Positions 1-64,000 of a stretch of DNA of 64,000 bases are shown piece by piece. The translations under genes and the position numbers were made by a program. The notes under the pieces are model-generated. The model was not told where the DNA came from. It did no database searches and saw only the letters and a program-made list of their open reading frames with translations. Position 1 is the stretch's first letter. Each line of letters begins with the position of its first letter. This DNA is from Drouetiella hepatica Uher 2000/2452 (GTDB taxonomy: Bacteria > Cyanobacteriota > Cyanobacteriia > Elainellales > Elainellaceae), in assembly GCA_019359505.1 (NCBI GenBank), contig JAHHHD010000013.1:62001-126000 (forward strand), written 5' to 3'.

Positions 1-7
1 CAGAGCG

Positions 8-1831
8 TTAGCGAGGGGCGATCGCATAATCAATCAAGCCAACCAACCGTTGGCGCAATGTTTCCAGCCCCAGCCGTTCTCCAGCAGAGATAAAGATCGC
101 TTGAGGAAATTCCTCTTGAGCAAACGCCAGCGTATCGCTATCAACCTGGTCTATTTTGTTAAAAGCCAGCAGCGCCGGACCCGGAGTAATGGGCATTTCT
201 GAAAGGATTTTCATCACCGATCGGATCTGGCTTTGCCATGCTGGATGGGACAAGTCCACCACATGCAGCAGGGCATCTGCTTCGGTTACCTCCTCTAGCG
301 TGGCGCGAAAGGCATCCACCAGCGAAGGCGGTAAATCGTGAATGAATCCTACCGTATCAGTCAGAATAATGGTGAGTTTCTCCTGAGTCTTCGGATGATT
401 CACATTAAGCCGCCGCGTTGTCGGATCAAGGGTGGCAAAGAGCTGATCGGCAATATAGACCTCGGCATTGGTTAAGGCATTCAGCAGCGTCGATTTCCCG
501 GCGTTGGTATAGCCCACAATAGCGATCGAGGGCACCTCCTCATGCTGCCGCTGCTGGCGCATCCGCGATCGGTGTGCCTGAAGCTGATTAACCTCCTGCT
601 GAAGGCGGGTAATACGGCGCTGAATGGCACGACGCTCAGTTTCTAGCTTCGTTTCACCTGGGCCCCTTGTCCCAATACCGCCCCCCTGACGTGACATCGA
701 TCGCCCTCGACCCGACAAACGCGGCAGAGCATATTCTAACTGCGCTAGCTCTACCTGAAGTTTTCCGGCTCCCGACTGCGCCCGCTGCGCAAAGATGTCC
801 AAGATCACCTCAGTGCGATCGACTACCCGAATGCCGATTTGTAGCTCCAAATTGCGGACTTGAGACGGAGAGAGATCGCGATCGAACACAACCAAATTTG
901 CGCCCACCGTCTGAGCGGATAGGGCGATTTCCTGCACCTTGCCTTCGCCCACCACGGTTTGCGGATGAGGTTGAGAGCGCTTTTGCCGCAGAACTTGCAG
1001 AACCTCGCCCCCAGCAGTTTCCACCAGTCGCGTTACCTCGGTCAGCCCATCCTGAAAGCGTTGGCTGCTGACGCGATCGGTCATTAGCCCGACTAGGAGG
1101 ACGCGATCGCGGTCAACATCCACCTGCTGCGCTACAAATTCTCGACGAAACTCCTCTTCCAAGCCCTCTGTTAAGGCTAGAAAATCTTGCTGCGTCAGCA
1201 CATCCAAGCTCAGAGAGGGAGAAACCGTCCAATGCGCCTCTGGATGAGGCACAAGATGCGCCAAATACGCCTCTTTAACATATCCAGTTGCACCCCCACC
1301 TCGCCGCTCAAACCCTCCGCCAGAGAGAGTTAGCATCACTAACGCATCTAGTCGCTGGAGTGCCATTGCTGTCAAGGTAGATTCGCTTGGAGCCTCCATC
1401 TTGAGCTGCGTGGCAACACACCGAATGCCACTCAACCGCTCGGCTCCATAGCGAGGCAACTCTGAAGGCGGAATTTGCGTCTGTCGCACCGTCCCGACCC
1501 CGACTCGAATCACCTGCCCCCGACGATTGATGTAGGTGCAGAGAGGTTGAGCAATTTCAGTGCTGACGGCGGCAAGACGCTGCGCGAACTCAGGCGTTGT
1601 CAGGCAATCGCCAGGTAAACGCTGATGATAGAGCCGCTGCAACTGCTTGAGTTGGTTGGGCTTTAGCCCCTGAAGCTGTCCGTAAATAGTTTCGATTGAC
1701 ACGCCTGACCAGAATAATTGGTCTTTAAAAACTGATCTCGCAAACTCTATTCTATCGAGGGTTTTTCTAATCTGGGTAGAGTCTCCCCAAGTTCGTAATA
1801 CACTCTGCAAGAATAAACTTTCACCTACCAA
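8..1831 (-). CDS. hflX: GTPase HflX
   Basis: A ribosome-associated GTPase of the HflX family, which in other bacteria binds the 50S subunit and splits stalled or heat-damaged 70S ribosomes. The glycine-rich HflX motif (GGGIGTRGPGETKLE) lies near residues 385-400. The G1 loop GYTNAGKST is near 440 and the G3 motif DTVGF near 493. At 607 residues it is longer than the E. coli protein (about 430) because about 200 residues precede the HflX N-domain; cyanobacterial HflX proteins commonly carry such an extension. The stop codon is only 7 bases from the window edge, so downstream partners are out of view. Upstream lies a long gene-free region, so it is probably transcribed on its own. Confidence 0.93.
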   Translation of the reverse strand: MVGESLFLQSVLRTWGDSTQIRKTLDRIEFARSVFKDQLFWSGVSIETIYGQLQGLKPNQLKQLQRLYHQRLPGDCLTTPEFAQRLAAVSTEIAQPLCTYINRRGQVIRVGVGTVRQTQIPPSELPRYGAERLSGIRCVATQLKMEAPSESTLTAMALQRLDALVMLTLSGGGFERRGGGATGYVKEAYLAHLVPHPEAHWTVSPSLSLDVLTQQDFLALTEGLEEEFRREFVAQQVDVDRDRVLLVGLMTDRVSSQRFQDGLTEVTRLVETAGGEVLQVLRQKRSQPHPQTVVGEGKVQEIALSAQTVGANLVVFDRDLSPSQVRNLELQIGIRVVDRTEVILDIFAQRAQSGAGKLQVELAQLEYALPRLSGRGRSMSRQGGGIGTRGPGETKLETERRAIQRRITRLQQEVNQLQAHRSRMRQQRQHEEVPSIAIVGYTNAGKSTLLNALTNAEVYIADQLFATLDPTTRRLNVNHPKTQEKLTIILTDTVGFIHDLPPSLVDAFRATLEEVTEADALLHVVDLSHPAWQSQIRSVMKILSEMPITPGPALLAFNKIDQVDSDTLAFAQEEFPQAIFISAGERLGLETLRQRLVGLIDYAIAPR

Positions 1832-3019
1832 TGTCCAATAGAATGCGTTTAGTCAATCGATTACATGGCGCTATTTTCTACGCTTATTGAACGCACAAAT
1901 AGACAAAATCCTGATTGTAAGCGCTCATTTTTCCTCGTACATTCACCGACTTTACCCAAAAATCAATATTTTTTGTATCGTAGTGTTACTATTTTGAGGT
2001 AATGTTTGTGAAATTTACCCATCTTCTTCGAAACGCTAATCATCAGATCTTAATCAAACGCATTTAAGCTCTGATTTTTTTCATAGTTCTTCATGATTTG
2101 TAGGATCTAGTAGCCACTTTCTCCAGAAGTTTAGCTGAGAACCACAGTGCAACTTTACGCCAGCTTCATGTAGGTTCACTGCAACTTTACAATTGATTTC
2201 TGTTTCTAATTCATGACTCAGAATATTTACGGAGTCATGATGGAACTTCTAGGAAAAAATTTAGTTAATCTCCTGATTTCTAGGGAGATTTGTTACTGAA
2301 ATCAGCATTTCAGCAGCAAGTCTACGTATTTTGACGGATTAGATTCTATTTGCATTCAAGAGTTAATTTTAATTAGCTGCAATGCCATTTTCAAGAAACA
2401 AAATCTATTACAAATGAGGGTTGTCACCCCCTTGGACAACAGTCTTCTTTTTAGATATCTTCGGTTTAACATGATAAATTACTTCAAAGATTGACATCAA
2501 AAAAACAAGCAATTTCTGCTCTTCAATTCCTGAAATATACCGAATTGAAAGTTGTATAGATGAAGTCAGAAAGGTTCAAAACATAGATAGCATATTAAGT
2601 CAAACAAAATGAATTCAAACAGATAATTAGAACGGCAACTAAAATAGCTAGATTTTTTACTTACACTCAATCTCTGAGGATATTTCAATGAGAAGTTTCC
2701 TAATTTTCAGTTAAGTATCAATTATTGTAGGCATTGAAATTCCTGAGATAGGTAACAGAATATTTTCCTGAAAAGCTTGTTAAACCTAGATACTGAACTA
2801 TGTCTGTCTTATTTTAAATCCTGATAGATTGAATTCTTAAACCAGCCCCTATCACATTTTAAGATGATTAATACATCTTTGAAGAGGAGACTCATGTTCT
2901 CTGCCTATTTATTATGAATTGCTCTATCAAGTAGACTTTACGCTCTTGCAGTCTCGGATTTAAGAAACTCACAAGCAAGAAACTTATAAGCATCAAATGG
3001 TTTTGGATGAGGTGTATTG
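1832..3019. other. 1.2 kb AT-rich gene-free region
   Basis: This interval between two divergent genes is clearly richer in A and T than the rest of the window and almost lacks the GCGATCGC palindromes seen elsewhere. No reading frame with recognisable protein features was found on either strand. No tRNA-like fold or long hairpin was seen. It must hold the promoters of hflX (minus) and of the caspase-like gene (plus). It may be a decayed gene or foreign DNA, but nothing in it identifies one. Confidence 0.6.
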
Positions 3020-6000
3020 ATGTCACGGGACGCTCTGGTTGTTGGAATTAATACCTACAAGTTCATGTCTGGCTTGCAAGCCCCTGCAAGCGATGCAGAG
3101 GCGATCGCCCAGCAGCTTCACACCTACGGGGAATTTAGAGTTCATCGTTTGCCAGAGGTAATTCAGGCTGGTAAGCCTCAAGTGGGTCAAAAAACGACCA
3201 TTACGCTGCGTGAGTTGGAATCTTCGCTGATTAATTTGTTTAAGCCTAAAGGCAATACTATTCCCCACACGGCTCTGTTTTATTTCTCTGGGCATGGCAT
3301 TCAGCGTGAGGCAGGTATTCAGGAAGGCTATCTAGCGCTAAGCGATTCTAATCCTGATAAGGGTAGTTACGGTCTATCGCTATTTTGGCTGCGGCGGCTG
3401 CTACAGGAAAGCCCTGTGCGTCAGCGCATCGTCATTTTAGACTGCTGCCACAGCGGTGAATTTCTTCACTTCTTGGAGGCAGATCCGGGCGCACGTCCCG
3501 GCACCGATCGCCTATTTATGGCAGCCTCTCGCGAATATGAAACAGCCTATGAATCGCTAGAAAGTCCTTACAGCATCTTTACTCAAGCCATTCTGACGGG
3601 GTTAGATCCGAGTCGGGTAGAGTCAGGCACCGTCACCAGCCACTCTCTAACAGACTGGGTAAGCCACAAACTCAAGAGCGAAATTCAGCAGCCTCTATTT
3701 GAAAGCTCTGGCAGCGAGATTATCTTGACGCGAGGCGTAGGCGGACAGTCGATCATCCCCAAAGTCCACAAATCCAGCCCGATTTGCCCCTATCGCGGTC
3801 TGGAATGTTTTGATGAAACCCACAGCGAATACTTCTTTGGACGAGAAGAGCTAACAGCAGAGCTAGTGAACAAGCTTCAGAGCGATCGCTTTGTGGCGAT
3901 CGTCGGAGCTTCAGGCATCGGCAAATCCTCTCTAGTGCGAGCAGGATTGGTTGCGACCTTAAAGCAACGTGCGCCGCTCCAGTGGCAGATCAAGTTTCTG
4001 ACTCCAGGCGAACATCCTCTCAAAAGTCTGGCGAATGCCTTTATTGATTCCAATTTGGGCAATCTGGAGCGGGCTGAGCAGCTTCGACGTGCCGAGACTT
4101 TTTTACAAGATGGTGGTCGGGGTCTAGCTCAACTTGTCCAGGCTAGCTTACCGATGTCAAGTGCTGTGTCAGGAGCAATTCGCCCTCGAATGCTGCTGAT
4201 TATTGACCAGTTTGAAGAGGCTTTTACTCTGTCTAGAGGTTCTCGTGCTGAGCAAGAGCGGCAGCAGTTTTTCAACTGCTTGATGGGGGCATTAGAAGCA
4301 ACCGATAGCGACCTCAGCGTGGCGATCGCCCTAAGATCTGACTTTCAATCTAAGTGTGCGCTCTACGAAGGCTTAGCCCACAAAATTGAGCAGCATCGGG
4401 TGGTCGTGAATCCGCTGAAGTATGAGCAAATTAAGGCGACGATTCTTAAGCCCGCTCAAAAGATCGGGTTAGTTTGTGAGCCAAGCTTGGTTTACAACAT
4501 GATGCTAGATATTATTGGCGCACCCGGTGAACTGCCGCTATTGCAATACACTTTATTGGAACTCTGGAACCATCGCCGCACCGGATTGGAGGGTGGCGTC
4601 GCCCGACTCACCCTAGATACCTATCAGGAACTAGGCGGAATGCGCGGAACGCTGCAAAAGCGTGCAACTGAAGTATTTTCTCAGCTGACTCTAGAGGAGC
4701 AAACGGTAGCCAAACGAATCTTCCTAGCGCTGACGCAGCTTGGTGAGGGTACAGAAGATACTCGTCGTCGAGTGATGAAATCTGAATTGGTCAGCTCAGT
4801 TTTTCCTGCTGCGCTCGTAGAGCAGGTGCTAGAAAAGATGGTGGCTGCAAAGCTCGTCGTCACAAGCTGTGAAAGAGGATGGCAAGCTCCAAAGAAACAA
4901 GATCAGATTGGCTCTACGGCGATCGGCAGCTCCATTGTTTTAGACAAGCAATTGACTGGAGAAATGGTTGATGTTGTCCATGAAACGCTGATTCGCAACT
5001 GGGGGCTGCTCCGGAACTGGCTGGATGAGAACCGAGAAATGCTGCGGCGAATGCGGCGGATTGAACAGGCGGCTCAGGAGTGGGGTAGTGCTGGGCAACC
5101 ATCAGGAGAGTTCTTGATGAATGGATTGCGGCTCAGAGATGCCGAAGATTTTCAGCGCACCTATCCCCAGGAGCTATCGGCGTTGGCGCAGCGATATATT
5201 GCCGCAAGCCACTCCGAAACCCGCCGTGCTAGGAGAGAGTCGCGACAGCTGCAAATTGCGGTGCCTACGGTTTTGCTGATTGCGCTGGCAGCCGTGCTGA
5301 ACCAGTATCGCGGCACACTTCATTGGCAGGCAGAAAAAGATCATCAGATTCAGCTTGCGACTTCCCGCGAGCGAGCGGCGATCGCTCAAACCATTCTGCA
5401 AGATGGCTCCAGCGATCCGATGACGGCACTGCTGGTCAGCCGTTTGGCCGCAGAGTCTGGCGGTGCCAATTATGAAACTCAATCTAGCCTCCGTGCAGCG
5501 CTACAGGATCTACGCCTTCAGCTTGAGCTGAAGGGGCATGAAGGAGCCGTGCATCAGCTTGCGTTTAGCCCCGATCGCCGTCATTTAGCCACTGCAGGAG
5601 CTGATGGTAGATTGCGCCTCTGGGCGATCGATGCGCAAACCATTCTAAACAGCCCCTTGAAGCCTATTAAAACTCTCTCATGGTCAGAGCTGAGGAATAG
5701 CGAAGTAAGCAGCAGTCAAACAGAGAGTAGCGAAATAAGTAAACCAGACAGTAACAAAACAAATAACAGTAAGACAGAGAGCGATAACACAAAGGGCGAT
5801 AAGACAGGCATTAGGGCGATCGCCTTCAGTCCTGACGGTAGGCAGGTGGCAGCGATCGCTCACAACTCACCGCTAGTCAAGGTTTGGTCAGTAGAAACCG
5901 GAACGGTGCTGCTCCAACTCACAAATTTGGCTCCGGTAAACCAGGTTATGTTTAGCCCCGATGGCAAATGGGTTGCGACACAGAGCGATCGCTCAATTTC

Positions 6001-8179
6001 ACTCTGGCGGGCTGACACCGGACAACTGCAAGCTCGTCTGCCTCAATCTAGCGACATTGTAAGCCTGCAATTTAGCCCCGATGGAAAGATGTTTCTGGCA
6101 GCCTTACAGGGCGACGTGGCTCAGGCTGAATCGGGCAGCGCTCCATCAGCGACCAGATCAGCGAGTACCGTGCAACTCTGGCGACTCACGGCTGATCCGG
6201 CGCAGCAGTTAAAACTTCAGGCTCTATCGCCTCTTGTGCTGCCTAGCCCCATTACCTGTGCTAAATTCAGCCCCAGTAGTTCTATCGCCACCGCCAGCAC
6301 CGATGGCAAAGTTAGGCTGTGGAGCGCTACGGGGCAACTCCGTCAAACTTTCACACCTGCCCATCCTTCGACCCTTAGCCCCCAGCCCCCAGCCCAACTG
6401 CAATTTAGCCCAGATGAGAGCCTGTTGGCGATCGCTAGCCCTCAGCAAACCTGGCTCTGGAATCTTCAGACGGGTCAAATGCAAGCTGAGCTGATTCTAA
6501 CGCCGCACTCTGCAAAGGCAAACTCACTGGGGAATTCGCTGCTGCAATTTAGTCCCGATGGTCAGTTGATAATCACGAAGGGGTCTGCTGTACCCTCCTC
6601 AGAACAGGTCTATTTGTGGAATACCCAAACCGGGCAGCAGGTGAGCACAATGCAGAGCAACGGTGTTTTGGAATCAGCTGAGTTTAGTCCAGATGGCACC
6701 TACATAGCCCTAAATGCCAACGGCATCGTCCAACTTTGGGCCACAGAGGCGGGTGGCGAATTGCCTACCATCTATCCGCCTAACGCCATGGCAGAATGGT
6801 CAATGTTTTTGCCAGCCAGCACAGAGAAAGCTGCTCAACCTGCGACAGAGCAGGGGTTAAACCGTCCAGAACACGGCCCGATCGCCACTCGTTTAATGAC
6901 GGTTACTCCTGACGGCAAGCTACAAAACTGGCAAATCCTGGCAGATGCTCCTTCTCCTAGCCCAACACCGCCATCGGTTTCGCCGAGCTACAGCGCTATT
7001 ATGGAACCCCAGCGCATCTGGCAATACCTATCCGCTTTAATGGGGCAGCGATCGCCAAGTGGGCTATCCATGCTGTCCTCCGCTGCACCTAAATCTGCTG
7101 AAACTGAGTCTGCGGAACCGACAAAGGCAGAGGCACAAAACCCAAGCGCGATTCAGCATGAGGGAGCGATCGCGGCTCTCAATGCCTATACAGCCTTACC
7201 TGGAAGTGTTCTCAGCCCCTCATTGAACAGCCGTTCTTTAAACAGCCGATTGAGTGGAGTCGCGTTTAGCCCAGAGGGGCAGCACATTGTTACTGCTACA
7301 GCAGAAGGGCAGATGGACGTTCAATCTATGCAGCCCGATCGCTCTACAGCGCCGATACTAAAAATTCGCAATTGGCGATTGATTCCAGGACAGAATGCGG
7401 CGCTCAGCGAAGTTGTGAAGCCCAGCAGCTCTCAGCTCAGTAGCCCTGGCGGTGAACCTCTCAGCATTAGCCAGCTTAGTTTTAGCCCTGATGGTCGTCA
7501 AATATTGGGTGTAGGGGACGACTTAACGGTGCGCCTATGGGATGCACAAACTGGACAACTGCTGAGAGTATTTAAGGGTCATAAAGCAACGATACAAAGG
7601 GCAAGCTTTAGCCCGGATGGTCGAGAGATTGTCACCGCGAGCTGGGATCGCACTGTGCAGATTTGGCAGATTGCTTCTGGTGAAGCAATTCAGATCTTGA
7701 GTCATGCCGATGCAGTTAATGGCGCAAGCTTTAGCCCCGATGGTCAGCATATAGCTACGGCAAGCTGGGATGGCAGGGCGAGAGTGTGGAGCCGAAAAAC
7801 GGGCAAGCTGAAGTTTTTGCTAACCGGGCATGGGGCAGAAGTATTTGATGCTGAGTTTAGTCCAGATGGCCGATCGCTTGTGACCGCCAGCGCCGATGGG
7901 ACAGCGATCGTCTGGGATGCTCGAACTGGGCACAAGCAGTCTCATTTGCGTCCTGGGTTTGAAGACAAGCCGCCGATTCCTCTTTTGCAGGCAAACTTTA
8001 GCCCGGATGGACAGTACATCGCTACTCGAACTAAGGATGGAAAAGTGCATCTTTGGGCAGGTACCTGGGAGATGTTGCTAAAACTTGCCCGCGATCGTAG
8101 CCTTCGTCAGCTCACTCCTGAAGAATGCAATCGCTACCTGAGAGCAGAATCGGGCGCTTGCCCAACATTACCTCTTTAA
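3020..8179 (+). CDS. Metacaspase-like / nSTAND1 NTPase / WD40 protein
   Basis: A three-part protein of about 1719 residues. Residues 1-240 are a caspase-like (peptidase C14, clan CD) domain with the catalytic His in FYFSGHGIQ (near 92) and Cys in ILDCCHSGEF (near 142). Residues 255-700 are an nSTAND1-type NTPase starting at YRGLECF, with P-loop GASGIGKSS near 300 and Walker B LLIIDQFEEAF. One hydrophobic segment lies near 745-765. From about 835 to the end there are about 14 WD40 repeats, most with the SPDG turn and a final LW or VW. STAND proteins are signal-activated switches, and caspase-STAND-WD40 forms are linked to regulated cell death or defence. The start is taken as ATG at 3020, 7 nt after AGG; the TTG just before it is less likely. 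Low-complexity Ser/Asn/Thr and Pro/Ser inserts interrupt the repeat array. Its activating signal is unknown. Confidence 0.9.
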   Translation: MSRDALVVGINTYKFMSGLQAPASDAEAIAQQLHTYGEFRVHRLPEVIQAGKPQVGQKTTITLRELESSLINLFKPKGNTIPHTALFYFSGHGIQREAGIQEGYLALSDSNPDKGSYGLSLFWLRRLLQESPVRQRIVILDCCHSGEFLHFLEADPGARPGTDRLFMAASREYETAYESLESPYSIFTQAILTGLDPSRVESGTVTSHSLTDWVSHKLKSEIQQPLFESSGSEIILTRGVGGQSIIPKVHKSSPICPYRGLECFDETHSEYFFGREELTAELVNKLQSDRFVAIVGASGIGKSSLVRAGLVATLKQRAPLQWQIKFLTPGEHPLKSLANAFIDSNLGNLERAEQLRRAETFLQDGGRGLAQLVQASLPMSSAVSGAIRPRMLLIIDQFEEAFTLSRGSRAEQERQQFFNCLMGALEATDSDLSVAIALRSDFQSKCALYEGLAHKIEQHRVVVNPLKYEQIKATILKPAQKIGLVCEPSLVYNMMLDIIGAPGELPLLQYTLLELWNHRRTGLEGGVARLTLDTYQELGGMRGTLQKRATEVFSQLTLEEQTVAKRIFLALTQLGEGTEDTRRRVMKSELVSSVFPAALVEQVLEKMVAAKLVVTSCERGWQAPKKQDQIGSTAIGSSIVLDKQLTGEMVDVVHETLIRNWGLLRNWLDENREMLRRMRRIEQAAQEWGSAGQPSGEFLMNGLRLRDAEDFQRTYPQELSALAQRYIAASHSETRRARRESRQLQIAVPTVLLIALAAVLNQYRGTLHWQAEKDHQIQLATSRERAAIAQTILQDGSSDPMTALLVSRLAAESGGANYETQSSLRAALQDLRLQLELKGHEGAVHQLAFSPDRRHLATAGADGRLRLWAIDAQTILNSPLKPIKTLSWSELRNSEVSSSQTESSEISKPDSNKTNNSKTESDNTKGDKTGIRAIAFSPDGRQVAAIAHNSPLVKVWSVETGTVLLQLTNLAPVNQVMFSPDGKWVATQSDRSISLWRADTGQLQARLPQSSDIVSLQFSPDGKMFLAALQGDVAQAESGSAPSATRSASTVQLWRLTADPAQQLKLQALSPLVLPSPITCAKFSPSSSIATASTDGKVRLWSATGQLRQTFTPAHPSTLSPQPPAQLQFSPDESLLAIASPQQTWLWNLQTGQMQAELILTPHSAKANSLGNSLLQFSPDGQLIITKGSAVPSSEQVYLWNTQTGQQVSTMQSNGVLESAEFSPDGTYIALNANGIVQLWATEAGGELPTIYPPNAMAEWSMFLPASTEKAAQPATEQGLNRPEHGPIATRLMTVTPDGKLQNWQILADAPSPSPTPPSVSPSYSAIMEPQRIWQYLSALMGQRSPSGLSMLSSAAPKSAETESAEPTKAEAQNPSAIQHEGAIAALNAYTALPGSVLSPSLNSRSLNSRLSGVAFSPEGQHIVTATAEGQMDVQSMQPDRSTAPILKIRNWRLIPGQNAALSEVVKPSSSQLSSPGGEPLSISQLSFSPDGRQILGVGDDLTVRLWDAQTGQLLRVFKGHKATIQRASFSPDGREIVTASWDRTVQIWQIASGEAIQILSHADAVNGASFSPDGQHIATASWDGRARVWSRKTGKLKFLLTGHGAEVFDAEFSPDGRSLVTASADGTAIVWDARTGHKQSHLRPGFEDKPPIPLLQANFSPDGQYIATRTKDGKVHLWAGTWEMLLKLARDRSLRQLTPEECNRYLRAESGACPTLPL

Positions 8180-8195
8180 CAATAAGATGTCGGGC

Positions 8196-8264
8196 TATGA
8201 TTTTTTTGAAAGGGGGCGCTCTGCGCCCCCTTTCAAAAAAATCATACATAAAACTAGCAACGCC
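8196..8264. terminator. Triloop hairpin C1, probable bidirectional terminator
   Basis: Two perfectly complementary 24-nt arms (8196-8219 and 8223-8246) enclose a 3-nt loop TCT. The arms consist of a T-run, GAAAG and a GC-rich tip, so either strand gives a GC stem followed by U-rich sequence. It begins 17 nt after the stop of the caspase-like gene, as expected for an intrinsic terminator. The 3' flank (ATAAAACTAGCAACGCC, 8248-8264) recurs beside hairpins C2 and C3, so this is also a dispersed repeat. Confidence 0.8.
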
Positions 8265-8314
8265 AAAAAATCATCTACGGTAGAGTGAGAGGTAAAATCT
8301 CGACTAGATGAGAA

Positions 8315-10015
8315 ATGGCTAATCTTGTAAGCAGCATTTTGAAATGGTATGTGCAAAATGGACTGATTCTGCTGGTTGCGATCGCCCTCATTGGCTTTCC
8401 TGCATTTGCTCAAGAAATCAGCCCGTCTGGAAATCAGCCATCTGGAAATCAAATTGACGGTTATCCAGTCATGCTCAACAATCAGCCGATCTTTTGGGTT
8501 AGACAAGGCGTAGCTGACGTTGTTTCGGCTCAAGAACGCGCCAAAATTATTGGTGATAGATTGGAGCAGATTGCCAGCAAAAATTCTGTTTCGGTAGAAT
8601 CCATTACCGTTGACGAGCAGCCAGATGGCTCAATTCTCAAAGCCGATAAGTTAACCCTTCTGACTATTCGAGACAATGACGCTAAGGCGAACAATCAGTC
8701 ACGTCAAGCCTTAGCTGCAGAAGCATTGCGAAAGATTAGAAGTGCGATCGCCCAATATCGAGAGGAGCGCAGTTTCAAGACGCTAATGATCAACATTAGC
8801 TTGGCAGCCCTTAGCACGATCGCCTTGCTGCTGTTTCTGCGAGGTCAACATTTCATCTTCGGAAAACTGCTTTCTAGAATCAGGGAAGCTCACAAGCAAG
8901 ATCGACTAGGGTTGCGCGTCGGCACCTCTCGCCTGCTCGGATCAAACGCAACTGATTATCTGCTCAAGACCTTAATTCGCCTCGGTAAGCTAGCGCTGAC
9001 TTTAGCGGCATTTTACCTCTACCTTCCGTTTATTCTTAGCCAGTTTCCTACGACAAGAGCCTTTAGCAATCAAGTTTTTGGTGACATTACCTACCGCACT
9101 AATCAGTTAGCTCAGTCGTTTGTGCAGTATTTACCTAATCTGATTGCGATCGTCGTGATTGGATTCGTGACGTATTACATTATCGGGTTCGCCAAGCTTG
9201 CAATTATTGAGCTAGGGCGAGGAGATGCCTATCCTTGGTTTTATCCAGAGTGGACAAGACCTACGGTACGTCTCGTAACATTTTTAATTATTGCGATCGC
9301 CTGCGTAGTGGCTGGTCCCTATCTCCCTGGATTTGGTTCTCCAGTATTTCAAGGTGTTTCTCTTTTCCTAGGGGCACTATTCACGCTAGGATCTTCTTCC
9401 GCTATTTCCAACGTCGTTTCTGGAATCATTTTGATTTACACTCGTGCTTTCCGAGTAGGTGACATGATTCAGATTGGAGATGTAACAGGCGAAGTCATCG
9501 AAAAGTCCTTATTCGTGACTCGATTGATCAATTCCAAGAATGTTATCACGACTTTACCCAACGCGGCGGTATTGAATGGCAGCGTAATTAATATGAGCGC
9601 TGCTCTGCGTCAATCTGAAAATAGTCTAGTTCTGCATACTACGATTACGCTAGGATATGACGTGCCCTGGAGAACCGTCCACCAAGTTCTCATAGAAGCT
9701 GCCAAAGCAACAGAAAATATCTTGCCAGAACCACGATCGTTTGTGTTGCAGACCGCGTTGAATGATTTTAACGTTAGCTATGAGCTGAACGTTCATATCG
9801 ATCGACCCGACATTATGCCAATAATTTACTCAGAGCTGTATCAAAACATTCAGGATCATTGCAATCAGGCTGGCATTGAGATCTTGTCTCCAACTTACTC
9901 AGCCCTTAGGGACGGCAACCACTCGACCATTCCTACAAATTACTTATCTCAAAACTACAGTTCACCAACCTTCCGCATCAACGTTCAGGATAGTAATTCC
10001 CAAGAAAGCGGTTGA
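8315..10015 (+). CDS. MscS-family mechanosensitive ion channel
   Basis: A 566-residue membrane protein with a likely signal peptide (hydrophobic to about residue 30, ending FPAFAQ). A periplasmic stretch of about 110 residues follows, then about five membrane segments between residues 155 and 360. The last of these, rich in Gly, Ala and Ser (FLGALFTLGSSSAISNVVSG), is the pore helix and leads into the cytoplasmic MscS beta domain (FRVGDMIQIGDVTGEV). MscS channels release solutes on osmotic downshock, and larger members such as this often have extra helices and specialised roles. It stands alone between hairpin C1 and a convergent small gene. The start is the ATG at 8315, and no strong Shine-Dalgarno is visible. 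Confidence 0.88.
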   Translation: MANLVSSILKWYVQNGLILLVAIALIGFPAFAQEISPSGNQPSGNQIDGYPVMLNNQPIFWVRQGVADVVSAQERAKIIGDRLEQIASKNSVSVESITVDEQPDGSILKADKLTLLTIRDNDAKANNQSRQALAAEALRKIRSAIAQYREERSFKTLMINISLAALSTIALLLFLRGQHFIFGKLLSRIREAHKQDRLGLRVGTSRLLGSNATDYLLKTLIRLGKLALTLAAFYLYLPFILSQFPTTRAFSNQVFGDITYRTNQLAQSFVQYLPNLIAIVVIGFVTYYIIGFAKLAIIELGRGDAYPWFYPEWTRPTVRLVTFLIIAIACVVAGPYLPGFGSPVFQGVSLFLGALFTLGSSSAISNVVSGIILIYTRAFRVGDMIQIGDVTGEVIEKSLFVTRLINSKNVITTLPNAAVLNGSVINMSAALRQSENSLVLHTTITLGYDVPWRTVHQVLIEAAKATENILPEPRSFVLQTALNDFNVSYELNVHIDRPDIMPIIYSELYQNIQDHCNQAGIEILSPTYSALRDGNHSTIPTNYLSQNYSSPTFRINVQDSNSQESG

Positions 10016-10106
10016 TAAGAAAACAGTTGAGTTATCTCTGTCAATATACTGAGGGATCTTCTGATACTGCGAAGACATTGCTAATCAGAACCTCACTGAG
10101 CTGAGC

Positions 10107-10406
10107 CTAATTTTGATCTAGGGGCACCGAAAGTTCTATTCTTTGCTCCGACTGTGGCTGAACTTCCCGCACATCAAGACCCTCATTAGAAATCCTGACG
10201 CGGGTTTCTGGATTAGGCTGCTCATAGATTTCAACGTTGACTCGATCGCCATCAGAGGAGACACGTGGGCGCAGCTCAGACCCTTGTCTACCCAAATTAA
10301 TTTGAAGGCCGTCACCTAGTTGAATCGCTTGAGCGGAGGCAGGAACCGTCCCCACCGTTAATCCCATTAATGCTGCACCCAAGCAGCTGATTAGCTGATT
10401 TTTCAT
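10107..10406 (-). CDS. Small secreted protein of unknown function
   Basis: About 99 residues from the ATG at 10406, which has GGGGT 7 nt upstream; in-frame codons further upstream lack such a site. The N-terminus is a signal peptide (MKNQL, hydrophobic core, then PASAQA). The mature part is polar and beta-rich with many Arg, Glu and Val residues and no cysteines. I do not recognise the family. It faces the MscS gene tail to tail. It is probably periplasmic; no function is proposed. Confidence 0.65.
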   Translation of the reverse strand: MKNQLISCLGAALMGLTVGTVPASAQAIQLGDGLQINLGRQGSELRPRVSSDGDRVNVEIYEQPNPETRVRISNEGLDVREVQPQSEQRIELSVPLDQN

Positions 10407-10625
10407 GAGTTTTACCCCGTTTTTAAGATTGGCTTTGATTACCAATGTGGCAAATTTAGGAAACGATACCCTCTAACGTGAGGCTCATATTTTTAGCGGG
10501 AAGCATTTCCAAAAAGGAATAGTGTCCTGAGACAGGTTGCACAATGTTCCAAAACACGTCCATTCAGATTGGGCTAGCCCACTATAATGAAGGTCTGAAG
10601 GGCTTTGAGAGGTGGTAATCCCGTT

Positions 10626-11201
10626 ATGGCAAAGCAAAAAAACCACGATCCTCAGTGGATTAAAGAAACGTTTGAACTTGAAGACGATCATCGTTGGGAG
10701 TCCAATCCGGGCTATAAGATTTTTGTCGCCGATCGCGGTGCAGTTCGTTTTGACGTGCCGCAGGATTGGATCTTTCAGCCAGATGATAAATCCTTTAAGT
10801 TTCTCGATCGCCAGCCTCCCGACGATGATTGCCGCCTAGAAGTGTCGTTCAATCGGCTTCCAGAAGGAGATTGGGCAGGGTTTCCCCTTCAGTCTACGCT
10901 GCGGAAAATTGTTGATGACGATGAGCGCAATGTAATTGCCAAAGCGGATATCGTGACGGTTAAACGCCAAACCGCTCGGATTGTCTGGACAGAAATTAAG
11001 TTTATTGATGCGCCAGAAAATCGGGAGGCTTTCTCCCGAATCTGCATTGGCTTAGGCTCAAACGTGCAGTGCTTGATCACCTTAGACTATTGGGCAGATG
11101 ATGCCGATCGCTTGATTCCCGTTTGGGATGAAGTGTTGCGATCCCTGACTTTAGGCCTATACATTCGTGACCCTAGAATCGGTACGGCTTTGCCCGATTA
11201 G
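10626..11201 (+). CDS. Conserved-looking hypothetical protein
   Basis: A soluble protein of 191 residues beginning MAKQKNHDPQW. The ATG at 10626 is preceded by GAGAGGTGG about 10 nt upstream and is preferred over an in-frame TTG at 10605. It is acidic and has no signal peptide or membrane segment. I do not recognise a named family. Aromatic and Asp/Arg residues are spread evenly, as in a compact alpha/beta domain. The next gene (photolyase) starts 30 nt downstream on the same strand, so the two may share a transcript. That hints at, but does not show, a link to light or DNA damage. Confidence 0.7.
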   Translation: MAKQKNHDPQWIKETFELEDDHRWESNPGYKIFVADRGAVRFDVPQDWIFQPDDKSFKFLDRQPPDDDCRLEVSFNRLPEGDWAGFPLQSTLRKIVDDDERNVIAKADIVTVKRQTARIVWTEIKFIDAPENREAFSRICIGLGSNVQCLITLDYWADDADRLIPVWDEVLRSLTLGLYIRDPRIGTALPD

Positions 11202-11231
11202 CTCGCCAAATTCGCTTGCCAGATTAAGACT

Positions 11232-12902
11232 ATGAATCGCACGATTGTCTGGTTTCGGCGAGATTTGCGGATTGCCGACCATGCCCCGCTCTATCGGGCG
11301 GCGCTCCGGGGAGCGGTAATTCCAGTGTTTATATTCGATCGCGCTCTGCTACACCACCCTGAGACTGCTCCAGCTAGGGTAGCGTTTATGCTGGAATGCC
11401 TAGCAAGCCTGGATCGAGATCTGCAAGCTCACGGCGGTCGGCTAATTCTGCGATCCGGCGACCCGGCAGAGGTGCTGCCCCATCTAGTGCGTGAAACTCA
11501 AGCAGAGGGAATCTATGCCCACATTGACTATGAGAGGATCTATGGGCGGGTGCGAGATGCAAGGCTGAATCGCGCCTTAGCAGAGCAGCAGATGAAAATC
11601 CGCTGGTTTGAGCCGACTGCTGGCGTGGCTGATTTGATTGCCTATCCGCAGTATCGAGATTTCTGGTTTGCCGAAATGCGTCAGGAAATGTCGCCAACGC
11701 CCGATCGCATTCAGACTCCGCCAAGTATTCACAGCGAGCCTTTGCCTTCGCTGGCAGATCTGAAGCTGATTCCTGACTCAAAGCCGATTCCCTCTGGCGG
11801 AACTGCCGCTGCCCGTCAGATCTTGCAGGAATTTCTAGATGAAAAAGTCGATCGCTACTACTGGCAGTTGTCTTACCCTGGTGCTGAAGCCACGACGGGA
11901 CTCAGTCCCCATCTGAAATTTGGCGCGATTTCTATTCGAGAATGCTACCAAACGGCTCAACAGCTCAAGTCTTCAGATAGTTTCAAGGTGCAGCGGAGTC
12001 GCAAGCAGCTGATCTCACGTTTGCGGTGGGGCAGCGGCTTTGCTCAGCGGTTCCGCTACTTGCCACAGTTGGAATTGCGATCGCTCTACACTATCTTTGA
12101 TGAAGAAGGCTGGGAGTTTGACGAGGCGCTTTATGAAGCGTGGCAAACCGGACAAACCGGGTTTCCTATCGTGGATGCAGCAGCGCGGTGCCTGCAAGAG
12201 ACAGGCGGCTGGAAGCAGCTCAATTTTCGAGTGCGCGCCCTCCATTCCAGCTTTCTGAGCAATCTTTTGGGAATAGACTGGCGATATGGGGCACTGCACT
12301 TCATGCGGCATCTGATTGATGGCGATTGTCCGATCGATCACTATCAATGGGCAATGCAATCAGGCGTGACCCATTGTGTAGACAAAACTTGGACGCGCAT
12401 TTATAACCCTGGACAGGTGGCGATCGATCGCTGTGATCCAGAGGGTTTATTCATCAAGCGCTGGGTGCCTGAAGTGGCTCACCTTTCGCCAGAGCAGCTT
12501 GGCACACCGCCGCCGCTGTTAGGAAACTATCCTTCACCCATTTTGGATTACAAGTCGGCTCGTCAGCGGCGGGTGAAGCAGCTTGAACGTCAGCGTCAAA
12601 CTTTCCTGAACCAGAAAAATGTGGTGCCCTATTTGGCAAGACTGCCGGAGTTTATGACTCCGTTTGGCAGCGATCGCTTTCCGGGTAGCGAGGTAGAATG
12701 GGCGACGATGCCAAATCTAGAGCTTTTCCCGACCCCGCTGGATTTGGAGAGCTTAGATTTGGCTCAGGCTCAGGCTTTGCGTACCTGGTTTACGGCCCAT
12801 GTGAATATTCTGCCGCAGAAGGGGCGATCGCGTCGTTCTCCTAAGAAGGATAAAAAAGAGAAGCGTCCTGCTGACTTTTCGCAGCTGAGTTTGCTGGACT
12901 AA
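11232..12902 (+). CDS. Photolyase / cryptochrome family flavoprotein
   Basis: 556 residues. Residues 1-165 form the Rossmann-like antenna domain (TIVWFRRDLRIADH). Residues from about 195 form the helical FAD domain, with QTGFPIVDAAARCLQ near 305 and the RIYNPGQ motif near 385. Photolyases repair UV-induced pyrimidine dimers with light; cryptochromes are relatives that signal. The segment where canonical CPD photolyases have NNGGWQW reads PIDHYQWAMQSG here (near 367-378), shorter and without the usual Asn facing the flavin. The substrate, or even photolyase activity, should therefore not be assumed. The Lys/Arg-rich tail (near 540) could bind DNA. It lies 30 nt after a small unknown gene. Confidence 0.88.
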   Translation: MNRTIVWFRRDLRIADHAPLYRAALRGAVIPVFIFDRALLHHPETAPARVAFMLECLASLDRDLQAHGGRLILRSGDPAEVLPHLVRETQAEGIYAHIDYERIYGRVRDARLNRALAEQQMKIRWFEPTAGVADLIAYPQYRDFWFAEMRQEMSPTPDRIQTPPSIHSEPLPSLADLKLIPDSKPIPSGGTAAARQILQEFLDEKVDRYYWQLSYPGAEATTGLSPHLKFGAISIRECYQTAQQLKSSDSFKVQRSRKQLISRLRWGSGFAQRFRYLPQLELRSLYTIFDEEGWEFDEALYEAWQTGQTGFPIVDAAARCLQETGGWKQLNFRVRALHSSFLSNLLGIDWRYGALHFMRHLIDGDCPIDHYQWAMQSGVTHCVDKTWTRIYNPGQVAIDRCDPEGLFIKRWVPEVAHLSPEQLGTPPPLLGNYPSPILDYKSARQRRVKQLERQRQTFLNQKNVVPYLARLPEFMTPFGSDRFPGSEVEWATMPNLELFPTPLDLESLDLAQAQALRTWFTAHVNILPQKGRSRRSPKKDKKEKRPADFSQLSLLD

Positions 12903-13036
12903 TTGTTCTGTAAGTGGATTCGCAAAATACCCGACGAGGGAATGCGATCGCTCCATTCACTATTCCATAATTGAGTCATCAATTAAGTCATCATCGGTAA
13001 CAGCTCAACCTCCTTACCCATCAGAGGAAGATTCTC

Positions 13037-13318
13037 ATGTCAAATCTATCTGCTTCAGCTTCTGCTGCAACGTCTAAACCTGGCGTGACTCAACCCGTGA
13101 GTAAAAGCTGGAAAACTACGGCGATTGGCATTGTCCTAGCCCTCAGCGGTTTTGTAGCATTCTCACCAGAGGCTTTTGGGGGCAATAATGCCTTCATCGT
13201 CAAACTCTGCAAATTTATCAATATTGGCGGATTAGCAGCATTAGGTGTCACGGCTAAAGATTTTGATGTCACAGGCGGCAGCCAGCCTATTACAGATAAG
13301 CAGCATCCAATGAGCTAA
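13037..13318 (+). CDS. Small two-helix membrane protein
   Basis: 93 residues: a Ser/Ala/Thr-rich N-terminus, a hydrophobic helix (IGIVLALSGFVAF, near 35-48), a second one (FINIGGLAALGVTAK, near 62-76), and a polar tail with a VTGG motif. The layout recalls small holin-like membrane proteins, but this is a resemblance of shape only. The ATG has AGAGGAAG upstream, a good ribosome site. Hairpin C2 starts 8 nt after the stop, so the gene is probably a single unit. Confidence 0.6.
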   Translation: MSNLSASASAATSKPGVTQPVSKSWKTTAIGIVLALSGFVAFSPEAFGGNNAFIVKLCKFINIGGLAALGVTAKDFDVTGGSQPITDKQHPMS

Positions 13319-13325
13319 ATCTGAG

Positions 13326-13388
13326 GATGTTTTTTGAAAGGGGCGCTCAGCGCCCCTTTCAAAAAACATCTATAAAACTGATAACGCC
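13326..13388. terminator. Triloop hairpin C2, probable bidirectional terminator
   Basis: Arms 13326-13346 and 13350-13370 are perfectly complementary over 21 nt with loop TCA. The design matches C1 (T-run, GAAAG, GGGGCGC tip), and the flank ATAAAACTGATAACGCC is nearly identical to that of C1. It starts 8 nt after the stop of the small membrane protein. Confidence 0.8.
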
Positions 13389-13465
13389 TCAAATCTCTCC
13401 TATCGCCGAGCATTGAGAGGACGACGAAGAGCGCTAGGATAGACCTAATTCTTGGCGCTCTCATC

Positions 13466-14350
13466 GTGAACTTGTTCAACCGCACCTCTACTCCCATTTC
13501 TAAATCTACGGCGCTCAGGGAAGACGATCGCCATAGACCTGCCCAGCCGTTGCTTTCGGCAGACGTGATAGCTCCCCTCACGGTCGGCATTCTGGTACTC
13601 GTTCTGTGGGAAATAGCGGTTCGAGTCACCCATATGCCGCCCTACCTGCTGCCGGGGCCTCTGTTAGTCGCACAAACGCTGGTTTCCGACTGGAATACGC
13701 TATTTCCATCGCTCTTGATCACGCTACAGATTACTATCGTTGCCTTTATTGCAGCAGTGGTGTCAGGTCTGTTAGTTGCTATTCTATTTACTCAGAGCAA
13801 ATGGATCGAGCGGAGTCTGTTTCCCTATGCCGTCATCCTACAAACCACGCCGATTGTGGCGATCGCCCCTCTGATTATTCTTTGGGTGCGGCGCGTTGTG
13901 CCCGACGAAAGCTCTACCTTCGTTTCGCTCGTCATTTGTGCCTGGATTGTGGCTTTTTTCCCCATTCTTTCTAACACCACACTGGGTCTGAAGAGCGCTG
14001 ATCACAATCTAGCTAACCTGTTCCAGCTCTACAAAGCCTCGCCTTGGCAAACGCTACGCTACCTGCGTCTGCCGAGCGCCATGCCCTACTTTTTGGGCGG
14101 ACTGCGGATCAGCGGCGGGTTGGCTCTTATCGGCGCGGTTGTGGCAGAATTTGTCGCTGGGACGGGAGGAACCCGATCGGGCATTGCTTACCAAATTTTG
14201 ATTTCCAGCTTCAATCTGCAAATCCCGCGTATGTTTGCAGCTCTAGTGATGACGACCGCTTTGGGGGTCGCCATTTTTCTGCTCCTCACGCTCCTATCTG
14301 ACCAGATTTTGCGTAACTGGCATGAAAGTGCGGTCAAGCGAGAAAACTAA
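13466..14350 (+). CDS. ABC transporter permease, SsuC/TauC/ThiX type
   Basis: 294 residues with about six membrane segments and the inner-membrane permease signature near residues 190-225 (YKASPWQTLRYLRLPSAMPY, then GGLRISGGLALIGAV), where the ATPase docks. The family imports sulfonates, taurine, nitrate-like anions or thiamine precursors. The start is GTG at 13466; no ATG lies close by. No ATP-binding subunit or solute-binding protein is visible nearby, so it must work with parts encoded elsewhere. The amidohydrolase 45 nt downstream is probably co-transcribed and suggests a cyclic nitrogen compound such as a pyrimidine as substrate; this is inference. Confidence 0.87.
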   Translation: MNLFNRTSTPISKSTALREDDRHRPAQPLLSADVIAPLTVGILVLVLWEIAVRVTHMPPYLLPGPLLVAQTLVSDWNTLFPSLLITLQITIVAFIAAVVSGLLVAILFTQSKWIERSLFPYAVILQTTPIVAIAPLIILWVRRVVPDESSTFVSLVICAWIVAFFPILSNTTLGLKSADHNLANLFQLYKASPWQTLRYLRLPSAMPYFLGGLRISGGLALIGAVVAEFVAGTGGTRSGIAYQILISSFNLQIPRMFAALVMTTALGVAIFLLLTLLSDQILRNWHESAVKREN

Positions 14351-14395
14351 AATCTTTACTTCTACTACTAAAGTCTTCATCTCTAGAGTCATCCC

Positions 14396-15802
14396 ATGCC
14401 ATCTACCCCGCCTGCTTCTAGCCACTACTGGATCAGAAACGCCCATATTCCGGTGGCTCTTCTCCATCAGCCCCATGCAGCGATCGCCGCTCAACAAACC
14501 TTTGAGGGCTTGTCCTGTATAGATATCGAAATTCGAGAAGGGGCGATCGCTCAAGTTATTCCTGCCCACAGCCAGATTCCTGCCGATAGCCAGGTGGAAA
14601 CAATTGACCTCCGTCAGGGTATTGTGTTTCCTTGCTTTGTGGATATGCACACCCATCTGGACAAAGGGCATACCTGGGGACGAGCGCCTAATCTACAGGG
14701 CACATTTGAAAACGCTCTGACAACCGTGGAAACCGATCGACAAAAAAACTGGAATGTCGAAGATGTCTATCGCCGGATGGAGTTTGGGCTAAAGTGCAGC
14801 TACGCCCATGGCACTCAGGCGATTCGTACCCATATTGATTCCCTAGAGGGACAGGCGATCGTTAGCCTAGAAGCCCTGAAAATGTTGCAAACCGAGTGGC
14901 AAGGGCGGCTGAGTCTGCAAGCCGTTTCGCTCTTACCATTGGAAAGCTTTGAAACGTCGGAGGGCGAAAAGATTGCCGATTTATTTGCGGCATCAGGGGG
15001 AGTATTGGGCGGTCTAGTGCTGATGAATGAGCGCTTAGATCACCAGCTCGATCGCGTTTTTGCCATGGCGATCGATCGTGGGTTAAGCCTCGACTTCCAT
15101 ACCGACGAAAGCGGCGACCCTGAAGAAATTACTCTGCGTCATGTTGCCTCTGCCGCTATCCGCCACCAGTTCACAAACCAAATTGTTTGTGGACACTGCT
15201 GTAGTCTTGCGGTGCAGCCACCCAACGAAGTGAAAAAAACGATGGATCTTGTCAAAGAAGCGAGAATCGGCATCGTCAGCCTTCCCATGTGCAACCTCTA
15301 TCTACAAGATCGCAACCAGCAAGCCTCCCAACACTTTGCCCAAACGCTCTCTTCCGCCTCTCCTGACTTGATGCCCTACCCAGCTGACATCCCAACGCAT
15401 ACGCCTCGCTGGCGCGGTGTGACGCTACTGCATGAGCTGAGGCACAGCGGCATCCCGGTGGCGGTCGCTAGCGACAACTGCCGCGATCCCTTTTATGGAT
15501 TTGGCGATCATGACATGGTAGAGGTCTTGACTCAGGCGACCCGCATTGCTCACTTTGATGCCCCCTATGGCGACTGGTGCCGCACCGTTACCCAAACTCC
15601 AGCCGAGTTAATGGGGCTGTCTGCAATGGCTCAAATTGGCATAGGGTTACCCGCCGATCTGGTGCTGTTCAAAGCTCGTCACTATAGCGAACTGTTTGCT
15701 CGTCCCCAGAGCGATCGCGTGGTTCTGCGTCAGGGGAGGGCGATCGACAGGACGCTGCCTGATTATGCCGATTTGGATGATCTAGTGCAAAACCCTACGT
15801 GA
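14396..15802 (+). CDS. Amidohydrolase, cytosine-deaminase-like
   Basis: 468 residues of the metal-dependent amidohydrolase superfamily. Metal ligands are visible in HTHLDKGH (near 83-90), a later HTDESGD, CGHCCSL and the ASDNCRDPF region. The HTHLDK form is typical of cytosine deaminases and related cyclic-amide hydrolases rather than of dihydroorotases or ureases. A likely role is to hydrolyse a nitrogen heterocycle taken up through the ABC permease encoded just upstream. There is no signal peptide, so it acts in the cytoplasm. Hairpin C3 follows 19 nt after the stop. The exact substrate cannot be read from the sequence. Confidence 0.85.
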   Translation: MPSTPPASSHYWIRNAHIPVALLHQPHAAIAAQQTFEGLSCIDIEIREGAIAQVIPAHSQIPADSQVETIDLRQGIVFPCFVDMHTHLDKGHTWGRAPNLQGTFENALTTVETDRQKNWNVEDVYRRMEFGLKCSYAHGTQAIRTHIDSLEGQAIVSLEALKMLQTEWQGRLSLQAVSLLPLESFETSEGEKIADLFAASGGVLGGLVLMNERLDHQLDRVFAMAIDRGLSLDFHTDESGDPEEITLRHVASAAIRHQFTNQIVCGHCCSLAVQPPNEVKKTMDLVKEARIGIVSLPMCNLYLQDRNQQASQHFAQTLSSASPDLMPYPADIPTHTPRWRGVTLLHELRHSGIPVAVASDNCRDPFYGFGDHDMVEVLTQATRIAHFDAPYGDWCRTVTQTPAELMGLSAMAQIGIGLPADLVLFKARHYSELFARPQSDRVVLRQGRAIDRTLPDYADLDDLVQNPT

Positions 15803-15814
15803 AATAAAGCGAGG

Positions 15815-15878
15815 GTATGAATTTTTTTGGAAAGGGGCGCCCCTTTCCAAAAAAATCACATATGAAATCAGCAACGCC
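15815..15878. terminator. Hairpin C3, probable bidirectional terminator
   Basis: A perfect palindrome with 18-nt arms (15821-15838 and 15839-15856) and no unpaired centre (tip GGGGCGCCCC). The arms carry the same T-run and GGAAAGGGG pattern as C1 and C2, and the 3' flank ATATGAAATCAGCAACGCC matches theirs. It lies between the amidohydrolase gene and the converging peptidoglycan-binding gene. Confidence 0.75.
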
Positions 15879-15886
15879 GACAAGTT

Positions 15887-15932
15887 TTCAATTAATCAAT
15901 GGTTCAATTAATCAATGGTTCAATTAATCAAT
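15887..15932. repeat. 16-bp tandem repeat, 3 copies
   Basis: TTCAATTAATCAATGG is repeated at 15887, 15903 and 15919 (the last copy ends AG). The third copy supplies the stop codon of the minus-strand peptidoglycan-binding gene, so the duplication is at the 3' edge of that gene. Confidence 0.85.
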
Positions 15933-16403
15933 AGAAAGAAAAGTCGCAAAATTGCTGAGGGCTTTCCAAGTGCGATCGCCAATCACACCATCAGCCGTTA
16001 GCTGCCGATCTTTCTGGAAAGCTCTCACGGCTGCTTCAGTTTTTATGCCAAAAGCATTGTCGATCGCCCCTGCGTAGAAATTGCCTACTTTCAGCAATTC
16101 CTGAACGATGCCGACCTGCTTGCTAACCATGCCCCGACGGAGAATAGGCATCCCAACAGGGGCATTGGCGCGTAGAGATTTCCAGGTTGAAGCTCCAACA
16201 ATTCCGTCTTGTTCTAGAAGAAATTGGAATTGCACTATCTTAACCGCTGCTTCAGTTTTACTGCCGAATACGCCATCCACTTTAACTTGATCCGCAACAA
16301 GAATTCTTGGATTAACGAGCGCCTGCAGTTGACGAACTTTTTCACCTTGAGAACCGATTTGAAGAATAGGATCGATCGCTTGAACTTGAGTTACTGTGAA
16401 CAT
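15924..16403 (-). CDS. Peptidoglycan-binding (PG_binding_1) protein
   Basis: 159 residues made almost entirely of two PG_binding_1 modules (about 13-72 and 85-152). Each has the LQIGSQGEKVRQLQ or LRRGMVSKQVGIVQE start, the VDGVFGSKTEAAV / IDNAFGIKTEAAV core and the DGIVGASTWK / DGVIGDRTWK end. Such modules bind cell-wall peptidoglycan. No catalytic domain is attached and no clear signal peptide is seen, so either the export route is unusual or the protein acts with an enzyme. Its last codons lie in the 16-bp tandem repeat. It is separated by 54 nt from bioB, which is transcribed towards it from upstream. Confidence 0.82.
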   Translation of the reverse strand: MFTVTQVQAIDPILQIGSQGEKVRQLQALVNPRILVADQVKVDGVFGSKTEAAVKIVQFQFLLEQDGIVGASTWKSLRANAPVGMPILRRGMVSKQVGIVQELLKVGNFYAGAIDNAFGIKTEAAVRAFQKDRQLTADGVIGDRTWKALSNFATFLSID

Positions 16404-16457
16404 GATAGATAAGTCTGAAGGAAGAACTATAGAGTTAATCAGATTATCTAAATCAAA

Positions 16458-17468
16458 TTACGGAGCCAAATGGGTACCCTTGCAGGTACTCTCTGGGGGA
16501 CTCCCGATCGCCCCGATTTCTTCTAGCAGCTGGCGATCGGCATCGCAATCAGGATTTCCGGTGGTCAAAAGCTTATCGCCATAAAAAATTGAGTTTGCTC
16601 CCGCCATAAAGCACAAGATCTGAGCCTCGCGGGTGAGGCTACTGCGTCCGGCGCTAAGGCGAACCCTGGCTTTGGGGATGAGAATTCGGGCAGCGGCACA
16701 CATCCGCACTAAATCTAGTGGATCGATCGGCGGCTGTTCTTGAAGAGGAGTTCCGGCAACCGCGACGAGGGCATTAATGGGGACGCTTTCAGGGTGAGGA
16801 GTCAGAGTTGCTAGCACTTGCAGCATTTGCGCCCGATCGCTCAAGGTTTCGCCCAAACCAATGATACCCCCACAGCAAACCGTAATGCCCGCCCGCCGCA
16901 CACAGTCTAACGTTTGGAGTCGATCGCCATAGGTGCGAGTGGTAATAATCTGATCGTAAAATTCGGGGCTGGTGTCCAGGTTGTGGTTATATGCCGTGAG
17001 TCCGGCGGCAGCGAGGCGCTGTGCTTGGGAGTCGTTTAGCATTCCGGCTGTGACGCAGGCCTCCAGACCCAGCGATCGCACCCCGCGCACCATTTCCAGC
17101 ATATCCTCAAAAGCTTTGCCGTCCCGAATTTCGCGCCATGCCCAGCCCATACAAAAGCGATCGGAACCCGCCTCTTTTGCCCGCTGAGCGGCAGCTAAAA
17201 CTTCTGGCACAGGCAAAATCGGCTGCTTTTCTACCGTCGTTTCATATTGTGCCGACTGCGGGCAGTAGGCGCAGTTTTCGGAGCAGCCGCCCGTTTTGAC
17301 ACTCAGCAAGGTCGCAAGCTGAATGTCATTTTGCGGGTGGTGGTGGCGGTGAACAGTCTGAGCACGGTAGACCAGCTCAAGCAAGGGTTGCTGAAGGATG
17401 TCTAGGATTTCGGCAGTTGTCCAATCGTGACGTTCGAGGCTTGTGGGTATGGAAGATGAATTGAGCAT
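16458..17468 (-). CDS. bioB: Biotin synthase BioB
   Basis: 336 residues. This radical-SAM enzyme inserts sulfur into dethiobiotin to make biotin. The [4Fe-4S] motif CSENCAYC lies near residues 58-66 and is followed by [12 protein letters not shown], typical of BioB. Later conserved parts include [12 protein letters not shown] and the GGIIGLGE loop. The length is normal. It is the last gene of a biotin cluster on the minus strand, but a 230-nt gap holding a double-hairpin element separates it from bioA, so it may be made from a separate or attenuated transcript. Confidence 0.95.
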
Positions 17469-17552
17469 GGGCGATCGCGGTTCTAAAATTTTGCAACATG
17501 CTTTGCATCATATCCTGTGCTTTGCATCATACCGTCAGGCGAATTCACTTAG

Positions 17553-17688
17553 TCACAGTAGATCGCAAAGTCTTCCTATTTTTTCTAAAAGCTGGATTTC
17601 AAAGGCGTGGAGCGCCTTTGAAATCCAGCTTTTAGGGTTTTGGGGCGCGCGGAGCGCGCCACAAAACCCTAATTTCGATCTACTGAGT
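17553..17688. repeat. Double-hairpin element B1 between bioA and bioB
   Basis: Terminal inverted repeats (left CAGTAGATCGCAAAGT from 17556, right AATTTCGATCTACTG ending 17685) enclose two hairpins. The first is 17585-17635, with arms of more than 20 nt around GGA (counting one G-T pair). The second is 17634-17670, with 17-nt arms, one mismatch and loop GGA. The first-hairpin arm CTGGATTTCAAAGGCG also occurs in element B2 33 kb away, so the two are copies of one mobile-type repeat. Read from the minus strand it could terminate bioA transcripts before bioB. Confidence 0.75.
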
Positions 17689-17701
17689 CAAGATGATCGT
17701 G

Positions 17702-18988
17702 TCAAGCGACTGTGCTAAGGTCGTTCAAGATTTCCTCAATGCCCTGATAGACGATCGCCAATTCTTCGTCAGCGATACAGTAGGGTGGCATCAGGTAGAG
17801 AACGTTACCTAATGGGCGAAGCAGTAGACCTTTGGCGATCGCTTTTTGTCTGATATCTAGTGAAATAGTGTTGAGGTAGCCAGGTTCATGGGTGGTGACT
17901 AGATCCATTGCGGCAATCGTGCCAGCGACACGGATTTTTTCGACTTTAGGATGCGTTTTAAACTTAGCTAGATATTCAGTATGATTTGCTTCCATACCAC
18001 GAAATATAGGTTCGGACGACTGAGTTAGCTCAAAAGAAGCCAATGCCGCCGCACAGCCTAGGGGATTTGCGGCATAGCTATGTCCGTGATACAAAGTTTT
18101 CGCTGGATTGTCGCTGTAGAACGCATCATAAATCTGCTCAGAACAGGCAGTGACTGCCATCGGTAAGAATCCTCCAGTTAATCCCTTAGATAGACAGATG
18201 ATGTCAGGTTGAATACTTGTCTTAGCGCAGGCAAACCACTCACCCGTGCGTCCAAATCCTGTCATCACCTCATCAAAAATAACCAGTAAATTAAAGCGCT
18301 GAGCAATACAGCAGAGGTTTTGTAAGAATTCAGGTCTGCACATTCTCATGCCGCTTGCACCCTGCACAAGCGGCTCTAGGATGAATCCAGCGTAGCGATC
18401 GCCATCCTGACTCAACTTTTTCTCCAATGACGCTAAGATCTGCTGCTCTCGTTCGATCGCACTGCGATCGTCAATATAAGTCTCTGGGAACGGCAGATAG
18501 TCGACATCGAACAATAGATCGGTGAATGCTTCGGTGAACAGAGATTTACCTGCGGACATTGCCCCAAAGGTGTCGCCATGATAGGCTCCCTCAAACGCCA
18601 GGAAGGTCGATCGCTTTTGCCCTAGGTTAATCCAGTATTGATACGCCATTTTTAGCGCGACTTCAACGGCGGTTGAGCCATTGTCTGAGTAAAATACGCG
18701 GGTTAGACCTGTGGGAAATTTACTCACCAGCTTTTCGGCAAGCTGCTCTGCCGGATCGTGGGTGAACCCGGCAAAAATCACCTGCTCTAGAGTTTTTGCC
18801 TGCTGATAAATCGCCTCAGCAATTTTGGGATGGGCATGTCCATGAAGATTCACCCACCAGCTCGAAATGCAATCCATAATTTGGCGATCGTCTTCCAATT
18901 GCAGCCAGATCCCCTGAGCTGATTTTATCTTCAGCGGCTCAGGCGCGGTTTTAGCTTGGGTGTAGGGATACCAAAGATTAGGGTGCAT
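17702..18988 (-). CDS. bioA: Adenosylmethionine-8-amino-7-oxononanoate transaminase BioA
   Basis: A PLP-dependent class III aminotransferase that converts 8-amino-7-oxononanoate (KAPA) to 7,8-diaminopelargonate (DAPA), using S-adenosylmethionine as amino donor in known BioA enzymes. From the chosen ATG at 18988 it has 428 residues and starts MHPNLWYPYTQ, the usual BioA start. The WWVNLHGHAHP motif, the IFDEVMTGFGRTG strand and the PLP lysine in CLSKGLTGGF are present. An upstream in-frame start at 19048 would add 20 residues inside bioD and is less likely. The start overlaps the end of bioD by 11 nt, implying translational coupling. Many cyanobacteria lack bioA and use BioU instead, so its presence is worth noting. 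Confidence 0.94.
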   Translation of the reverse strand: MHPNLWYPYTQAKTAPEPLKIKSAQGIWLQLEDDRQIMDCISSWWVNLHGHAHPKIAEAIYQQAKTLEQVIFAGFTHDPAEQLAEKLVSKFPTGLTRVFYSDNGSTAVEVALKMAYQYWINLGQKRSTFLAFEGAYHGDTFGAMSAGKSLFTEAFTDLLFDVDYLPFPETYIDDRSAIEREQQILASLEKKLSQDGDRYAGFILEPLVQGASGMRMCRPEFLQNLCCIAQRFNLLVIFDEVMTGFGRTGEWFACAKTSIQPDIICLSKGLTGGFLPMAVTACSEQIYDAFYSDNPAKTLYHGHSYAANPLGCAAALASFELTQSSEPIFRGMEANHTEYLAKFKTHPKVEKIRVAGTIAAMDLVTTHEPGYLNTISLDIRQKAIAKGLLLRPLGNVLYLMPPYCIADEELAIVYQGIEEILNDLSTVA

Positions 18989-19625
18989 GGCAGAAATCGG
19001 CGAACATTTCGTGGAAAGATCTCTTGAGTGTAGCGGGATTAATTTCATTCAGAACATCTAATTCGCCCAATATGGGAACTTTGCCGTAGTGGGCGATCGC
19101 CTCTCGGTTAATTTGATTTTTTGCCCCGTTTATAATTACGCCCAAAATAGGAATTTCTGCCTGTCTTAATGCCTGAATTGAAAGTAAAGTATGGTTGATT
19201 GTGCCTAACGAACTGCGAGCGACCAAGCACACGGGTAGGCTTAGTTTTTGAATTAGGTTAATCATCAAATCCTGCTGGTTTAGAGGCACTAATAAACCCC
19301 CTGCACCTTCGACAATTAAATGCGGTTTCTCATATGTCGTGGGTAGCTGAAAATCAGATAGATTGATTTGAATTTTGGCGATCGCTGCTGATGCGTGGGG
19401 AGACAGCGGCTCAGGTAATAGAAAGCGTTCTGGCAAGAAGTGAAAGGAGTCTAGCTGAGTTGCTTTCTGGATATAATGAGTGTCGGTGATAGGTTCCAGT
19501 CCAGATTGAATAGGCTTCCAATATGCCGCTCCTAGCCCTAAAGTCAGCATTGCAGAAACAACGGTTTTACCGACATTTGTGTCAGTTCCAGTGACAAAGA
19601 ACTGTTTGGGAAAGAGTGAATTCAC
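18978..19625 (-). CDS. bioD: Dethiobiotin synthetase BioD
   Basis: 215 residues. This ATP-dependent carboxylase closes the ureido ring of dethiobiotin. The P-loop TGTDTNVGKT lies at about residues 12-21. The EGAGGLLVPLN motif near 107 and the GVIINGAKN strand near 160 match the family. The start is GTG at 19625 and overlaps the bioC stop by 4 nt (GTGA). The 3' end overlaps bioA. The order bioC-bioD-bioA indicates one operon. Confidence 0.94.
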   Translation of the reverse strand: MNSLFPKQFFVTGTDTNVGKTVVSAMLTLGLGAAYWKPIQSGLEPITDTHYIQKATQLDSFHFLPERFLLPEPLSPHASAAIAKIQINLSDFQLPTTYEKPHLIVEGAGGLLVPLNQQDLMINLIQKLSLPVCLVARSSLGTINHTLLSIQALRQAEIPILGVIINGAKNQINREAIAHYGKVPILGELDVLNEINPATLKRSFHEMFADFCHAP

Positions 19626-20434
19626 CGCTGTAAAACTCCAAACGCAACGTGAAAATGTATTGTGATAGGTTGAGCAATTTGCTTGGTTTGGCTATCCCAA
19701 TATTCAATTAATCGCCGCATTTGTGAAAGGGATAGCTGCTTTCCTGTTGAATTAAATCCAGTCCCGATCGCCTTAAGGTTTCTGAAAAAATCAGACGCGC
19801 TATTGAACGTCAATCTAATGTTTTCTTCGTAGGTTTGATACTGACTGAACCCTTGGGCGAGAGCCGTCCAAACTGTCTCTGCATCAGGCAAGGGATTAGC
19901 CGTAAAAGGTAGATTCAGCTCCGTACAAATTTGTCTCCATTCCGGAAAACTTTGGCAAGTCGGAAATGAGATCAACAAAATGCCTCCCTCCTGAATCTGC
20001 GATCGCCAATTTTGCAGAGTTGCGATCGGATCAGCAAACCATTGAATCGTGAAGCCGCTGACGATCATGGCATAGGGAGAAGCAGAAGCGATCGCTTCCC
20101 CATCTAGTTGTCGGAATTCAATTAAGTTATGCTGTAGCGTCTGTAAATGAGTCCGACAAAATTGCAGCATTTCTGCCGATAGATCGGTAATTTCCAATGA
20201 TCGATCGGGAAAACTCTGAACGAGTTCCTGCGTAATAAAACCTGTTCCACAGCCCACTTCAAGGATCTTTCCAGGTGGCAGAATTAACGGCTGAGATAAG
20301 TAGCTAAGCAGCTGTTTTGCACAGTCTCTTTGCATCTGTGCTTCACCATGGTAGGCGGCTGCGGCTTGCCCAAAGTGAGAAGCGATCGCTTGTTTTGCCT
20401 GAGCTTGTTGAAGATTACGAGAAATAGGCAGCAT
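19622..20434 (-). CDS. bioC: Malonyl-ACP O-methyltransferase BioC
   Basis: 270 residues with a class I SAM-dependent methyltransferase fold. Motif I is EVGCGTGFITQ near residue 60, and ISGFTIQWF-type residues (IVSGFTIQWF) lie near 130. BioC methylates malonyl-ACP so that fatty-acid synthesis can build the pimeloyl chain. Its place between a BioH-like esterase and bioD supports BioC over other methyltransferases. It overlaps the esterase gene by about 20 nt and bioD by 4 nt. Confidence 0.9.
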   Translation of the reverse strand: MLPISRNLQQAQAKQAIASHFGQAAAAYHGEAQMQRDCAKQLLSYLSQPLILPPGKILEVGCGTGFITQELVQSFPDRSLEITDLSAEMLQFCRTHLQTLQHNLIEFRQLDGEAIASASPYAMIVSGFTIQWFADPIATLQNWRSQIQEGGILLISFPTCQSFPEWRQICTELNLPFTANPLPDAETVWTALAQGFSQYQTYEENIRLTFNSASDFFRNLKAIGTGFNSTGKQLSLSQMRRLIEYWDSQTKQIAQPITIHFHVAFGVLQR

Positions 20435-21092
20435 GAGTAGCGTTTAAGATTGACCAACAGGTGTGAAAATGAGTGAAGGGCAGGGCGTGACCTGAATCAG
20501 GAATCTCAATGTATTCAGTATTGTCTCCTAATGACTTCAATAACGTTTTACTTTGACTGGATGAAACAATTTGATCTTGAGTTCCATGAAAGATGATCTT
20601 AGGAATTTGCTCTAATTTGGCGAAAGCAATGGAAGAATTGTCTAAGTTCTTCAGATCGCTGACTAACAGCTCTAAATTATAGAACTTATATTCTGCTGTT
20701 TCTTCAGGTTGAGGAAGATAGCACTTCGATCGAAAGTTCTGCAACACGAACCGAGGATCTTTCTCTAGCTGATCTAGCATGATCCTGAGAATGGTTTGCG
20801 ATCGTCGCCTCAACAATTCCTGCCGGGGATGAAATTCGGAAAAACTGCTGAAGATAATTAGCAAGTCTGCCTGCTGTAGATGCGCGATTGGACAAAGATG
20901 CAGCCCATAGGAGTGAGCCAGCAGAATTTTTGTCGATTTCCCAAACTTAACTTCAACGGGATTGCAAAAGTAGCCGCGATCGAACGCTTGAAATTGCAAG
21001 TTCTGTTGCTCAAATTTCGCTTGCCACGATTGCCAGCAGGTAGAGTCAAAACCCCAGCCATGATAGGCAATCACTTCAGCTTTGTCACTCAT
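20415..21092 (-). CDS. Alpha/beta hydrolase, BioH/BioG-like pimeloyl-ACP methyl esterase
   Basis: 225 residues from the ATG at 21092, which overlaps the bioF stop by 8 nt. The oxyanion-side motif YHGWGFDS (near 10-17), nucleophile Ser in LLAHSYGLH (near 60) and a late DSGHALPF with the catalytic His fit a small alpha/beta hydrolase. Between bioF and bioC, the expected job is to cleave pimeloyl-ACP methyl ester, ending the BioC-initiated chain. Several unrelated esterase types (BioH, BioG, BioJ, BioK) do this in different bacteria, and I cannot assign the type from the sequence alone. The Ser motif lacks the usual final Gly (SYGLH rather than SxGG). Confidence 0.82.
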   Translation of the reverse strand: MSDKAEVIAYHGWGFDSTCWQSWQAKFEQQNLQFQAFDRGYFCNPVEVKFGKSTKILLAHSYGLHLCPIAHLQQADLLIIFSSFSEFHPRQELLRRRSQTILRIMLDQLEKDPRFVLQNFRSKCYLPQPEETAEYKFYNLELLVSDLKNLDNSSIAFAKLEQIPKIIFHGTQDQIVSSSQSKTLLKSLGDNTEYIEIPDSGHALPFTHFHTCWSILNATHAAYFS

Positions 21093-22284
21093 GCCACTCA
21101 CCGATCGCATTAACTAAGCGATTGATTTGCTCTCGCTGATGCTGACTAGAGAGCGCCAGCCGAATCCGTGAGGTTCCTTCAGCCACCGTGGGCGGGCGAA
21201 TGGCGATCGCTAAAATGCCTTGCTCCTCTAGCCATTGACCGAGCCGCAGCGTTTTCCCTGCATCGCCCACCATCAGCGGCACAATCTGCGAATCTGAACC
21301 TGCCGTGTCGTAGCCCAACTGATGCAGCTGAGTTCTCAAATAGTCTGCCAATTGAGTCAGGTATTGACGCTCTGGCTCCAGGGTTGGCATTAGCTCTAAT
21401 GCGGCGGCGATCGCGCCAATCACAGCAGGCGGCAACGCCGTGGTGTAAATGAAGCCACCACAGCAATTCACAAAATAATCCTTCAGCTTGTGGGAACAGG
21501 TGACGAACGCGCCAAATGCTCCAAACGCTTTCCCAAAGGTGCCGACCGCAATATCTGCCCCCTCCTGATGAGCCGCCAAACCCATGCCATCTTGACCTAA
21601 AACACCCAGCGCATGAGCGTCATCAAGATACAGAATGGCATTATGTTTCTCTGCCAGGTTGACGAGCGTAGCAACGTCACTGCGATCGCCATCCATACTA
21701 AACACAGTTTCGGTGACAATTACCACGCGGCTGTAATCCCCTGCCTGATGCAGCAGCTTTTCCAGATGATTCAAATCATTGTGAGCATAGCGAATAAACC
21801 GAGCTTGGCTAGCCAGAATGCCCTGAATCAGGCTGTTGTGAATCAGGCGATCGCACAGCACCAATGACCGCGAATCCAGCAAAGATGCCAACAGCGAAAC
21901 GTTTGCCTGAAAGCCCGAATTGAACAGCAATGCAGCTTCCCGTCCACAGGCGATCGCCAGTTTCTCCTCTAGCTGCTGATGAATGTCGTAGGTGCCTGTC
22001 ACCAGCCGCGAAGCCGTCGAACCCGCCCCGTATCGCGCTGTGTAGTCCTGTGCAGCGGCAATTAAGGCGGGATGTTTCGATAATCCCAAATAATCATTAG
22101 AGCTAAAATTCAGCAGTTTTTGCCCGTTTTTTAGCACCCGTACCGCATCAAGGGGCGTAATGGACTGGAGCGATCGCCAACGCTGGGTTTGCTGCCGTTC
22201 GGCTAGGGCGCGATCGACAAAGGCCAGCTTGTCAGGTGGCAGGTCAGACGGGAGTTGAGAGGGGGACTGCACTGTGGACGGCAC
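21085..22284 (-). CDS. bioF: 8-amino-7-oxononanoate synthase BioF
   Basis: 399 residues. This PLP enzyme joins pimeloyl-ACP and alanine to make KAPA, the first ring-carbon intermediate of biotin. NFSSNDYLGLSKHP (near 60), YGAGSTASRLVTGT (near 88), DDAHALGVLG (near 218) and the PLP lysine in TFGKAFGAFGAF (near 244) are all family hallmarks. The start is GTG at 22284; no better start is seen in frame. It is the first gene of the biotin operon. The 3' remnant of a toxin frame reaches into its first codons, so transcripts from the antitoxin promoter could run into it. Confidence 0.95.
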   Translation of the reverse strand: MPSTVQSPSQLPSDLPPDKLAFVDRALAERQQTQRWRSLQSITPLDAVRVLKNGQKLLNFSSNDYLGLSKHPALIAAAQDYTARYGAGSTASRLVTGTYDIHQQLEEKLAIACGREAALLFNSGFQANVSLLASLLDSRSLVLCDRLIHNSLIQGILASQARFIRYAHNDLNHLEKLLHQAGDYSRVVIVTETVFSMDGDRSDVATLVNLAEKHNAILYLDDAHALGVLGQDGMGLAAHQEGADIAVGTFGKAFGAFGAFVTCSHKLKDYFVNCCGGFIYTTALPPAVIGAIAAALELMPTLEPERQYLTQLADYLRTQLHQLGYDTAGSDSQIVPLMVGDAGKTLRLGQWLEEQGILAIAIRPPTVAEGTSRIRLALSSQHQREQINRLVNAIGEWHE

Positions 22285-22393
22285 GGTATGACAATGACAA
22301 ACTCATCGCGTGATAAATCATAACAGTTCGAGCGGGCGACTCTTCAGCGAGCAGTGCAATCCAATATCCTGTATCGGCAAAGACGGTTTTCAT
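22244..22393 (-). pseudogene. Truncated PIN-domain (VapC-type) toxin
   Basis: The ATG at 22393 overlaps the stop of the antitoxin-like gene by 4 nt (ATGA), the usual coupling in VapBC-type operons. The first 16 residues (MKTVFADTGYWIALLA) match the start of PIN ribonucleases, including the first catalytic Asp. The frame then loses family character and stops after 49 codons, overlapping the start of bioF in another frame. A whole PIN toxin is about 130 residues, so the body was deleted and bioF now abuts the stump. Too short to be annotated by length-based callers. Confidence 0.6.
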
Positions 22394-22668
22394 TCCTCAA
22401 CTTTGGGCGCACCGTAGAGGTAGTGATCGTGGTTGATGGAACCGTCATGGGGAAGCTTGTCCCATTCTCCCGGTGGGACTTGAGCTTGAATTGCTTCAAC
22501 TTGTTTCAACAGATCCAGGATGCCATTGGTTTGTGGAACTGAAGCAGCAGATGTTTCTGCTTTCGCCTGCTGCCGTTGCTTGAGGAAAAGGCAAAAATCG
22601 AGAATTTCCTCAACTGTTGCATCGGGCGCGTGTTTAAGTTCGTTAAGCAACTGTTCTTTGGTACTCAT
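22390..22668 (-). CDS. DUF2281-like antitoxin (orphan)
   Basis: 92 residues. An N-terminal amphipathic helix pair (LLNELKHAPDATVEEILDFC, near 7-26) is followed by a Gln/Lys-rich linker. The C-terminal tail (WDKLPHDGSINHDHYLYG) is typical of small antitoxins that pair with PIN toxins: the tail fills the toxin active site. The partner downstream is only a stump, so this antitoxin now stands alone. It lies just upstream of the biotin operon on the same strand. Confidence 0.7.
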   Translation of the reverse strand: MSTKEQLLNELKHAPDATVEEILDFCLFLKQRQQAKAETSAASVPQTNGILDLLKQVEAIQAQVPPGEWDKLPHDGSINHDHYLYGAPKVEE

Positions 22669-23035
22669 CTAATTTTGCGCTTCGTGTCTCTACTATGCTC
22701 ATTGTAGAGCGATCGTTTCAACAGTTTCCAAGGCTGGTATGGAGTTTACTGTAATTGCAGAAGTGGTGAAAGGGATAAGCGAAAGGTGGTGTTGAGTGTT
22801 TTGCGGTGTTGATCAGCCCTGATAGCGATCGCATATTCAACTGCAAACGCGATTGTCCCTCGCAGCCCTACCATCGACTGGCAGTATTCCAGTTTCTCGT
22901 TGCCACTGCGCTGCCAGTTGCAAAAACGTTTCCTCCAATACCGTGCTGGCATTCCATGAGCCTAAGATGCGGCAGTATACAGATTTTGCCGTAGTGTCAT
23001 AGTATCTCTTAGCTTAATGGATGGAGATTAGCCAA
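22669..23035. other. Intergenic region, no supported gene
   Basis: This 367-nt divergent region between the antitoxin and the FAD oxidase holds both promoters. A 68-codon frame on the minus strand (22746-22952) has no recognisable protein features. No long hairpin was found. Confidence 0.5.
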
Positions 23036-24406
23036 ATGACAGTAGCCGCACTTAACTGGAATGCATTGGATTGGGACAGATTTGCCACAGAGCTAGAGGG
23101 CATCGAAGTCATCCGCGATCCGGCTCAGGTCAGCAAACTCTCGAAGGATTACTACACCTACAGCCCCATCCTGGTGCTGCTGTTGAGCGACAAAGTGGGC
23201 GACGTGGTCGTGCGTCCGGCAAGCGAAGCAGAAGTGCTGAAGGTGGCGGAACTCTGCGTCCGGCACAAGATTCCTCTGACCGTCCGGGGGGCAGGCACAG
23301 GTAACTACGGTCAATGCGTGCCGCTTCAGGGAGGCGTAATTCTCGACATGACCAAAATGCAGGCCGTCAAGTGGATGAAGCCCGGAATCGCCTGCGTCGA
23401 GCCAGGGGCAAAGCTATCGGCGATCGACAAACAAACCCGCGAAATCGGCTGGGAAATCCGCATGGCTCCTTCTACCTACCGAACAGCCACGATCGGCGGC
23501 TTCATTAGCGGCGGCAGCGGCGGCATTGGCTCGATTACCTATGGACAATTGCGCGATCGCGGCAACCTTAACGCCGTGCGGGTGGTGACGATGGAAGACC
23601 AGCCACGCGTGATTGAGCTGCGGGGAGACGAGGTGCAAAAGGTGAACCATGCCTACGGCACCAACGGCATTATTACCGAGCTAGAGATTCCCCTCGGTGC
23701 CGCCTACGCCTGGGCAGAAGTGATTGTCACCTTTGCGGATTTCATGACGGCAGCTCGATTTGGGCAAACCCTCAGCGACTCCGACGGCATCATCAAAAAG
23801 CTAATCTCTATTCATGCAGCACCGATCGCCAACTATTTTGCTGCCCTCAAGAGCGTCATTCCACCCGACAGCCACTGCGCCCTGCTGATGATTGCCGAAT
23901 CTAGCCTGGAACCCTTTGGTGAGCTGGTGAAGCAATTCAACGGCACGGTGGTCTACCAAAAGTCGGCACAGGAAGCCAGCAAAGGCACGATGCTGTGCGA
24001 GTACACCTGGAACCACACGACCTTGCACGCCCGCAGCGTCGATCCTTCCCTTACCTATCTACAGACCCTATTCCCGCCCGACAAAGACCTGAAGCTGCTG
24101 GAGCATATGTATCACCACTATGGCGATGAGGTGATGATGCATCTAGAGTTTCTGCGCGCCAACGGCACTGCCCTGCCTGCTGCCCTGCAAATTGTCCGGT
24201 TCAGCACGCCCGATCGCCTCCAGGAGATCATCCAGTACCACGAAGATCAAGGAGCCTTTATCGCCAATCCCCATACCTATGTGTTAGAAGATGGCGGTCG
24301 GAAGGCGATCGATCCGATCCAGCTTCAGTTTAAAGAGGCGATTGATCCCTACGGGTTACTCAATCCGGGCAAGATGAAAGCCTGGGATCAGCGAGAGTTG
24401 GGATAG
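23036..24406 (+). CDS. FAD-binding oxidoreductase (PCMH / GlcD-like)
   Basis: About 456 residues. The N-terminal half is a PCMH-type FAD domain with VVRPASEAEVLKVAELC, the TVRGAGTGNYGQCVPLQGG flavin loop and the GGFISGGSGGIGS motif. The C-terminal half is the FAD oxidase cap ending PYGLLNPGKMKAW. Relatives include glycolate, D-lactate and alditol oxidases; the substrate cannot be told here. The ATG at 23036 has GGAG 9 nt upstream and is preferred to the ATG at 23021, which itself contains that site. It stands alone, without the GlcE/GlcF subunits. Two-thirds of the gene is noticeably GC-rich compared with its flanks. Confidence 0.85.
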   Translation: MTVAALNWNALDWDRFATELEGIEVIRDPAQVSKLSKDYYTYSPILVLLLSDKVGDVVVRPASEAEVLKVAELCVRHKIPLTVRGAGTGNYGQCVPLQGGVILDMTKMQAVKWMKPGIACVEPGAKLSAIDKQTREIGWEIRMAPSTYRTATIGGFISGGSGGIGSITYGQLRDRGNLNAVRVVTMEDQPRVIELRGDEVQKVNHAYGTNGIITELEIPLGAAYAWAEVIVTFADFMTAARFGQTLSDSDGIIKKLISIHAAPIANYFAALKSVIPPDSHCALLMIAESSLEPFGELVKQFNGTVVYQKSAQEASKGTMLCEYTWNHTTLHARSVDPSLTYLQTLFPPDKDLKLLEHMYHHYGDEVMMHLEFLRANGTALPAALQIVRFSTPDRLQEIIQYHEDQGAFIANPHTYVLEDGGRKAIDPIQLQFKEAIDPYGLLNPGKMKAWDQRELG

Positions 24407-24489
24407 CAAGCCTTCTCAGATGACAGCCAGTTCCATCGCATTGAGTATCACGACGATCTTGCTTTGCGCGATCGCTCTTGCACAAAGCA

Positions 24490-24870
24490 ACATAACGATC
24501 GCGCAAAACGGCAAGTTGATTGCGCCTCGCCACATGATGATGTTTATTTGTACAACCGTTATCCCACTGAGTAATGCGACAATATAGCCGGATTCAATTT
24601 CTTTAGGACATTTTGGGTGGCGCGCGGAGCGCGCCACCCAAAATGTCCCCGCCCTAATCCAGGTGAATGCAGCTATATTTCTGAGGAACGAGCCAATCGT
24701 GCCCTGCAACATGACGATGTTTGCTTGTGCAAGGGTGATCGCACCGAGTAACGCGACAATATTTCAGAGGAACGAGCCGATCCTGCTGTGTGACATGACG
24801 ATGTTTGCTTGCGCAAGGGCGATCGCACTGAGTATCGCACTGAGTATCGCACTAAATAATGCGACGACGG
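24490..24870. repeat. Degenerate 84-bp tandem repeats with 12-bp triplication
   Basis: Units share ATGACGATGTTTGCTTG, GCGATCGCAC and GAGTAACGCGACAATAT. Two units lie exactly 84 nt apart (ATATTT at 24675 and 24759), and an older diverged unit precedes them, split by a family A element. In the last unit GCACTGAGTATC occurs at 24825 and 24837 and, diverged, at 24849. A translation on the minus strand is hydrophobic and periodic (VALLGAITLAQANIVM-like), so this may be the remains of a repeat protein gene. Confidence 0.65.
24582..24678 (-). mobile_element. Family A palindromic element A6 inserted in the tandem repeat
   Basis: Starts ATATAGC and ends GCTATAT. Inner hairpin arms 24606-24625 / 24629-24648 (20 nt, perfect, loop GGA). 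It interrupts the sequence GCGACAATATTTC that is intact in the next 84-bp unit, so the empty site is visible. Removing TAGC...GCTA plus one TA restores it exactly. In minus-strand orientation its order (left GGATTAGGGCGGGG, hairpin, TCCTAAA) matches the other family A copies. Confidence 0.75.
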
Positions 24871-25026
24871 TTTAGAAGAGAGAATAATGAATCGTCAAAT
24901 TACCGTACTCAGCCGCATTCTAGTCTCTTAGTTTTGTCAGTCACACAGGTGGTTGGAAGAACTTGCTCAACCACCAGCGCTTAATCATCCAACCCTTGAT
25001 TCACCTCAACTGGCTTAAGCAATGGT

Positions 25027-25119
25027 TATGGCAACCGCCAAGGCGATTGGGATGGGGAATCAGGGTGGGGCGCGAAGCGCCCCACCCTGAATTTCCTAAG
25101 CAAACTGGCGACAGCTACA
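25027..25119 (+). mobile_element. Family A palindromic element A1
   Basis: Left end TATGGCAACCGCCAAGGCG, right end TAAGCAAACTGGCGACAGC followed by TACA. Inner arms TCAGGGTGGGGCGC (25060-25073) and complement (25077-25090) with loop GAA. Lies about 380 nt upstream of the giant RTX gene. Confidence 0.75.
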
Positions 25120-25502
25120 CAAATGTTCCCGATCGCCTCTCTAGAATCTGGATTTGGGCAGCTCACCGACCAGATAAATCAGTTTATTTGCCCCATTATC
25201 CATCAGCCCACCCTACAGCGCATCTTTTCATTTCAGTAGGGTGGTTAATGAATGCTATGTGCAAATCACTTCGTTTGTGATGTGTAATTTAAATCTAAGT
25301 AGCTACAGATAGAAATTTTGAGAAAGCGGGAATAATGAGCTTTAGCCGAGAATAAGTGCTCACTGTATGCCCATTTGAGTAACTCTTGTTGCTTTTCTCT
25401 TCAGTACATTTACTTATCTTTACTGAGATTTATTGATAAGTGCTTCTAGTTAACGACTAGGAACTAATCTGCACTACATATTTTATCGCTGGAGCCTTTT
25501 CT

Positions 25503-28500
25503 ATGAACTCTAATTTTTTTACAACTCTGGTTTGTCTTGACTCCAATGTTGACAACTATCAAGACCTAGTTCAAGACTTAACTTCCAGCATCAAAATAAT
25601 TATCTTTGACGAAACGCAAGATGGTATCACGCAGATTACAGAAGCTTTACGTACTTATCCTTCTATCCTCACCGTTCATATCATTGCTCATGGCTCTCCA
25701 GGCTGCCTCTACCTTGGGAATAACTCACTTAGCTTAGAAACGCTTGGACGCTACTCTTCAGCTCTGCAATCCTGGTTCTCCCAGGCTGCTAAATCTGCGA
25801 TCGCTCATCCTCAGATTCTTCTCTATGGCTGTAATGTTGCGGCTGGCGATGCTGGAGCTGAGTTTCTCTCCAAGCTACACGAATTGACGCAAGCTAGCAT
25901 TGCTGCTTCCACAACTCTTGTAGGTCATACCGCTTTAGGGAGTAACTGGCAGCTCGATTATCAACTGGGTCAAACTGACGCAAAAAACCCGATCGCACTT
26001 GATGTTCTCCAAGCCTATCAGGGAGTTCTGGTAGCTCCAACCATTACTGACACGCTCACTCTAACTCGCTCCACGTCTGAAGAGACGACTTTGACAATAT
26101 CAGGATTATCAATCGCTGATTCTGATACTCCCACCCAAAGCGTTACCTTGGCTGTCACAAATGGTAAGGTGCTGCTGGCATCTACTACTGGATTAACGGT
26201 AACGGGAAATAACTCATCGAGCATTACTCTATCGGGTGCGATCGCCAATGTGAACGCAGCCTTGAATGGCATGACCTACACGCCAAACTTAGACTATGCC
26301 AACAGTGAAACATTGGTGTTGACTACCAATGATGGAACGACAACTGTTTCTAAAAATGTGGCGATCGCCGTCACCCCCGTCAACGACGTTCCCATCATGG
26401 TTCCCACGGCTGCCAGCATGGCAGAGGGTGGCACGGGTAGTTTTGCAGCAGTCAACTTTGGATTGAGCGATGTTGATAACGTTGCAGCTCAGATTATTAT
26501 CAAGATTGCAGCTTTGCCCAGCAAAGGCTTTCTTACCTTCAATGGTTCTCGTCTTGTCGTTGGCTCAACTTTCTCCAGTGACCAAATTCCGCAACTGCAA
26601 TACCATCACGATGGCACGCAAACTACGGCAGTAGGAGGAACTAGCGATAGCTTTCAAGTGACCGTTGATGATGGTGCTGGGGGAACAATTGCCGCAACAA
26701 ATATTCCTGTTACTATCACGCCTGTCAACCAATTACCTACGGTTGGTGGCACAAATACCTTGTTTGAAGGACAAGCTGATTATCCTGTCACGATTACTAT
26801 CGGCGATCCGGATCAAACTGCGCCGACTTACGGTATTAAGATTCTTTCCCTACCGCTAGATGGCACTTTAAAGTTGAACGGCACTGCCGTTATCGTCAAT
26901 CAAAACCTAACCTCGGCTGATCTGGCTAACTTAACCTTTAGCCATGACGGCAACGATGCCAACAACGGTAACCCACCTAACGTTAGTTTTCAGGTGCAGA
27001 TACTAGACGATGGTGGGGGAACTGGAGTACCGGGTTCAACGACGGCGGCGATCGCGCTTACCATTCGCCCAAACAACGACGATCCGGTATTGGCTCAAAA
27101 TAACGGACTAACCCTCAATACCCAAACAGAAGGGTTAACTAAAGTCCTCACCAGTGCTGATCTACAAGTCACTGATCCTGATTCGGGGACGCTCCAGTTA
27201 ACGTTTACGATTAAGCAAGCCCCCGATCCAACCCAGGGCACTATTCAACGCTTTGATGGCACAAACTGGGAAAAATTGGGTGTGGGTACAACCTTCACCC
27301 AAGATGATCTCAACAGTAGTCGGGTGCGCTACTCATTTCACAAATCTACCACTGCTGGAGAAACCTTTACCGACAGTTTTCAATTTGAAGTTCGGGACAG
27401 CGAAATCACCGAGTATCCCGCTGTACGAGAAGGAGGCATCTGGAAACCAGATGGCTCTGCCCTAGACATAAAAACCTTTAGTATCTCTATCACGACCCCG
27501 GCAGCAAGCGGTGGACCTGGTGGAACCGAAACTCTGATTGCTGGCAATGCGCTGCCTACTACAGTCAACAACACGGGTTTCGCAGGTCTACTAGAAGGTG
27601 AAACCATTAGCATCACTAACACGATGCTGAAAACCATAGATTCTGATAATTCTGCCAGCGAACTTGTTTATCGCATTGGGCAAGCGCCTACAAGCGGGAC
27701 AATCAAAGTCAATGGCAACCCCATAGGATTGTACGGCTCCTTTACACAGGATGACATTGACACAGGTAAAGTAACATTTGTCCATGCTGGGGACGAAGAC
27801 TTTCTAGATAGCTTTAGGTTCACGGTGAGCGATGGAACAAATATTCTCTCACAGCAAACTTTCAGCATTGACATTACTCCCCAAAACGATTCACCGATCG
27901 TTGCTATCAATGGCTCTCCTAATACCGTTGAAGCTGGAACAGTCAACATCACCAATGCTCATCTTTCCCTCGCTGATATAGACGGAACAGGAGAAAAGTC
28001 AGGTACAGGTTACGCAACTCCCAACGCTCTCACGTTTACTGTTACAGCATTGCCTAGCTTTGGAATACTCCAGGTTGATCAAGGGAGCGGTTACGTCGAT
28101 GTCACAACTAGCACAATCATCACTAAAGCAGAGTTAGACGGCAATAAGCTTCGCTATGTTCACAACGGAACTGAAAATTTTGCCGATAGCTTTTCAGTGC
28201 AAGCTAATGACAATACGATTGAAGCGCCCGCCAATAATCTCAGCACTACTAAAACAGTCAGTATTGAAATTGCCAGTCTCAATGATGCTCCTGTATTCTC
28301 TTCTTCCAAGAACTTAGTTGTAGAGGAAGGAGCAACCGGCAGTATTTTAGGTGCAAATGGTGTGGCAGGGGATTCTCCTCGCCTCGTTTATACAGATACA
28401 GATAACACAACGATTCAGCGGCAGTACCGTATCAACACTTCAACTGCTAATGGCTCTGTACAATTGAATGGCAAAGCATTAGCGGTCGGCAGCGTCTTCA

Positions 28501-31500
28501 CTCAAGATGACTTGGATAGCAATCGAGTGACCTATAAGCACAATGGGTCTGAAAACTATACCGACAGCTTTGCTTTTGAAGTACGTGATGGTAGTGCTGC
28601 TCCTGTTGCTGGCACCTACGGTATCAGCATCACTCCAAAAAACGATCCTCCTACGCTAGTGGTGCCTTCCACTCAAACCTTCTCAACGCTCACACCGCTG
28701 ACGTTTAATAGTACCAACGGCAATCGCATTGTTATCGATGATCCTGACTTACTAATCGTCGAAAATGGCGAAACTGATGTTATTCAGGTAACTCTGGACT
28801 TTCAGGCAACTGGAGTAACCTATGCGGGTAGCACACTTACCTTAGGTTCCACCACAGGGTTGACTATTACTCAAGGAGCGAGTGGTGTAGCTGGGGGCAA
28901 GATTACCATCAAAGGCACTAAGTCTGATGTGCAAGCTGCCCTTGATGGATTACAAGCACAAGTTCCTGCTGATGAAGACCGCACGCTTTCTTTGGTAGTT
29001 ACGGTTGATGATTTATTGAATGGTAATCCTGTAATTGCTGCCACAGGCGAGGTTGTTACTAAAACCATTAATATCAGCGCTTCTAACGTCAATGATGCTC
29101 CTACAATCACCAATCCTATATCCGTTAGCGTTAACGAAGATGCTTCATTCAACTTTACTGCTGGTAACACTATTGGCATTACAGATGTTGATTCGTTCAC
29201 CTCAGCTAACAACACTGTAACCATTAGCGTTACTCAAGGGAAGCTCAGTCTGGCGAGCGTAGGTTTAATCACGGGCGGAGCCAATAATAGTAGCAGCATT
29301 ACGCTTACTGGTAGTCTGGCGAATATTAACACTGCTCTTGCAGGGCTATCTTACCAAGGTAATGCCAATGTTAATGGGAATGATACGCTTAGCATTAGCT
29401 TCAATGACCAAGGGAATGTTGGTACAGGTGGTGCTCTGAGCGCAAACAAAACTGTAGGAATCACGCTAGTTCCTGTCAATGATGCACCGAGTTTGGTAGC
29501 TCCCAGCGGCGTTCAGACGATCGCCAGCAACAATGTCTTAACCTTCAATGCTGCCAATAGTAACGCCATTTCTATTGATGACATTATTGACCTTAATCCC
29601 ACTCTCAACGCCACGGTCGTTGACAATTTTACTGTTACTCTCAATGCAACAAATGGTAGCGTTACTGAAGGCTTGCTGACCGTTGCCTCTGGCTCTGGCG
29701 CAACCATCGGCGGCAGTGGTGGCAATATTACCATTTCAGGGACGAAAGCACAGGTTAATGCAGCACTCAACGGACTCACCTATGACCCTGCCGCCTACAA
29801 TGCAGATGTTTCTCTAAATCTTGCTGTAACGGTTAACGATAATGCAAACGGTGGTCCTGGAGCTTTAACAGCAAGCCAAAATATTACGATTAACGTCAGC
29901 GATATCAATAATGCAGCTATCGTAACGACTCCAACTAGCGTCTTGGTGAATGAGGATACGGTATTTCTTTTTAATGGTGCAAATCAAATTGCGGTTGCCG
30001 ATCCCGATGATTTCGGCAACCCCCTCAAGGTAACGCTGACCGTTGGAAAAGGGACGTTAACTCTGGGGACACTCACTGGACTCACTTTTACCACTGGTGA
30101 TGGAACAAGTGACCCTACCATGACTTTTCAAGGCAGTGAGTCTGCCATCAATACTGCCCTTCAAAGTCTTTCTTACCTGGGTGGCACTGATTTTAACAGC
30201 ACGGTTGCTGATACTCTCAGCGTTCAGGTTAATGACTTAGGCAACACTGGATCTGGACCTGTCGGTGGGAACATTGTCGATAGGACAGTTAATATCACGG
30301 TTAATCCAATCAATGATGCCCCGACGCGAACGGCTGCCAGTACGACACTGACAACAATTCTGGAAGATTCTGCTCCCGCAGGTGACACGATCGCCAACTT
30401 ATTTAGCAGCAAATTCCAGGATGTAAAGGACAATCAAACAGCCAATAGTGGTTCTGCGGCAAATACCCTGGCAGGTGTGGCGATAGTAGCCAACGCTGCT
30501 ACGGTAGCGCAGGGCAGGTGGCAATGGTTTAATGGTTCATCATGGAACAATATCACGGCTGTATCAATCACTTCAGCTTTAGTTCTCTCAGATACGACCC
30601 TAGTACGCTTCTTACCTACTGCTGATTTTAATGGCACACCTGGCAGTTTAACGACCCGGTTGATTGACAGCTCATCTGGTGTGGTGACATCAGGTAGTAC
30701 GGTCAATGTCACCACAAGCGGCGGTGTCACTCAGTATAGTAATGGCAGTAATACAGTAACGCTGGGGACGACAGTTACAGCGGTGAACGATGCACCTGTT
30801 GCCTCTGGAAGCGCAGTATTGACGGCGATCGCTGAAGATACTGCTCCTGCAAGTATTCTTGGTGCAACGGTATCCAGTCTCTTTGCCAGCCAGTTCTCTG
30901 ACTCCAGGGATCTAGTCACTGGAGGGTCTAGTGCCAACATCCTGGCAGGAGTTGCCATTGTGGGTAACGCAGCCACCACTCAGGGAACTTGGGAATATTT
31001 CAACGGCAGTATTTGGCAGTCAGTCGGTAATCCTAGCAGTGGCGCGGCTTTAATTATTTCTGGATCAGATAAACTTCGGTTTGTACCCAGCCTCAATTAC
31101 AACGGAGCTGTTCCAGCTCTTACAGTTAACCTGATTGATAATTCTAGTGGCAATGTGACAACGGGAACCTCTGTTGACCTCAGCGGCGGCGGCGCAACGG
31201 GCGGTACAACGGTATACAGCAGCGCGACAGTCCCGTTAACAACCACCATTAGTGCTGTGAATGATGCACCCACTTTAACCAGCTTAGGTGGAGCTGTCTC
31301 GTTCACTGAAAATGCTTCTTCTGTGGTTTTAGATGGGGATGCGATCGCCCAAGATATTGAACTGGATGCGATATCGAACTGGAACGGTTCAACCTTAACG
31401 CTGCAACGCCAAGGTGGGGCAAGTGTTCAAGACCTATTTAGCGGTACAGGCACGCTAAATCCGCTGACCCAAGGTGGCGCTCTTGTGGTCGGCGGAACCA

Positions 31501-34500
31501 CAATTGGAACGGTGACTACGAACACAAGTGGTTCGTTGATGTTGACGTTCAACAGCAGCGCTACTGGAGCCTTAGTCACAAGTGCGCTGCAACAAATTGC
31601 CTATAGAAATAGCAGCGATAATCCCCCGGCTGCAGTGACGATTAATTACACATTGAATGATCAGAATACAGGTGCGCAAGGATCAGGTGGAGCGCTGACT
31701 GGTACAGGAACTATCACGGTTAACATTACGGCTATTAATGACCCACCTGTGCTGGATTTGGATGCCAATAATAGCAGCACCGCAACTGGAGCAGACCACA
31801 AGGCCAGCTTCACCGAAGGGAGTAGTGCTGTTGCCATCGGTGATGTCGATGTCAGTGTAACGGATCTCGATAACGTCAACATTGTCTCAGCAACTATCAC
31901 GCTGACCAATCCTGTAGACGGTGTGGCTGATGTCTTAGGCGTTGTCGGAGGGCTACCAAGCGGTATTACAGCGAGTGCTTATAATCCAGCCACAGGCGTG
32001 ATTACCTTGACGGGTGCAGCAACGCTAGCCGCTTATCAAACGGCGATCGCCCAAATTAAGTACAGTAATACCTCCGACAATCCTACAGCAGTTAATCGTG
32101 CCATCACCGTTGTTGTGAATGACGGTGCCGCTAACAGTAATACGGCAACTACTACTATTAGTGTTGTTCCTGTCAACGATCCTCCTGTACTAGATCTCGA
32201 TGGTAATAACAGTAGTACTGCAACAGGATCAAGCTATAAAACTAGCTTTACTGAAGGGGGTAGTGCTGTTACCATTGGAGATGTTGATGTCAGCGTGACC
32301 GATCTCGATAACACCAACATTGCCTCGGCAACCATTACGTTAACTAATCGATTGGATGGTGCAGCTGATGTCTTAAGCGTCTTAGGGGCGCTACCGGGTG
32401 GCATTACGGCGAGTGCTTATAATCCAGCTACAGGCATGATCACCTTGACGGGTGCAGCAACGCTAACTGCTTATCAAAGTGCGATCGCCCAAGTCACCTA
32501 TAGCAATACCTCTGACAATCCTACAGCAACCGATCGTACCATTACCGTTGTCGTCAATGACGGCACAGCAAACAGCAACATTGCTACCACGACTATTAGC
32601 ATCACACCAGTCAACGATCCACCCGTGCTGGATCTGGATGGTAATAACAGCAGCACAGCAACAGGTGCAGACTACAAAACCACCTTTACCGAAGGCGGCA
32701 GTGCTATTGCTATTGGGGATGTTGATGTCAGCGTGACCGATCTCGATAATGCCAATATTGCTTCAGCAACCATTACGTTAACTAATCGCTTAGATGGTGC
32801 GGCTGATGTCTTGAGCGTCTTAGGGGCGCTACCGAGTGGCATTACGGCGAGTGCTTATAATCCAGCCACAGGCGTGATTACCTTGACGGGTGCAGCAACG
32901 CTAACCGCTTATCAAAGTGCGATCGCCCAAGTCACCTATAGCAACGCCTCTGACAATCCTACAGCAACCGATCGTACCATTACCGTTGTCGTTAATGACG
33001 GTGCCGCTAACAGCAATGTTGCTACCACAACGATTAGCATCACACCAGTCAATGATCCACCCGTGCTGGATCTGGATGGTAATAACAGCAGCACAGCAAC
33101 AGGTGCAGACTACAAAACCACCTTTACCGAAGGCGGCAGTGCTATTGCTATTGGCGATGTTGATGTCAGTGTAATGGATTTCGATAACACCAACATTGCC
33201 TCGGCAACCATTACCTTAACTAATCGCTTAGATGGTGCGGCTGATGTCTTGAGCGTTTTAGGGGCGCTACCGGGTGGCATTACGGCGAGTGCTTATAATC
33301 CAGCCACAGGCGTGATTACCTTGACGGGTGCAGCAACGCTAACCGCTTATCAAAGTGCGATCGCCCAAGTCACCTATAGCAACGCCTCTGACAATCCTAC
33401 AGCAACCGATCGTACCATTACCGTTGTCGTTAATGACGGTGCCGCTAACAGCAATGTTGCTACCACAACGATTAGCATCACACCAGTCAATGATCCACCC
33501 GTGCTGGATCTGGATGCCAATAATAGCAGCACAGCAACAGGTGCAGACTACAAAGCCAGCTTCACCGAAGGTGGTAGTGCTATTGCTATTGGTGATGTCG
33601 ATGTCAGTATAACGGATCTTGATAATGCCAATATTGTCTCAGCAACTGTCAAGCTGACCAATCCTGTAGACGGTGTGGCTGATGTCTTAGGCGTTGTTGG
33701 AGGGCTACCAAGCGGTATTACAGCAAGTGCTTATGACTCAACAACAGGCGTGATTACCTTGACGGGGTCTGCTACTTTGGCAGCTTATCAAAGTGCGATC
33801 GCCCAAGTCACCTATAGCAATACATCTGACAATCCTACAGCAACCGATCGTACTATCACCGTTGTCGTTAATGATGGGGCTGCCAACAGCAACATTGCTA
33901 CCACAACGATTAGCATCACACCAGTCAACGATCCGCCCATGCTGGATCTGGATGGTAATAACAGCAGCACAGCAACGGGTGCAGATTACAAAACCACCTT
34001 TACCGAAGGCGGCAGTGCTGTTGCCATTGGCGATGTTGATGTCAGTGTAACGGAGCCTGATAACGCCAACATTGTCTCAGCAACTATCACACTGACTAAT
34101 CGATTAGACGGTGCGGCTGATGTCTTGAGTGTTTTAGGAACATTGCCAAGCGGCATCACGGCGAGTGCTTACGATCCTGCCACAGGTGTAATTACCTTGA
34201 CGGGTGCAGCAACGCTAGCCGCTTACCAAAGTGCGATCGCCCAAGTTGCCTACAGCAATACCTTGGACAATCCTACAGCAACCGATCGCACCATCACCGT
34301 TGTTGTCAATGACGGCACAGCCAACAGCAATGTTGCTACCACAACTGTTAGCATCACACCAGTCAATGATCCTCCCGTATTAGATCTGGATGCTGATAAC
34401 AGCAGCACAGCAACAGGTGCAGACTATAAGACTAGGCTTACCAGAGGCAGCAGTGGCGTTGCCGTTAGTGATGTTGATGTCAGTGTGACCGATCTCGACA

Positions 34501-36800
34501 ACACCAATATTGCTTCCGCAACCATCACGTTAACTAATCGGTTAGATGGCGCAGCTGATCTCTTGAAGATCGTGGGAACACTGCCAAGCGGCATCACGGC
34601 AAGTGCTTATGATCCAGCCACAGGTATCATCCTCCTCACGGGTTCAGCAACGCTAGCAGCTTATCAAACTGCTCTACAAGCGATCGCGTTCCAGAATACT
34701 AGCGCTACTCCAAATATCAGCGATCGCATTATCACGGTCAAAGTTAATGATGGGAATGCTGACAGTAACATTGCAACTACAACCGTCACCGTTAATGCTG
34801 TTCCCAATGCAGTCAATGACACCATCCCGGTAGAAGAAGATAGCAGCAGCAACGCCCTTAACGTTCTGATAAATGACCTTCAAGGAGATGGTCTCTCTAC
34901 CATTACTGCGATTTCTGCGCCGAGCAAAGGGACTGCCGCTATTGATACTAAAGGTACATCTGACCCCACTGATGATGTCCTCCGCTATACTCCCAATGCT
35001 GATTTCAACGGTAGCGACACCTTTACTTACACGATCACGGATGCTGATGGGGATACCAGTGTTGCTACGATCGCAGTTACCGTTAATCCGGTTGCTGATG
35101 CGTTCAACGACACTCTAATCACCGCAGAAATAATACCCCGTAGCCTAAACGTACTGACCAACGATCGCTTCCAACCTGGCGCACAGCTGACAGGGATAAC
35201 CCAAGGCATTCACGGTAGCGTTCTCTTTAAGCCGGACGGAACGGTTACCTACAATCCAATCAAGGGTTTTGTAGGTAGCGATAGTTTTACCTACACCATA
35301 ACCACAACAGCAGGTAACACTGAAACTGCAACCGTAAATGTTACTGTAAATCGGGATACAGATGGAGATACGATCGCTGATCTGGATGATCTGGATGATG
35401 ATAACGACGGCATCTTAGACACGATTGAACAAAACGGTAACCTCAATCGAGATACAGATGGGGACGGTATTATCGATCGCCTTGATCTCGATAGCGACAA
35501 CGATGCTATCCTCGATATCAAAGAGGCGGGTCACAAGGGACTCGATACCGATGGGGATGGTAGAGTCGATGGTCCCTATGGCAAAAACGGCTTGGCAGAC
35601 TCAGTGGAAACCGCCGCTGAATCTAATGCTCCCAACTATACACCTTTGAACACAGATGGCGATAGCACTCCTGATTTCCAGGATCTTGATAGCGACAATG
35701 ACGGTATCTCCGATGTACTTGAGGCAGGGGGTAAAGATCCAGACGGCGATGGCATCATTGGTCAAGGCAAGCCGGTTGATACCAACGGCAATGGTTTAGC
35801 AGATACCGTTGATCCTCAGAAGAGCGGAACTCCCGTACCTATACCGGATCAAGATGGTGACGGTCAACCCAACTTCCGCGACCTTGATAGTGATAATGAC
35901 GGTATTTCTGATCTGGTCGAACAAGGACTGACTCGATTAGACACCAACAGTGACGGCAGAATTGATGGCGCAGATATCGATCGTGATGGATTAATTGACA
36001 CTCTAGATGGCAACAGCAGCATCTTCGGCAGCGGCACTACACCACTTCCAACTCCTTTAGATAAAGACGGAAATGGCATCCCCGATTTCCTAGAGCCACC
36101 TGTAGGAGCAAGAGGTTCTCAAGGTGGAGACAATGTTGTGGGAACCAGCGGTGACGACATCCTCAATGGCTTTAGCGACATTGATGTTCTACGAGGACTA
36201 GGAGGCAATGACCTGATCAATGGCGGCAGCAGCCGCGACACCATATACGGTGATGAGGGTAACGATATCCTCAACGGCGGCAGCGACGACGACTATATGG
36301 AGGGTGGTATCGGCAACGATCGCTTGAGCGGTGGGACTGGTAACGACACCATGTTTGGCGGTGATGGTGAGGACATCCTTGACGGCGGCGAAGGCAATGA
36401 TCTCATTAGAGGTAATCGCGGCAAAGACATCATTAATGGAGGAGATGGTAACGATCGCCTTTATGGAGATCAAGACAACGACATCATTCAGGGCAATCGT
36501 GGCAAAGATTTGCTGGTAGGCGGCTTTGGCAAAGATACTCTGACGGGAGGGCAAGGACGCGATCGCTTTGCTTACACCTCTGTCAAAGAGTTTGCAGACA
36601 TCATCACTGACTTTGAAATCGTTAAAGATCGGATCGATGTGAAGCCCATCAGAGGCATCAACTCAATTAAAGATCTAAGGTTTATTCAGCAGGGACATAA
36701 CACCTCAATCCAGGCTCATGTGGGTAAAGGGTTTCAACCGCTTGCTGTTCTTCAAGATGTTCGTGCAAACACCCTGACCCGACATCACTTCATTTTCTGA
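25503..36800 (+). CDS. Giant RTX adhesin-like protein (DUF4347, cadherin-like repeats, TSP3, RTX)
   Basis: 3765 residues. Residues 5-175 are a DUF4347 domain (HIIAHGSPG near 60, LLYGCNVAAGDAG near 108). Residues 180-2080 are a string of diverged cadherin/Ig-like beta modules, most ending in a VNDAP- or VNDPP-type linker. Residues 2080-3101 are seven near-identical 146-residue modules. Residues 3100-3280 hold two more beta modules. Residues 3283-3536 are Asp-rich thrombospondin-3-like calcium repeats. Residues 3540-3690 are RTX nonapeptides (GGxGNDxLx). A C-terminal domain follows (FADIITDFEIVKDRID) like the secretion signal of type I-exported proteins. There is no Sec signal peptide. Likely a calcium-rigidified surface or secreted adhesin exported by a type I system, none of which is encoded in the window. 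The ATG has GGAG 8 nt upstream. Confidence 0.9.
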   Translation: MNSNFFTTLVCLDSNVDNYQDLVQDLTSSIKIIIFDETQDGITQITEALRTYPSILTVHIIAHGSPGCLYLGNNSLSLETLGRYSSALQSWFSQAAKSAIAHPQILLYGCNVAAGDAGAEFLSKLHELTQASIAASTTLVGHTALGSNWQLDYQLGQTDAKNPIALDVLQAYQGVLVAPTITDTLTLTRSTSEETTLTISGLSIADSDTPTQSVTLAVTNGKVLLASTTGLTVTGNNSSSITLSGAIANVNAALNGMTYTPNLDYANSETLVLTTNDGTTTVSKNVAIAVTPVNDVPIMVPTAASMAEGGTGSFAAVNFGLSDVDNVAAQIIIKIAALPSKGFLTFNGSRLVVGSTFSSDQIPQLQYHHDGTQTTAVGGTSDSFQVTVDDGAGGTIAATNIPVTITPVNQLPTVGGTNTLFEGQADYPVTITIGDPDQTAPTYGIKILSLPLDGTLKLNGTAVIVNQNLTSADLANLTFSHDGNDANNGNPPNVSFQVQILDDGGGTGVPGSTTAAIALTIRPNNDDPVLAQNNGLTLNTQTEGLTKVLTSADLQVTDPDSGTLQLTFTIKQAPDPTQGTIQRFDGTNWEKLGVGTTFTQDDLNSSRVRYSFHKSTTAGETFTDSFQFEVRDSEITEYPAVREGGIWKPDGSALDIKTFSISITTPAASGGPGGTETLIAGNALPTTVNNTGFAGLLEGETISITNTMLKTIDSDNSASELVYRIGQAPTSGTIKVNGNPIGLYGSFTQDDIDTGKVTFVHAGDEDFLDSFRFTVSDGTNILSQQTFSIDITPQNDSPIVAINGSPNTVEAGTVNITNAHLSLADIDGTGEKSGTGYATPNALTFTVTALPSFGILQVDQGSGYVDVTTSTIITKAELDGNKLRYVHNGTENFADSFSVQANDNTIEAPANNLSTTKTVSIEIASLNDAPVFSSSKNLVVEEGATGSILGANGVAGDSPRLVYTDTDNTTIQRQYRINTSTANGSVQLNGKALAVGSVFTQDDLDSNRVTYKHNGSENYTDSFAFEVRDGSAAPVAGTYGISITPKNDPPTLVVPSTQTFSTLTPLTFNSTNGNRIVIDDPDLLIVENGETDVIQVTLDFQATGVTYAGSTLTLGSTTGLTITQGASGVAGGKITIKGTKSDVQAALDGLQAQVPADEDRTLSLVVTVDDLLNGNPVIAATGEVVTKTINISASNVNDAPTITNPISVSVNEDASFNFTAGNTIGITDVDSFTSANNTVTISVTQGKLSLASVGLITGGANNSSSITLTGSLANINTALAGLSYQGNANVNGNDTLSISFNDQGNVGTGGALSANKTVGITLVPVNDAPSLVAPSGVQTIASNNVLTFNAANSNAISIDDIIDLNPTLNATVVDNFTVTLNATNGSVTEGLLTVASGSGATIGGSGGNITISGTKAQVNAALNGLTYDPAAYNADVSLNLAVTVNDNANGGPGALTASQNITINVSDINNAAIVTTPTSVLVNEDTVFLFNGANQIAVADPDDFGNPLKVTLTVGKGTLTLGTLTGLTFTTGDGTSDPTMTFQGSESAINTALQSLSYLGGTDFNSTVADTLSVQVNDLGNTGSGPVGGNIVDRTVNITVNPINDAPTRTAASTTLTTILEDSAPAGDTIANLFSSKFQDVKDNQTANSGSAANTLAGVAIVANAATVAQGRWQWFNGSSWNNITAVSITSALVLSDTTLVRFLPTADFNGTPGSLTTRLIDSSSGVVTSGSTVNVTTSGGVTQYSNGSNTVTLGTTVTAVNDAPVASGSAVLTAIAEDTAPASILGATVSSLFASQFSDSRDLVTGGSSANILAGVAIVGNAATTQGTWEYFNGSIWQSVGNPSSGAALIISGSDKLRFVPSLNYNGAVPALTVNLIDNSSGNVTTGTSVDLSGGGATGGTTVYSSATVPLTTTISAVNDAPTLTSLGGAVSFTENASSVVLDGDAIAQDIELDAISNWNGSTLTLQRQGGASVQDLFSGTGTLNPLTQGGALVVGGTTIGTVTTNTSGSLMLTFNSSATGALVTSALQQIAYRNSSDNPPAAVTINYTLNDQNTGAQGSGGALTGTGTITVNITAINDPPVLDLDANNSSTATGADHKASFTEGSSAVAIGDVDVSVTDLDNVNIVSATITLTNPVDGVADVLGVVGGLPSGITASAYNPATGVITLTGAATLAAYQTAIAQIKYSNTSDNPTAVNRAITVVVNDGAANSNTATTTISVVPVNDPPVLDLDGNNSSTATGSSYKTSFTEGGSAVTIGDVDVSVTDLDNTNIASATITLTNRLDGAADVLSVLGALPGGITASAYNPATGMITLTGAATLTAYQSAIAQVTYSNTSDNPTATDRTITVVVNDGTANSNIATTTISITPVNDPPVLDLDGNNSSTATGADYKTTFTEGGSAIAIGDVDVSVTDLDNANIASATITLTNRLDGAADVLSVLGALPSGITASAYNPATGVITLTGAATLTAYQSAIAQVTYSNASDNPTATDRTITVVVNDGAANSNVATTTISITPVNDPPVLDLDGNNSSTATGADYKTTFTEGGSAIAIGDVDVSVMDFDNTNIASATITLTNRLDGAADVLSVLGALPGGITASAYNPATGVITLTGAATLTAYQSAIAQVTYSNASDNPTATDRTITVVVNDGAANSNVATTTISITPVNDPPVLDLDANNSSTATGADYKASFTEGGSAIAIGDVDVSITDLDNANIVSATVKLTNPVDGVADVLGVVGGLPSGITASAYDSTTGVITLTGSATLAAYQSAIAQVTYSNTSDNPTATDRTITVVVNDGAANSNIATTTISITPVNDPPMLDLDGNNSSTATGADYKTTFTEGGSAVAIGDVDVSVTEPDNANIVSATITLTNRLDGAADVLSVLGTLPSGITASAYDPATGVITLTGAATLAAYQSAIAQVAYSNTLDNPTATDRTITVVVNDGTANSNVATTTVSITPVNDPPVLDLDADNSSTATGADYKTRLTRGSSGVAVSDVDVSVTDLDNTNIASATITLTNRLDGAADLLKIVGTLPSGITASAYDPATGIILLTGSATLAAYQTALQAIAFQNTSATPNISDRIITVKVNDGNADSNIATTTVTVNAVPNAVNDTIPVEEDSSSNALNVLINDLQGDGLSTITAISAPSKGTAAIDTKGTSDPTDDVLRYTPNADFNGSDTFTYTITDADGDTSVATIAVTVNPVADAFNDTLITAEIIPRSLNVLTNDRFQPGAQLTGITQGIHGSVLFKPDGTVTYNPIKGFVGSDSFTYTITTTAGNTETATVNVTVNRDTDGDTIADLDDLDDDNDGILDTIEQNGNLNRDTDGDGIIDRLDLDSDNDAILDIKEAGHKGLDTDGDGRVDGPYGKNGLADSVETAAESNAPNYTPLNTDGDSTPDFQDLDSDNDGISDVLEAGGKDPDGDGIIGQGKPVDTNGNGLADTVDPQKSGTPVPIPDQDGDGQPNFRDLDSDNDGISDLVEQGLTRLDTNSDGRIDGADIDRDGLIDTLDGNSSIFGSGTTPLPTPLDKDGNGIPDFLEPPVGARGSQGGDNVVGTSGDDILNGFSDIDVLRGLGGNDLINGGSSRDTIYGDEGNDILNGGSDDDYMEGGIGNDRLSGGTGNDTMFGGDGEDILDGGEGNDLIRGNRGKDIINGGDGNDRLYGDQDNDIIQGNRGKDLLVGGFGKDTLTGGQGRDRFAYTSVKEFADIITDFEIVKDRIDVKPIRGINSIKDLRFIQQGHNTSIQAHVGKGFQPLAVLQDVRANTLTRHHFIF
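31740..34805 (+). repeat. Seven in-frame 438-bp tandem repeats in the RTX gene
   Basis: Units begin at 31740, 32178, 32616, 33054, 33492, 33930 and 34368, each with a codon for Asp followed by P-P-(V/M)-L-D-L-D. Units 3 and 4 are almost identical in DNA. Units 1 and 5 share a variant block (LTNPVDGVADVLGVVGGLPSG) and unit 7 is the most diverged. The pattern points to recent unequal crossing-over with mixing between units. Confidence 0.93.
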
Positions 36801-37194
36801 TGACCTCAGCAGAGACTATTGCAGCCGCCTTTGCGGTGAGGCTGATGAGGTCTTTAGATAGTGCGCTTCCGCACCAAAAATCTCATCAGCCAGATTCTCA
36901 TCAGCCAGATAGTGATGGCTATACAATCCCCCTGCTAAAGCTACCAATAACTGACTTGATATAGAAACCGCCTTGGCGGTTAGGACCGGGAAATTTATGG
37001 TGGGACGCGAAGCGCCCCACCATAAATTTCCTAAGCAAACTGGCGACAGCTATATCTATGAGATGCCTAAGTCATCAGGGAGGAATGTCATTAAATCCGT
37101 TGAACCTAGAAAAAGTATTTTTTGGGAACAATAAACATGACTACGACCTGAAACTCAGCTGCCATATCAGGATTCTCTCACTATCTTTTTCACC
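36801..37194. other. Intergenic region after the RTX gene
   Basis: Contains an imperfect hairpin (36840-36891) with outer arms GGCTGATGAG / CTCATCAGCC and inner stem GTGCG-CTTC-CGCAC. A smaller CCGC-CTTT-GCGG stem precedes it at 36824. A 15-bp tandem duplication (36882 and 36897) and family A element A2 complete the contents. The hairpins lie 25-90 nt after the stop and may terminate the 11-kb transcript. No gene is seen. Confidence 0.6.
36959..37055 (+). mobile_element. Family A palindromic element A2
   Basis: Left end ATATAGAAACCGCC, right end TAAGCAAACTGGCGACAGC then TATAT. Inner arms 36991-37008 / 37012-37029 (18 nt, one A-C mismatch, loop GAA). Between two large plus-strand surface-protein genes. 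Confidence 0.75.
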
Positions 37195-39702
37195 ATGACA
37201 CTTATGAAATATGCCCCTTTTCTAGTCGCAACAGGGCTTTTGATAGCAGCAGCCATTTGTCCACCTGCGATCGCCCAAACTTCAGAAACCAGTTCTCCAG
37301 AATCCACCAATGCCCTTGATCTAGCTATCCCGGCTTGGGGTGGAGTGGGGCATACTTCATCCGGCGCAGGTTGGGATGGCGTAACCCAGTTTGAAGGATT
37401 CATTCCTTTGCGACAAACACCGGGTGAAAATATCACCTTCTTTGAGCCTCGATTTCTATTAGACAACAATGGCAACATTGGCGGCGGTTTACTGCTGGGA
37501 CATCGGATTTATGACTTTCAACGCAATCGTACTTTTGGCGGCTATGTTGCCTTTGACCATCGTCAAACCCATGAAAGTAGCTTTTCTCAACTCGGCTTAG
37601 GGTTAGAAAGTTTGGGTGAAGTTTGGGATTTTCGCATGAACGGCTATATTCCTTTGGGAGACAATCGCCATCTGGTTGATGAAAGCCGTTCTGACACAGG
37701 ATATAGTGTCTCAACCCAGTTTGAACGCAACCTGCTGCTCCTCTCCAGTCGTCGAGAACAACAGGTAACCCGTATTTATGAAGCTGGACTACTGAGTCTA
37801 GATGCAGAAGCAGGGGCAAAACTTGCGGAATGGACTGATGGAGATTTACGCGCCTTTGGGGGTGTCTATTTTTACGATGCGAAAGGCACGGATAGCACAT
37901 TGGGATGGCGGCTGAGACTGCAAGCTCGCCCTACCCAAAATCTATCGCTAGGGCTGGCTGTGCAAGACGACAATCTATTTGGCACAAACATCGTTGCATC
38001 TATAGGCTTTACTTTTCCCAGGATTCGTCCTAGAGGGCCGATCACCCGTACGGAGGAAGTCGTTGCCCGATTGGGAGAACCTATTGCTCGCAATCCCAAT
38101 ATTGCTGTCGATACTCAGCGAGATACTCAGACGACCGTTGAAGAAAATGTAGAACCTCTGAAAAACCCTGAAGAAGAACAAGCCTATCGCTTCATCCATG
38201 TCACATTAGGGCAACAGGGCGGCAATGGCACCTTTGAGCGTCCTTTCGGTACCGTTCAGGAAGCCCTTGATGCAAGTGTTTCAGACGGTAACACCGTTGT
38301 CTATGTTGATGCTGGGAACAATTCAACGATAGCAGCATTTACCATTCCCGATCGCGTTCGCGTACTGTCTCAGGCACCCGTCCAGCTACTTGCAGGTCTG
38401 CCTTTCCCTGGTTTTCCAAGCGCGCCCGCTCGTCTGCCCTTCTCTCCGGTTGTCAACTATCGAAACGGGATTTTAGTAAGAATTCCTCTTTCGGGTGACA
38501 GACAGTTTCCTAATATCAGTCAAACAGGCACAGCTGATTTGGTGACCATGGGCGATCGCACTATTCTTTCCGGTTTTCAAGTAGCTAATTCATCGGTAAA
38601 CGGAATCGCTGCTGATGGAGTGGAAAATATTGAGATTCGTGATAATACTATTATCAACGCCGCAGAGAGAGGCATTTTTCTCAATAACGTCTATGGTAGC
38701 GTCGTACTATTTAACAATCGTATTACTGGCTCTCAGGGGGGTGTTGGTTCGGGTCAAGGGTTACTCATTCGAGACGATGTCGATCGAGCAGTGGATGTTT
38801 CTATTCAACGACAGCAAATTGCAAACAATCGGGTAGGTATTGAAATCGCTGCCTCCGGAAGTCCAGCAGAGCAAATTGATCCTCAGCAAACTGTCAGCAT
38901 CAGTCGCACTAACATTCAAGGTAGCCGCGAACAAGGCATTTTATTAACCGCAGACCAGTCAGGAAATCAACAGGTTGCCTTCCGCAACGGCAGCATTCAA
39001 AGCAGCGGATCAGAAGGGGTCTTTGCTCGCGCCACCACTACGGGCGCTCAAGAGCTTACTATTGAGGACAGCACCATTAGCGGTAGCGGCGGAGACGGTA
39101 TTCGAGCACAGGATGGAATTCAAAATGGCTCTTCTACAGCTGCACAAGAAGTTTTTCTGAGACGTAATCGGATTGAAAACAATGCAGGGAATGGAATTAC
39201 AATTGAAGCTAATGAAGTTGCAGCTCAAGAGTTTACGATCGATAACAACGTTATTCAAAACAATGGGGGATATGGCATTCAAGGTACGGTGAACAATGTT
39301 GCCTTTCAAGAATACATCACTGATCCAGATAATGGTTCTTTAGGCATTAGTAATAATACGATCGCTAACAACGGCAACCAGGGCATTAGTTTAACGGCAA
39401 CAAATTCTGGTACGTTGGTCGCCGATATTCAAGGGAACAATTTGTCTAATAATGAAACAGGCAGCAATTCTGATATAGAGGTAACTGCCACCGCTAACAC
39501 AAACGATGTCTGTATTGTCCTAACTGGTAATAGCAGCATTGATGGCGTTCAGTTTAACAACAATATTTCTGGAAGTCCTGCACTATTTCAAGTTGGAGAC
39601 ATAAACACTTTATCTACCAGAAATACTGGAAGCATAACGCTTCAGCCCGATCTAGCTGCATTTACCGATCGACCGGGGATCTCCTCTTGCTTTAGAGACT
39701 AG
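37195..39702 (+). CDS. Outer-membrane barrel (inverse-autotransporter-like) with beta-helix passenger
   Basis: 835 residues. A signal peptide covers residues 1-28 (hydrophobic, ending PPAIAQ). Residues about 45-280 are alternating strands with aromatic ends (FFEPRFLLDNNGNIGGGLLLG, TFGGYVAFDHRQT) that resemble the inverse autotransporter beta-domain of intimin/invasin. A linker (residues 280-325) follows. Residues 330-800 are right-handed parallel beta-helix repeats (NSSVNGIAADGVENIEIRDN, NNTIANNGNQGI). Intimin-like proteins have the barrel first and export the C-terminal part to the surface, which suits this order. A beta-helix passenger instead of Ig domains is unusual. It follows the giant RTX gene on the same strand. 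The ATG at 37195 has no clear Shine-Dalgarno. Confidence 0.78.
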   Translation: MTLMKYAPFLVATGLLIAAAICPPAIAQTSETSSPESTNALDLAIPAWGGVGHTSSGAGWDGVTQFEGFIPLRQTPGENITFFEPRFLLDNNGNIGGGLLLGHRIYDFQRNRTFGGYVAFDHRQTHESSFSQLGLGLESLGEVWDFRMNGYIPLGDNRHLVDESRSDTGYSVSTQFERNLLLLSSRREQQVTRIYEAGLLSLDAEAGAKLAEWTDGDLRAFGGVYFYDAKGTDSTLGWRLRLQARPTQNLSLGLAVQDDNLFGTNIVASIGFTFPRIRPRGPITRTEEVVARLGEPIARNPNIAVDTQRDTQTTVEENVEPLKNPEEEQAYRFIHVTLGQQGGNGTFERPFGTVQEALDASVSDGNTVVYVDAGNNSTIAAFTIPDRVRVLSQAPVQLLAGLPFPGFPSAPARLPFSPVVNYRNGILVRIPLSGDRQFPNISQTGTADLVTMGDRTILSGFQVANSSVNGIAADGVENIEIRDNTIINAAERGIFLNNVYGSVVLFNNRITGSQGGVGSGQGLLIRDDVDRAVDVSIQRQQIANNRVGIEIAASGSPAEQIDPQQTVSISRTNIQGSREQGILLTADQSGNQQVAFRNGSIQSSGSEGVFARATTTGAQELTIEDSTISGSGGDGIRAQDGIQNGSSTAAQEVFLRRNRIENNAGNGITIEANEVAAQEFTIDNNVIQNNGGYGIQGTVNNVAFQEYITDPDNGSLGISNNTIANNGNQGISLTATNSGTLVADIQGNNLSNNETGSNSDIEVTATANTNDVCIVLTGNSSIDGVQFNNNISGSPALFQVGDINTLSTRNTGSITLQPDLAAFTDRPGISSCFRD

Positions 39703-39798
39703 ACAGGGCTAGGGGCAATGGTTCTAACTTCTTCATTAACCTTGCGGCAGTCAGCCTACTGCTTGACTACCTTGCTCTATCTCTTTCATCCAAATCTC

Positions 39799-39900
39799 AT
39801 ACCAATTTAAGACCCAAAAGGGGCAGATGATTTTCGAGAGTCGCGCGGAGCGCGCGACTCTCGAAAATCATCTGCCGCCTCATCAATTTTAAAGTGGTAT
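39799..39900. mobile_element. Palindromic element E1
   Basis: Terminal inverted repeats ATACCAATTTAA (39799) and TTTAAAGTGGTAT (ending 39900). Inner arms 39822-39847 and 39851-39876 are 26 nt, perfectly complementary, with loop GAG. Its flanks do not match families A or B. Confidence 0.75.
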
Positions 39901-39904
39901 CAAG

Positions 39905-39998
39905 TATAGCTGTCGCCAGTTAGCTCAGGAGATATAGGGTGGGGCGCGAAGCGCCCCACCCTATATCTCCTGAGCTAACTGTCTTGGCAATTGCTGTA
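39905..39998 (-). mobile_element. Family A palindromic element A4 with 31-nt perfect arms
   Basis: Opposite orientation to A1-A3: starts TATAGCTGTCGCCAGTTAG. Arms 39917-39947 and 39951-39981 are complementary at all 31 positions around loop GAA, the longest hairpin in the window. It sits 4 nt from E1 and between converging genes. Confidence 0.78.
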
Positions 39999-40000
39999 GA

Positions 40001-40966
40001 TTAGGATTGAGTCGGCGTTTCATACGCCTCATAGGCTGTCACAATCCGCTGAACTAGCGGATGCCGCACGACATCGCCCTGGGAAAGTTGACAAAAGGCA
40101 ATCTCATCAATGTTGCGGAGAACTCGTTGCGCCACAGATAGCCCTGACTGCTGGGAAGTAGGCAAATCCGTTTGGGTAATGTCTCCCGTCACCACCATCC
40201 GCGATCGAAATCCTAGCCGCGTTAGCATCATTTTCATCTGAGCCGGGGTCGTGTTCTGGGCTTCATCCAAAATCACAAAGGCATTATTTAGCGTGCGCCC
40301 CCGCATGTAGGCGAGCGGAGCAACTTCAATCACGCCGCGCTCCATCAAACCTGCAATTTTCTCAGGGTCAACCATTTCATGCAGCGCATCGTAGAGCGGT
40401 CGCAGGTAAGGATTCACCTTCTGCTGCAAGTCTCCGGGCAAAAACCCCAGTTTCTCTCCAGCTTCTACAGCAGGACGCGTCAAGATCAGCCGCTCATACT
40501 GGTTGTCTAGGAGAGCCTGCGCAGCAACCAATGCCGCCAAAAAAGTTTTGCCAGTTCCAGCTGGCCCAATGCAAAACGTCAGATCGTGACTGCGAATTGA
40601 CTCGACATAGCTACGCTGCCGAAAAGTCTTGGCGCGAATTGCCTCGCCGCGACGAGTGCGGACAATCACATCTTGTTGAATTTCGCGCAGTTCCTCTTGG
40701 CGATCGTCACTCAAGGCATAACGGGCTGTCACAATATCAGCCGAGTCAATCCGTCTGCCCTGACTCCAATAAGGTTCCAACGCTCGCACCAACCCCCCAG
40801 CCAAAGCAACCTGCGTTTCTGTTCCAGCGATGACTAATGACTGCCCTCGCAAGACAATTGTTGCGCCCGTCTGCTGCGTCATCAGCTTCAAATTTTCTTC
40901 CCGCTCTCCGGCAAGGGCGATCGCACTTTCGGGGCTAGGGAGGTCAAGCGTTAAATTCGTTCCCAT
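40001..40966 (-). CDS. phoH: PhoH-like ATPase
   Basis: 321 residues with a PhoH ATPase domain: P-loop GPAGTGKTFLA near 135, FVILDEAQNTTP (Walker B) near 230, and the MVVTGDITQTDLP strand near 260. An N-terminal region of about 100 residues contains a KH-like stretch. PhoH proteins are RNA-linked ATPases whose exact role is unsettled. Here it lies 75 nt downstream of a KH-domain gene and rpsP on the same strand, an arrangement that fits a job in rRNA or ribosome maturation. Confidence 0.9.
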   Translation of the reverse strand: MGTNLTLDLPSPESAIALAGEREENLKLMTQQTGATIVLRGQSLVIAGTETQVALAGGLVRALEPYWSQGRRIDSADIVTARYALSDDRQEELREIQQDVIVRTRRGEAIRAKTFRQRSYVESIRSHDLTFCIGPAGTGKTFLAALVAAQALLDNQYERLILTRPAVEAGEKLGFLPGDLQQKVNPYLRPLYDALHEMVDPEKIAGLMERGVIEVAPLAYMRGRTLNNAFVILDEAQNTTPAQMKMMLTRLGFRSRMVVTGDITQTDLPTSQQSGLSVAQRVLRNIDEIAFCQLSQGDVVRHPLVQRIVTAYEAYETPTQS

Positions 40967-41041
40967 GCAGTGGCTATCGGGAAACCATAGTTTATATGAC
41001 TGATAAAAGTTAGATGAGTGAAAAGCTGAGCTAAGGAAAAC

Positions 41042-41446
41042 CTACTGGGCTTGAGGGCGAACCGGACGAGGGGGAGCTACGCGAGGCGGATTCGGCCGCT
41101 CTTCTGATTCTTCGCGATCCAGCGAAGAGCTGCCAAACACCTCTAAGTGAGCCATTCTCCCTGCCGACTGCGCTACAGCCTGAAGCACAGTCCGAATTGC
41201 TTGAATATTTCGCCCACCCCGACCGAAAACGCGCCCTTTGTCCTCGCCCTCAAAGGCGACCCGCACCAAGACCCGCGAGGTGCGCGGCGAAATTTCGCAA
41301 TCAACGCGCAGAGACTCAGGTGACTCCAGAAAGGGCAAAGCTAAGAAGCGCACTAGCCCAGCATAATCTGGGCTACTTGTGGCTTCATCTATAGCTTCAT
41401 CTGAAGAAGGTAAGAGCGGAGGAATCTGATCAGGCACAGCTAACAT
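41042..41446 (-). CDS. KH-domain RNA-binding protein (KhpA-like)
   Basis: 134 residues. The central KH domain has the RNA-binding loop GRGGRN in KGRVFGRGGRNIQAIR (near 75-90). An acidic N-terminal extension of about 25 residues and a Pro/Arg-rich tail (RPNPPRVAPPRPVRPQAQ) flank it, both longer than in Gram-positive KhpA (about 80 residues). It starts 18 nt after rpsP on the same strand, and the two are nearly always paired in this order. Confidence 0.9.
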   Translation of the reverse strand: MLAVPDQIPPLLPSSDEAIDEATSSPDYAGLVRFLALPFLESPESLRVDCEISPRTSRVLVRVAFEGEDKGRVFGRGGRNIQAIRTVLQAVAQSAGRMAHLEVFGSSSLDREESEERPNPPRVAPPRPVRPQAQ

Positions 41447-41464
41447 CCCGTTGCAAGGCTAATC

Positions 41465-41731
41465 TTAGGCAGTAGGTGCCGCTTCAGGAGCGACCTGTTC
41501 ATATACATTAGCTTTTTCCAGGAGGCGACGGACGGTTTTGGTAGGCTGTGCGCCTTGCTGCAATCGTTTTTGCGCAGCGGGCACGTTCACCCTCAGCTCG
41601 TCCGTTCTGGGGTTGTAGAACCCTATCTCCTCTAGGGGCCGACCATCACGGCGTGTATCGCTATTCATCGCCACAATCCGGTAGCTTACTTCAAATTTCT
41701 TGCCAAATCGCTTTAAGCGCAGCTTAATCAT
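41465..41731 (-). CDS. rpsP: 30S ribosomal protein S16
   Basis: 88 residues, starting [12 protein letters not shown] and containing [25 protein letters not shown], the S16 signature. It is a structural protein of the small subunit that helps 16S rRNA fold. First gene of the rpsP-KH-phoH group; ffh, which often precedes it in other bacteria, is not here. Confidence 0.97.
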
Positions 41732-41862
41732 GCTGAAAAATCTTGCTCCTGTGAATCTTTAAAAATTATCAGCTAAGGTTGCGGGTCTAGCATTAGCCTG
41801 ACTCAGCTTAACACTATAGCTTCAAAGCTGAAATTATATCATTTATTTAGGCGACCTGTAAC

Positions 41863-43557
41863 CTATTGAATTAGCTTGCCACTACAGCGATAAAGCCGAT
41901 ATTCATAGCCGCTGATATAGGGGTTAGGCTGTGAGCCTGTCGGAGAATCTGGCTGGCAGCGCTGTTCATCCAGCGCGATCGGCGCATGGAAATTGACAAG
42001 CCACAAATCAACAGGCGCAAGGTTCTGCTCCAGAGCGTTCTGAAGGCTTGCGGTTGCAGCACAGTTCGTCATACAGGGATTTTGTCGCTCGTGAGCCAGC
42101 AAAAATTGCGGAGCATCCGATCTCCCTGCCTGCAAAAACTGCCAGCCAATTCCCATCATTTCACCCGTTTGCACTAGGGTATTTTGTGTAGTGGCAATTA
42201 AGATCGGATTCTGCGATCGCTCTGCCATCACAGACATCAGCACATCTGGGCGGTAATATTTGCGATATCCCAGATTATTCACTACCGTCAGGCTGCTGAG
42301 AAAGCCAACCAGCAGAACGATCGCCACACTCTGCTTAGACTTCCATACTGCCAGACTGGTGCCCAGCAGCAAAATGACTGCGGGAAAGTAGACAAAGCTG
42401 TAGCGTGCGCCCCGCGTAATATCTGTTCGCAAAACATAGCTGATGAAGAAAAAGAGCGCGATCGCTGCCCAAAAAACGCCGCTCATTAACCAAACGGTGC
42501 CTCCCGTATCTGGATCAGCAATCTGCTGTCGCCACCCTTGCCAGAACTTCGGCATCGCCCACAAAATGAACGCCAGCATGACTGACCCTGAAGCGATCGC
42601 TACCGCCAACCGATCGGACTCTATCGGCAGCAACACCAGCATAGTCACCCAAGCAGCCAGCGATTGAGCGATCGGATTAATCAGATCAAGCCAGTTGAAC
42701 GGCTGGACATTACGAATCCACTGCGTAATATCCCGGCTGCGGATATCTTGGACAACAGGTATCCAGAGCGCTGCGGCGATCGCAGTTCCCAGCATTACGG
42801 CATAGAGCCGCCGCCAAGGCAAAGACAGCAGTGCTTTGTTATCCTCTCTGACTTGATGAATGGCTAAACCCAGGAGTGCCAGAGCCATAGCGCTGAGGCT
42901 GAGCATAAAAAAATAGTGGGTGGCAATGCCTAGAGCATTCACCACAACCCATAAGCCGCCTAACCAAAGTGGAAAAGCTCGATGCTGCATTCGACGAACT
43001 GCCACCACAAAGCAGCACAACGATGCAATCACCCACAACACTCCCAGCGTGTAGTGACGAGCTTCTTGAGCCAAATAAACTCCAAATGGTGATACTGCCA
43101 TTAGCACAGCAGTTAAATGGCTAGCGATGGGCGATCGCAACGTCAGCCAGCTCAGCCCAAACATGGCAGGAATTGAGGCTACCCCCAGCAGGGCAGGCAG
43201 CGATCGCGCCAGCCAAAGCGATACTATTCCAGTGTCTGCTGAAAACAGGTGCAGCCAAGCATTCGCCAAGATAAAGTAGAGCGGCGGATGCACATCTTCC
43301 GCGAATAGGTAATGCCTCACGGCAGCGGCAGATTGAGGGGCAAGCTGGAGCGGCTGCATCAGGGTTTCTAGGGCGATCGCCTGGTTGAGCGGAACGGTCT
43401 CAAAGCTGTGACCCAAGCTAAACACCAGTGTGGCAAACTCATCTGTCCAGGGGGGCTTATCGGTCAAATGGGCAAACCGAACCGCTGCCCCAATGCTAAT
43501 CCACAGCAGCAAAAGACAGGGCTGAAACCAGGCAGTTTGAACTAATTGTCGCTCCAT
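41863..43557 (-). CDS. GT39-family membrane glycosyltransferase
   Basis: 564 residues with about ten membrane segments. The first loop has PPWTDEFATL, and the following EDVHPPLYFIL (near 90-100) carries the acidic and HPP residues of the PMT/ArnT (GT-C) fold. A C-terminal soluble part of about 120 residues contains four Cys (CMTNCAATA among them). Such enzymes move a sugar from a polyprenyl carrier to lipid or protein at the outer face of the inner membrane. Neither acceptor nor sugar can be told. It is 131 nt upstream of rpsP on the same strand but probably independent. Confidence 0.85.
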   Translation of the reverse strand: MERQLVQTAWFQPCLLLLWISIGAAVRFAHLTDKPPWTDEFATLVFSLGHSFETVPLNQAIALETLMQPLQLAPQSAAAVRHYLFAEDVHPPLYFILANAWLHLFSADTGIVSLWLARSLPALLGVASIPAMFGLSWLTLRSPIASHLTAVLMAVSPFGVYLAQEARHYTLGVLWVIASLCCFVVAVRRMQHRAFPLWLGGLWVVVNALGIATHYFFMLSLSAMALALLGLAIHQVREDNKALLSLPWRRLYAVMLGTAIAAALWIPVVQDIRSRDITQWIRNVQPFNWLDLINPIAQSLAAWVTMLVLLPIESDRLAVAIASGSVMLAFILWAMPKFWQGWRQQIADPDTGGTVWLMSGVFWAAIALFFFISYVLRTDITRGARYSFVYFPAVILLLGTSLAVWKSKQSVAIVLLVGFLSSLTVVNNLGYRKYYRPDVLMSVMAERSQNPILIATTQNTLVQTGEMMGIGWQFLQAGRSDAPQFLLAHERQNPCMTNCAATASLQNALEQNLAPVDLWLVNFHAPIALDEQRCQPDSPTGSQPNPYISGYEYRLYRCSGKLIQ

Positions 43558-43617
43558 GGGTCACAGATGTTTTTCTCAACCTAACCTGTATGTGCAACCC
43601 GTACAAGCAGCTCATGC

Positions 43618-43643
43618 AAAGTCTGCAATCAAAGTCTGCAATC
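43618..43643. repeat. 13-bp tandem duplication
   Basis: AAAGTCTGCAATC occurs twice in a row between the DUF433 gene and the GT39 gene. One of many short direct duplications at gene edges in this window. Confidence 0.85.
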
Positions 43644-43666
43644 TTACAAAGCTGGTCACCTATAGA

Positions 43667-43906
43667 TTAAGATTCCGAGGTATTTGCGGCGATCGCTTCG
43701 TCGATTTCTTCTGTATTCTGAGCGTAGTAATTTCGAGCTGCTTTCAAGTCGTCTTTGGTAATCATGGGATAGTCACTCAGGAGTTCCGCATCTGATCCTC
43801 CCAGCGATCGAAAATGGATTAAAGTCCAAACTGGAACCTGAGTCCGACCTATGCAAGCAGCTCCGTTACAAATTCCAGGAGTTTTTCTAATCTTTGTTGT
43901 TGCCAT
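43667..43906 (-). CDS. DUF433 protein, likely orphan antitoxin
   Basis: 79 residues of the DUF433 family: GICNGAACIGRTQVPVWTLI near 11-30 is the family core, followed by LSDYPMITKDDLKAARNYYAQN, a helix-turn-helix-like stretch. DUF433 proteins usually precede a DUF5615 PIN-like toxin gene. No toxin frame follows here: the next 110 nt hold only a 13-bp duplication and the GT39 start region. It is therefore an orphan, or its partner was lost. Confidence 0.8.
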   Translation of the reverse strand: MATTKIRKTPGICNGAACIGRTQVPVWTLIHFRSLGGSDAELLSDYPMITKDDLKAARNYYAQNTEEIDEAIAANTSES

Positions 43907-43984
43907 ATCTAATCTCAGAGATTTTTGCTTCGTGTTGGTTTGTGAGCATACTTCTATGATATCTCAAAGCACTTTTGAGCCAAG

Positions 43985-44080
43985 TATAGCAACCGCCAAG
44001 GTGGTTATGACGAGGATATTTAGGGTAGAGCGCTTTGCGCTCTACCCTAAATATCCTAAGCAAACTGGCGACAGCTATAT
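43985..44080 (+). mobile_element. Family A palindromic element A3
   Basis: Left end TATAGCAACCGCCAAGG, right end TAAGCAAACTGGCGACAGC then TATAT. Arms 44013-44033 / 44037-44057 (21 nt, perfect) with loop TTT. The arm sequence (GGGTAGAGCGC) differs from A1 and A4, while the outer flanks are nearly the same. Confidence 0.78.
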
Positions 44081-44100
44081 TTCTAGCCTATTCAGCAAGA

Positions 44101-45483
44101 CTAACGTTGAAATCCCGTCCCTAATTTCTTTTTGGTCTTAGTTTTAGACTTATCTTTGTTGACTTCTTGCAGAGCTTCTTGAAATAAGTTGTGTAAGTGG
44201 AGGGGCACACTTGCGATCTCTGGAAGAGCCGCTTCAGACTCTTTCCCAAACTCTTCTAGCAGTGCATTGAGCTGGCTAATCTGGAAGTCTGGACGCTGTA
44301 ATGCCTCCTGCAATAGAGTCTGCATTTGCACGGGATATTTCTCAGCTAAGGAATGCCAGACAAAGCTATTGAAGTCTGGATCTTTCAGGTGCTTTTGAAC
44401 AGCCTCTTTAGCCGCTGCCTGCTCCGCTTTGCTAACGGGGGGCGTTGTCAACAGCGTTTGGAATTGGGTGTAGGTTGGCAAAAACATTTGTCCCCAGCGC
44501 GGATGGGTCAAGATCGTCACTTGCTCTGCTTTCTTGAGCGGCGCGGGTAGCTCGATCGCAGGAGCCACCATTTTAGACTTGCCTGTGCCCTCCAGAATTT
44601 GAGAAACCGACTCTTCGTCAGCTCCTAGCTCTTTTGCAGCTTCAGCCATTTCTTCCTTAGAAACGCCCGATCGCTCTGCCAGTTCTTCTAGAGAAAGCGA
44701 GGGATCAACGCCCGCCGCTTCCAGATTTTTTTGCGTAATGATCTCCTGAAATTCTGCCAACTTTTTGTTGAGCTGGTATCCCGGCATTGTCACCTCTTCA
44801 CTGCCAAAGAAGTCAACAAAGTTTTGGTGATGTTGTTCCACTGATTTCCAGGCTTCTTCAAGCAGCTCAGGAGCATCGCTGTAGAGATGCGTCTTATAGT
44901 TTTGCTTGAAGTTGCCGATCGCCACCGCTAATTTAGGTTTACCTAGCTTCCCAAAAGATGTCCAGGGGCTTGAAAACATCCATTCCGACTCAGTGACAGG
45001 AGCGATCTGAGCCAGCAGGACTTCTCCTTTCCCCAAACGGTTTTTCTCAGCTGATTCGCTCAGGTTAACTTGGTAGGTCTTAGCTGTCGTCCAGTTAAAT
45101 AACTCAAGCGTATTCTCCGCCATCTCTTGAACAGCAAATAAACCCACAAAGCTGCGTTTCCAGCTGGATACTAAACGGCGATCGCTCCCGCTCAATTCTG
45201 GATGCTCTGCCAAAAATAGATCGATCGGGTTTGTATCCCCAACTGTTCCCTCTGTGATAAAGCGATCGATCAATAGAGTTCGCCGCTGCATATCCTGGTG
45301 AGCAATTCGAGCCATCTGAGTCGCGCTGTAGGATTCTAGGGCGACTGCAAGCTCGCCTTCCGCCTCTAGGACAAAATCAGTCAACTCTTGCTTTAAAGCT
45401 TCAGCACGACTCAAATCAGCTTGGCTCAAATCAGCTTGGCTCAAATCAGCTTGGCTCGAATTAGCTTGGCTTACAGTCTTCAC
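44101..45483 (-). CDS. Unknown soluble protein with N-terminal SQADL repeats
   Basis: About 460 residues from GTG at 45483, which has GAGGA 6 nt upstream; an in-frame TTG at 45507 lacks one. The N-terminus holds four five-residue units (SQADL, SQADL, SQADL, SRAEA) encoded by a 15-bp DNA repeat. The rest is helical and rich in Glu, Lys and Gln. A Lys-rich tail (KDKSKTKTKKK) ends the protein. I do not recognise the family. No signal peptide or membrane segment is seen. The next gene upstream, an aldo/keto reductase, lies about 30 nt away on the same strand. Confidence 0.75.
   Translation of the reverse strand: MKTVSQANSSQADLSQADLSQADLSRAEALKQELTDFVLEAEGELAVALESYSATQMARIAHQDMQRRTLLIDRFITEGTVGDTNPIDLFLAEHPELSGSDRRLVSSWKRSFVGLFAVQEMAENTLELFNWTTAKTYQVNLSESAEKNRLGKGEVLLAQIAPVTESEWMFSSPWTSFGKLGKPKLAVAIGNFKQNYKTHLYSDAPELLEEAWKSVEQHHQNFVDFFGSEEVTMPGYQLNKKLAEFQEIITQKNLEAAGVDPSLSLEELAERSGVSKEEMAEAAKELGADEESVSQILEGTGKSKMVAPAIELPAPLKKAEQVTILTHPRWGQMFLPTYTQFQTLLTTPPVSKAEQAAAKEAVQKHLKDPDFNSFVWHSLAEKYPVQMQTLLQEALQRPDFQISQLNALLEEFGKESEAALPEIASVPLHLHNLFQEALQEVNKDKSKTKTKKKLGTGFQR
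45410..45469. repeat. 15-bp tandem repeat, 4 copies, in frame
   Basis: CTCAAATCAGCTTGG at 45410, 45425, 45440 and, diverged, 45455. It lies in frame at the 5' end of the unknown-protein gene and so changes the protein by whole five-residue units. Confidence 0.9.
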
Positions 45484-45516
45484 GGCTATCCTCAACGTCT
45501 TGATCAAGTCTTGATT

Positions 45517-46473
45517 CTAAGGGTTCTCATGCAGAAATGTCTTAATCTCGTTTAATTCAAGCTCGCTCAAACGAAATTCCATCGCCCCAATGATGCCCTC
45601 AACCTGCTTACCGTTGCGTCCTCCAACGATCGCCGCTGTAATTGCCGGATGCCGGAGCGTCCAGGCGATCGCCACCTCGCCAGGAGAGCAATCGTGCCGT
45701 TGCCCAATCTGCCGCAACAGCTCAACCAGCTTGAGATTACGCGATAGCCGAGGCTCTTGAAACTCAGTGCTATTGCGCCGCCAATCGTCGTCTGGCAGTT
45801 TGACAACTCGCTCAGCCGTCATTGCACCCGTCAGCAAGCCCGACTGCATAGGGGAGTAATTGATTACACCAATATGCTGCTGCTGACAGAAGGGCAAAAT
45901 TTCGCTCTCAACGTTCCGATTCACTAACGAGTAGGGCGGCTGTAACGAAGTAATGGGGGCGATTTGCTGAGCGCGGCGCATCTGCTCTACGTTAAAATTG
46001 GACACCCCAATATAGCGAACCTTGCCCTCTTTTTGAAGCTGTGCCAGCTTTGTCCAGCCTTCTTCTATCTCTGGGTCTGGATTCGGCCAGTGAATCTGGT
46101 AGAGGTCAATTGTTTCCACATTCAGGCGACGTAGGCTGGCTTCTACCTCTCGCTGCAGAGAATCAGCCTTGAGGCTTCGCCCAATCTCGCTTTTCTCATT
46201 CCAGATCATGGAGCATTTTGTGAAAACATAAGGCTGGGTCGATCGCCCCTTCAAAGCTTGAGCCACGACTTCTTCGGAGTGACCCAAACCATAAATTGCC
46301 GCAGTATCAATCCAATTGACACCCAGATCTAACGCCCGATGAATTGCCTCAATAGACTCCTGATCTTCCTGATGCCCCCAGCCAAATGCCCAGCCGTTAC
46401 CCCCGATCGCCCAAGCTCCAAAACCAACGGGTGTAAGGTGGAGATCAGAGTTACCTAGCTGTTTCGTTAGCAT
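45517..46473 (-). CDS. Aldo/keto reductase
   Basis: 318 residues from the ATG at 46473 (AGAGAA 5-6 nt upstream); an in-frame TTG at 46497 is less likely. An NADPH-dependent TIM-barrel oxidoreductase: GVNWIDTAAIYGLGHSEE (Asp and Tyr of the catalytic set), VFTKC (Lys), IHWPNPDP (His), then GVSNF and a C-terminal NADP-binding loop. Close in style to general stress-type AKRs that act on small aldehydes and ketones. The substrate is unknown. Confidence 0.92.
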   Translation of the reverse strand: MLTKQLGNSDLHLTPVGFGAWAIGGNGWAFGWGHQEDQESIEAIHRALDLGVNWIDTAAIYGLGHSEEVVAQALKGRSTQPYVFTKCSMIWNEKSEIGRSLKADSLQREVEASLRRLNVETIDLYQIHWPNPDPEIEEGWTKLAQLQKEGKVRYIGVSNFNVEQMRRAQQIAPITSLQPPYSLVNRNVESEILPFCQQQHIGVINYSPMQSGLLTGAMTAERVVKLPDDDWRRNSTEFQEPRLSRNLKLVELLRQIGQRHDCSPGEVAIAWTLRHPAITAAIVGGRNGKQVEGIIGAMEFRLSELELNEIKTFLHENP

Positions 46474-46805
46474 ATTTATTCTCTTAGTACGGGACAAATA
46501 GTACGGGACACAAGCTTGTAGAAGGGGGCATGAGGATTACCACATCTGACCTGAAGCCTCATGCATCAGGCTACTTCAATTCAAAAAAAAATGCAGCCTC
46601 ACCTGCGGTGGCATGGCGTCAGAGTGAAGTTTCTCGCCTGTTCTTGATCGAAAAAAATGAGACATAGGGCTGATGTGGGGCGATCGCATTGAGATGACTG
46701 ACTTGCTCAAGTCACCGGATAATGCAAGGATTACATCAGATCACAAGGGGATCTACCAGAGAGTAGCATGAGGCTCATTATCTCTACGCCAATAGGAATA
46801 CAACC
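46474..46805. other. Divergent intergenic region with 14-bp duplication
   Basis: Holds promoters for the reductase (minus) and the SDR (plus). TAGTACGGGACAAA is duplicated with one change at 46485 and 46499, so the first copy is upstream of the reductase ribosome site. A weak stem (AGCCT...AGGCT) lies near 46553-46575. No gene is seen. Confidence 0.6.
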
Positions 46806-47600
46806 ATGGATCTTCAACTCACAGATAAAGTTGCGCTGGTCAGCGGTTCCACGGCTGGGATTGGGCTGGCGATCGCCACCACCCTGGCTCAGGAAGGGGC
46901 AATGGTGATAATTAACGGACGGACACAAGACCGGGTGGATGCAGCGATCGATCAAATCAAGCAGAAAACGACCGATGCCAAGCTGCAAGGCATCGCTGCC
47001 GATTTAGGCACCGTCAATGGCGCAAATGCTCTATTTCAGCAGATTCCAGAAGTAGACATTTTGGTGAACAATTTGGGCATCTATGGTGCCCAAGCCTTTG
47101 CTGAAATTTCTGATGACGAATGGATGAAATTCTTGGAAGTCAATGTCATCAGCGGCGTTCGTCTATCTCGTTACTATCTGCCGAAAATGTTGCAGAAAAA
47201 CTGGGGACGGATCATTTTTATCTCTAGTGAATCGGGTATCAATATCCCAGCTGAAATGATCCATTATGGAGTCACAAAAACTGCTCAACTGTCTCTAGCG
47301 CGAGGGTTAGCAGAGACGACAGTAGGTACGAACGTTACAGTCAACTCGGTCTTGCCAGGGCCAACGCGATCGGAAGGTGTAGAAGACTTTATTCAAGGTT
47401 TAGCAACCGATCAGAACATCTCATCGGAGCAGGTTGAAAAAGAATTCTTCGCTAAAATGCGTCCCTCTTCCCTGATTCAGCGATTTGCCACATCCGAAGA
47501 GGTTGCTGCCCTGGTTGCCTTTGTTGCTAGCCCGCTATCCTCTGCCACAAACGGTGCGGCATTACGTGTAGATGGCGGCGTTGTGCGTTCTATCACATAA
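46806..47600 (+). CDS. Short-chain dehydrogenase/reductase
   Basis: 264 residues, classical SDR. The nucleotide-binding motif SGSTAGIGLAIA is at about 14-25, NNLGIYG near 88, catalytic Ser in ISSESG and Tyr-Lys in YGVTK near 157-161. The C-terminal DGGVVRS fits the 3-oxoacyl-ACP reductase-like subgroup. Substrate unknown. It converges on an FkbM gene across a hairpin element. Confidence 0.9.
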   Translation: MDLQLTDKVALVSGSTAGIGLAIATTLAQEGAMVIINGRTQDRVDAAIDQIKQKTTDAKLQGIAADLGTVNGANALFQQIPEVDILVNNLGIYGAQAFAEISDDEWMKFLEVNVISGVRLSRYYLPKMLQKNWGRIIFISSESGINIPAEMIHYGVTKTAQLSLARGLAETTVGTNVTVNSVLPGPTRSEGVEDFIQGLATDQNISSEQVEKEFFAKMRPSSLIQRFATSEEVAALVAFVASPLSSATNGAALRVDGGVVRSIT

Positions 47601-47646
47601 TGCTCAAAATAAATAGGCTCTGGTGACGGGGGCATTTCATGTTTTT

Positions 47647-47735
47647 CCATTGGTAGTCCTTAAGAGGTAAGGATTTTTTGTTGCGTGGGCAAAGCCCACG
47701 CAACAAAAAATCCTTACCTAAATACCACTACCCAT
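47647..47735. terminator. Palindromic element D1 between converging genes
   Basis: Outer inverted repeats (CATTGGTAGT at 47648 and ACTACCCATG near 47727) surround arms 47665-47690 / 47694-47719, 26 nt and perfectly complementary with loop AAA. Symmetric T and A runs allow termination from both sides, fitting the convergent SDR and FkbM genes. Confidence 0.75.
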
Positions 47736-47747
47736 GAGCAGCGAGTT

Positions 47748-48809
47748 TTAGGGCAGAGCTTCAGAGCATTGGGCTAAAGTATCCAGTATGTCTGGGCTTG
47801 CATATTTCCGGAGGGTCTGGAAGAAGGGGAAAGCATCCCAGCGGTTTGCCACATCAGGGTAGAGCTGCAAGCTCTCAACGATCGCATCGGCAACGTTGTA
47901 AGCCGGATCGCTACCGTAGTTGAGGATGAGGTATTCCAGCAGCTCTAGGGCATAGTCAGAAAACTCCAGCACATCAGCAAGGCAAGCTAGCTTTAGAATT
48001 TGCTCCGGGGTTTTTCGGCGCATTTTAGCCTCGCTACTCAGGTCAGAGCCAATGAGATCGCAGAAGTAGTAGGCATCGCCCCACAAGAGCTGTCCAGGAT
48101 GGCGGCTGGTCTGCAAGAGCGATCGCGCCCGTCCGCAGGCGGTATGACTCAAATCAAACAACGTGAAATCATTTGTCCGCATGAAGGCATCCACATCGGC
48201 AAATAGCGGCTGACCTTTGTACAGATGAGAAAATTCGACTTCCACCTGTGTTGCCAGCACCGTTTGCAAAATTTGATTGGCTCCCTGCAAGACGTTAAGA
48301 TCGGCACCTTGCACATCAATTTGCAGAAAGTCGATCGCCTCAATGCCTTCCTGCCGACAAAATGCGTCCAGCGTAGTGGTTTCGACCTCGATCGTGAAAT
48401 CGGTTGCGACCAGTTTTATCAGTCCGGTAAAGCGCTCTAAGTATTCCTCGTTGGGCGGATACAAAGAGCTACACATCGGATTTTGAGTTACATACAGCGT
48501 TGCCTCACCGATCGCATTGCTGAGGGCAAGCGGAATATGGTGTTCTGTCCAGGGCACCTGCTGCGCTGTTGAGCGATCGTTTGCGGCTTCACAAGCATCG
48601 GCATCGGCATCAAACCCGTAGATGGTCAAGTTGGGAGCAAATATGCTCCAATCTAGACTGCCATAATCATCCTTATCGTTGATTTTGCGGGAGCCAACAT
48701 TACAAACTGTCAGATGAATGCGATCGAGATGACCGCGCTTTTTGAGGCTGTGTAAAAAAATAGACATGAAGGCGTAGAGATAGGGGGATAAATGAAAAGT
48801 TGGCAGCAT
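47748..48809 (-). CDS. FkbM-family methyltransferase
   Basis: 353 residues. The FkbM core spans about 15-220: LTVCNVGSRKINDKDDYGS, IYGFDADADACEAAN (SAM-binding acidic loop), then DFLQIDVQGADLNVLQGA, the signature strand. A helical tail of about 100 residues follows. FkbM enzymes are SAM-dependent O-methyltransferases, often acting on polysaccharides or secondary metabolites. The start ATG shares one base with the stop of the FkbM gene upstream (TAATG), so the two are translated together. Confidence 0.87.
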   Translation of the reverse strand: MLPTFHLSPYLYAFMSIFLHSLKKRGHLDRIHLTVCNVGSRKINDKDDYGSLDWSIFAPNLTIYGFDADADACEAANDRSTAQQVPWTEHHIPLALSNAIGEATLYVTQNPMCSSLYPPNEEYLERFTGLIKLVATDFTIEVETTTLDAFCRQEGIEAIDFLQIDVQGADLNVLQGANQILQTVLATQVEVEFSHLYKGQPLFADVDAFMRTNDFTLFDLSHTACGRARSLLQTSRHPGQLLWGDAYYFCDLIGSDLSSEAKMRRKTPEQILKLACLADVLEFSDYALELLEYLILNYGSDPAYNVADAIVESLQLYPDVANRWDAFPFFQTLRKYASPDILDTLAQCSEALP

Positions 48810-50404
48810 TACTCCGCTATCAGCGGATGACCATCTGGAAGCGCAATGATGTTCAGGTTGCCCTGGAGCTGTTCGGTCGTCTGGATTGGAATTAGGGTTT
48901 GCAGGTAGGGCTGATAGCGAAAGAGGCTGTAGCCCTTAGCTTGCAGAAGTTCAGCGACGGGAGTGTTGCTGCCGCTTGCCCCAGCAATGTTTTCATAGAG
49001 GATAGCAGGTGCGAAATGGGTCAGCAGGCGATCGCTGCCTGCCAAGACCTGCATCTCGTGACCTTCAGCATCGATCTTCAGCCAATCGACCTGCTGGAGA
49101 TTTTCTTGCTCGATCAGATCGTCTAGGGTGAAGCAATCAATATCTTCAAAACTGCCCGATGCTCCGCCAAACGAACTGCTATCAGCATCTCGAACCACTT
49201 CATTGAGTTCGCTAGAGCTATGGAGCGAGAGACGAGCGGTGCCAGAGCGATCGCTAGCGGCTCCCGCGCAGACCGTAACCCAATGCAGCTGATGCAGGCG
49301 ACAAGTTTCTCGCAGGCAGCGAACGCAGCTAGAGAATGGTTCGATCGTCAGCACCCGACCCGATGTGCCCACCTGCTGAGCTGCACTGAAGGTGTAAACC
49401 CCTACATTCGCGCCTACATCAATTACCGTCATACCGGGCTGAATTTGGGCGCGCCAGAATTCCATTTCAGTTTCAAACCAATCGCCCTCCGCCAATAAAA
49501 CGCTGGTGACAATGCTGTGGAAGCTCGGATCAACCGCTAGTAGAATACCGTCTGGAGTTGGCACATAGGTAAACGGGCTACCTGTTCCTAGGGTTGTCCA
49601 TTGCCATTCAGAGGCATCTGGGGCTTGCTGAGCAGTGCCTTGGGCTGTGCGCAGCCAGGAATCTGCAACATCCTGATTCAACTCTCGGTAGGTCAAGTAA
49701 AGCGCTTGGAGGATAGCGGGATCGGCTGGCGCAATTTGGTGGGCCTGCTGCAAATCCACCAGACCTTCCCAGAGCTGGTTCATGAGCTTTGCCAAGCCCA
49801 GCTTGAGACGCAGAGAGGCGGATTGAGGGATGAGGGTGACAGCAAGCTGCAAAAATCTTAATCCACTGGCGCTGTAGAAGACCTGCTGCGATCGCCACAG
49901 CGCCTCAGTCAGCAAAAGCAAAGCCTGAGTCATGCCATCCTTAGCTTGGAGGATCAGTGGCAAATGATCGGTGGGGCGATCGCCAGGTAGATAAACCAGC
50001 CCTAAAGGGAAAGCCTCAGAAGGCTGGAAGACAGGCTGAAGCCCTTGCAGCAGATTGGCAAAGCTGATTTGAGCAGCGGCAGCATTTTCACCCGTCAAAT
50101 GACGAGCGATCGCCAGATGCGCTGCACAAAGTGGATGACTGGGCTGTTGCTCTATGCCCTGCTCCAGTGCTTCCAGGGCAATTTCTAAATTCATCGATCG
50201 CAGCATCATGTCGTTACACTGGTCTGCCTCAATCAACGCCATCACCGCGAAATTGTTCAAATCTAGCGCTGACTCAGGCTGTTCCCAAGCCATGCCTTCT
50301 AAATCGTCAGACAAGCCTGAAAGCGTTTGAAGATCTAATGCAGGGCAAAGACGCTGAAGATACTGCCAATACGAAACAACTGGAGATACCACAGAAGAAG
50401 TCAT
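48809..50404 (-). CDS. TPR-like plus FkbM methyltransferase
   Basis: About 531 residues from the ATG at 50404 (an in-frame TTG at 50413 is less likely). Residues 1-260 are helical hairpins of TPR style (LEQGIEQQPSHPLCAAHLAIARH, VDLQQAHQIAPADPAILQALYLTYREL). Residues 290-525 are an FkbM methyltransferase: TVIDVGANVGVYTFSAAQQVG (motif I), VLTIEPFSSC, DWLKIDAEGHEMQVLAG. The TPR part likely binds a partner or substrate chain. It is translationally coupled to a second FkbM gene, suggesting two methylations of the same product, perhaps a surface glycan. Confidence 0.87.
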   Translation of the reverse strand: MTSSVVSPVVSYWQYLQRLCPALDLQTLSGLSDDLEGMAWEQPESALDLNNFAVMALIEADQCNDMMLRSMNLEIALEALEQGIEQQPSHPLCAAHLAIARHLTGENAAAAQISFANLLQGLQPVFQPSEAFPLGLVYLPGDRPTDHLPLILQAKDGMTQALLLLTEALWRSQQVFYSASGLRFLQLAVTLIPQSASLRLKLGLAKLMNQLWEGLVDLQQAHQIAPADPAILQALYLTYRELNQDVADSWLRTAQGTAQQAPDASEWQWTTLGTGSPFTYVPTPDGILLAVDPSFHSIVTSVLLAEGDWFETEMEFWRAQIQPGMTVIDVGANVGVYTFSAAQQVGTSGRVLTIEPFSSCVRCLRETCRLHQLHWVTVCAGAASDRSGTARLSLHSSSELNEVVRDADSSSFGGASGSFEDIDCFTLDDLIEQENLQQVDWLKIDAEGHEMQVLAGSDRLLTHFAPAILYENIAGASGSNTPVAELLQAKGYSLFRYQPYLQTLIPIQTTEQLQGNLNIIALPDGHPLIAE

Positions 50405-50828
50405 AGGTGCCAAGGGGGATTAGTTGCCTCTATATTGCCCATTTCGACGAAGTTTTTCACATTGAGCTGATCGCGCCTGTTGGAACGATTAACCTATCAA
50501 TTCTTAGCAGATCGTAAAGTCCCCCTGATTTTTCCAAAAGCTGGATTTCAAAGGCGCACTGCGCCTTTGAAATCCAGCTTTTGGAGTTTTGTGGGGCGCG
50601 CCGCGCGCCCCAAAACTCTAATTTGCGATCGACTGATTCTTAACAAGTTATGCGATTTGTTAGCCTCTGTAACTAAATTGTCAATTGCCCCCATTCTCAA
50701 TGATTAGAATGGGAATGTTAAAGGAGTAACGATATACAACAATCTTGAAAAATCAGCGCTGCGTCAATCGGTTTTTCCAGAAGGTTTTCTAGACTGTATT
50801 CGATCGCTCCACACTCATTGTTTTAATT
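50405..50828. other. Divergent intergenic region with element B2 and a small hairpin
   Basis: Contains element B2 (50501-50637), then an 8-bp hairpin CCCATTCT / AGAATGGG (50690-50697 and 50706-50713). The last 110 nt before the SSADH gene probably include its promoter. No gene is seen. Confidence 0.6.
50501..50637. repeat. Double-hairpin element B2
   Basis: Inverted ends (AGCAGATCGTAAAGT at 50506 and AATTTGCGATCGACTG) match those of B1. The first hairpin is 50534-50584: 24-nt arms, perfect, loop ACT, with the same CTGGATTTCAAAGGCG arm as B1. The second is 50585-50617, loop CCG, with a 2-nt bulge. It sits in a divergent promoter region, where a terminator alone would make little sense. Confidence 0.75.
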
Positions 50829-52196
50829 ATGGCCATTGCAACAATTAACCCCGCAACCGGGGAAAAGGTTCAGGCGTTTGAGCCGCTGCCCGATACAGCG
50901 ATCGCCCAAAAGCTTGATCTAGCTCAGCGTACTTTTGAGAAATATCGGCATACGAGCCTTGCCCAGCGTGCCGAGTGGCTGCTGACCGCCGCCAAAATCC
51001 TAGAGGACGAAAAAGAAAGCTTCGGTAAAATCATGACGCTAGAGATGGGAAAACTCCTGCAAGCTGGCGTTGGCGAAGCTGAAAAATGCGCTACCGTCTG
51101 TCGCTATTATGCCGAGCATGGGGCAGAGTTTCTCAAAGATGTCGAATTGACCTCCGATGCCAGCCACAGCTTCGTTCGCTATCAGCCACTGGGCATCATT
51201 CTTGCCGTTATGCCCTGGAATTTTCCCTTTTGGCAGGTGTTTCGGTTTGCAGCTCCAGCGCTGATGGCAGGCAATGTCGGCATTCTCAAGCACGCCTCCA
51301 ACGTGCCGCAGTGCGCCTTGGCGATCGAATCTATCCTGCGCCGAGCCGGATTTCCAGAGGGGGCATTTCAGTCGCTGCTAGTCGGTTCTGATAAAGTAGC
51401 GCAAATTATTGCCGACGATCGCGTCAAGGCGGCAACGCTAACCGGGAGCGAAGGCGCAGGCGCCAGCCTTGCCAGCGCTGCCGGAAAGCATCTGAAAAAA
51501 GTGGTTTTGGAACTAGGCGGCAGCGATCCCTTTATTGTGATGGAGAGCGCCGATTTAGACACCGCCATCTCAACGGCTGTCGCGGCTCGAATGTTGAACA
51601 GTGGACAAACCTGTATTGCTGCCAAACGGTTCATTGTGCAGGAATCGATCGCCGACACCTTCACCCAAGCACTGATATCAAAATTTGGCGCACTGAAAAT
51701 CGGTGATCCCATGCAGCCCGAAACCCAAATTGGCCCCTTGGCAACCGCCACGATTCTCAAAGAGCTAGATGCTCAAGTACAGTCCTGCCTTCAGCAAGGT
51801 GGCAAACTGCTGACAGGCGGTGAGCCACTTCCCAACACCCCAGGCAACTACTACCCGCCCACGATCTTGACCGATATTCCGCCCGAAGCCTCAACCCACC
51901 AAGAAGAGTTTTTCGGCCCCGTAGCGCTGCTTTACCGCGTCCCCGACTTAGATGCCGCCATCCAACTTGCCAACAGCACCCCCTTTGGGCTAGGTTCCAG
52001 CGCTTGGACGCAAGTAACAGCAGAGCGCGATCGCCTCATCAACGAAATCGAAGCTGGATGCGTCTTCATCAACGGCATGGTCAAATCCGATCCACGTCTC
52101 CCCTTTGGCGGAATCAAGCGATCGGGCTTTGGGCGCGAGCTAAGCGCCCAAGGCATCCACGAGTTTGTCAACATCAAAACCGTTTGGGTGAAGTAG
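50829..52196 (+). CDS. Succinic semialdehyde dehydrogenase
   Basis: 455 residues of the aldehyde dehydrogenase family, with VMPWNFPFWQ near 120, the Glu of LELGGSDPFIVM near 233 and the nucleophile Cys in NSGQTCIAAKRF near 261. Length and motifs match the NAD(P)-dependent SSADH that, with 2-oxoglutarate decarboxylase, completes the cyanobacterial TCA cycle. That partner is the next gene downstream on the same strand, as in Synechococcus sp. PCC 7002. It makes succinate from succinic semialdehyde. The 208-nt gap before the partner holds a GC-rich repeat. Confidence 0.93.
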   Translation: MAIATINPATGEKVQAFEPLPDTAIAQKLDLAQRTFEKYRHTSLAQRAEWLLTAAKILEDEKESFGKIMTLEMGKLLQAGVGEAEKCATVCRYYAEHGAEFLKDVELTSDASHSFVRYQPLGIILAVMPWNFPFWQVFRFAAPALMAGNVGILKHASNVPQCALAIESILRRAGFPEGAFQSLLVGSDKVAQIIADDRVKAATLTGSEGAGASLASAAGKHLKKVVLELGGSDPFIVMESADLDTAISTAVAARMLNSGQTCIAAKRFIVQESIADTFTQALISKFGALKIGDPMQPETQIGPLATATILKELDAQVQSCLQQGGKLLTGGEPLPNTPGNYYPPTILTDIPPEASTHQEEFFGPVALLYRVPDLDAAIQLANSTPFGLGSSAWTQVTAERDRLINEIEAGCVFINGMVKSDPRLPFGGIKRSGFGRELSAQGIHEFVNIKTVWVK

Positions 52197-52225
52197 AAGC
52201 AGATGTAAAAAGCAACTTCCGTGCG

Positions 52226-52330
52226 ACCCAGCAATGCGAAGCGCTATCTCCCTCCCACAATTGAACCCTTCTGGAGGGGGTTCGGGGGACGCAGCCGTCC
52301 CCTGATTCCGGGGGTTTGGGGGTCGCCCCC
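52226..52330 (+). repeat. GC-rich repeat F1 (copy left of 2-OGDC gene)
   Basis: A G- and C-rich segment containing CAGCAATGCGAAGCG, GGAGGGGGTTCGGGGGACG, CCGTCCCCTG and GGGGGTTTGGGGG. The reverse complement of 54124-54235 has the same blocks in the same order. The inner parts can form short GC stems (GGGGACG/CGTCCCC). Confidence 0.75.
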
Positions 52331-52404
52331 AAGGCTCGGATTATTCAGAAATAATCCCACTCAGCTATTTTTTCCACTTTTTCCACAAGTTTACGGAGAA
52401 CACA

Positions 52405-54051
52405 ATGTCTGAATTAAACACTGCTCAGCTATTAGTAAAATGTCTGGAAAATGAAGGCGTTGAATACATTTTTGGCTTACCCGGAGAAGAAAACCTGCAT
52501 GTCTTAGAAGCCTTAAAAGACTCCTCCATTCGATTCATTACCACTCGCCACGAACAAGGTGCAGCCTTCATGGCAGATGTTTACGGACGGCTAACCGGCA
52601 AAGCAGGAGTCTGTCTCTCGACCCTAGGCCCCGGAGCCACAAACCTAATGACAGGCGTTGCCGATGCCAACCTCGATCGCGCTCCGCTAGTTGCCATCAC
52701 AGGACAGGTGGGAACCGATCGCATGCACATCGAATCCCATCAATACCTGGATCTGGTGGCGCTATTTGCCCCCATCACCAAATGGAATGCCCAGATCGTT
52801 CGTCCCAGCATCACGCCAGAAATTGTCCGCAAAGCCTTCAAGGTTTCCCAAACCGAAAAGCCCGGTGCAGTTCATATTGATTTGCCCGAAAACATTGCTG
52901 CGATGACGGCAACAGGTGCGCCCTTGCAGCTTGATCAGCGTGAGAAAGTGTACGCTTCTTTCAGCAGCATTGAGCGGGCGGCGGCAGCCATTTCTAAAGC
53001 CGAAAATCCCATTATTCTGGTGGGCAATGGCGCGATTCGAGGCAATGCTAGCGAGGTGTTGACCGTCTTTGCCACTGAACTCAACATTCCGGTGGCAAAC
53101 ACTTTTATGGGTAAGGGTGTAATTCCCTACAAACACCCCCTAGCGCTGTGGTCAGTGGGGCTGCAACAGCGGGATCACATCAGCTGTGGGTTCGATCGCG
53201 CCGATTTAGTCATCGCCGTAGGCTATGACCTGATCGAGTATTCGCCCAAGCGCTGGAATCCCGGCGGCAAAACTCCTGTGATTCACGTCAATCAAACTCC
53301 TGCTGAGGTAGACAGCAGCTATATTCCTACTGCCGAAGTTGTGGGCGATATTTCTGATTCGCTCTATGAAATTTTGAAACGGATCGATCGCCAGGGTAAG
53401 CCTGAACCCTATGCGCTACAGCTTAAGCAAGATATCCAGGCAGATTATGAGGAACATGCCCATGATGATGGCTTTCCCGTCAAGCCGCAAAAGTTGATTT
53501 ACGATCTGCGGCAAGTCATGGGACCTGAAGATATTGTCATCTCGGATGTGGGAGCGCACAAAATGTGGATGGCGCGGCACTACCACTGCGATCGCCCTAA
53601 CACCTGCATTATTTCTAATGGCTTTGCGGCTATGGGGATTGCAATACCGGGGGCGATCGCGGCAAAATTGGTGGCTCCTGAGCGGAAGGTGGTGGCTGTG
53701 ACAGGAGATGGTGGTTTTATGATGAATTCTCAGGAACTGGAAACGGCGCTGAGAATCGGTACGCCTTTTGTGACAATTATTTTTAATGATGGTGGCTATG
53801 GGCTGATCGAGTGGAAGCAGCTCAATCAGTTCGGTGAGTCGTCTTTTGTGAAGTTCTCTAACCCTGACTTTGTTAAGCTTGCTGAAAGTATGGGATTGAA
53901 GGGCTATCGGGTGACTTCTAGCACAGATTTCTTGCCAATCTTGAAGGAGGCACTAAGCCAAGATGTGCCTGCTGTGATTGATTGCCCGGTGGATTATTCT
54001 GAGAATCTTCGCTTTAGTAAAAGGGCGGGGGATTTGAGTTGTGCGATTTAG
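52405..54051 (+). CDS. 2-oxoglutarate decarboxylase (acetolactate-synthase-like ThDP enzyme)
   Basis: 548 residues of the thiamine-diphosphate family. The ThDP-activating Glu lies in RHEQGAAFMADVYGR near 50. A central domain contains FMGKGVIPYKHP. The metal/ThDP motif VTGDGGFMMNSQELE lies near 432. Family members are routinely labelled acetolactate synthase. From what I recall of the characterised Synechococcus sp. PCC 7002 enzyme, similarity is high along the whole length, and the SSADH neighbour supports decarboxylation of 2-oxoglutarate to succinic semialdehyde. GGAG precedes the ATG by 6 nt. Inverted copies of repeat F flank the gene. Confidence 0.9.
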   Translation: MSELNTAQLLVKCLENEGVEYIFGLPGEENLHVLEALKDSSIRFITTRHEQGAAFMADVYGRLTGKAGVCLSTLGPGATNLMTGVADANLDRAPLVAITGQVGTDRMHIESHQYLDLVALFAPITKWNAQIVRPSITPEIVRKAFKVSQTEKPGAVHIDLPENIAAMTATGAPLQLDQREKVYASFSSIERAAAAISKAENPIILVGNGAIRGNASEVLTVFATELNIPVANTFMGKGVIPYKHPLALWSVGLQQRDHISCGFDRADLVIAVGYDLIEYSPKRWNPGGKTPVIHVNQTPAEVDSSYIPTAEVVGDISDSLYEILKRIDRQGKPEPYALQLKQDIQADYEEHAHDDGFPVKPQKLIYDLRQVMGPEDIVISDVGAHKMWMARHYHCDRPNTCIISNGFAAMGIAIPGAIAAKLVAPERKVVAVTGDGGFMMNSQELETALRIGTPFVTIIFNDGGYGLIEWKQLNQFGESSFVKFSNPDFVKLAESMGLKGYRVTSSTDFLPILKEALSQDVPAVIDCPVDYSENLRFSKRAGDLSCAI

Positions 54052-54069
54052 AGATGCTGGGGTGTCATG

Positions 54070-54133
54070 TTGAGAGAAAATCAATTTGAGAGAAAATCAA
54101 CTTGAGAGAGAACCAACTTGAGAGAGAACCAAC
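54070..54133. repeat. 16-bp tandem repeat, 4 copies
   Basis: TTGAGAGAAAATCAAT/C at 54070 and 54086, then TTGAGAGAGAACCAAC at 54102 and 54118. The last two are identical, so duplication happened in at least two steps. Confidence 0.92.
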
Positions 54134-54235
54134 AGCCTTGGGGGTTTCCCCCAAACCCCCAGCAGGGGACGGGCACGTCCCCCACACCCCCTCCGCATGA
54201 GAGGTGGGATGAGCGGCAGAGGTCGCGCTGCATTG
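54124..54235 (-). repeat. GC-rich repeat F2 (copy right of 2-OGDC gene)
   Basis: In reverse complement it reads AATGCAGCGCGACC, GGAGGGGGTGTGGGGGACG, CCGTCCCCTG, GGGGGTTTGGGGG, matching F1 block by block. It lies 72 nt after the 2-OGDC stop. Confidence 0.75.
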
Positions 54236-54250
54236 GTGGGCAGATCTGGT

Positions 54251-54350
54251 TGGTCGTAGCGCTACGTGCTTAGATCCAATGGGTTATTTTTTGAGAGCTG
54301 CGCGGAGCGCAGCTCTCAAAAAATAACTCGTCCTAACTCAATTAAGTAGT
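54251..54350. terminator. Palindromic element D2 between converging genes
   Basis: Arms 54283-54303 / 54307-54327 (21 nt, perfect, loop GGA) with symmetric T and A runs. Weak outer inverted repeats include GTAGCGCTAC and GTAGTGCTGTAC. The right end overlaps the last codons of menH. Confidence 0.7.
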
Positions 54351-55166
54351 GCTGTACTCAGTGAAGAAGTGTTTGATGTGGTGGATAAATAGAGCTGTGT
54401 TTTCGAGGTGGATGTTGTGACCGCAGCGATCGATCGTTTTGTATTGAATGAATGGCGATCGCTCAGCCATTTCGATATTGATTGTAATAAATTTTTTATC
54501 TAGCTCCCCGGCTAAGAGCAGCATGGGAACAGTATTGTGCTGCAATTTTTCCCAGAGTGAAGGCTGCTGACCTGTGCTTGAGTGGCGCAGTGATTTGGCT
54601 AAGCGCAGGGGGTTGTTTTGAAGCCGATGGTCTAACATCTGATCAAAGCTGGGATGATTTTGCAGAGAGGCAAATAGTGGCTGGCTATACCATTGCGCTA
54701 AAAAGGTTGGGAGGTCTTCGGTTTCTAGTCTTTGTGCTAAATCACGATCGCGCTGGGTTCGTTGAGTTTGCTCTGCTTCGGTTTTCAGTCCCGGTGAAGC
54801 AGATTCTAGAAGGGTTTTATGGAAGTGTTCTGGAAAGTTTAATGTCAGGTATAGGGCAATTCTCCCGCCCATGGAGTAACCGACTAGAAAGAATTTCTGA
54901 ATGCTGAATATCTTTAGTGCCTGAACTAATCCTTCAGCTGTATCTACCAGAGTGTAATATCGATCGCATCCCAAGACCTGAGTTTTGCCATGCCCCGGTA
55001 GATCAATGGCTATGCAGTAAAACTGATTAGAGAGGAGAGACATAGCCTGATCAAATTCACGTAGATCTCCTAGAAAACCATGTAGAAAAAGAATGGGCGG
55101 ATGGCTTGATCGCCCTCTGACACAGTAGTGAAAGCGATAGTGATTGACTTCTACAAAATTCTCCAT
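54342..55166 (-). CDS. menH: MenH-like SHCHC synthase
   Basis: 274 residues, alpha/beta hydrolase. LFLHGFLGDLREF (near 27), nucleophile Ser in LVGYSMGGRIALYL (near 96), Asp in LLLAGELDKKF (near 222) and His in CGHNIHLENT (near 249) match MenH. MenH eliminates pyruvate to form SHCHC in the 1,4-naphthoquinone pathway, which in cyanobacteria makes phylloquinone for photosystem I. The Ser-centred GYSMGGR motif and short lid separate it from general esterases. Other men genes are not in the window. Start is the ATG at 55166. Confidence 0.85.
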   Translation of the reverse strand: MENFVEVNHYRFHYCVRGRSSHPPILFLHGFLGDLREFDQAMSLLSNQFYCIAIDLPGHGKTQVLGCDRYYTLVDTAEGLVQALKIFSIQKFFLVGYSMGGRIALYLTLNFPEHFHKTLLESASPGLKTEAEQTQRTQRDRDLAQRLETEDLPTFLAQWYSQPLFASLQNHPSFDQMLDHRLQNNPLRLAKSLRHSSTGQQPSLWEKLQHNTVPMLLLAGELDKKFITINIEMAERSPFIQYKTIDRCGHNIHLENTALFIHHIKHFFTEYSTT

Positions 55167-55195
55167 ATCAAATCAGCTATTAACCCGGCAATTAA

Positions 55196-55243
55196 AGATT
55201 TTTTGTTGTGAGGTGAGCGAAGCTCGCCTCACAACAAAAATCT
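55196..55243. repeat. Triloop hairpin D3
   Basis: Arms 55196-55218 and 55222-55243 pair with one G-T and one 1-nt bulge, loop GAA. The pattern (AAGATTTTTTGTTG, GC tip) resembles D1. It lies 30 nt upstream of the menH start, so it cannot terminate menH and is a dispersed repeat or a 5' leader structure. Confidence 0.7.
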
Positions 55244-55311
55244 TCCAATAATGCACTCTCAATTATTGCCAAGTTAATAGGGCTTATGGATTAGGGCTGC
55301 CAGGATTTACC

Positions 55312-55402
55312 TGTAGCAACCGTCAAGGCGGCTAGGACGGGGACTTTTTGGGTGGGGTGCAGCGCCCCACCCAAAAAGTCCTAAGCAAGGCAATAGCCAT
55401 AT
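55312..55402 (+). mobile_element. Family A palindromic element A5
   Basis: Left end TGTAGCAACCGTCAAGGCGG, then CTAGGACGGGG. Arms 55341-55359 / 55363-55381 (19 nt, one T-G pair, loop CAG). Right flank TCCTAAGCAAGGC, then AATAGCCATAT, diverged from the other copies. Confidence 0.72.
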
Positions 55403-55580
55403 CTTATGACGGCAGCGTCAATTCAAAGAATTAGGGCACTTTCATACCCGCCCTAGCGCGGCAAACATGGGCTATCTGTTAATCTGGCATTGGTTGATGA
55501 TGTTGTGGGCACTTTTGCGATCGCTCAGGAGTTAGGATTTGAAGATCAAGCTGAATAAGCCGATCAAGTTATTCAGCCTT

Positions 55581-55612
55581 GCTAAGTTCTCTTCGAGCTA
55601 AGTTCTCTTCGA
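55581..55612. repeat. Perfect 16-bp tandem duplication
   Basis: GCTAAGTTCTCTTCGA occurs twice without change, about 170 nt upstream of rfbB. Confidence 0.92.
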
Positions 55613-55778
55613 GTTAAATCAGTCCAGCAAAGCAACAATTTATTGAATTCCCACCTTCTGATGAAGAGATCATGATCGGCAACACTGAAGCATTTGTTTT
55701 GGGCAGGGCACTCTGAAAGATAGATTTGAAGAACAACTATCTAGACCACTGCCCACTCATCTACGTTAGGAGAGTCTG

Positions 55779-56873
55779 ATGGATTCTGTATCACAACCGC
55801 CTTTGTCTAGAACGCCCCGTCATGTCATCATTACGGGCGGCGCAGGGTTTATTGGCTCTAATTTTGTCCATCACTGGTGTCATCAGTATCCGGGCGATCG
55901 TGTCATTGTTTTAGATGCCTTGACCTATGCCGGAAATCGCGCCAATTTGGTGGGTCTAGAAGGACATGCCAATCTGCGCTTTGTGCAGGGCGATATTTGC
56001 GATCGTCCCCTCATTGATGCGCTCCTCCAAGAAGAAAGCGTGGATACGATCGTTCACTTTGCCGCTGAGTCTCACGTCGATCGCTCCATTCTGGGACCTG
56101 GAGCCTTCGTGCAAACCAATATGGTGGGCACATTCACCTTGCTGGAAGCTTTTCGGCAGCACTGGAATCAGGCTGGGCAGCCCGATCGCTATCGGTTTCA
56201 CCATGTTTCGACGGATGAAGTCTACGGAAGCCTCAGCCCCACCGATCCGGCATTTACTGAAACAACGCCCTACACGCCTAACAGCCCCTACTCGGCATCC
56301 AAGGCAGGGAGCGACCACCTCGTGCGGGCATACCATCACACCTACGGGTTGCCGACTCTGATGACCAATTGCTCCAACAACTATGGAGCCTATCATTTCC
56401 CTGAAAAGCTGATTCCATTGATGTGTATCAACATCTTGATGGGTAAGCCTCTGCCTGTCTATGGCGACGGGCAAAACGTGCGGGACTGGCTCTACGTGGG
56501 CGATCATTGCAGCGCGATCGATGTCGTCATCCACGGGGGCAAAGTGGGCGAAACCTACAATATTGGCGGCAATAACGAAGTGAAAAATATTGATCTGGTC
56601 TATATGCTGTGCGATTTGATGGACGAGTTGGCTCCTGCTCTGCCCATTCATCCTGCGCGCGACCTGATTACCTTTGTCAAAGATCGCCCAGGACACGATC
56701 GCCGCTATGCCATTGATGCCACCAAAATCAAAACAGAGCTAGGCTGGACTCCTTCCGTAACTGTGCAGGAAGGTCTACGTCGCACGGTTACATGGTATCT
56801 AGAGCATCAGGACTGGTGGCAGCCGCTGCTCTCGCAGGAATACCAGGAATATTACCGCAAGGTCTATGCCTAA
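55779..56873 (+). CDS. rfbB: dTDP-glucose 4,6-dehydratase
   Basis: 364 residues, extended SDR. NAD motif [13 protein letters not shown] near 20, [12 protein letters not shown] near 92, STDEVYGSL (acid/base Asp-Glu) near 143, and catalytic [10 protein letters not shown] near 171. It makes dTDP-4-keto-6-deoxyglucose, the precursor of dTDP-rhamnose and other deoxysugars of surface glycans. The ATG has AGGAG 5 nt upstream. No rfbA, rfbC or rfbD is near, so the rest of the pathway is elsewhere. Confidence 0.95.
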
Positions 56874-56934
56874 TCTGCGCCTAAATCTGCGCCTAAATCC
56901 GTGAATGGGCTGTGTCTATCCCATGCGTTATCCA

Positions 56935-56966
56935 CAGCCTACCTAGAATACAGCCTACCTAGAATA
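56935..56966. repeat. Perfect 16-bp tandem duplication before the lipoprotein gene
   Basis: CAGCCTACCTAGAATA occurs at 56935 and 56951. A separate 12-bp duplication (CTAAATCTGCGC-like, 56870-56898) lies just upstream, right after the rfbB stop. Confidence 0.9.
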
Positions 56967-56994
56967 GGGATGGAAGTTGGAGGACTCAATCATT

Positions 56995-58740
56995 ATGGCT
57001 CTGCGATTCTTTGGGCTTCACGATCGAAAGCTGTTCTCTCGGACGATCACCTGGTTAGCAACCCTAGGGCTGACTCTGTATTTATCGATCGCCTGCTCAG
57101 GTCTAGCGCAGCCGGAAGTACAGCCAGGAACACAGCCGGAAGCAGGCTATCAATTGGGAAATGGGCTAGCGCTCGGCACCAATCTCAACGGTATCGCCGA
57201 TTGGTCAACAGAAGTTCCGTTTTTGGATCTGTTTAAAAGCGCTAGAACTTGGATTCCTCAATGTGGATACGGGGAGCCGGGATGCAGTAACTCTTGGGAT
57301 ACTGGAGAGTTTGCCAAGCTAGATCTAGATCGGCAGGGCTGGGTTAAGTCTCTGCCCAAGCCCGAAGACGCACCTGAATATACTCGCGTCCGCACCATCA
57401 TGTTCGGCAGCAGCGGCAAATATCCTCAGGGGCAATATGTCGTGCTTTACGAGGGCGAAGGCACGATCGAATATGTCTTTGATGCGCGCAAAAACGAGGC
57501 GGCTTCTAAGCCAGGTCGAGATGTGATTGATGTCAACCTCGCTAACGATGGGGACGGCATTCATTTAATCATTACGGCAACCGATCCACGCAAAACCGGA
57601 AACTATATCCGTAACATTCGAGTGGTGCCGATCGCCTATGAAAACACCTATAAAACCGAGATCTTTAACCCCACCTTCATTCAAAAAACGCAGAAATTTA
57701 GCGCCCTTCGCTTCATGGATTGGATGAACACCAATGCCTCAGAGCAGAGCAAGTGGAGCGATCGCCCCAAAGTAGAAGACGCTTCTTACGCATTCGGGAA
57801 AGGGGTGCCTCTGGAGATCATGCTGGAGCTTGCCAATCGGCTGGGCGCAGATCCCTGGTTTAATATGCCTCACAAAGCCACCGATGACTATATGCGAAAA
57901 TTCGCGGCTGTGGTCAAAGCAAAGCTCGATCCAAAGCTCAAAGTCTACGTCGAGCTTTCCAATGAGGTCTGGAACTGGACTTTTCCCCAAGCCCACTATG
58001 CCTTAGAGCAGGGGAAAGCCCGCTGGGGACAAGACAAGGGCGATGCTTTTGCCCAGTGGTATGGGATGCGATCGGCTCAGATGGCAGATATTTGGAAGCA
58101 GGTGTTTGGCTCCAGTGCGGGGCAAGACCGCCTCATCGCAGTTTTCGGAACTCAGACGGCTTGGCAGGGTTTGGAAACAACGATTCTGGACTGCTCCTAC
58201 TGGGTTGCTGAAGGGAATACACCCTGCTATCAGCATGGCAATGCCTATGCAATCACGGGCTACTTCAGCGGAAACTTAGGCTCACCCGCAACGGCACAAC
58301 AGGTGGAGTCTTGGCTGGGAGAACCTGACGGCGGCTTTGGTCAGGCATTAAAACGCCTTAACGAAAAAGGCGAGTGGGGGGATAGCGTTCAGGATACCAT
58401 TGGCGGCTTTGTGTATCATGCAAAAGTTGCCCAAGCCAGAAGGCTAAAATTTGTTGCCTACGAGGCAGGACAGCACATTGCAGGCGCTCAAGGGGTTGAA
58501 AATAACGCCAAGCTGACCCAATTTTTTATCGATTTGAATCGTCGTCCGGAAATGAAATCGCTGTACACAAGGCTATTAAATGGCTGGAAAGAGTCCGGCG
58601 GAAGCTTACTCATGCATTTTTCTGACATTTCTGAACCTAGCAAATGGGGGAGCTGGGGTTCTTTGGAATACGTGGAGCAACAAAATTCTCCTAAATATGA
58701 TGCTTTGATGGACTTTATCAGGCAAAATCGCTTGCGATAG
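56995..58740 (+). CDS. Lipoprotein with glycoside-hydrolase-like (clan A-type) fold
   Basis: 581 residues from the ATG at 56995 (GGAGG 11 nt upstream); an in-frame TTG at 56977 is less likely. A lipobox LSIACSG near residues 28-34 marks a lipoprotein, so it is probably exported and membrane-anchored. Residues 55-200 are a beta-rich part (GTIEYVFDARK). From about 225 a barrel-like domain contains YVELSNEVWNWTF, where Asn-Glu fits the acid/base pair of clan A glycosidases, and a later KFVAYEAGQHI whose Glu could be the nucleophile. It may cut or bind a polysaccharide. No known GH family is assigned. It follows rfbB on the same strand. Confidence 0.75.
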   Translation: MALRFFGLHDRKLFSRTITWLATLGLTLYLSIACSGLAQPEVQPGTQPEAGYQLGNGLALGTNLNGIADWSTEVPFLDLFKSARTWIPQCGYGEPGCSNSWDTGEFAKLDLDRQGWVKSLPKPEDAPEYTRVRTIMFGSSGKYPQGQYVVLYEGEGTIEYVFDARKNEAASKPGRDVIDVNLANDGDGIHLIITATDPRKTGNYIRNIRVVPIAYENTYKTEIFNPTFIQKTQKFSALRFMDWMNTNASEQSKWSDRPKVEDASYAFGKGVPLEIMLELANRLGADPWFNMPHKATDDYMRKFAAVVKAKLDPKLKVYVELSNEVWNWTFPQAHYALEQGKARWGQDKGDAFAQWYGMRSAQMADIWKQVFGSSAGQDRLIAVFGTQTAWQGLETTILDCSYWVAEGNTPCYQHGNAYAITGYFSGNLGSPATAQQVESWLGEPDGGFGQALKRLNEKGEWGDSVQDTIGGFVYHAKVAQARRLKFVAYEAGQHIAGAQGVENNAKLTQFFIDLNRRPEMKSLYTRLLNGWKESGGSLLMHFSDISEPSKWGSWGSLEYVEQQNSPKYDALMDFIRQNRLR

Positions 58741-58776
58741 CCTGAACAGAGCTACCTTAACGCCTCTCTAGCAAAT

Positions 58777-58870
58777 TGGCTTTTCTGGTTTTCTGTAGGA
58801 ATTTTTTGAGAGGGGCGTACGCCCCTCTCAAAAAATTCATGCCCAGATTCAGCAGTACCAGAAAATCTGC
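58777..58870. terminator. Palindromic element C4 after the lipoprotein gene
   Basis: A perfect palindrome with 20-nt arms (58799-58818 / 58819-58838) centred on GTAC, with T and A runs. Outer inverted repeats TTTTCTGGT (58781-58789) and ACCAGAAAA (58857-58865) frame it. It is about 60 nt after the stop of the lipoprotein gene. Confidence 0.75.
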
Positions 58871-59010
58871 GTTTGGGATGGCGATCGTAACCTGCTATAC
58901 CAAGTTACAGGTCTAACTCTCGTAAATTGGGCTGACGGAGCCTATGAAATGTTGCACCCAATTTTTGCTGCAATCTTTCATATCTTCTCAGTTCTATCCT
59001 CTGAACTTCT

Positions 59011-59958
59011 ATGCGCCTAGAGCAGTTGCAGGCTTTTTTAGCAGTTGCTGAAACTGGTAGCTTCCAGCAGGCGACCCATCAATGTAAGGTGACGCAGCCC
59101 ACCATCAGCCGCCAAATTCAGGGCTTAGAGGCAGAGCTGGGCTTGCCGCTCTTTCATCGCAACTCCCAAGCCAAGCTCACGATCGCTGGAGAGCGCCTTC
59201 TACCTCGCGCTCGTAAGATTTGCCAGGAGTGGCAAAATGCAACGGCTGAGTTTGCGAATTTGTTAGCTGGAAAGCAGCCAGAGTTGTGTGTCGCCTCAAT
59301 TCATTCTGTGTCGGCTCATTTTCTGCCGCCTGTTCTCCAACAGTTTTGTGCAGACTATCCCGACGTTCAGCTACGGGTCACGTCGTTGGGCAGCGATCGC
59401 GCCCTGAAAGTCTTGAAGGACGGATTGGTCGATGTGGCGATCGTCATGAACAACCGATTTATGACGGCAAGCCCCGAAATGGTGGTGGACTTACTCTATG
59501 AAGAGCCTGTGCATTTGCTGATGGCGACTGATCATCCCCTGGCTCAGTTTAAGCAGGTGCCCTGGGAAAAAATTGCCGACTATTCTCAGGTTGTTTTCAA
59601 AGATGGCTACGGCATGCAGCGCTTAGTTCATGAAAAATTCCAGCGTCATGGGCTAACCCTAAAGCCTGCGATCGAATTGAATACGCTAGACGGGTTTCGG
59701 GGGATGGTACGCCAGGGTGGTTTGGTGGCTCTGCTACCGCGATCGGCGCTGCTCGATATTCGCAATGACGCTGCGCTAGTCGTACGCCCGACTGAAGAGC
59801 CTGTCTTGAGTCGCCAAGTGGCATTGGTGACGACTCAGGATCGGCTGAGCATTCCGCCCATTCAGCATTTTCGAGGTCTGGTGCAACAGCTCATTAAGGC
59901 GCAGATGAGCGTTGCGCTCCTCCTCAACTCACCCTCTATTCCTGCGGCTCATGAGTAA
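59011..59958 (+). CDS. LysR-family transcriptional regulator
   Basis: 315 residues. Winged helix-turn-helix at 1-60 (LEQLQAFLAVAETGSFQQAT, TQPTISRQIQGLEAELGLPLF) and a LysR effector domain at about 90-300 (VDVAIVMNNRF). LysR proteins usually control a divergent or adjacent gene in response to a small metabolite. The gene downstream overlaps this one by 8 nt, so the two are translationally coupled, suggesting a shared role. No divergent gene is adjacent. The effector is unknown. Confidence 0.92.
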   Translation: MRLEQLQAFLAVAETGSFQQATHQCKVTQPTISRQIQGLEAELGLPLFHRNSQAKLTIAGERLLPRARKICQEWQNATAEFANLLAGKQPELCVASIHSVSAHFLPPVLQQFCADYPDVQLRVTSLGSDRALKVLKDGLVDVAIVMNNRFMTASPEMVVDLLYEEPVHLLMATDHPLAQFKQVPWEKIADYSQVVFKDGYGMQRLVHEKFQRHGLTLKPAIELNTLDGFRGMVRQGGLVALLPRSALLDIRNDAALVVRPTEEPVLSRQVALVTTQDRLSIPPIQHFRGLVQQLIKAQMSVALLLNSPSIPAAHE

Positions 59959-61030
59959 TGTATTTCGCGAATTCCTGCGTAAGGTGGGCAGCGGTGCACA
60001 CACTAGCAAGGACTTAAGCCGAGCTGAGGCTGACCTAGCGACTCAAATGATGCTGAACAAGGAAGCAACCCCTGCTCAAATCGGCGCATTTATGATCGCC
60101 CATCGGATTAAACGACCCACTGGGGAAGAACTGGCGGGTATGCTGGATGCCTACGATGCCCTAGGTGCAAAGCTGAAGCCCATCACGGCTGCCTATCCTA
60201 CAGTGGTGATGGGCAGCCCCTACGACGGGCGATCGCGCACTGCGCCAGCCTCCCCCTTAGTGGCGCTGATCCTGACCTCGGCTGGGTGCCCAGTCGTTTT
60301 GCACGGCGGGCGACGAATGCCCACCAAAGAAGGATTGCCTTTGATAGAGGTCTGGCAAAAGCTGGGAATAGATTGGACGGAGCTGAATTTAGAGCAGGTG
60401 CAGCAGATTTTTACCCAGACCCTGCTGGGATTTGTCTATCTGCCTCATCATTTTGGCTTGGCGGAAGATATTGTTACTTACCGAGAACAGTTGGGCAAAC
60501 GTCCGCCCTTTGCGACAGTGGAGCTGTTTTGGTGCCCTTATGAGGGAGACGCGATCGTAGTTTCAGGGTTTGTGCATCCACCCACGGAGGAGATGGGGCG
60601 TGTGGCGGCTGAGCTGCGAGGCGTACAGCGTTTCATTACGGTCAAGGGGCTGGAGGGAAGTTGTGATCTGCCCCGCGATCGCACCTGCATTATTGGCGTG
60701 AATGATCCCCACACCGATCCAACCTTTACCCGGCTTTTGCTTCAGCCCCGCGACTACGGATTTGCGGCTACGGATGTGCCGTTGGTGTCTGACGATCGGC
60801 TCATTGAAGACATGAAATCAGTGTTGGCGGGAGTTTCTAATCCACTCATGGAGTCAGTGGTTTGGAGTGGCGGCTTTTATTTGTGGCAGGGTGGAGTTTG
60901 TGCAGATTTAGAGAAAGGTTTGGCGCTGGCTAGGGAGCTGCTGGTTTCAGGTCAAGCATCCAGAAAATTGACGGAATTAAGGGAGGCGATCGCCTCCCAT
61001 CAAGATGCGCGCTCCATACTTTTGGGATAG
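59951..61030 (+). CDS. Anthranilate phosphoribosyltransferase family protein (TrpD2/YbiB-like)
   Basis: About 359 residues from the ATG at 59951, which overlaps the LysR stop (ATGAGTAA); an upstream start at 59912 would lie deep inside LysR. The helical N-domain (AEADLATQMMLNKEATPAQIGAFMIAHRIK) and the phosphoribosyltransferase fold resemble TrpD. The PRPP loop region reads SPYDGRSRTAPASP rather than the usual KHGNR-type sequence, as in TrpD2/YbiB relatives that bind nucleic acid and lack tryptophan-pathway activity. A tryptophan role should not be assumed. It ends 2 nt from a converging gene. Confidence 0.82.
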   Translation: MSNVFREFLRKVGSGAHTSKDLSRAEADLATQMMLNKEATPAQIGAFMIAHRIKRPTGEELAGMLDAYDALGAKLKPITAAYPTVVMGSPYDGRSRTAPASPLVALILTSAGCPVVLHGGRRMPTKEGLPLIEVWQKLGIDWTELNLEQVQQIFTQTLLGFVYLPHHFGLAEDIVTYREQLGKRPPFATVELFWCPYEGDAIVVSGFVHPPTEEMGRVAAELRGVQRFITVKGLEGSCDLPRDRTCIIGVNDPHTDPTFTRLLLQPRDYGFAATDVPLVSDDRLIEDMKSVLAGVSNPLMESVVWSGGFYLWQGGVCADLEKGLALARELLVSGQASRKLTELREAIASHQDARSILLG

Positions 61031-61032
61031 GA

Positions 61033-61542
61033 CTACTCCGCAGACTCAAGCTCTGATAAAGGCTTTCCCCAAAGCGTCTGGGATTTTGCTGCCTCAAATC
61101 CAGGGAGGGGGTTGGCAAAAAGCTCGATCGCCTCTTCAGCCCGGATCGATTCCCCAGCAAGTATTGTCTGTGCTTCTGCCCACGCCACAACTTCAAGGTA
61201 AGTTTGGGCAGAAGCTAGAAGCTGTCCCTGCTGATCAAAGATGAGCAGCAAGCCGTCGTCGCCATCCGTTGTGATGCGAACGGCATAGGTAAGCTGTTGC
61301 TCAACCGAGATTTGGTAAACGTTAGCGTAGTAGCTATCGCCTTGATCCAGCGCTTCCTGCCACAAGGTCTGCACCGCTGGAGGCAAGGCAGCAATCGTTT
61401 CGTCTGCAACTCGATTACTTTTACCCAAATCGTAGCGATCGCCACCCTCCTGCTCCTGGCAGTAAGCTCTGTATTGCGCCAGATAGTGGGCTTTTAGCTG
61501 GTGCTCATAGACCTGTTTAATCGCCGCAATCCACTCGCTCAT
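61033..61542 (-). CDS. Unknown soluble protein
   Basis: 169 residues beginning MSEWIAAIKQVYEHQLKAHY. A helical N-terminal half is followed by a beta stretch (YANVYQISVEQQLTYAVRI, DGLLLIFDQQGQLLAS) and an acidic C-terminus. Not recognised. No signal peptide. It converges on the TrpD2-like gene with a 2-nt gap, so they must share a terminator region or overlap at their ends. Hairpin element D4 begins 4 nt upstream of its start codon, so the start must be translated from a transcript containing or beginning within that element. Confidence 0.7.
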   Translation of the reverse strand: MSEWIAAIKQVYEHQLKAHYLAQYRAYCQEQEGGDRYDLGKSNRVADETIAALPPAVQTLWQEALDQGDSYYANVYQISVEQQLTYAVRITTDGDDGLLLIFDQQGQLLASAQTYLEVVAWAEAQTILAGESIRAEEAIELFANPLPGFEAAKSQTLWGKPLSELESAE

Positions 61543-61546
61543 GACT

Positions 61547-61647
61547 TACAGCGCTTTGCGCTTGGTTAAGTGTGGGTTATTTTTAGAAGCCCCGCTCCGC
61601 GGGGCTTCTAAAAATAACGGTGGTTTATGCCATTGAAAATCGCTGTA
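61547..61647. mobile_element. Palindromic element D4 between two minus-strand genes
   Basis: Ends TACAGCG (61547) and CGCTGTA (ending 61647). Arms 61576-61595 / 61599-61618 (20 nt, perfect, loop TCC). It fills nearly the whole gap between the thioredoxin gene and the unknown gene downstream, leaving the downstream gene almost no space for its own promoter outside the element. Confidence 0.75.
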
Positions 61648-61666
61648 TCTTGCTAGAGCGCTGACT

Positions 61667-62002
61667 CTAGCCCCCCGGCGACAGGTGAGTCTTGAGAAAT
61701 CCTTCCAGCTTTTGCTTATTAATGGCTCCCTCGGTGGCTTCCAGCAGCTCTCCATCGCTAAAGAGGCGCAGGGCTGGAACCCCTTCGACCTGGTATTGCG
61801 CGACCGCTTCAGGGTTGGGATCAACCTCCATTTTGACAATCTTGAGGCGATCGCCATACTCCGCAGCCGCCCACTCCAAAACGGGAGCCATCAATCGGCA
61901 CGGCCCACACCAGGAAGCCCAAAAATAGACCAGCACAGGCTGGGGAGCCTTGAGTACCTCTGCCCCAAACTCTGCATCTTGAATCGTAATGACGCTACTC
62001 AT
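61667..62002 (-). CDS. Thioredoxin
   Basis: 111 residues from the ATG at 62002 (MSSVITIQDAEF); an upstream TTG at 62050 lies in a short repeat and is unlikely. The active site WASWCGPCRLMAPV is near 27-40, and the cis-Pro loop GVPALRLFSDGE follows near 72-83. It reduces protein disulfides. VEGVPAL (with Ala-Leu after the cis-Pro) and the active-site Leu-Met differ from m-type thioredoxins, so it is probably one of the secondary cyanobacterial thioredoxins. Confidence 0.9.
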   Translation of the reverse strand: MSSVITIQDAEFGAEVLKAPQPVLVYFWASWCGPCRLMAPVLEWAAAEYGDRLKIVKMEVDPNPEAVAQYQVEGVPALRLFSDGELLEATEGAINKQKLEGFLKTHLSPGG

Positions 62003-62022
62003 GCCAAATTTGTGACTCGATT

Positions 62023-62050
62023 TGTGACTCAGACAATGTGACTCAGACAA
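62023..62050. repeat. 14-bp tandem duplication before thioredoxin
   Basis: TGTGACTCAGACAA at 62023 and 62037. A shortened copy precedes it (62011), and looser repeats (ATCAGTATGAAC) follow to about 62105. Confidence 0.85.
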
Positions 62051-62181
62051 TGTGAACTAATCAGTATGAACTAGACCGTATGGACTGATCAGTATGAACC
62101 AAACAAGGGTGACTCAGACCAGGGATTTATGACCAAGCTTGAAGAATTACCCATTTCTAGCTTACAGTTCTGTACCCTGTC

Positions 62182-62210
62182 TTGAACAACAACAAGCTGA
62201 AAGGTGTATA
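62182..62210 (+). promoter_or_regulatory. Candidate sigma-70-type promoter for the S9 peptidase
   Basis: TTGAAC and TGTATA separated by 17 nt, the ideal spacing. A transcript from here would begin near 62217, at the base of the stem 62221-62289. Confidence 0.5.
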
Positions 62211-62216
62211 AAAAAG

Positions 62217-62290
62217 GGTATCGCTAGGATTAAAGTGTGACTTGTGCCGCTTTGAAGACAAGTGGAACGCTGCCCCTCACCCCTAGCGAA
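62217..62290 (+). ncRNA. Candidate structured 5' leader RNA
   Basis: Outer stem TCGCTAGG (62221-62228) with CCTAGCGA (62282-62289), 8 perfect pairs. Inside it a second stem ACTTGT (62240-62245) with ACAAGT (62258-62263) and a 12-nt loop. A three-pair GTG/CAC helix may stack between. No riboswitch class was recognised. It ends 38 nt before the ATG at 62328, which has no Shine-Dalgarno. Confidence 0.35.
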
Positions 62291-62327
62291 ATTTAGCAAC
62301 GTTATTCTACCCTCAACATTTAACCGT

Positions 62328-64000
62328 ATGACTGCTCCTTGTCTTGCTCCTTACGGCTCCTGGAAATCTCCTATCACCTCCGACCTCATTGTGGCGAGTA
62401 GCATCCGTCTGGGTGAAATTGAGCTAGATGGCGAAGCTATTTACTGGAGCGAGGGGCGACCCTCAGAAGGAGGACGCTGCCCGATCGTGGGCATGATCGA
62501 AGGCGAAATTCACGACATCACGCCCTCCCCATTCAACGTCCGGACGCGGGTGCATGAGTATGGGGGCGGCTCGTACTTTGTCTCAGAGGGAACCGTTTAC
62601 TTCTCCAATTTTGCCGATCAGCGGCTCTACCGTCAAAGCCCCGGCGCGGCACCCGAACCCCTCACCCCTGAAATCGAATTTCGCTATGCCGATGCGGTGA
62701 GCGATCGCTCTCGAAATCGCCTCATCTGCGTCCGCGAAGATCATAGAGCAGAGGGCGAAGCTGTGAACGCGATCGTGGCTATCGACTGTGCCGCTTTAGA
62801 GGACGGTGGGCAGGTTCTTCTGTCTGGCAGCGATTTCTATGCAGCTCCACGCCTGAGTCCAGATGGATCGCACCTCTGCTGGCTGAGCTGGAATCACCCC
62901 AATATGCCTTGGGATGGCACTGAACTCTGGGTGGCGACGGTGCAGACCGATGGCAGCTTAGGCAAGGCGGAATTGATTGCGGGCGGATTAACAGAGTCGA
63001 TCTTTCAGCCAGAGTGGTCGCCAGATGGCAGGCTCTATTTTGTCAGCGATCGCACCGGATGGTGGAATCTCTATCGCTGGAACCCAGCAGCTAGATCACT
63101 GAACAGCCCTTCGGCTAGCTCTGAGGCACTTTGTCCTAAAGCTGCCGAGTTTGGACAGCCGCTCTGGGTGTTTGGCATGACAACCTATGGTTTTGAGTCA
63201 GCAGATAGCTTGATTTGCACCTACATTGAGGCGGGAATTCAGCATTTGGCAAGGCTAGATACGCACAGCCTGGAATTGACCGAAATCCAAATTCCTTTTG
63301 CAAACTTGGGCGGTCTGAAAGTCGGCAAAGGCTATGCAGTATTTGCTGGCGGCTCGGCAACGGCACCTGGCGCGATCGCCCGTCTAGACCTCCGCACCGG
63401 AGAAGTTTCCGTCCTGCGCCGCTCTAGCGATCTGACGGTCGATCCGGGCTACCTTTCGGTGCCAGAAGTGCTTGAGTTTCCCACCGAGAATGGCTTGACG
63501 GCATTCGGCTTCTACTACGCGCCCAAAAATCAAGACTATGCGGCTCCGGCAGATGAAAAGCCGCCCTTGCTGGTGAAAAGTCATGGTGGCCCCACAGCTT
63601 CGACTTCTGCCAGCTTCAATCCCGGCATTCAGTATTGGACAAGTCGCGGCATTGCCGTGTTGGATGTCAACTATGGCGGCAGTACGGGCTATGGACGGGC
63701 ATACCGAGAACGGCTCAAGGGCAACTGGGGCATTGTCGATGTCGATGATTGCGTCAATGGAGCAAAATATCTGGTGGCGAAAGGGCTGGCAGATGGCGAT
63801 CGCCTTTGCATTGACGGCGGCAGTGCCGGGGGCTACACGACGCTAGCGGCGCTCACCTTCCGCGATGTGTTCAAAGCGGGAGCCAGCTTCTACGGAGTCA
63901 GCGATCTGGAGGCTCTGGCGCGGGATACCCACAAATTTGAGTCGCGCTACCTGGATGGGCTGATTGGTAAATATCCCGAAGAGCAGGAAATTTATGTGGC
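62328..64000 (+). CDS. S9-family (prolyl oligopeptidase-like) peptidase, partial
   Basis: 557 codons are present and the frame runs off the window. Residues about 1-350 are a beta-propeller (RVHEYGGGSYFVSEG, SPDGSHLCWLSWNHPNMPWDG, EWSPDGRLYFVSDRTGWW). The alpha/beta hydrolase domain follows with SHGGPTAS near 420 and nucleophile Ser in IDGGSAGGYTTL near 504. The Asp and His of the triad lie beyond the edge. Such enzymes cleave short peptides, often after Pro or as aminopeptidases. No signal peptide is seen. The ATG follows a folded leader and a promoter-like pair. Confidence 0.9.
   Translation, partial: MTAPCLAPYGSWKSPITSDLIVASSIRLGEIELDGEAIYWSEGRPSEGGRCPIVGMIEGEIHDITPSPFNVRTRVHEYGGGSYFVSEGTVYFSNFADQRLYRQSPGAAPEPLTPEIEFRYADAVSDRSRNRLICVREDHRAEGEAVNAIVAIDCAALEDGGQVLLSGSDFYAAPRLSPDGSHLCWLSWNHPNMPWDGTELWVATVQTDGSLGKAELIAGGLTESIFQPEWSPDGRLYFVSDRTGWWNLYRWNPAARSLNSPSASSEALCPKAAEFGQPLWVFGMTTYGFESADSLICTYIEAGIQHLARLDTHSLELTEIQIPFANLGGLKVGKGYAVFAGGSATAPGAIARLDLRTGEVSVLRRSSDLTVDPGYLSVPEVLEFPTENGLTAFGFYYAPKNQDYAAPADEKPPLLVKSHGGPTASTSASFNPGIQYWTSRGIAVLDVNYGGSTGYGRAYRERLKGNWGIVDVDDCVNGAKYLVAKGLADGDRLCIDGGSAGGYTTLAALTFRDVFKAGASFYGVSDLEALARDTHKFESRYLDGLIGKYPEEQEIYV

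Follow-up and report, generated by a model that had tools for sequence, protein, structure and literature searches.

A palindromic MITE with IS1-type ends behind three gene-end hairpins of Drouetiella hepatica

Results

Gene-end hairpins in the window

The window, by which we mean the whole 64-kb stretch of Drouetiella hepatica Uher 2000/2452 DNA that was analysed, carries three hairpins, C1, C2 and C3, located at gene ends as the original prediction had claimed. The window sequence is GCGATCGC-rich. Each hairpin is a perfect palindrome, and the arms measure 18–24 bp. The stop codon before C1 is TAA (8177-8179, 16 nt to the stem), that before C2 is TAA (13316-13318, 7 nt to the stem) and that before C3 is TGA (15800-15802, 18 nt to the stem), close to the predicted spacing of 8–19 nt. 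Starting 1–3 nt past the stem, the tails have the sequences ATAAAACTAGCAACGCC, ATAAAACTGATAACGCC and ATATGAAATCAGCAACGCC, respectively. The features are as follows.

8178..8264, + strand, C1, decayed MITE copy (covariance model 57.7 bits)
8196-8246, + strand, C1 palindrome, 24-bp arms
8248-8264, + strand, C1 right terminal repeat (tail), 1 of 12 right-end positions mismatched
13308..13388, + strand, C2, decayed MITE copy (covariance model 58.4 bits)
13326-13370, + strand, C2 palindrome, 22-bp arms
13372-13388, + strand, C2 right terminal repeat (tail)
15803..15878, + strand, C3, decayed MITE copy (covariance model 53.6 bits)
15821-15856, + strand, C3 palindrome, 18-bp arms
15860-15878, + strand, C3 right terminal repeat (tail)
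58778..58859, - strand, fourth MITE copy, both ends recognisable, flanks alike at 6 of 8 bases

The tail as a transposon end

With three mismatches allowed, a loose tail pattern gives 19 matches in the window, where 100 shuffles average 4.85. Across the whole genome (6.42 Mb in 87 contigs), allowing up to one mismatch gives 12 tail matches compared with 8 for a reversed control, which makes the short tail a weak statistic when taken by itself. Eleven of the 12 nevertheless directly adjoin a hairpin, which is the association that the original prediction had proposed to look for genome-wide. At the tail-match sites, a second conserved block, GGCATTGCTGAATCTGGGTATGA, was seen on the left-hand side of the hairpin; one base excepted, the first ten bases of this block repeat the tail end (GGCGTTGCTG) in inverted form. 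The existence of this left-side repeat end shows the tail to be the end of a transposon. The match between the tails is real: what they share is the right-hand terminal inverted repeat of a MITE some 87 bp in length. Comparison of sites in the D. hepatica genome gives the layout GGCATTGCTGAATCTGGGTATGA, palindrome and tail ATAAAACCAGCAACGCC, and within the palindrome the order is T run, GAAAGGGGCGC, loop and mirror, with GGGTATGAA as the consensus stem foot. Two imperfect repeats, GGCRTTGCTGAATCTGGGTATGA on the left and the tail on the right, surround the long palindrome, and the terminal inverted repeat GGCRTTGCTG is present at both ends.

The left terminal repeat and the fourth copy had not been part of the prediction. 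In C1, the left repeat is unrecognisable (9 of 12 left-end positions mismatched); C2 retains a partial match (GCTAAATCTGAGGATG); in C3, the repeat is gone up to the stem foot. C1–C3 are old, decayed copies that have lost most of the left end. Their bit scores fall in the lower half of the covariance-model list, in keeping with decay. Against Rfam, the hairpins gave just chance matches to microRNA families, all below threshold.

Copy number and palindrome upkeep

The first 15 bases of the left block, with one mismatch, have 66 genome matches compared with 1 in the reversed control. BLAST with one whole element found at least 78 matches, both strands counted, among the best 40 of 253 candidates scored. 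A covariance model built from 20 copies found at least 147 matches over both strands among the best 150 of 4131 candidates scored; merging the strands leaves at least 97 places. Six of the 97 are a second repeat that shares the core and has other ends (GGTAGTGTTTCAAATGTGTTG...), one (C39:18157) is a bare core, and 90 were kept for the tract-polarity and arm counts. The element is thus short (about 87 bp), has no coding capacity and occurs in high copy number. With two mismatches allowed, the end repeat is present in 14 of the 25 genomes searched, D. hepatica included, with 0 in the reversed control. The 23-base left end has five records in a public genome collection, all five from cyanobacteria; these records, like the GCGATCGC-rich sequence of the window, point to cyanobacterial DNA.

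The two arms within one copy are 81.5% alike, compared with 70.4% between copies (2000 permutations, largest value 72.4%). Arms change together, with GGGGCGC/GCGCCCC, GGGTCAC/GTGACCC and GGTGCGC/GCGCACC found among copies. Template-switch correction of quasi-palindromes is a known process. The coordination points to that process, to founders with different cores or to selection on the hairpin; subfamilies alone would be enough to yield the difference within and between copies.

Evidence for mobility

The 8-base flanks are alike at six or more of eight positions in 41 of the 97 listed places, compared with 0.4 expected by chance if base frequencies are equal. The target duplications are 8 bp long, and the 41 duplicated 8-mers are AT-richer than their flanks (61% versus 53%). 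One copy, C22:322364, has an uninterrupted empty site in G002, a genome of the same genus: CTCTACTGG flanks the element on both sides and occurs once in G002. At C22:324517, where the duplication is 8/8, relatives carry other DNA and there is no clean empty site. C1–C3 have no target duplication left and no clean empty sites in relatives. Relatives of the C1 site diverge past the gene end. At the C2 site, G003 (same genus) is without the element and G002 has unrelated sequence. At the C3 site, G002 is without the element and shares the gene end through TGAAATAAAGCGA, after which it diverges. A fixed-length target duplication thus accompanies the terminal inverted repeats of the family, the decayed C1–C3 excepted.

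Short palindromes, mostly intergenic and in about a hundred copies, would also be the picture left by REP/REPIN-type repeats mobilised by a RAYT (Y1) transposase. REP elements are recognised by a GTAG or CGTC tag at the stem foot in the available text of PMC3733652; the consensus stem foot here has neither tag, and the element has terminal inverted repeats and target duplications. We regard a REP/REPIN origin as extremely improbable.

Candidate transposase

An autonomous element with similar ends was found in related genomes only. In the D. hepatica genome, four places match PF03400, the family of IS1 transposases; the best of them has an internal stop, and none has matching ends beside it. 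The search of that genome found no complete IS1-type element bearing these ends, and the four relics were rejected as the direct parent. In the taxonomic family, IS1 matches at E ≤ 1e-15 occur in 22 of 36 genomes. We examined 24 loci of a lower-scoring IS1 subgroup in related genomes. Four of these (L174, L175, L180 and L184) have inward ends of the MITE type, 754–757 bp apart, with exact 8-bp duplications; in the other 20, the end pair or the duplication is missing. The L184 protein matches DDE_Tnp_IS1 (E = 2.9e-25). The MITE left end is alike at 19–20 of 26 positions with the 3' ends of L174, L175 and L184, and the right end is less similar to the IS1 5' ends (17–18 of 26). The IS1-family insertion sequences thus share with the MITE their ends (GGCGTTGCTGAATC / GGCGTTGCATAAT) and, in the related-genome copies, the 8-bp duplications, but they are 754–757 bp long with a transposase gene, whereas the MITE keeps the ends only. 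The similar-ended elements with exact duplications in relatives suggest that an IS1-type transposase is probably the mover of the MITE.

An IS5/IS903-like transposase of the genome itself is an unlikely mover. PF13737 transposases with GGCGTTGTTGCAT upstream, and hence partly similar ends, are present, two of them in D. hepatica, where one IS5/IS903-like ORF of 262 aa (P0001) remains. However, the IS5/IS903-like elements of relatives duplicate 9 bp (exact 9-bp repeats at 9 of 29 loci), and their ends are alike to the MITE ends at 12–14 of 26 positions. The first bases are similar, but with 9-bp duplications and a poor inner match we rejected such an element as the parent; the MITE has neither the ends nor the duplication length of an IS5/IS903 derivative.

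Judged from these end matches, transposition would have occurred in trans. The IS1-family (DDE) transposase would recognise the ends and insert the MITE, duplicating 8 bp of target and occasionally 9. Individual copies lose an end through ordinary decay, as has happened in C1–C3. The IS1-family genes in the D. hepatica assembly are broken or partial, which suggests that the MITE family is probably largely immobile at present.

Terminator reading of the hairpins

The original prediction had proposed a mobile repeat taken over as a terminator or targeting terminators. Mobility is borne out by the terminal inverted repeats, the duplications in 41 of 97 places, the clean empty site and the similar-ended IS1 elements in relatives. 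The terminator idea fails on anatomy. An intrinsic terminator requires a U tract directly after the GC stem. In the MITE, what comes after the GC stem is an A tract and not a U tract. The T run stands on the 5' side of the stem and the A run on its 3' side in 80 of 90 copies, on both strands because the unit is a palindrome, and 10 of the 90 depart from the rule. A consensus scan gave seven terminator-like sites in the region, compared with 9.0 in shuffles, and none of the seven falls on C1–C3. In addition, 24 of the 83 intergenic copies occupy divergent gaps, and there a terminator would have no transcript to end. The position of C1–C3 close behind stop codons, the very stable stems (-27 to -42 kcal/mol) and the copies in tandem gaps, 30 of 41 of which are closer to the stop than to the start, would fit terminators. 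With the T run on the wrong side of the stem, it is very unlikely that the hairpins are intrinsic terminators that share a tail by coincidence, or a mobile repeat domesticated as one. The MITE hairpins would thus have no terminator function.

Both strands fold strongly as RNA (z -4.6 to -9.1). If transcribed, the element is predicted to fold into a highly stable RNA hairpin whose stem includes the T and A tracts. Such a hairpin could at most shield the 3' end from exonucleases in the manner of a REP element.

Position relative to genes

Gene context was taken from simple calls of ORFs with 80 aa or more. The 97 listed places comprise 41 in tandem gaps, 24 in divergent gaps, 18 in convergent gaps, 13 within an ORF and 1 at an edge; several of the 13 ORFs that hold copies are short. 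Control gaps in the same loci (n = 70) are 43 tandem, 14 divergent and 13 convergent. A preference for convergent gaps was not borne out, as 18 of 83 intergenic copies compared with 13 of 70 control gaps is no clear difference. In tandem gaps, the excess of copies closer to the upstream stop is significant (p = 0.004) and is retained when the window copies are removed (27 of 38, p = 0.014).

Distances to stop codons were counted for ORFs of 160 aa or more, leaving out C1–C3 and copies inside ORFs, and the expectation for stop and start distances was uniform placement within the gap. On stop sides, the stop codon lies 0–8 nt from the element in 22 of 73 cases, compared with 9.8 expected, and the next two 9-nt bins hold 6 and 7. 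On start sides, 1 of 91 lies within 0–8 nt, compared with 4.1 expected. The predicted targeting of terminators or gene ends receives weak support, from stop codons within 8 nt and not from the gap types. That all three of the copies first noticed lie behind stops is partly luck. Plain random insertion leaves the excess of stop codons at the element unexplained. A mild AT preference combined with selection against upstream insertions may lie behind it; a genuine preference for stop codons is another possible cause.

The stop codon of C3 is native: the element-free relative has the same stop, and a stop codon donated by the MITE was rejected. At C2, the relative's gene end (AGCTGA) itself resembles the repeat end. 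Preferential loss of the stop-facing repeat end was considered and showed no association (p 0.21–0.38); 9–13 of 28 lost ends, compared with 26–46 of 131 kept ends, lie within 60–100 nt of a stop.

It is doubtful that the element prefers stop-codon targets and that its copies give mRNAs REP-like protected 3' ends in a lineage reported to be without Rho (the available text of PMC13289151). If this were true, the copies would be a transposon-borne set of blocks at RNA ends, and the reversed polarity of their tracts would spare neighbouring transcription from termination.

Discussion

The hairpins C1–C3 are very probably copies of a non-autonomous MITE of about 87 bp that was moved in trans by an IS1-family transposase, is now largely immobile and has no terminator function. 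The repeat is well supported and its kind is ordinary: a MITE of cyanobacteria, with ends of the IS1 type. The family is new and the type of element is well known. The parts available of the literature searched (including PMC10969869, PMC13289151, PMC4666352, PMC2246112 and PMC11448079) hold no description of this element, which does not prove absence.

The closest known systems are other cyanobacterial MITEs. As far as the available portions of PMC11448079 and PMC10969869 describe them, the ISL3-type MITE of Microcystis (187 bp) and Nezha are likewise small and transposase-free with terminal inverted repeats. These two MITEs also resemble the present element in their stem-loop RNA and mostly intergenic position, and the Microcystis one has an 8-base target duplication (PMC11448079, accessible text). 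The Microcystis MITE differs in its terminal repeats (GGCTCTTCG), in its parent family and in its greater length (same portion of PMC11448079). The present element is nearly all palindrome. REP elements that stabilise RNA 3' ends, as presented in the text available for PMC13289151, are alike in being strong hairpins after genes with no U tract; the present element differs in lacking the GTAG/CGTC tag and in having terminal repeats and target duplications. The same partial source, on Synechococcus, reports that cyanobacteria lack Rho, that canonical terminators end just 22% of transcription units in Synechococcus and that REP-like stabilising structures are largely absent from it (PMC13289151).

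What was a puzzling tail becomes the record of transposition, with a likely mover named. MITE hairpins can be mistaken for terminators in annotation, by eye or by machine. A mobile hairpin landing close to stop codons, in a phylum for which the absence of Rho is reported, would be a convenient natural experiment on RNA 3'-end formation.

Stop codons at the element edge

The stop codon lies within 8 nt of the main ~87-bp MITE in 22 of the 73 stop-side flanks, as compared to 9.8 expected under uniform placement; examples in the source genome are C83:73798, C22:322364, and C85:43224 (contig:position).

Other repeats in the window

A further dispersed palindrome family is present in the window, in which GGTGGGGCGCGAAGCGCCCCACC-type stems are followed by a conserved tail like TAAGCAAACTGGCGACAGCTATA:

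25060-25090, stem with tail
36989-37031, stem with tail
39917-39981, minus strand, stem with tail
44013-44057, stem with tail
55341-55381, stem with a shorter tail

Long palindromes of the CCAAAAGCTGGATTTCAAAGGCGC type form a near-identical pair (17585-17635 and 50533-50585), and after each of them comes another GC-rich hairpin. Matches resembling ATCAAAGTGCGATCGCC return every 438 bp between 32035 and 33803, which suggests a long tandem repeat.

Elements sharing the tail, ends, or hairpin core

At locus L009 (~1455-1517), the tail of the main MITE adjoins a hairpin in which the polarity of the tracts is reversed and resembles that of a terminator (AAAAAGCAGGGTCGC...GCGACCCTGCTTTTT). Other MITEs of ~146-198 bp (L048, L055, L066, and L071) have the ends of the main MITE, with interiors made up of CCCCCAATTCTGGGGG-type repeats. 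A second MITE-like repeat in the source genome, G000 (C12:20969, C47:30582, C40:151613, C73:25472, C46:3530, and C82:44144; loci L238, L247, L248, L249, L253, and L264), has the hairpin core of the main MITE and different ends (GGTAGTGTTTCAAATGTGTTG... and ...GTCTAGAACATCACC); one copy shows an 8/8 duplication. The hairpin core seems to be common to more than one element family.
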